In this document: piece after piece, positions 1-7,915 of the stretch
How positions within the stretch are numbered: the stretch's first letter is position 1
How the letters are laid out: each line of letters opens with the position of its first letter
NCBI GenBank assembly: GCA_003696125.1
Contig: RFHZ01000606.1
Location: 1 to 7,915, forward strand
Direction of reading: 5' to 3'
Origin: Nitrospinota bacterium
Lineage (GTDB): Bacteria > Tectomicrobia > Entotheonellia > J063
DNA length: 7,915 nucleotides
The notes under the pieces: model-generated
Seen by the model: the letters and a program-made list of their open reading frames with translations, nothing else
Told to the model about the DNA's origin: nothing
Databases searched by the model: none
Position numbers and translations under genes: made by a program

Positions 1-203
1 ATTACCGCCCTTGCCTCGTAGATGGGGGGAGAGAGGAAAACGAAGAGTCCTGCCAGACCGACAGCAACCAGGAGGATCAAAAGGATCAACCAGCGGCGCT
101 TGAAGAGCGGGTAGAGGAAATCGACCAGGTGGATCTCCTCTTCTTCAGCCAGCCATTCTTGTGGGTATCCATCCCCAGATCTGGCCTTCTGGTCTGTGCT
201 CAT
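1..203 (-). CDS. Wzz/chain-length determinant family protein, N-terminal fragment (runs off left edge)
   Basis: Read on the minus strand, an ATG at 203-201 opens a frame that stays open to the window edge (67 codons seen). The product starts with a polar, acidic cytoplasmic segment of about 23 residues, then IHLVDFLYPLFKRRW (24-38), a hydrophobic membrane helix (about 39-58), and SPPIYEARA just outside it. A short N-tail, 'hxLxDhhxxLxrrW', one membrane segment and then a 'Y.A.A' motif is the standard beginning of Wzz/GNVR proteins. These are inner-membrane proteins whose periplasmic coiled coil sets the length of O-antigen, exopolysaccharide or capsule chains, sometimes fused to a tyrosine kinase. 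The purine-rich AAAAGGGG about 12 bases upstream may be the ribosome site. The gene diverges from the DUF72 gene and probably heads a polysaccharide cluster to the left (inference). The rest of the protein, including any kinase domain, is not visible. Confidence 0.72.
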   Translation of the reverse strand, partial: MSTDQKARSGDGYPQEWLAEEEEIHLVDFLYPLFKRRWLILLILLVAVGLAGLFVFLSPPIYEARAV

Positions 204-285
204 ACCCCCATCGCCCCTTTTGCTCGACTCGATCCTGGCGCTTTGCCCTGCCGGATCAGCATGTTATCCGCTTTTTCCCCTGCTC

Positions 286-314
286 AATATACAGCAGTCA
301 TTCCTTCTTTGCAA
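286..314 (-). promoter_or_regulatory. Predicted sigma70-type promoter for the Wzz-like gene
   Basis: On the minus strand TTGCAA (314-309) is followed after exactly 17 bases by TATATT (291-286). These match the -35 and -10 consensus at 4/6 and 5/6. Transcription would start near 279, leaving a leader of about 75 bases before the ATG at 203. This is a sequence match only. The 17-base spacing and position in a divergent intergenic region favour it. Confidence 0.4.
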
Positions 315-496
315 GTCTGGACCCAGGAAAAAAGAGATAGGGCTTCCTCAGGGAAAGGGGTGGCTTCTCGCTCGCAAATCGGGTACACTTAGATGGTTAC
401 CAGTACCTGAGCGTTTTCTGGCCAGTCATTACCGGAAAGGCCTTTCTCTGTCAGACCCGGAGAGAACGGCTAAGAGAGCAAGAGACCGGCGAAACG

Positions 497-1264
497 ATGG
501 GCGGCACAGGTCAATACTACCTTGGAACCTCGGGCTGGGTCTATGCCCACTGGAAGGGGCGGTTTTATCCGGAGACATTGCCGCAAAAGGAGTATCTCCG
601 CTACTACAGCCAGGCCTTTCGCACTACCGAGATCAACGCCTCCTTCTATCATCTCCCCCGTCCCCAGACCTTTACCCGCTGGGCGGAACAGGTCCCGGAA
701 GGGTTTCGCTTTGCGGTCAAGGCCAGCCGCCTCATCACCCATGTAAGACGCTTACACAATGTAGAGGAGCCGTGGGATCGCTTCCTTCACCATGCCTGTC
801 ATCTCGGGTCCAAGCTGGGACCGGTACTGCTGCAGTTCCCTCCCGGCTTTAAACAGGACCTCTCCCGCCTGGAGAGCCTCTTCCAGCAGACGATGCACCT
901 CAGGGGAGCGTGTGAGCTCTCCTCTCTACAACTGGTCTGCGAGTTTCGCCATACTTCCTGGTTCACCGAACCGGTCTATACCCTGCTCAAGACCTATGGG
1001 GTGGCGCTATGCATTGCCGACTCCCCCCGCTATCCCCGGGAAGAGGTCATTACGGCTCCTTTTACCTATTTCCGCTATCATGGACGCGAACAGCTCTTTG
1101 CCTCGAGCTATTCAGACCAGGAACTCGAGAGAGAAGCCGCAAAGATTCGTCGCTATCTACAGGAGGGATTGACCGTATACATCTACTTTAATAACGATGC
1201 CCAGGGCTATGCCTTAGCCAATGCCCGCACCCTGGAGCGTTTTCTCTCTGCTCCCACTCTGTAA
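497..1264 (+). CDS. DUF72 (YecE-like) family protein
   Basis: A full-length DUF72 protein of 255 residues, the usual family size. Family hallmarks appear in order: GTSGWVYAHWKGRFYP (10-25), EINASFYHLPRP (45-56), RFAVKASRLITH (71-82), LGPVLLQFPP (107-116), CEFRHTSW (148-155), the ALCIADSP/RYP strand (170-180), TYFRYHGRE (190-198) and VYIYFNNDAQGYALANA (227-243). Known structures of the family are TIM barrels. The biochemical role is not settled, and a phosphoesterase or endonuclease-like activity has been suggested because of the barrel's similarity to xylose isomerase/AP-endonuclease folds. The protein has no signal peptide, so it should be cytosolic. The frame is open back to a stop at 338, but that stretch contains no ATG, GTG or TTG, so ATG 497 is the only usable start, although its ribosome site (GAGAGCAAGAG) is poor. 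An exported PQQ-type dehydrogenase follows after 80 bases; co-transcription is possible, but a shared function is not evident. Confidence 0.93.
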   Translation: MGGTGQYYLGTSGWVYAHWKGRFYPETLPQKEYLRYYSQAFRTTEINASFYHLPRPQTFTRWAEQVPEGFRFAVKASRLITHVRRLHNVEEPWDRFLHHACHLGSKLGPVLLQFPPGFKQDLSRLESLFQQTMHLRGACELSSLQLVCEFRHTSWFTEPVYTLLKTYGVALCIADSPRYPREEVITAPFTYFRYHGREQLFASSYSDQELEREAAKIRRYLQEGLTVYIYFNNDAQGYALANARTLERFLSAPTL

Positions 1265-1344
1265 ACAGATCTTCTGGAGGTCCAGGCCAGGGACAGGGAG
1301 TTTCTATTACCTTAGGACGACCCAGAGAGCAAAAGGAGCCCCAG

Positions 1345-2880
1345 ATGGACACTACAGGTCAAAACCCATCAACGGTATACCGGCAAGGGAGAGGGAAGCC
1401 CGTCTTCTGGTTCCTGCCAGGACTCGTCATGCTGCTTCTCTTCAGCCTTGGTACAGGACAGGCGGCCACCATCGATCTCGAGCCTCTGGTTACAGGGCTG
1501 GCTCGACCCGTTGCCATTGCCCATGCCGGTGACGGCTCAGCTCGTCTTTTCCTTGTCCTGCAAGAGGGGCAGGTCCTCATTTATGACGGCACAGAGGTCT
1601 TACCCACCCCCTTCCTGGATATTGCTCCCCTGGTCTCCTGCTGCGGGGAACGGGGACTGTTAGGTATCGCCTTTCCTCCTCATTACCGGAGCAGTGGTTT
1701 CTTCTTCGTCAACTATACGAATACGGCCGGCAATACGGTAATCGCTCGCTATAGGGTCTCTGCCGACCCCAACGTGGCTGATCCCGCCTCTGCCACCATT
1801 CTCCTCACCATCCCCCAGCCCTTTGCCAACCATAACGGCGGGCAGTTGCAGTTCGGTCCAGACGGATACCTCTACATCGGCACCGGGGATGGAGGGGCAG
1901 CAGGGGATCCCCAGAACAACGCCCAGAACCTGGGGAACCTGCTGGGAAAGCTGTTACGTATCGATGTCGATAACGGAGAACCCTATACGATTCCCCCCGA
2001 TAACCCCTTTGTGGGGAAAGCGGGGGCACGAGAGGAGATCTGGGCTTTCGGGTTACGAAATCCCTGGCGTTTCAGCTTTGATCGTCTCACCGGTGATCTG
2101 TTCATCGCCGACGTGGGTCAGGACAGGTGGGAAGAGGTGGACTGGCAACCAGCCACCAGTCCGGGGGGAGAGAACTACGGCTGGCGGCGCATGGAGGGGA
2201 AGCATTGCTTTCTCCCTTCTACAAACTGTAACGACGGCACGCTCACCTTGCCCATCCTCGAATACTCTCACGAGCAGGGATGCTCGATTATCGGGGGATA
2301 CCGGTATCGAGGCTCCCAGATCCCCTGGCACTATGGAACGTACTTCTACGCCGATTACTGCTCCGGCCGGATCTGGGGAGCCAGAGAGGAGAAAAGCGGG
2401 CGCTGGACCTCCACCCTGCTCTTGGAAACCGGCCTTTCCATCAGCACCTTTGGCCAAGACGAAAAGGGAGAACTCTACCTGGCGCATTACAGCGAGTCTG
2501 ATGGGACTCTCTACCGTCTCAAGGGGAAGGCTCCCCTTCCCCCCCTCTGTAATATCCAGATGAGTCAACCCACTTACAGGGACGGGGATACCGTTACCGC
2601 ATCGGTGGTGCAAATAGCCAATCCAGGCCCCTCCCCCCTGGCAGTAGAGATCAAGGTCTGGCTCGAATCCCCGGCTTCCGAGCTGTTTTCCGTGCTGAAT
2701 AGAGGGGCAGATGGTTCCCTGTTGCTCCCCCCTGAAACGGAGAAGGATTTTGGCCCGGTCTCCCTGTTCCGGGTAAGACCTGCGTTTGCCCGTGGAGAAT
2801 ATGCGTTGAACTGTCGAGTCTTACATCCCATCACCGGTGCCACCCTGGTGCTTGACCAGAACCGCTTTTCCCTGCAATGA
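1345..2880 (+). CDS. Exported PQQ-dependent aldose sugar dehydrogenase-like protein with C-terminal beta domain
   Basis: A 511-residue protein with a likely signal peptide: a basic stretch, then a hydrophobic core (about 20-36) ending GQA-A, cleavage near 40/41. Residues about 42-393 form the six-bladed propeller of the soluble glucose/aldose dehydrogenase (GSDH) family. Typical motifs are GLARPVAIA (51-59), GERGLLGIAFPP (101-112), NHNGGQLQFGPDGYLYIGTG (162-181) with the presumed catalytic base His163, GLRNPWRFSFD (236-246) with the PQQ-contacting Arg238, ENYGW (276-280), IIGGYRYRG (315-323) and YFYADYCSGRIW (333-344). Homologues oxidise aldoses in the periplasm using PQQ and calcium, but distant members have unknown substrates, so the reaction is family-based inference. 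Residues about 401-511 are an added beta-rich, CARDB/Ig-like domain. The eight cysteines (99, 100, 288, 295, 313, 339, 402, 490) could form disulfides in the exported protein. AAGGAG lies six bases before the ATG. No PQQ synthesis gene is nearby. Confidence 0.88.
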   Translation: MDTTGQNPSTVYRQGRGKPVFWFLPGLVMLLLFSLGTGQAATIDLEPLVTGLARPVAIAHAGDGSARLFLVLQEGQVLIYDGTEVLPTPFLDIAPLVSCCGERGLLGIAFPPHYRSSGFFFVNYTNTAGNTVIARYRVSADPNVADPASATILLTIPQPFANHNGGQLQFGPDGYLYIGTGDGGAAGDPQNNAQNLGNLLGKLLRIDVDNGEPYTIPPDNPFVGKAGAREEIWAFGLRNPWRFSFDRLTGDLFIADVGQDRWEEVDWQPATSPGGENYGWRRMEGKHCFLPSTNCNDGTLTLPILEYSHEQGCSIIGGYRYRGSQIPWHYGTYFYADYCSGRIWGAREEKSGRWTSTLLLETGLSISTFGQDEKGELYLAHYSESDGTLYRLKGKAPLPPLCNIQMSQPTYRDGDTVTASVVQIANPGPSPLAVEIKVWLESPASELFSVLNRGADGSLLLPPETEKDFGPVSLFRVRPAFARGEYALNCRVLHPITGATLVLDQNRFSLQ

Positions 2881-2939
2881 GCCTGGGGAAGACGCCGGAA
2901 GAGGTTGAGGATTTACCAAGGCGCTCTCCAGGGTTTTGC

Positions 2940-2968
2940 TTGACTTTTCCTGTGGAATTCCCTATACG
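2940..2968 (+). promoter_or_regulatory. Predicted sigma70-type promoter for the adenosine-kinase/nurA cluster
   Basis: TTGACT (2940-2945) and TATACG (2963-2968) are separated by 17 bases, matching the -35 at 5/6 and the -10 at 4/6. The site lies in the 156-base gap after the dehydrogenase gene and would start transcription near 2975, about 60 bases before ATG 3037. It would make the kinase gene the first of a three-gene unit. No obvious terminator for the dehydrogenase gene is seen in the gap, so read-through is also possible. Confidence 0.45.
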
Positions 2969-3036
2969 TAGACGCAGAGAATACGTTTTCCATCTCGTGC
3001 CATGGCGTAACCTTTGGGAGCAAGAAGGAGAGGGGT

Positions 3037-3519
3037 ATGGAGCTGATTACGGTCAAGATCGAAAAGCCGGAAGAGCTGAACCTGATCCTGGGACAGTCTC
3101 ACTTCATCAAGACGGTGGAAGATCTTCACGAAGCCCTGGTCAATACGGTACCGGGCATCCAGTTTGGTCTTGCCTTTTGCGAATCCTCGGGCCCCTGCCT
3201 GGTGCGGTCCAGCGGTACCAACGAGGAGTTGATCTCCCTGGCGCAAAAGAATGCCTATGCCCTGAGCGCCGGTCATAGCTTCATCATCCTGCTCAAAGAC
3301 TCCTACCCGATCAACGTGCTCAACGCGATCAAGAATGTGCCGGAGGTCTGCCGTATCTTCTGTGCCACGGCCAATCCGGTCGAGGTGGTGCTGGCAGAGA
3401 CGGAGCAGGGGAGGGGAATCCTGGGTGTGATCGACGGGCTCAAGAGTAAAGGGATAGAGACCGCCGAGGATGTGGCCGAGCGGAAGGCCTTCTTACGGAA
3501 GATCGGGTACAAGCTGTAG
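3037..3519 (+). CDS. Adenosine-specific kinase family protein (PF04008)
   Basis: A complete 160-residue protein, the normal family length, matching it along nearly its whole extent. The highly conserved blocks are [16 protein letters not shown] (19-34), [20 protein letters not shown] (43-62), [15 protein letters not shown] (72-86), [17 protein letters not shown] (89-105), [10 protein letters not shown] (108-117), [10 protein letters not shown] (125-134) and the C-terminal RKIGYKL. The family name comes from archaeal members reported to bind and phosphorylate adenosine; it is unrelated in sequence to ribokinase-type adenosine kinases and lacks a Walker P-loop. It is found chiefly in archaea and in thermophilic or deep-branching bacteria, so its presence hints at lifestyle or old gene transfer (inference). 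The start is firm: GAAGGAGAGG ends about three bases before ATG 3037. nurA follows after 57 bases, probably in the same transcript. A link between nucleoside salvage and DNA-end processing is not established. Confidence 0.93.
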
Positions 3520-3576
3520 AAGAGGCAGAAGGCCTCCAGGGAGTACCGGGGAGAGGGAAGAGGAGAGGGAGCAGGG

Positions 3577-4746
3577 ATGCTCTATCGTGAGAAGGTACTC
3601 GAGGCGTTGGAGAAAAAACGGGAGGATTTCTCTACTTACAACAGCGAATATCGTGATGAAGCCGCCCTTTATACCAGAGCCTTAAAAGAACTGCAAACCC
3701 TCCCCTGGGAGGCCTGGCAGGGAAGACTCCAGTCTGACCCCTGGCCGGGTGCTCTGCCCAGTCCAGAGGTGGCCGAATACCGGAGCCTGCACATCCCTTT
3801 TACCCCCCGCTGGCAGAGTCACCAGGAGGCACGGGACTGGGCTTACCAGACCATCTGTGCCACCCCGACCTTTGCCGTGGATGGAAGCCAGATCCTCCCC
3901 AGCAAGGACTTTTCCGTCCCTGTGGCCCTGATTCAGGTCGCCTGGTTTGAAAACCGGCACCTGCCGACCGGAGAATACGTCAAAGAGAACCGGGTAGAAA
4001 TCAGGACTCCCCGGGAAATCATGGCCCTGGAAGGAGGGGAACGACTCTTTTCCGAAGCGACCATCAGCCTGCACCGCTTTCAGATGGAAGTGGAAGTGCT
4101 GCAGGAGTATATCACGACGCACAGTCGCGATCCGCTGCCGGTGGTGTTCCTGGATGGTTCGCTTATCGTCTCCTTTGCCGAACGGTTGTCCGACGAGTAC
4201 CGGAACGGGTATGTGCAGGCCATCCTGCGACTCCTGCGCACGGCAGCAGAGGCCCGGGTCCCTCTGGTCGGGTACATCGATACCACCTATGCGCGGGATC
4301 TGGTCGAGATGTTGACCCTGGTCGGCGATCTGCCTCCGGCCACCTCCATACATGATGCCATCCTGGTCGGCCGGAACTTTTCCTGGGGGGATCGTACCCC
4401 GTTCTTCTACTGCCGGCGCAAAGGGATCCTCTCGCACTACGAAGACCAGGCCCATGCCCTCGGGTTTCTCTATCTCAAGACCACCCGCCATCTCCCCCCG
4501 GCCCGTCTGGAGATTCCCTGTTGGGTATATGAAGCAGGACTCCTCCCCTGGGTGGTCGATATCGTGCGGGCCGACCTGGTCATCGGGAATGGGTATCCGT
4601 ACACCATTGAGACCGCCGATGCTGCCGCGGTGTTGACCGGCCAGGATCGAGAGCACTTCTATCGTCTCTTCCAGGAGTTTTTGGAGAGAGAAGGCATCCC
4701 TCTTCGCATCTCGCGCAAAGCGGTCAGTAAAATCAGGAGGCGGTAA
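3577..4746 (+). CDS. nurA: NurA-family nuclease (DNA double-strand break end resection)
   Basis: A 389-residue NurA-domain protein. The amino end (1-50) is helical and charged. The nuclease core starts at FAVDGSQILPS (99-109), which carries the metal-binding Asp102 of motif I, followed by VVFLDGSLI (189-197, Asp193), the VGYIDTTYARDLVEML helix (231-246) and the C-terminal GYPYTIETADAAAVL block (339-353, Asp348) typical of the family. NurA is a Mn-dependent, RNase H-like 5'-3' exonuclease/endonuclease that in archaea forms a complex with the HerA translocase and resects DNA ends together with Mre11-Rad50. Here the next gene encodes a HAS-barrel protein, two bases after the stop, with its ribosome site inside the 3' end of nurA. 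No HerA, Mre11 or Rad50 gene is in view. A purine-rich AGGAGAGGG sits seven bases before the ATG. The family call is secure; bacterial partners and exact role are inferred. Confidence 0.9.
   Translation: MLYREKVLEALEKKREDFSTYNSEYRDEAALYTRALKELQTLPWEAWQGRLQSDPWPGALPSPEVAEYRSLHIPFTPRWQSHQEARDWAYQTICATPTFAVDGSQILPSKDFSVPVALIQVAWFENRHLPTGEYVKENRVEIRTPREIMALEGGERLFSEATISLHRFQMEVEVLQEYITTHSRDPLPVVFLDGSLIVSFAERLSDEYRNGYVQAILRLLRTAAEARVPLVGYIDTTYARDLVEMLTLVGDLPPATSIHDAILVGRNFSWGDRTPFFYCRRKGILSHYEDQAHALGFLYLKTTRHLPPARLEIPCWVYEAGLLPWVVDIVRADLVIGNGYPYTIETADAAAVLTGQDREHFYRLFQEFLEREGIPLRISRKAVSKIRRR
4735..4740 (+). promoter_or_regulatory. Ribosome binding site deciding the GTG start of the HAS-barrel gene
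   Basis: A perfect AGGAGG lies within the last codons of nurA, eight bases before GTG 4749. It supports the GTG start and implies translational coupling of the two genes. Confidence 0.75.
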
Positions 4747-4748
4747 CA

Positions 4749-5324
4749 GTGATCATCGGGAAGATCGTGAAATCAAACTCCCATATCGACTATCTCTGCC
4801 GTATCCTGGACCGGCTGGAGACGGCCGATCCTCCTCAACCGCACGACTACGCCTTTGGCCAGTTTGTCCGCATCGGTACCGAGACGGTCGGTATCATCTA
4901 CGATTCCCAGCTCATCAATCCCGACTACGGGAACTACGGTCCTCGTCTCACCACCCCTCCCGAGCAGAATGCGGTCTTCAGCCCAGATTATCTGAACGAA
5001 CAGGCCACCCTGGTCGGTATTCTCCTGCTCGGCTGGCTCGAGGGATCGATAGGGATTCACCGTGTTCCCCGCTACGTCATCCCGATCAACACCGAGGTCG
5101 AGACCATGGATGAGGAGGCGATCCGCCGTTTTCATTCCGATCAGGACCAGGAATTCCAGCTCCATTACTACTCGCATATCCTCACCCATGCCGGGCCGAT
5201 CGGGATCCAGCTCCTCTTGACCGTCATCGAACAGCTTGGTAGACTCTTCACCGAAGCGAGCGCAAGCCTGCAGATTCTCCAGGATACCCTGAGCTGGCAA
5301 CTTACCTTAAGTCAGATACGCTGA
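4749..5324 (+). CDS. HAS-barrel (HerA N-terminal-like) domain protein partnered with NurA
   Basis: A 191-residue protein beginning IIGKIVKSNSHIDYLCRI (2-19), then FGQFVRIGTETVGIIYDSQL (36-55). This pattern, a short 'G.V....s....' strand, a 'G.FV.I' turn and a 'vGiI.ds.l' strand, is that of the small beta barrel at the front of HerA and related ATPases (the HerA-ATP synthase, or HAS, barrel). Residues 85-115 include a hydrophobic strand (LVGILLLGWL) and VPRYVIPINTEV; the rest is mostly helical. There is no Walker A (GxxxxGK[ST]) or Walker B, so this is not a complete HerA. In archaeal complexes the HAS barrel region is where HerA docks on NurA, so a NurA-binding adaptor is a reasonable guess (inference). 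The GTG start is fixed by AGGAGG at 4735-4740 and lies two bases after the nurA stop. The domain name is less sure than the pairing with nurA; it could be a lineage-specific subunit only resembling the barrel. Confidence 0.68.
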   Translation: MIIGKIVKSNSHIDYLCRILDRLETADPPQPHDYAFGQFVRIGTETVGIIYDSQLINPDYGNYGPRLTTPPEQNAVFSPDYLNEQATLVGILLLGWLEGSIGIHRVPRYVIPINTEVETMDEEAIRRFHSDQDQEFQLHYYSHILTHAGPIGIQLLLTVIEQLGRLFTEASASLQILQDTLSWQLTLSQIR

Positions 5325-5359
5325 TGACGGCCTGTCTCTCCTCTCCGGGCCGATCTACA

Positions 5360-5551
5360 TCACCTGGCCCCGTTGGTTATCGGCGCTAAGAACTGCTCTT
5401 TCGTCAACCAGGGAGCAATCTTCTGCACCTTTTGCAGCACCCAGGCCTTCTCCTCTTCTGTCTTTGCTGCCATGTACCGTCTTCTCAACTTGGCCAGTTT
5501 GGCCCTTCGGGTACGACGTCTCCGCAGTTCCGCCTGTCGAGGTATCGGCAT
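5360..5551 (-). CDS. Small, highly basic conserved-looking protein of unknown function (63 aa)
   Basis: I do not recognise a named function. The 63-residue product starts MPIPRQAELRRRRTRRAKLA, is dominated by Arg and Lys through residue 30 (KLRRRYMAAK), and then turns amphipathic: TEEEKAWVLQKVQKIAPWLT (31-50), KEQFLAPI (51-58). The regular heptad-like charge pattern predicts one or two helices, and the basic N-terminus suggests nucleic-acid or ribosome binding (inference). In favour of a real gene: coherent amphipathic composition, an AAAGGAGG (minus strand, 5573-5566) before the ATG, and an opposing frame with no meaningful protein. The spacing of that ribosome site (14 bases, or 11 if GGAG in GGGAGAAG is used) is long. 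It converges on the HAS-barrel gene with 35 bases between the stops, and its leader carries the heptanucleotide array that ends next to the ribosome site. Confidence 0.62.
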   Translation of the reverse strand: MPIPRQAELRRRRTRRAKLAKLRRRYMAAKTEEEKAWVLQKVQKIAPWLTKEQFLAPITNGAR

Positions 5552-5574
5552 AACCTGTGCTTCTCCCTCCTTTC

Positions 5575-5651
5575 GAGTAATGAGTAACGAGTAATGAGTA
5601 ATGAGTAATGAGTAATGAGTGATGAGTGATGAGGACTGAGGACTGAGTAAA
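5575..5651. repeat. Heptanucleotide tandem array, 11 units of GAGTAAT-type
   Basis: Eleven contiguous 7-base units with no gaps on the plus strand: GAGTAAT, GAGTAAC, GAGTAAT four times, GAGTGAT twice, GAGGACT twice and GAGTAAA. On the minus strand this reads ATTACTC/ATCACTC/AGTCCTC. Variants are grouped in pairs or runs, which suggests growth by local duplication and drift. The array sits one base from the ribosome site of the 63-residue gene on the minus strand, so it lies in that gene's leader or promoter. Similar ACTCATT-type low-complexity spacers are familiar from many environmental bacterial genomes (general knowledge). The reading frames crossing it (LITHHSLLITHYS) are artefacts of the repeat. 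Confidence 0.95.
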
Positions 5652-5658
5652 TAAACCC

Positions 5659-5725
5659 TGTGTGCCTCTGTGCCTGGTTTTTCGTGCCTTTGTACCTCTG
5701 TGCCTCCGTGTCCTCCGTGGTGAAT
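5659..5725. repeat. Degenerate 8-9 base tandem array, minus-strand CACAGAGG / CACGGAGGA type
   Basis: Just beyond the heptanucleotide array, the plus strand shows imperfect repeats of TGTGCCTC, TGTACCTC and CGTGTCCTC spaced about nine bases apart, interrupted by a short GGTTTTTCG stretch. On the minus strand this reads CCACGGAGGACACGGAGGC, then CACAGAGG, a motif that recurs between genes in many unrelated environmental bacteria (general knowledge). It occupies the gap between the PhoU-family stop (5741) and the first array. The boundaries are approximate because the units decay at both ends. Confidence 0.8.
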
Positions 5726-5740
5726 CCTTCTTTGGTGCCT

Positions 5741-6370
5741 TTACCTGCCCCCTGCTGCCAGCTCCTGCGCTATCTGCCGGGTATGCCACTCGATCCCCCG
5801 CAGATCGTCCAGAATGGCCAGATAGATGGAAGAGGCTTTCGGCATACAGACCCCTTCGATCAGCCGCTGCTGATGCACAGAGGCGTACTCGTTCACCAGC
5901 TCCTCATAGTGTCGCCCTTCTTCCAGGATATGACGGATCAGGACGCGATTCTTCGTAACCAGCACGTCGTGAATACACTCCAACAGCTCGGTTGCCTTCT
6001 CGAAGAGGGTGTTGATCTCGCCTATGGCCCGTTCACTGAACAGGATCCCTTCTGCCAGCACAGACTCCAGGGCCCGGATCAAGAGTTCGACATTGTCACC
6101 GATCCGCTCCAGGTGAAGCGGAGCAAAGAAGAGCTCCTGCTCCTCTGCGAGAAAACCGCTCTGGTCAGACAACTCCTTGACCACCTTTTCCGTCAAGACC
6201 TTCTCCCGCTGGTGGATCTCCTGGCAGAGCTGTTTCGCCTGTTGAAGCGACTCCATGTCCTGTCTACGAAATCCCTGCCAGACGAGCTTGAGCACCTCTA
6301 GCGTCTGCTGGCACATAGAGAGCACTTCGTTACGAAGCGTTTCGAGGTCCCAGGGTATTCCCTCCGTCAT
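5741..6370 (-). CDS. PhoU-family protein
   Basis: A 209-residue, almost wholly helical protein. The two marks of PhoU three-helix bundles are HLERIGDNVELLIRALES (86-103), with the E..R.GD metal-binding signature, and SSIYLAILDDLRGIEWHTRQ (180-199), the second-bundle counterpart. PhoU proteins bind iron or manganese clusters and regulate phosphate uptake through PstB and PhoR; similar domains pair with Na/phosphate cotransporters or Pit permeases. No transporter or two-component gene is adjacent, so its partner is unknown. Start choice: the frame extends to ATG 6451, but neither that ATG nor one at 6412 has a ribosome site. ATG 6370 has AAGGGGG about five bases upstream and begins just before the first helix, so I prefer it. 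A promoter at 6478-6506 would then give a leader of about 100 bases with a small hairpin (6417-6430). Confidence 0.82.
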   Translation of the reverse strand: MTEGIPWDLETLRNEVLSMCQQTLEVLKLVWQGFRRQDMESLQQAKQLCQEIHQREKVLTEKVVKELSDQSGFLAEEQELFFAPLHLERIGDNVELLIRALESVLAEGILFSERAIGEINTLFEKATELLECIHDVLVTKNRVLIRHILEEGRHYEELVNEYASVHQQRLIEGVCMPKASSIYLAILDDLRGIEWHTRQIAQELAAGGR

Positions 6371-6416
6371 GATGGCCCCCTTGGCATCAGGTTGTATTCC
6401 CCGGCTCTCCATATAC

Positions 6417-6430
6417 GACGGAAAGCCGTC
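6417..6430 (-). other. Small hairpin in the leader of the PhoU-family gene
   Basis: GACGG and CCGTC form a 5-bp stem around a 4-base loop, between the predicted promoter and the preferred start at 6370. If the longer start at 6451 were used, this would be coding. Too small to assign a function. Confidence 0.25.
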
Positions 6431-6477
6431 TCTCCCTGTAACTCTTTCCATTTGCTGTTTGTGGCTAAGCGCCAGCT

Positions 6478-6506
6478 ATTATACCATTCCCCAACCGGCA
6501 GTTCAA
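6478..6506 (-). promoter_or_regulatory. Strong predicted sigma70-type promoter for the PhoU-family gene
   Basis: On the minus strand TTGAAC (6506-6501) and a perfect TATAAT (6483-6478) are separated by 17 bases. Transcription should start near 6471. This is the best promoter match in the window and faces the PhoU-family gene. No Pho-box-like direct repeat was recognised around it. Confidence 0.6.
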
Positions 6507-6701
6507 GTCTTGCCTGCTCTGGATCATCGTTTCCCTCCGTACCCCCTCCTCTCCGCTCCGGCCATCTAAGAGAAACTGATGGTCATGCTGACCGGCAAAC
6601 CGGCCTGGGCCTGTGGACTGCAGGGGAGGCAGCGGAGCTGCGTCTTTACGCACTCGCAGAGAGAAGGGTACCCAGGGAGTTTTTGGGGTGATTTTTCTCC
6701 A
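6507..6701. other. Gene-free divergent intergenic stretch with several short inverted repeats
   Basis: This lies between the PhoU-family promoter and the flavodoxin-like operon. No plausible protein is encoded. It holds a run of small stems: GGTC-ATGCT-GACC (6581-6593), CCGG-CAAA-CCGG (6592-6603), GCAGC-GGA-GCTGC (6629-6641), TGCGT-CTTT-ACGCA (6639-6652, sharing bases with the previous one) and GGGTACCC (6666-6673), then a T-rich stretch (6680-6698). I could not match it to a known riboswitch or small RNA. It may be a structured regulatory region or simply GC-rich spacer. Confidence 0.35.
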
Positions 6702-6716
6702 TAAAATTGGTAGAAT
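6702..6716 (+). promoter_or_regulatory. Possible promoter -10 region for the flavodoxin-like/PHP operon
   Basis: The only AT-rich patch upstream of the operon contains two -10-like hexamers, TAAAAT (6702-6707) and TAGAAT (6711-6716). Neither has a good -35 at the right distance. Transcription starting here would give a leader of about 50-60 bases before GTG 6777. Confidence 0.3.
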
Positions 6717-6776
6717 ATGCTGATCAGGACAGGAACGGCTGATAATGACGGTGTTCAAAGCCCAGGGAGGTGGAGG

Positions 6777-7187
6777 GTGAAGACCGCAATTATCTACGTA
6801 AAAGGGTACAGGCGTCTTGAACGCATCGTCAACACTCTCTCCCAGACCCTGCAAAGAGGGGGGCATTCGGTCGATCTCTTTGCCGTGGGTACGAGCGGAG
6901 AGCAGCCCGTGAGCTTCCGTCGCTACGACCGCGTCTACGTCGGTTCCCCTGTCCTCGGTTACTTCCGCGGTCGCATCCCTGCCGAACTTGCCGCCTATCT
7001 CCAGAAGGCGATGGGTCTCGATCGACCCAAGACCGCGGTCTTTGTCTCGAAACGGCTGCTGGGGAATTCGAAGACAACCAAGACCATTATGGCGATGCTG
7101 GAACACCATGGATCGCAGGTGGTCGACTTCGAATTCGTGGGGAGCCTGGCTGACGCCGAGCGCTTCGGCCAACGCCTGCGGGAATAG
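6777..7187 (+). CDS. Flavodoxin-fold protein lacking the canonical FMN phosphate loop
   Basis: A 136-residue protein from GTG 6777, about flavodoxin length. The fold is clear: strand 1 TAIIYV (3-8), helix RRLERIVNTLSQTLQRGGHSVD (12-33), strand DRVYVGSPV (51-59), GYFRGRIPAELAAYLQ (61-76), strand KTAVFVSK (85-92), then SKTTKTIMAMLEHHG (98-112) and a final strand/helix. YDRVYVGSPV followed by an aromatic and a helix is the typical second FMN loop region. However, the first loop, normally [TS]xTGNT[EK] binding FMN phosphate, reads YVKGYRRLER, so ordinary FMN binding is doubtful. The frame extends upstream to ATG 6717, but that segment (GTADNDGVQSPGR) is not protein-like and lies at the -10-like sequence. 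GTG 6777 has AGGGAGG ending six bases upstream. A PHP-domain gene starts 24 bases after the stop, probably in the same operon. Role unknown. Confidence 0.75.
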   Translation: MKTAIIYVKGYRRLERIVNTLSQTLQRGGHSVDLFAVGTSGEQPVSFRRYDRVYVGSPVLGYFRGRIPAELAAYLQKAMGLDRPKTAVFVSKRLLGNSKTTKTIMAMLEHHGSQVVDFEFVGSLADAERFGQRLRE

Positions 7188-7211
7188 TCGTTGCGAAAAG
7201 GAGCCGAACCG

Positions 7212-7915
7212 GTGTTTGAGTACGTGGGGAATCTGCATGTTCATTCCACCTATTCCGACGGCACCCTGTCCATCGAAGAGATCGCTGTGGCCGCGCAAAA
7301 AGCGGGTATCGACTTTGTGGGGATCAACGATCATCATCATCTGCAGGGGCTAAAAGAGGGGAAAGAGGGGTGGTACGACGAGCGGGTCCTCATCCTGATC
7401 GGGACCGAGGTCAACCACACGCAGCACCATTTTCTCGCCTATGATGTGACCGAAGAGATCCCGGCCAACGATACGACACCGCAGGCGGTCATCGATGCCT
7501 GTAACCGGCAGGGAGGGATCGGGTTTATCGCCCATCCCTTTGAAAAGGGGTGCCCTCTGGGAGGAGGGGTCTATCCCTGGAAGGATTGGAGTGTGACCGG
7601 GTATACCGGCATCTCCATCTGGAACTTCTGTTCCATGTGGAAAGAAAAGGTATACACCATCCTGCACGGCCTGTACTACTATTGCTATCCGCTGGCCGCG
7701 GTACAGAGGGCCTGTCCGGAAGCCATTGCCCGCTGGGACCAGGAGTGCCAGCGGCGCAAGGTGGTGGCCATCGGGGGATCAGATGCGCATGGATTTCGCT
7801 ACCGCAAGGGACCCCTCTCCCTCACCCTCTTCCCCTATCCCTTCCTGTTTCGGACCGTCAATGTCCACATCCTCACCCCCACCCCCTTTACCAGAACCTT
7901 AGCGCAGGACAGGAC
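7212..7915 (+). CDS. PHP-domain metal-dependent phosphoesterase, N-terminal 234 residues (runs off right edge)
   Basis: The frame opens at GTG 7212, with AAAAGGAG ending eight bases upstream, and stays open to the edge. All metal-ligand motifs of the PHP (polymerase and histidinol phosphatase) domain are present: LHVHSTYSDG (8-17, His9 and His11), INDHHH (38-43, Asp40 and His41), GTEV (64-67, Glu66), QHHFLAY (71-77, His72/73), FIAHPF (105-110, His108) and GGSDAHG (188-194, Asp191 and His193). Stand-alone PHP proteins hydrolyse phosphoester bonds, for example histidinol phosphate, 5'-nucleoside phosphates or oligonucleotides, so an intact active site with unassigned substrate is the fair reading. 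Residues 120-165 form an aromatic-rich insert (WKDW, IWNFCSMW, LYYYCYP) that could shape a specific pocket. It is not the DNA polymerase III alpha subunit, since the context and sequence after the PHP core do not fit. Probably co-transcribed with the flavodoxin-like gene. The C-terminus is not visible. Confidence 0.88.
   Translation, partial: MFEYVGNLHVHSTYSDGTLSIEEIAVAAQKAGIDFVGINDHHHLQGLKEGKEGWYDERVLILIGTEVNHTQHHFLAYDVTEEIPANDTTPQAVIDACNRQGGIGFIAHPFEKGCPLGGGVYPWKDWSVTGYTGISIWNFCSMWKEKVYTILHGLYYYCYPLAAVQRACPEAIARWDQECQRRKVVAIGGSDAHGFRYRKGPLSLTLFPYPFLFRTVNVHILTPTPFTRTLAQDR

Follow-up and report, generated by a model that had tools for sequence, protein, structure and literature searches.

A small HAS-barrel-like protein encoded with nurA and herA is a candidate third component of some NurA-HerA systems

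A 7,915-nucleotide contig of a Nitrospinota bacterium (RFHZ01000606.1, assembly GCA_003696125.1), referred to here as the window, carries a gene for a NurA nuclease followed immediately by a gene for a small protein, designated X. A first-pass annotation of this DNA likened X to the HAS barrel of HerA, saw no HerA ATPase beside it, and proposed that X is a barrel split from HerA that acts as a NurA adaptor, possibly recruiting either a HerA encoded elsewhere or a different motor. The locus raises the question of what X is and with which protein, NurA or HerA, it belongs.

The nurA-X gene pair and the HerA of the source genome

Residues 98-352 of the nurA product match the Pfam NurA family with a score of 143 bits against a curated cut-off of 21, covering profile positions 3-253 of 254 and hence the full domain. 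The motifs D102-G-S and D193-G are at least 95% conserved among 24 NurA relatives, and this is the only NurA copy in the source genome. The nurA stop codon (TAA, 4744-4746) is separated by two bases from the GTG start codon of X, which is also a single-copy gene. An AGGAGG sequence (Table 1) lies eight bases before this GTG. The position of the AGGAGG inside the end of nurA and the two-base gap are as expected for translational coupling, and X is probably coupled to nurA in this manner. X contains no Walker motifs and so lacks the Walker A/B ATPase core of HerA. The gene content first described for this locus, a full NurA and a closely following protein devoid of Walker motifs, is thus confirmed. 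Downstream of X is a DUF6800 gene on the opposite strand, and the next gene is therefore not herA. Directly upstream of nurA is an adenosine-specific kinase gene (PF04008, 3037-3519) that is probably unrelated.

Table 1. Features of the nurA-X locus in window coordinates
Feature	Position	Strand	Description and basis
nurA	3577..4746	+	NurA-family nuclease, 389 aa; Pfam PF09376, E=1.2e-41
Shine-Dalgarno AGGAGG for X	4735..4740	+	Read from the sequence; inside the nurA 3' end
X	4749..5324	+	191-aa stand-alone HAS-barrel-like protein, putative partner family of HerA; family profile, nurA-X-herA operons
X residues 1-112	4749..5084	+	HAS-barrel-like part; sub-threshold PF09378 matches in relatives, colinear profile match to HerA N-termini
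X residues 120-191	5106..5321	+	Family-specific C-terminal part; conservation; probably helical

The absence of HerA holds for the window but not for the genome. The source genome, assembled from a metagenome, is fragmented into 990 contigs, with 95% completeness and 8% contamination. Another of these contigs, C356, encodes a complete HerA of 571 residues with a Walker A motif (STGSGKS), a Walker B region (FILLEEGHR) and its own N-terminal barrel region. The two genes of a NurA-HerA system are thus present in one genome, with nurA and X together and herA at another locus. C356 ends 10 bases from the herA start codon, so that the upstream neighbour of herA falls beyond the contig. As this HerA is complete and has its own barrel region, X would be an additional barrel-like protein and not a split-off barrel. 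The source genome also encodes a second HerA-like ATPase (DUF87; L002:631-2592, contig C97 of G000) whose C-terminus matches the DnaX tau domain.

That the window contig is a contaminant is an unlikely reason for herA being elsewhere, because X and the C356 HerA both find their nearest relatives in one small set of genomes (G548 and cyanobacteria), as suits a single lineage; this is not proof, as the closest relatives of NurA are not from that set. A separate contig filed as Thermofilaceae archaeon (L004, JALURF010000169.1) contains other genes joined via a poly-T run, near L004:4930-4952, to a stretch 99% identical to the window nurA end and X. Its DNA beyond X is unlike the window, and it is probably an assembly chimera.

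Conservation of X and its association with HerA

Relatives of X share 58-62% identity with the window protein in another bacterial phylum (L147), approximately 42% in Ktedonobacter, and 32-34% in haloarchaea, where they are encoded on four plasmids (tblastn E down to 3e-27) and annotated as 'hypothetical protein'. X was found in 59 of 301 Chloroflexota genomes, Ktedonobacteria among them, in 9 of 146 genomes of a phylum taken to be Cyanobacteria on account of a phycobiliprotein-like gene in the neighbourhood, and in a single genome from another, small phylum. The N-terminal part (residues 1-112) carries the motifs IGkIVkSnSH..Y, FG.FV, VGiIyds.L.NP..G..GPRL, and sPDYL.E.atlvgilllG, while the conserved core of the family reads IG.IVkSnSH..Y, FG.FV, vGviydT.L.NP..G..GPRL, F.PdyL.E.atlvgi..lG, FH, and Y.p.l. 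The C-terminal part contains the FH motif and the invariant or nearly invariant residues Tyr140, Leu163, and Trp183; low-confidence models suggest that it is probably helical. Given conserved relatives and motifs across phyla, we rejected the possibility that X is a chance open reading frame.

The window protein matches no Pfam family, and neither Pfam nor NCBIfam holds a model for the X family. Searches of X against PHROGs, PADLOC, NCBIfam, phage records, and, by sequence, solved structures returned no match, and a search for relatives on viral contigs found none. A phage or defence role is thus unsupported by PHROGs, PADLOC, or phage records. Judged by its sequence relatives, X is a conserved, unstudied family. 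A third gene of NurA-HerA is undescribed in the open literature that we searched; Iyer et al. 2004, in which the HAS barrel was reportedly named, lies outside that search and may mention solo barrels.

Using a HerA clade defined by a Ktedonobacter HerA query (E≤1e-60), we compared the distribution of X with that of HerA. The same nine of the 146 cyanobacterial genomes contain both, with the genes linked in three and unlinked in six (Fisher 1.5e-14, shared ancestry ignored). Among the 301 Chloroflexota genomes X is present in 59 and the HerA clade in 58, with both in 57 (Fisher 6e-58, again ignoring shared ancestry). X is positioned at the edge of a contig in the two genomes with X and no HerA (G195 and G219), whereas the HerA of the one genome with HerA and no X (G163) is a fragment. 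NurA is found in 57 of the 59 Chloroflexota genomes with X versus 130 of the 242 without it. Mirror-tree comparison of distance matrices, uncorrected for phylogeny, gave partial correlations of 0.53 for X-HerA and 0.19 for X-NurA. By these sequence-based measures X is tied more tightly to HerA than to NurA.

Examination of gene neighbourhoods revealed that nurA, X, and herA are closely packed in that order at 15 Chloroflexota loci among those read, six of which have -4/-4 overlaps; two further Chloroflexota loci have the same order with wider gaps. Close spacing of nurA-X-herA was also observed in one cyanobacterium and on the four haloarchaeal plasmids. Other arrangements are X-herA with nurA elsewhere, in Ktedonobacteria and several other lineages, and nurA-X with herA elsewhere, in the window, L050, and L068. 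In the three plasmids for which upstream genes are shown (L166-L168), the operon encodes a metallophosphoesterase (Mre11-like), an SMC ATPase (Rad50-like), NurA, X, and HerA; the fourth, L169, shows the operon end only. The same resection genes make up the mre11-rad50-herA-nurA operon of thermophilic archaea, of which the haloarchaeal plasmid operons resemble a three-component version, although no X gene is mentioned for the thermophilic operon (PMC7776575). A DEAD/DEAH helicase gene precedes the haloarchaeal operon in two of L166-L168. These three plasmids carry nurA-X-herA although Haloferax volcanii is said to be without NurA and HerA (PMC7776575).

In other Chloroflexota a gene of approximately 200 codons, X2, is located between nurA and the herA of a different HerA clade (L138, L139, L140, L142, L144, L146, and L204). 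Comparison of X and X2 profiles gave 97% probability, with P values of 9e-11 and 2.9e-12, and a Pfam search of X2 returned nothing above cut-off. We interpret X2, from these profiles and its position, as a divergent homologue of X in the same slot. In one genome, G107, an X-herA pair coexists with a nurA-X2-herA operon.

Relationship of X to the HAS barrel

The proposed resemblance of X to a HAS barrel gains support from family-level comparisons, but no member of the family passes the Pfam cut-off. The HAS-barrel profile PF09378 matches residues 3-61 of two relatives below cut-off (L063, E=0.01; L065, E=0.029), as well as the X2 of L146 (E=0.011). The X of the window gave no match, and the best relatives scored 16.4 and 14.9 bits against the required 25.2. 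HerA N-termini are also weak against this profile: that of the source genome (L010; E=0.13, 12.8 bits) fails the cut-off, and those of X-bearing genomes reach E=0.018 at best, so that the X matches are no worse. HAS-barrel is the only Pfam family matched recurrently by X and X2 in matching register, the register being that of the HerA N-terminus. X differs from PF09378 in that it stands alone and has a family-specific NP..G..GPRL loop and C-terminal part.

Alignment of a pooled X profile with pooled HerA N-termini was colinear, with a score of 33.4 (P 1.6e-4, probability ~50%). None of 200 shuffles scored above 26.2, and controls with NurA and the ATPase domain gave 12-14. An enlarged comparison scored 34.1 (P 1.5e-4, probability likewise ~50%), while one of 300 shuffles reached 33.1 and the others 24.8 or less. 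Chloroflexota X sequences alone gave no significant match to HerA N-termini (P 0.06-0.07). As significance was reached only once the comparison included X2 and the sequences from cyanobacteria and haloarchaea, and several profile pairings were tried, we grade this support as moderate. AlphaFold2 yielded pLDDT values of 39.7 and 45.3 (two alignments; six sequences, comprising the window protein and five Ktedonobacteria proteins) and gave no usable fold of X because the alignment was too shallow. Given the moderate profile support, the N-terminal part of X is likely, though not proven to be, homologous to the HerA HAS barrel.

A proposed role for X in NurA-HerA systems

The exit ring of the Deinococcus radiodurans HerA consists of six HAS barrels, to which a NurA dimer binds in a 6:2 complex (PMC9960219). 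This system likewise combines a NurA nuclease with a HerA ATPase bearing an N-terminal HAS barrel, and its nurA and herA are treated as one operon; it differs in consisting of two proteins only, with no X described (PMC9960219). The nurA-hepA genes of Thermus are also a bacterial nurA-herA pair with the HAS barrel in HerA, but there the stop codon of nurA overlaps the start of hepA, so that X would have no space between them (PMC5448004). Since descriptions of these NurA-HerA systems and of the Sulfolobus operon include no X, it is not generally needed for resection; by this comparison X is a feature of some NurA-HerA systems and not all. A 'HAS barrel domain protein' and a 'NurA domain-containing protein' are among the 20 unique gene families of the UCYN-A1 group (PMC12234771). 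Their occurrence in UCYN-A1 only is consistent with joint loss in UCYN-A2, whether the HAS protein is X or HerA not being stated.

Because X is associated most tightly with HerA, we recast the proposed NurA adaptor as a third subunit of a NurA-X-HerA machine. We consider it reasonably probable that X is a non-enzymatic, obligate subunit of this DNA-end-resection machine. By analogy with the known complexes, X would dock at the exit face of the HerA hexamer, on its ring of six HAS barrels, the site occupied in those complexes by the NurA dimer. The C-terminal part of X may bridge to NurA or gate it, and DNA pumped through HerA would be delivered to the nuclease via this bridge or gate. As X is nearly always accompanied by one HerA clade and is encoded between nurA and herA, docking at the HerA ring is the simplest reading.

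Other roles would account for part of these observations. X could be an assembly or loading factor for HerA, a chaperone or nucleator of the hexameric ring whose barrel adds to or templates that ring, with NurA a downstream user only. The phyletic pattern and distance trees, in which X follows HerA more closely than NurA, and the many genomes in which X-herA has no adjacent nurA, would fit such a factor. We nevertheless regard it as rather unlikely: HerA of D. radiodurans assembles into a hexamer without X (PMC9960219), and the nurA-X pairs that lack herA, together with the haloarchaeal nurA-X-herA order, point to contact with both proteins. Somewhat less likely still, X may be no HAS barrel at all and instead a small protein of unrelated origin with a DNA-binding or regulatory function, encoded alongside nurA and herA, for example a NurA brake or a DNA-end sensor. 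The sub-threshold Pfam scores, the modest profile match, and the failure of AlphaFold2 to yield a fold agree with this, whereas the best Pfam matches of X and X2 are to the HAS barrel, in the register of HerA N-termini, and the profile score exceeds those of shuffled sequences.

The original proposal, a NurA adaptor split from HerA that recruits a barrel-less HerA or a different motor, has become very improbable. The tight coupling of nurA and X in the window and the resemblance to a HAS barrel are in its favour. However, the HerA of the source genome retains its own N-terminal barrel region, as do the HerAs examined in relatives that carry X, and X is normally encoded directly upstream of such a complete herA. 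The near-complete overlap of X with HerA (57 of the 58 Chloroflexota genomes with this HerA) also speaks against a different motor. Coupling of X to NurA and conservation of the two together are supported. Of the two circumstances named together as refuting the proposal, a complete HerA and a pair that is not conserved, the genome survey showed the first, a complete HerA with its own barrel region, yet the gene association proved strongly conserved.

Returning to X as a subunit, a broader scheme can be put forward only tentatively. NurA-X-HerA systems might constitute a three-component branch, spanning bacteria and haloarchaea, in which a stand-alone HAS-barrel subunit is obligate in the HerA ring and perhaps reconciles its six HerA subunits with the two of NurA; a second HerA clade would then employ a divergent form of this subunit. 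NurA-HerA has been studied as a two-protein machine; if X is a true subunit, a large share of these complexes would have been described minus one subunit. X makes the coupling of a nuclease dimer to a six-fold translocase directly testable, and the role proposed here predicts a function for a group of 'hypothetical proteins'.
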